Below are positions 1 through 6,407 of a stretch of DNA of 6,407 nucleotides, piece by piece. The notes beneath the pieces were generated by a model. It did no database searches. It was given only the letters and a program-made list of their open reading frames with translations, and had not been told where the DNA came from. This stretch comes from Candidatus Hydrogenedentota bacterium (GTDB lineage Bacteria > Hydrogenedentota > Hydrogenedentia > Hydrogenedentiales > CAITNO01): the NCBI GenBank assembly GCA_903922535.1, contig CAIXUF010000131.1:1-6407 (forward strand), in the 5' to 3' direction. How positions within the stretch are numbered: position 1 is the stretch's first letter; every line of letters begins with the position of its first letter. Made by a program: the position numbers and the translations under genes.

Positions 1-288
1 AGTCCCGTCGGTCTGTTCCAGGTCCACCGCCTCGATCCGAAATTCAAGTCAGCCGAGTGGGGCTTCGTGCTGGCGCGTCCGTGGTGGGGCACAGGGTTGT
101 TCGACCGGTGCGCTATCGCACTGCTCGACTACCTGTTCGGCACGCTCGGAGTCCGGCGCCTGGAAGCGCGGGCGGTGTTTGTCGTGGATCCGGCGGGAGT
201 CATCCGCTATGTGGAATATGTGCCGGAAGTCACCAATGCGCCGGACTATGCGGCGGCACTGGCCGCGGTGAAGGCGCTGCTGGGGTAG
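1..288 (+). CDS. Thiol peroxidase (Tpx)-like protein, C-terminal part
   Basis: This is the 3' end of a gene that enters the window from the left; the frame is open from base 1 to the TAG at 286-288 (95 residues). The last ~40 residues, from ARAVFVVDPAGVIRYVEYVP through TNAPDYAAALAAVKALLG, match the C-terminus of atypical 2-Cys peroxiredoxins of the Tpx type, which reduce hydrogen and alkyl peroxides using thioredoxin. The peroxidatic Cys region would lie upstream of the window. The stretch before residue ~50 is much less Tpx-like. Where family members have the resolving cysteine in a PFAxxRFCG-type motif, this protein reads GFVLARPWWG (residues 21-30), with no Cys; the only Cys is residue 37. 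Codon third positions are G/C-rich throughout, so the upstream half looks coding. It may be a divergent one-Cys relative, a chimeric or decayed gene, or an assembly artefact. Family call fairly sure for the C-terminus; activity unsure. Confidence 0.7.
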   Translation, partial: SPVGLFQVHRLDPKFKSAEWGFVLARPWWGTGLFDRCAIALLDYLFGTLGVRRLEARAVFVVDPAGVIRYVEYVPEVTNAPDYAAALAAVKALLG

Positions 289-305
289 TCGGCACACCCC
301 ATTCA

Positions 306-334
306 TTGACTTTGGGAGAGGGTTTCGCTACTGT
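306..334 (+). promoter_or_regulatory. Candidate sigma70-type promoter for the aminotransferase operon
   Basis: A TTGACT box (306-311, 5 of 6 to consensus) is followed after exactly 17 bp by TACTGT (329-334, 3 of 6, keeping the first TA and last T). It lies in the 101-bp gap between the Tpx-like gene and the first aminotransferase gene, giving a leader of roughly 50 nt. The -10 box is weak and the organism's sigma factor preferences are unknown, so this is a candidate only. Confidence 0.35.
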
Positions 335-353
335 TCCATGAGGCCGTATTCTT

Positions 354-366
354 CCCCGAGTCGGGG
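354..366 (+). other. Small GC hairpin in the leader of the aminotransferase operon
   Basis: CCCCG-AGT-CGGGG can form a 5-bp all-GC stem with a 3-nt loop. It ends 8 nt before the AAAGGAG ribosome-binding site at 375-381. No T-run follows, so it is not a standard intrinsic terminator for the upstream Tpx-like gene. It may be a leader structure or chance. Confidence 0.3.
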
Positions 367-389
367 CAGAAGACAAAGGAGAGTTACTC

Positions 390-1805
390 ATGGCAGTGGG
401 CGAGAAGCGCGGGGGCGGCGGGGCCACCATGACCCGGAAGGAAAAGGATCGAATCTTTGCCCTTTTCGGGCGCTACATCAACAGGAACCAGATCAAGTAC
501 CTCAGTGCGGGACATCTGGACGTTTTCGAGACGCAGCGCGAGGGGGTGGGCTTCACGGACCCCTTGACGGGCAACCGCGTGTATGACTGCTTTACCGCCG
601 CGGGCTGCTTCAATGTGTCGCGCCACAATCCGGACGTGATGGCGGCGCTGGCCGAGGCGGCGGACGGGTTGGACATGGGCAGCCATCTGCTGGGTTCGCC
701 GCAGAAGGAGGAACTGGCCCGCCGCCTGACCGCGCTGGCCCCGGGCGACCTCAACCACGTGATGTTTGCGGCGGGCGGCGGCGAGGCGGTGGAATGCGCC
801 CTGAAGATGGCCCGGGGCGCGACGGGCCGCAAACAGATCATCTCCACCGTGAAGGCCTACCACGGCCACACGGGTTTCGCGCTCAGCGCCAACGGCAAGG
901 AGCATTACCGCCACTGCTTTGAACCGCTCATGCCGGAATTCACCTTTGTGCCCTTCAACGACCTCGATGCCATGACACAGGCGGTCTCGGATAAGACCGC
1001 CGCCGTCATCATCGAACCCGTGCAGGGCGAGGCGGGTATCTTTCCCGCCACGGAAAGCTACCTGCTCGGGTTGCGCGAACTGTGCGACCGGCACGGCGCC
1101 CTGCTGGTCTTCGACGAGATTCAGACGGGTTTCGGCAGGACGGGCCGCATGTTCGCCTCGGAGCATTCGGGCGTGGTCCCCGACATCATGACCGTGGCCA
1201 AATCCCTCGGCGGTGGCCTCTATGCGAACGCGGCCATGCTGTACCGAGACATTCCGCTGCTGCGGGACTTCACGGCGCGGCACCCCGATTTCCACGAGAC
1301 CCACTGCGGCGGCAGCGACATTGCCTGCAGGGTCTCGCTGAAGGTGCTCGACTATCTGGAGGAGCACAGGCTTTGCGAAAACGCGGCGCGGCAGGGCGCG
1401 CGGCTGAAGGGGGCGCTGGCGGATCTGATGCGCGCCAACCCGAAGATCATCAAGGAGGTGCGCGGCGTCGGACTGATGGTGGGTCTGGAGTACGTCGAGG
1501 AGTTCCTGGGCCCCATGATGTCCGACGCGCTGGCGAAGCACGGCGTGTTTGCCGCCTATTCGGGCAACGCGCCGCAGGTGATGCGGTTCATGGTCCCCAT
1601 CACGGTGTCGGACGCGGAGCTGGACGACATTATCACGGCGATTCAGGGCGCCGTCAAGGACATGAAGACGCTGCTGCCGGTGGCACTGCTGGCGGCGAAA
1701 ATACCGGGCGTGCTGAACCTGCTCAACAACGAGAACATCCAGACAACCCTGTTCACCCAGGTCCGAAAAGTGGAAGACTTGTGGCGTCGGATTGCGGGGA
1801 AATAA
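390..1805 (+). CDS. Class III PLP-dependent aminotransferase, lysine-bearing (AT1)
   Basis: A 471-residue cytoplasmic fold-type I enzyme of the ornithine/GABA/acetylornithine aminotransferase class, which moves an amino group between an amine or amino acid and a carbonyl using PLP. Visible core, in order: phosphate-binding turn GGGEAVECAL (129-138); PLP-stacking YHG (157-159); EPVQGEAG (209-216); FDEIQTGFGRTG (241-252) with Asp242 for the pyridine nitrogen; VAKSLGGG with Schiff-base Lys271; FHETHCGGSD (301-310); and carboxylate-binding Arg399. His305 sits where the family has the Thr reaching the partner subunit's PLP phosphate; a Thr is one residue earlier (T304). Residues ~426-471 form a C-terminal extension beyond the usual fold. 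The start is chosen from AAAGGAG at 375-381, 8 nt upstream; ATG 429 is a weaker alternative. It is first in a three-gene operon. Family is certain; the substrate is not identifiable. Confidence 0.93.
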   Translation: MAVGEKRGGGGATMTRKEKDRIFALFGRYINRNQIKYLSAGHLDVFETQREGVGFTDPLTGNRVYDCFTAAGCFNVSRHNPDVMAALAEAADGLDMGSHLLGSPQKEELARRLTALAPGDLNHVMFAAGGGEAVECALKMARGATGRKQIISTVKAYHGHTGFALSANGKEHYRHCFEPLMPEFTFVPFNDLDAMTQAVSDKTAAVIIEPVQGEAGIFPATESYLLGLRELCDRHGALLVFDEIQTGFGRTGRMFASEHSGVVPDIMTVAKSLGGGLYANAAMLYRDIPLLRDFTARHPDFHETHCGGSDIACRVSLKVLDYLEEHRLCENAARQGARLKGALADLMRANPKIIKEVRGVGLMVGLEYVEEFLGPMMSDALAKHGVFAAYSGNAPQVMRFMVPITVSDAELDDIITAIQGAVKDMKTLLPVALLAAKIPGVLNLLNNENIQTTLFTQVRKVEDLWRRIAGK

Positions 1806-1809
1806 CGGC

Positions 1810-2967
1810 ATGAATACGGCAATACTTGAGGGAAAACGCGCGGGTGCGCACTTCTTTGACACCAACGGCCGCAAGTACATCGACGGCGACAGTTCGGCGG
1901 GGATTTTCAACCTGGGCCGCAGGCACCCGGAACTGGCGGAGGAACTGAAGCGCGCCATGCGCGCCACGGACCAGGGCAATTTCCCCATCATTAGCCAGGA
2001 GAAGGCACTGCTCGCCGAGGCGCTGGCCAAGTTTGTGCCCGGCAAACTCGAATGCAGCCTGTTCGGCGTCACGCGCGGAGAGGCCTTCGACGCCGCCTGC
2101 AAGGTGGTGCGCGGATACACCGGGCGGCCCGGCCTGGTGACTGTCGACGGCGGCTGGTACGGCCAGACGGGATTTGCGCTCAGCCTGTCGCAGCGTGAAG
2201 ACAGGCACCTGTTCGAGCCGCTCGTTCCGGGCACCGCGGTCATCCCCTTCGGCGATATGGGGGCGGCGAACAGCGCCATCGGCGCGGACACGGCGGCGGT
2301 CTTCCTTGAACCGATGCAGGCCGAGAACGGATGCCGGGCGGTGAGCGCGGAGTACGCGCGGGGTCTGGCCGATCTGTGCCGTGTGCGGGGCGCGCTGCTG
2401 GTGTTCGACGAGACGCAGACCAATTTCGGCCGGACCGGCAAGCCCTTCTACTTCGAGCGGCTGGACGTGGAGCCGGACGTGCTCGTGCTGGGCGAGGCGC
2501 TCGGCGGCGGCCTGTTCCCCATCACGGTCACCATGCTGACGCAGCGGGTGAACGAGTTTATGAACGATCACCCGCTGATCCATCTGTCCACCTTTGGCGG
2601 CTCCGATGTGGGCTGCTGCGTGGCGCGGGTCGCGCTGGACATCTACCGCCGGGAGGAGCCCTGGAAGAACGCTGCGGCCATGGAGCCCAAATTGCGCTCG
2701 GCCTTTGGCGTGCTGGCGCGCGACTATCCCAGGTTGCTGTTCGGTGTGCAGGGCGCCGGCCTGCTGCTCGCGCTGCAAACGTTCTCGGCCGATGCGGCGA
2801 AAAGACTCTGTCAGGCCTGTCTGCAACACGGGCTGCTGCTGGCGCCCGGCAAGGTGGCGAAAGACACCGTGGTGGTGCGGCCGAGCCTGCTGATCACCGA
2901 GGATGAGGCGGGCGAACTCGTGGCGGCGCTGGACCTGGCGCTGCACCACTGCGCCGCCGGCGCATGA
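1810..2967 (+). CDS. Class III aminotransferase homologue lacking the PLP lysine (AT2)
   Basis: A 385-residue homologue of the preceding protein, clearly aligned through SAGIFNLGRRHPE (29-41), FDETQTNFGRTG (199-210, Asp200 kept), LGGGLFP (231-237), STFGGSDVGC (260-269) and VRPSLLIT (356-363, Arg357 kept). The residue aligned with the Schiff-base lysine, 29 positions after the conserved Asp in both proteins, is Glu229 (codon GAG 2494-2496). The phosphate turn reads TRGEA (88-92) and the PLP-stacking site WYG (116-118). Thr261, which in this class reaches across the dimer to the partner's phosphate, is kept. About 37 N-terminal residues of the upstream protein have no counterpart. ATG 1810 is preferred, with GGGGA at 1796-1800; an in-frame TTG at 1792 would overlap the previous gene by 14 bp. 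It is unlikely to transaminate alone and may be the partner or regulatory subunit of AT1. Confidence 0.9.
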   Translation: MNTAILEGKRAGAHFFDTNGRKYIDGDSSAGIFNLGRRHPELAEELKRAMRATDQGNFPIISQEKALLAEALAKFVPGKLECSLFGVTRGEAFDAACKVVRGYTGRPGLVTVDGGWYGQTGFALSLSQREDRHLFEPLVPGTAVIPFGDMGAANSAIGADTAAVFLEPMQAENGCRAVSAEYARGLADLCRVRGALLVFDETQTNFGRTGKPFYFERLDVEPDVLVLGEALGGGLFPITVTMLTQRVNEFMNDHPLIHLSTFGGSDVGCCVARVALDIYRREEPWKNAAAMEPKLRSAFGVLARDYPRLLFGVQGAGLLLALQTFSADAAKRLCQACLQHGLLLAPGKVAKDTVVVRPSLLITEDEAGELVAALDLALHHCAAGA

Positions 2968-4169
2968 AGGCGCTGTATTTCGAAAACGATCCGCTGCGCT
3001 ACGCGCTGTACCGCACGGCGCGGCTCCTGCATCCCTTTCCCCGTCTGGGCCCGCTGTCTCCGGTCCGCCATGCCGAAGTGCCCGAACCCACGCTGCCCAA
3101 TGGCCGTTGGCTCAAGGTGCGCAACATCGCCTGCGGCCTGTGCGGCACCGACATCCATTTCATGCAGATGGACATGTCGCCGAAAAGCTATTCGACCGCG
3201 TTGCCCGGGATAAAGCGCAAATACCTGGGACACGAGTGCGTGGGTGAAGTCGTCGAGGCGGGGGCGGAGGTGGAAGGATTTCGCGCCGGTGACCGCGTGG
3301 CGCTGCCCATGGACTGGCCGTGCTGTGCGCAGATGGAGATAAGTCCTCCGTGCCGACCATGCGCTGCGGGCAGTCCCATGCTTTGCGAGAACCTCGGATT
3401 GGGCACCGTGCCCGACGCCGTGGGCGGCGGCTTCTCACCGCGCATGGCGGTGCATCGCAGTCAGCTCTTCAAGGTCCCCAACGCGCTCGGCAACGATGCC
3501 GCAACGCTGCTGGAACCCATGGCCTGCGCCGCGCACGGTGTGCTGAAAGCGGCGGATTATTCTGTGCCCGGCGCGCGGGTGCTGGTCATCGGCGGCGGCA
3601 CGATCGGCCTGCTTGCCGTGGCGGCATGCCGGGTGCTTGCGCCCGGCGTCGGGGTGTTTGCCTCCGTGCGGTATCCTTTCCAGGCGAAAGTCGCCGGGGC
3701 GCTGGGCGCGCGGGTGCTGTCCGGCACCGGAAGCATTTATGCGCGGTCTGCCCGGGCCACAAATGGACGCCATATCAAGGGCATGTTTGGCAATGAGATT
3801 ATCCTGGGCGGCTTTGACGCCGTGCTGGACACGGTTGGCGGCGCGGCCAGTCTGCAGGATGCGCTGCGGCTTGCGCGGCCGGGCGGCAGGGTGGTGCTGC
3901 TGGGGATAGACTTCTCACCGGGCCGTTTGGATTACTCACCCATCTGGGCGCGCGAGGTGGAGGTGACGGGGATCAACTGTCACGGCATCGAGCGCGACGG
4001 ACGCAGCACTTTCGAGATTGCGGCGGAGGTTCTCGGGAAGACGCCCGAACTGCCGGGCCTAATCATCACGCACCGCTTTGCCATGGACGACTACAGACAG
4101 GCCCTGCGGGCGTTCATGAACAAGCGCGAATCGGGGGCGATCAAAATCGTCCTGGAGCACGGCAAATAG
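2964..4169 (+). CDS. Zinc-dependent medium-chain dehydrogenase (threonine dehydrogenase-like)
   Basis: A 401-residue cytoplasmic oxidoreductase of the alcohol / sorbitol / threonine dehydrogenase superfamily, expected to interconvert an alcohol and a carbonyl with NAD(P). The catalytic zinc site is visible as CGLCGTDIH (Cys60), GHE (His90, Glu91) and EPMACAAHG (Glu184). A structural-zinc lobe with Cys120/121, Cys130, Cys133 and Cys141 has a longer gap after its first Cys than the usual CxxCxxC pattern. The Rossmann domain opens with VLVIGGGTIG (206-215); GGFDAVLDTVGG and THRFAMDDYRQAL are typical C-terminal motifs. A longer-than-usual N-terminus (~20 extra residues) precedes the GroES-like domain. 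Its ATG overlaps the preceding stop as ATGA, and no strong ribosome-binding site is seen, so translation is probably coupled. The operon suggests it makes or uses the carbonyl substrate of the aminotransferases; that is inference. Confidence 0.92.
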   Translation: MKALYFENDPLRYALYRTARLLHPFPRLGPLSPVRHAEVPEPTLPNGRWLKVRNIACGLCGTDIHFMQMDMSPKSYSTALPGIKRKYLGHECVGEVVEAGAEVEGFRAGDRVALPMDWPCCAQMEISPPCRPCAAGSPMLCENLGLGTVPDAVGGGFSPRMAVHRSQLFKVPNALGNDAATLLEPMACAAHGVLKAADYSVPGARVLVIGGGTIGLLAVAACRVLAPGVGVFASVRYPFQAKVAGALGARVLSGTGSIYARSARATNGRHIKGMFGNEIILGGFDAVLDTVGGAASLQDALRLARPGGRVVLLGIDFSPGRLDYSPIWAREVEVTGINCHGIERDGRSTFEIAAEVLGKTPELPGLIITHRFAMDDYRQALRAFMNKRESGAIKIVLEHGK

Positions 4170-4176
4170 TTACTGA

Positions 4177-4255
4177 CTCTGCGTACCTCTGCGTCCTCCG
4201 CGTCTCTGCGTTAAATGCTTCCGAACGCCAACGCAGAGACGCGGAGGACGCAGAG
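4177..4255 (+). repeat. Perfect 26-bp inverted repeat of CTCTGCGT-type units
   Basis: The left arm 4187-4212 and right arm 4230-4255 are exact reverse complements over 26 bp, separated by a 17-nt loop. The left side is built from 8-bp units: CTCTGCGT (4177-4184), CTCTGCGT (4187-4194), CTCCGCGT (4196-4203) and CTCTGCGT (4204-4211), at steps of 10, 9 and 8 bp. The right arm contains three of these units inverted. Similar short-period repeats are known from many environmental bacterial genomes; whether they move is not shown here. Confidence 0.93.
4187..4255. terminator. Possible bidirectional terminator between convergent genes
   Basis: The 26-bp stem lies between the stop of the dehydrogenase gene (4169) and the stop of the convergent hydrolase gene (4273), so transcripts from both sides run into it. 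Neither side has a T-run after the stem, so it is not a canonical intrinsic terminator. It could still block read-through or protect 3' ends. Role inferred from position. Confidence 0.4.
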
Positions 4256-4272
4256 TGATTTCTGAGAGGGAC

Positions 4273-5505
4273 CTATTTGGCGGGCAGTTCTTCATGTTCG
4301 CTGCTCACTATCCGGTCTTTCTCATCTGTTAGGTTGATGTAGTAAACCGTCGTCCCTTCCGGAATCTCGCCCGCGGCCCGACCGGCCTTGGTGTCCAGTT
4401 TGGCGGGGACAGCCTCCCAGAGCCGGTCCTGCCATTTGCCGGTGGCCTTGGTGTAATGCAACTCGGCCTTGGTTATGGGCGTCTTCGCCGAATACGCCAC
4501 CCAGGCCGTGTTGCCGTCACGGCCCTGTTTGGTGATGGCGGCCAGCGGCGTGCCGCCGGTGAGGATGCTGTCCGCGAACGCGTGGATTTCCTCCGGGTTC
4601 TCCCCGGCGCCGCCGTGGCCGTGGGGCATGCGCGGACGAAGGGCAAGCGTGTGCGGCCCTTTCGGCAGGCGGTAGGACTTCTGCAGCGAATCCATGGGAT
4701 AGGCAAAGTCATTGGTGCCCGTCACCCACAGCATCGGCATGGACGCGCGCGGCAGGTAGACCGACGGGTCCCACAAGCCCAGCCACTTGGCGGACTTTTC
4801 CGCGCCCATCGCTTCGAAATCCTTAAGCCAAGCCGAATTTTCGCCGAGGAATCCGCAGCCGTAGACCGGCACGGCGAGTTTGAACCGGTCATCGACGCCG
4901 GCGGTGATGCACGTCAGATAGCCGCCCCAGGAAATGCCCGTGATGCCGGTGCGCGACCCGTCCACTTCGGGAAACGAGCAAATCAGCGAGTGCCCAAGCA
5001 CCACGTCGGCCACGGCGTGATAGGACCACTGGTCGGTGGTGGGCGCATCGACATGTTCGAAATCGCCCCAGCCGCCGGGACCGCCCTGCGCGTCGCGCTC
5101 CCAGTGGCCGTAGGTGCCGCGCGGCACGCAGCCGCAGGTGTCCATCGCAATGGCGGCGTAGCCGCGGCTGTTCCACAGGCGCACCCACACGGCAAAGGCC
5201 GTGCCGCCGCCGCCGTGTACCAGCACCATGGCGGGCACCTTCTTTCCCGGCTCCGTTTTGGGCAGGCCGTACCACGCGAACACACGTGTCGGCGCGTCCT
5301 TGTACGGCACACCGTCATAGAACAGCGCGGAGACGCCCTCCTCGGAGAACCCCTCCGCGGGTGCGCTCTTGGGCGTCTGGGAGAGCGCCTGCATATCCCA
5401 GGGCATCGCGGCGGGCTCAACCGCGGGCGCCAACGCGCACAGCATAAGAAATGCGGGAAGAACCACGGCGAATGTTGCATGGGACAAGCTGTCTCGCTCA
5501 GTCAT
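4273..5505 (-). CDS. Secreted alpha/beta hydrolase, acetyl-xylan-esterase / S9-like
   Basis: A 410-residue exported serine hydrolase. The first ~33 residues look like a signal peptide: polar start MTERDSLSHA, hydrophobic TFAVVLPAFLMLCAL, then small residues. The catalytic domain shows oxyanion motif HGGGG (97-101), nucleophile elbow GISWGG with Ser192, acid Asp266 in TGTNDFAYP, and a His in MPHGHGG (295 or 297). Residues ~316-410 form a separate, probably beta-sandwich domain (AELHYTKATGKW, TTVYYINLTD). Such proteins in environmental bacteria are usually labelled acetylxylan esterase, dienelactone hydrolase or prolyl oligopeptidase family; the exact ester or peptide substrate is unknown. Several Cys (124, 126, 176, 199, 217) could form disulfides outside the cytoplasm. 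The start was chosen because AAAGG lies 8 nt upstream and the signal peptide begins there; the frame is open 35 codons further upstream without signal-like sequence. It converges on the aminotransferase operon. Confidence 0.88.
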   Translation of the reverse strand: MTERDSLSHATFAVVLPAFLMLCALAPAVEPAAMPWDMQALSQTPKSAPAEGFSEEGVSALFYDGVPYKDAPTRVFAWYGLPKTEPGKKVPAMVLVHGGGGTAFAVWVRLWNSRGYAAIAMDTCGCVPRGTYGHWERDAQGGPGGWGDFEHVDAPTTDQWSYHAVADVVLGHSLICSFPEVDGSRTGITGISWGGYLTCITAGVDDRFKLAVPVYGCGFLGENSAWLKDFEAMGAEKSAKWLGLWDPSVYLPRASMPMLWVTGTNDFAYPMDSLQKSYRLPKGPHTLALRPRMPHGHGGAGENPEEIHAFADSILTGGTPLAAITKQGRDGNTAWVAYSAKTPITKAELHYTKATGKWQDRLWEAVPAKLDTKAGRAAGEIPEGTTVYYINLTDEKDRIVSSEHEELPAK

Positions 5506-5511
5506 GTGAAG

Positions 5512-5523
5512 AACCTTTCGGTT
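5512..5523 (-). promoter_or_regulatory. GNRA-loop hairpin over the hydrolase ribosome-binding site
   Basis: In the mRNA sense this reads AACC-GAAA-GGTT: a 4-bp stem closed by a GAAA tetraloop. The AAAGG ribosome-binding site, 8 nt before the ATG, lies in the loop and 3' stem. A second hairpin, GCGGG-AAGAA-CCCGC, lies upstream at 5539-5553. The stems are short, so any regulatory effect is speculative. Confidence 0.4.
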
Positions 5524-5591
5524 GGTGTGTCGCAATGTGCGGGTTCTTCCCGCAATGTTCGCTGGCAGTCTCGGGGCGGTCGCGGCAGGTG

Positions 5592-5620
5592 AATACACAG
5601 ACCAATTCATGCTGTCTCAA
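5592..5620 (-). promoter_or_regulatory. Candidate sigma70-type promoter for the hydrolase gene
   Basis: On the minus strand, TTGAGA (5615-5620, 5 of 6) and TGTATT (5592-5597, 4 of 6) are separated by exactly 17 bp. The predicted leader is about 80 nt and would include both small hairpins upstream of the start codon. No other evidence supports it. Confidence 0.38.
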
Positions 5621-5774
5621 TCGCCTCACAATGTTATGCGCCGACGAAATTGCCACCGCACAAGACCCGACCAACGGGAACGACCCATGATGTCAGATGC
5701 ATCCGCCAAACAGCAAACTGGGGAAACCGGGCTGATTCTTGGAAAGGATAACCGCAGCCGAAGAAAAAAACATC

Positions 5775-5900
5775 AACCACGGAACGCACGGATCGACACG
5801 CAAAAAGACACAAGAGAAATGAACCTGTATTTACAGGAGAAGTGTGCAATCCGGTGTGTCGCTCCAATTCCTCTGTGTTCCTCTGTGGCCTCTGTGGTTC
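5775..5900 (+). repeat. Degenerate periodic inverted element (AACCAC...CCTCTGTGGTT type)
   Basis: The right part is a tandem of TTCCTCTGTG (5868-5877), the same unit at 5878-5887, and GCCTCTGTG (5888-5896), ending GTT. The left part (from 5775, AACCACGGAACGCACGG onward to ~5811) resembles a degraded reverse complement. The exact palindrome CCTGTA-TT-TACAGG sits between them at 5824-5837. Its minus-strand translation gives NHRGHRGTQRN, a typical peptide produced by such repeats and not evidence of a gene. The right-hand tandem is clear; the pairing of the two halves is weaker. Confidence 0.7.
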
Positions 5901-6064
5901 AAATTCGGAACGCAAACAACAGTGACGATTGGCCAGTAGAGAAGTTTCTGCGGAAACGAATAGAGTTGCCGGACAGCCGCATGAACATGACCAGGCATCT
6001 TGACAAACTTGAAGTCTGTTGGTGGTGGGTGAAAAGGACCAGCTTGGAGGATCAAAAGTATCCA

Positions 6065-6091
6065 ATCCTGTTTGTCATGTCCGTCCATGTT
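6065..6091 (+). repeat. Degenerate 9-bp tandem (ATCCTGTTT / GTCATGTCC / GTCCATGTT)
   Basis: Three consecutive 9-bp units share a TC-x-TGT or TCCATGT core. They resemble the ATCCTGTTCATCCTGTCC class of short-period intergenic repeats seen in many environmental genomes. The minus-strand reading gives NMDGHDKQDWILLIL, another typical repeat-derived peptide. Only about three units remain, so this looks like a relic. Confidence 0.55.
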
Positions 6092-6103
6092 CAGTTTCCG
6101 GTT

Positions 6104-6132
6104 TTCCCGTGGCCGGTTGTTTCGGCTACAAT
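6104..6132 (+). promoter_or_regulatory. Weak candidate promoter for the PQQ-propeller gene
   Basis: TACAAT (6127-6132) matches the -10 consensus at 5 of 6 positions. The best -35 at 17 bp is TTCCCG (6104-6109), only 3 of 6. The expected start of transcription is about 50 nt before the ATG. The -10 box is good but the -35 is poor, so an activator or another sigma factor may be needed if it is real. Confidence 0.3.
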
Positions 6133-6167
6133 CCGGCATTGACCGGGCGCAGATCCCCGGCATTGAC
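6133..6167 (+). repeat. Two 11-bp direct repeats CCGGCATTGAC in the leader region
   Basis: Exact copies lie at 6133-6143 and 6157-6167, 24 bp start to start, immediately after the candidate -10 box and before the ribosome-binding site of the PQQ-propeller gene. The position and spacing near two helical turns would suit a tandem operator, but they may also be a chance duplication. Confidence 0.6.
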
Positions 6168-6190
6168 GTTTCATAACCAAGGATATTGAT

Positions 6191-6407
6191 ATGGCATCCA
6201 GTTCGAAAACAATGCTTGCGCGTTGGTCGTCTGTTGCGCTGCTGGCGCTTCTTCTGGTCCGGGGCGGGACAGCTCTGGCCGCGGCGGCGGACTGGCCGGA
6301 TTTTCGCGGTCCCCATGGAAACGGCGTCGTGACGGCGCCGGGTGAGGCACCGCGCGGGCTGCCGCTGCAATGGAGCGAGACGGAGAACGTCAAATGGAAG
6401 ACAGCCA
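6191..6407 (+). CDS. Exported PQQ-like beta-propeller protein, N-terminal part
   Basis: The first 72 residues are in the window and the frame is open at the right edge. A signal peptide is evident: SSSKTMLARW, hydrophobic SSVALLALLLV, and a cleavage region around GGTALAAAA (residues ~25-33). The mature protein begins DWPDFRGPHGNGV and continues PLQWSETENVKWKTA, the characteristic opening of PQQ-binding-like (BamB/quinoprotein-like) beta-propeller proteins abundant in Planctomycetota and relatives, usually around 400 residues or longer. The start is supported by AAGGA at 6179-6183, 7 nt before the ATG. Whether it binds PQQ and has dehydrogenase activity, or is a structural propeller, cannot be told from this part. 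It is divergent from the secreted hydrolase, which also acts outside the cytoplasm. Confidence 0.88.
   Translation, partial: MASSSKTMLARWSSVALLALLLVRGGTALAAAADWPDFRGPHGNGVVTAPGEAPRGLPLQWSETENVKWKTA

Follow-up and report, generated by a model that had tools for sequence, protein, structure and literature searches.

Adjacent class III aminotransferase genes with complementary active-site losses probably encode an obligate heterodimer

Why would two neighboring genes each encode a class III aminotransferase fold when each protein lacks an active-site residue that the other has kept? This question is raised by a 6,407-nucleotide stretch of DNA from a Candidatus Hydrogenedentota bacterium, the whole of which was analyzed and is referred to here as the window. 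On its plus strand, an open reading frame at 390..1805 (AT1, 471 amino acids) encodes a class III aminotransferase subunit with the lysine that binds pyridoxal phosphate (PLP) and without the partner-facing threonine. It is followed on the same strand by AT2 (1810..2967 from an ATG, with a TTG at 1792 as another possible start), encoding a subunit of the same fold that lacks the PLP lysine and keeps the partner-facing threonine. The original prediction placed the two genes 4 bp apart, and exactly 4 bases do separate the stop codon of AT1 from the ATG of AT2, a spacing that suggests equal production of the two proteins.

Both proteins are class III members by profile. AT1 scores 303.5 bits against Pfam Aminotran_3 (PF00202), above the curated cut-off of 30.5, and AT2, at 207.7 bits, is assigned to class III by its profile match and its fold. 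AT1 also has a second, weak match to Aminotran_1_2 (21 bits), which AT2 lacks. Neither protein reached the cut-off of an NCBIfam class III family (putrescine, acetylornithine, ornithine and GABA aminotransferases) among the 25 families listed of 70 and 69, where the best scores were 302.9 for AT1 and 218.1 for AT2, each against a cut-off of 612. Judged from its sequence, AT2 is a member of the aminotransferase family by descent and would not be an aminotransferase by itself, because its PLP lysine is absent.

The residues concerned were located by alignment to the E. coli putrescine aminotransferase YgjG, whose PLP residues, according to the available part of its published description, are Lys300 and Thr332*, the latter contributed by the other subunit (PMC4244111). 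In the HMMER alignment, the AT1 lysine (K271, codon 1200..1202) and the AT2 glutamate (E229, codon 2494..2496) both fall on the YgjG lysine, and the AT1 histidine (H305, codon 1302..1304) and the AT2 threonine (T261, codon 2590..2592) both fall on the threonine preceding the YgjG FGG. The sequence and this alignment confirm the complementary losses that had been proposed, with residues and numbering correct: AT1 has the lysine and no threonine, and AT2 has the threonine and no lysine.

Conservation was examined in the best 120 of 6351 AT1 matches and the best 120 of 4541 AT2 matches, the latter including the window's own AT2 as P0001. Two profiles were used for searching, A1 for AT2 and A2 for AT1; A2 has 119 rows, consisting of the window and 118 of the 120 AT1 matches, with the over-long P0150 and P0156 omitted from the profile and included in the residue counts over 120 AT1 matches. 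Among the best 120 AT1 matches, lysine occupies the K271 column in 120/120, and AT1's own phosphate cup, G129-G131 (774..782), is nearly invariant (G130 and G131 120/120, G129 119/120). Position 305 ranks 7th in variability among the 386 AT1 positions examined, and in the joint alignment of the same 120 matches it is Y in 42, H in 19, S and T in 12 each, V in 8, F in 5, A and I in 4 each, L, W and C in 3 each, P in 2, M in 1 and a gap in 2. Unlike position 305, which they flank, H302, G307 and G308 hardly vary. When AT1 genes were read from DNA, lysine was present in 28/28 loci and threonine at position 305 in 0/28, the residue there being Y in 7, H in 6, I in 5, S in 4, F in 3 and W, L and V in one each. 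The proposed change to His305 therefore stands as a loss of threonine, but histidine is not the conserved residue; the column is nearly free, and this, on the evidence of the alignment, is a stronger fact than the histidine itself. Similarly, co-conservation of K271 and T261 with the two losses is complete in the 28 AT1 and 29 AT2 loci read, but only nearly so in the matches, since 12 of the 120 AT1 matches keep threonine. These 12 threonines, together with the 12 serines, mean that the loss is not universal in the wider matches, and they count against an obligate heterodimer.

Position 304 of AT1 also counts against a heterodimer. It is threonine in 59 and serine in 59 of the 120 listed matches (118/120 Ser/Thr), and a residue of this kind might bind the phosphate if AT1 formed a homodimer. 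AT1 would then be an active homodimer in which Ser/Thr304 replaces the trans threonine, and AT2 would be an independent protein with no catalytic role, such as a regulator or a sensor of some ligand, which its intact predicted fold would also allow. We consider this reading improbable, on account of AT2's own conservation, the variability of the same loop in AT1 and the distribution of the two genes, as described below.

In AT2, Glu229, Thr261 and Phe262 are each present in 120/120 of the best matches. A phosphate-cup glycine is replaced by Arg89 (2074..2076), this column being Arg in 120/120 of the best AT2 matches versus Gly in 120/120 of the best AT1 matches. The DNA-read loci agree, with the glutamate, threonine and arginine each found in 29/29. 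The fixed Thr261 and Phe262, which by homology serve a lysine-bearing partner, speak against an AT1 homodimer. The predicted AT2 structure is an intact fold (model numbering is that used here plus one, as the modeled stretch starts one codon before the ATG). In one genome, G546, the profile match of AT2 (L097 9432-10793) stops at position 317 of 410, while in BLAST the protein aligns up to AT2 residue 374; its C-terminal part may be divergent.

The pocket of AT2 is itself conserved. The Asp, Gln and switch Glu of AT2's own site are each retained in 120/120 listed matches, a degree of conservation that a simply dead pocket would not require and that counts against the simplest form of the heterodimer model. 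A variant compatible with heterodimer formation holds that the AT2 pocket catalyzes a different reaction or accommodates a ligand, either regulatory or resembling a substrate. The three retained residues and the fixed Glu229 and Arg89 favor this variant, as a merely dead pocket should drift, but it points to no particular ligand or chemistry, and the fixed arginine and glutamate could simply plug the pocket through a salt bridge. We regard the variant as possible, at rather less than even odds. In the same tentative vein, a widespread class III group may have turned into obligate heterodimers by complementary loss, after which the AT2 pocket (Glu229, Arg89, Asp200, Gln203 and Glu172) was recruited as a selected ligand-binding or regulatory site.

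Variability in AT1 and AT2 was also compared over 378 shared columns. When columns were ranked by being conserved in AT2 but variable in AT1, the trans threonine column (305/261) came first and the adjacent column (306/262) third of 378. The freeing of this loop in AT1 is a further argument against an AT1 homodimer that relies on Ser/Thr304. In CvTA, T321, Y322 and N118 are given as contacts from the other monomer in the available portion of PMC6255834, and the first two of these align with columns 305/261 and 306/262. The N118 column is Val in 120/120 AT2 matches and Ala in 84 and Ser in 34 AT1 matches, so the third trans contact, as described for CvTA in that portion, is not kept in AT2, and this counts against the heterodimer model. 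The 12 columns of the phosphate-covering loop, with hinges as given in the accessible part of PMC3606037, are shifted together (Mann-Whitney p 1.6e-5), and 5 of them are among the top 20 (p 1.5e-4); these p values serve as guides only because the family sequences are related.

A second cluster, AT1 98-107 and AT2 57-66, contributes six of the top 14 columns in the scan. The AT2 residues of this cluster (1978..2007, plus strand) form a loop that is conserved in AT2 but varies freely in AT1, and it may act in trans; its counterpart in omega-transaminases presumably also reaches the partner site. The available parts of PMC6065307, PMC6813460 and PMC12029284 contained nothing usable on partner-side loops. 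One apparent fixed difference, AT1 M401 versus AT2 R357, was discounted, because the carboxylate Arg has probably been displaced in the alignment.

If the two proteins depend on each other, their genes should be found together, and AT1 orthologs without AT2 would argue for an AT1 that acts alone. AT1 without AT2 was sought in three phyla only, comprising 597 genomes, of which the two larger phyla were sampled as even draws (282 and 247 genomes); in many genomes, only part of the first-look candidates was scored. Within this set, 26 genomes had AT1 and 27 had AT2, the latter being present in 26/26 AT1 genomes. Both genes occurred in the same nine of 68 genomes of Hydrogenedentes (the phylum of G003) and in the same fourteen of 247 genomes of Spirochaetes (the phylum of G004), one of the latter with two pairs; in the phylum of G005, AT1 was found in 3/282 and AT2 in 4/282 genomes. 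For Spirochaetes, counting required at least 504 bits for AT2 and at least 668 for AT1, and the next lower scores (422 with the AT2 profile, 517 with the AT1 profile) belonged to lysine-bearing singletons. About 200 bases separate the start of the sole unpaired AT2, in G317, from the end of its 5,400-base contig. The co-occurrence check proposed with the original prediction thus came out in its favor, as AT1 commonly lacking AT2 was not seen in these three phyla, and the lack of any AT1 without AT2 among the 26 genomes is evidence against an independent AT1 homodimer.

Gene order is equally constant. Wherever one piece carries both genes (27/27 loci), they share a strand and AT1 comes first. 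A start codon for AT2 is available between -4 and +29 bases from the AT1 stop in 27/27, and a 4-base overlap is possible in 13/27. A TAG lies between AT1 and AT2 in L102 (Spirochaetota). In G002 the two genes are on two contigs, one of which ends at AT1. G393 has a pair on each of two contigs (L105 and L107), and these two AT1-AT2 pairs are different.

Single-gene relatives that bear the lysine were compared as well. Thirty such singletons from the same three phyla have the lysine in 30/30 and the threonine in 27/30, the exceptions being L040, L046 and L080. Serine is the usual residue at the 304-equivalent in these singletons too, so the retention of Ser/Thr304 in AT1 needs no new role. A tree was built from 29 AT1, 28 AT2 and the 30 singletons, using the window and every fourth match from the eleventh after filtering by length; singletons were chosen non-randomly, by score bands. 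AT1 formed one group with 100/100 support and AT2 likewise formed one group with 100/100 support. The terminal branches of AT2 are on the whole longer than those of AT1, which, together with the lost lysine, might be taken to mean that AT2 is a decaying, functionless copy. Conservation rules this out: 41 columns are invariant across 120 listed AT2 sequences, down to 48% identity with the window, and AT2 has been kept beside AT1 in three phyla.

AT1 also carries a conserved C-terminal helical extension (1677..1802, plus strand). Full-length AT1 proteins from Spirochaetota match the AT1 profile to 461-470, whereas lysine-bearing singletons stop at 424-427, with one at 448. The extension might contact AT2, a membrane or a lipid substrate.

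Taken together, we propose with a probability of about 0.88 that AT1 and AT2 form an obligate heterodimeric class III aminotransferase with one live site, made of the AT1 lysine and the AT2 threonine, and one dead site. This model is supported because the Lys/Thr split is conserved, AT1 and AT2 co-occur and adjoin, their predicted folds are intact and each protein forms a single group in the tree. From these sequence data we infer the physical heterodimer, its activity, the plugging of the AT2 pocket and the evolutionary order of events. The dimer would have the architecture of other class III enzymes. PLP would be held in the AT1 site on K271, AT1 also supplying D242, Y157 and the GGG cup, and the partner-side loop of AT2, carrying T261 (and F262), would close over the PLP phosphate of AT1. 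AT2's own PLP site would be dead, having Glu in place of Lys, Arg in place of a phosphate-binding Gly, and a partner loop from AT1 that lacks the threonine; Arg89 and Glu229 would pair up and plug the pocket. The two genes would have arisen from lysine-bearing ancestors, with each copy losing what the other retained.

The surrounding genes, which vary from group to group, offer some hints about function. The gene after AT2 encodes a zinc-type medium-chain dehydrogenase (2964..4169, plus strand, from Pfam and NCBIfam profile matches), with a 4-base overlap between its start and the AT2 stop. A relative of this dehydrogenase is found in 12 of the 28 loci compared (the window, L001, L003, L047, L048, L050-L055 and L094), being the next gene after AT2 in seven of them and seen as a match in the other five, and it may belong to the same pathway as AT1 and AT2. 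In several Spirochaetota, alanine dehydrogenase-type genes identified by Pfam and curated profiles lie directly before AT1 on its strand (L103 7259-8344, L104 1403-2566, L106 9725-10831). Those in L103 (519.1 bits) and L106 (515.1 bits) exceed the curated cut-off of 391.85, and the protein in the same place in L104 has the same two Pfam domains. A similar gene in L105 is on the opposite strand and nearer to transhydrogenase subunit alpha, at 369 bits versus a cut-off of 383 and thus below it. Because alanine dehydrogenase-type genes precede AT1, an alanine/pyruvate amino couple is plausible in that Spirochaetota lineage, and a dehydrogenase partner for the pair is plausible in other lineages.

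Other features were noted around the pair. In ten loci (L098-L107), the opposite strand carries a TetR-type gene close to the pair, an assignment checked with Pfam in L098 and L103. In the window, an alpha/beta hydrolase of the acetyl xylan esterase/prolyl oligopeptidase kind is encoded on the minus strand at 4276-5610, and a relative with 87% identity lies near the L003 cluster. Repeats of 'ctctgcgt' and 'cctctgtg' units were seen by eye at about 4170-4260 and 5870-5910, the former being an inverted repeat between two convergent genes.

If the heterodimer model is true, AT1 and AT2 would show cleanly, in nature, how two copies of an enzyme come to depend on each other when each loses the opposite half of an active site, and lysine-bearing single-gene relatives still exist for comparison. 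How a homomer becomes an obligate heteromer could then be tested directly on two predicted class III chains. There is also a consequence for annotation, as the names on AT2 relatives ('aspartate aminotransferase family protein', 'putrescine aminotransferase') label a subunit that has no lysine for PLP.

We found no description of a class III aminotransferase heterodimer in listings and abstracts of the open-licence literature or in the available parts of PMC9309667 and PMC9081730; a literature match to 'obligate heterodimer' (PMC12731848) concerned GABA-B receptors. One parallel is serine palmitoyltransferase, whose LCB1 and LCB2 form a heterodimer of related PLP-enzyme subunits, one without the PLP lysine; the working hypothesis in the accessible part of PMC3794620 is that there is a single active site. 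As in the predicted physical pairing of AT1 with AT2, a lysine-less partner is joined to a lysine-bearing one. The likeness is in working principle only, since the human enzyme is membrane-bound and differs in family and reaction, and a swap of lysine and phosphate-binding threonine is not described for LCB1/LCB2 in that part of PMC3794620. AT1 and AT2 are not of the serine palmitoyltransferase family, as Aminotran_3 is the best family for both. The two-subunit P-protein of glycine decarboxylase is another PLP enzyme in which one of two related subunits carries the lysine, again with a reaction and family other than those of AT1 and AT2. Closer in descent are the class III relatives, which include ornithine and acetylornithine aminotransferase as well as YgjG (4uox) and CvTA. 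In the available parts of their descriptions, the latter two are dimers of one polypeptide that carries both the lysine and the trans threonine, whereas AT1 and AT2 divide both residues between two.
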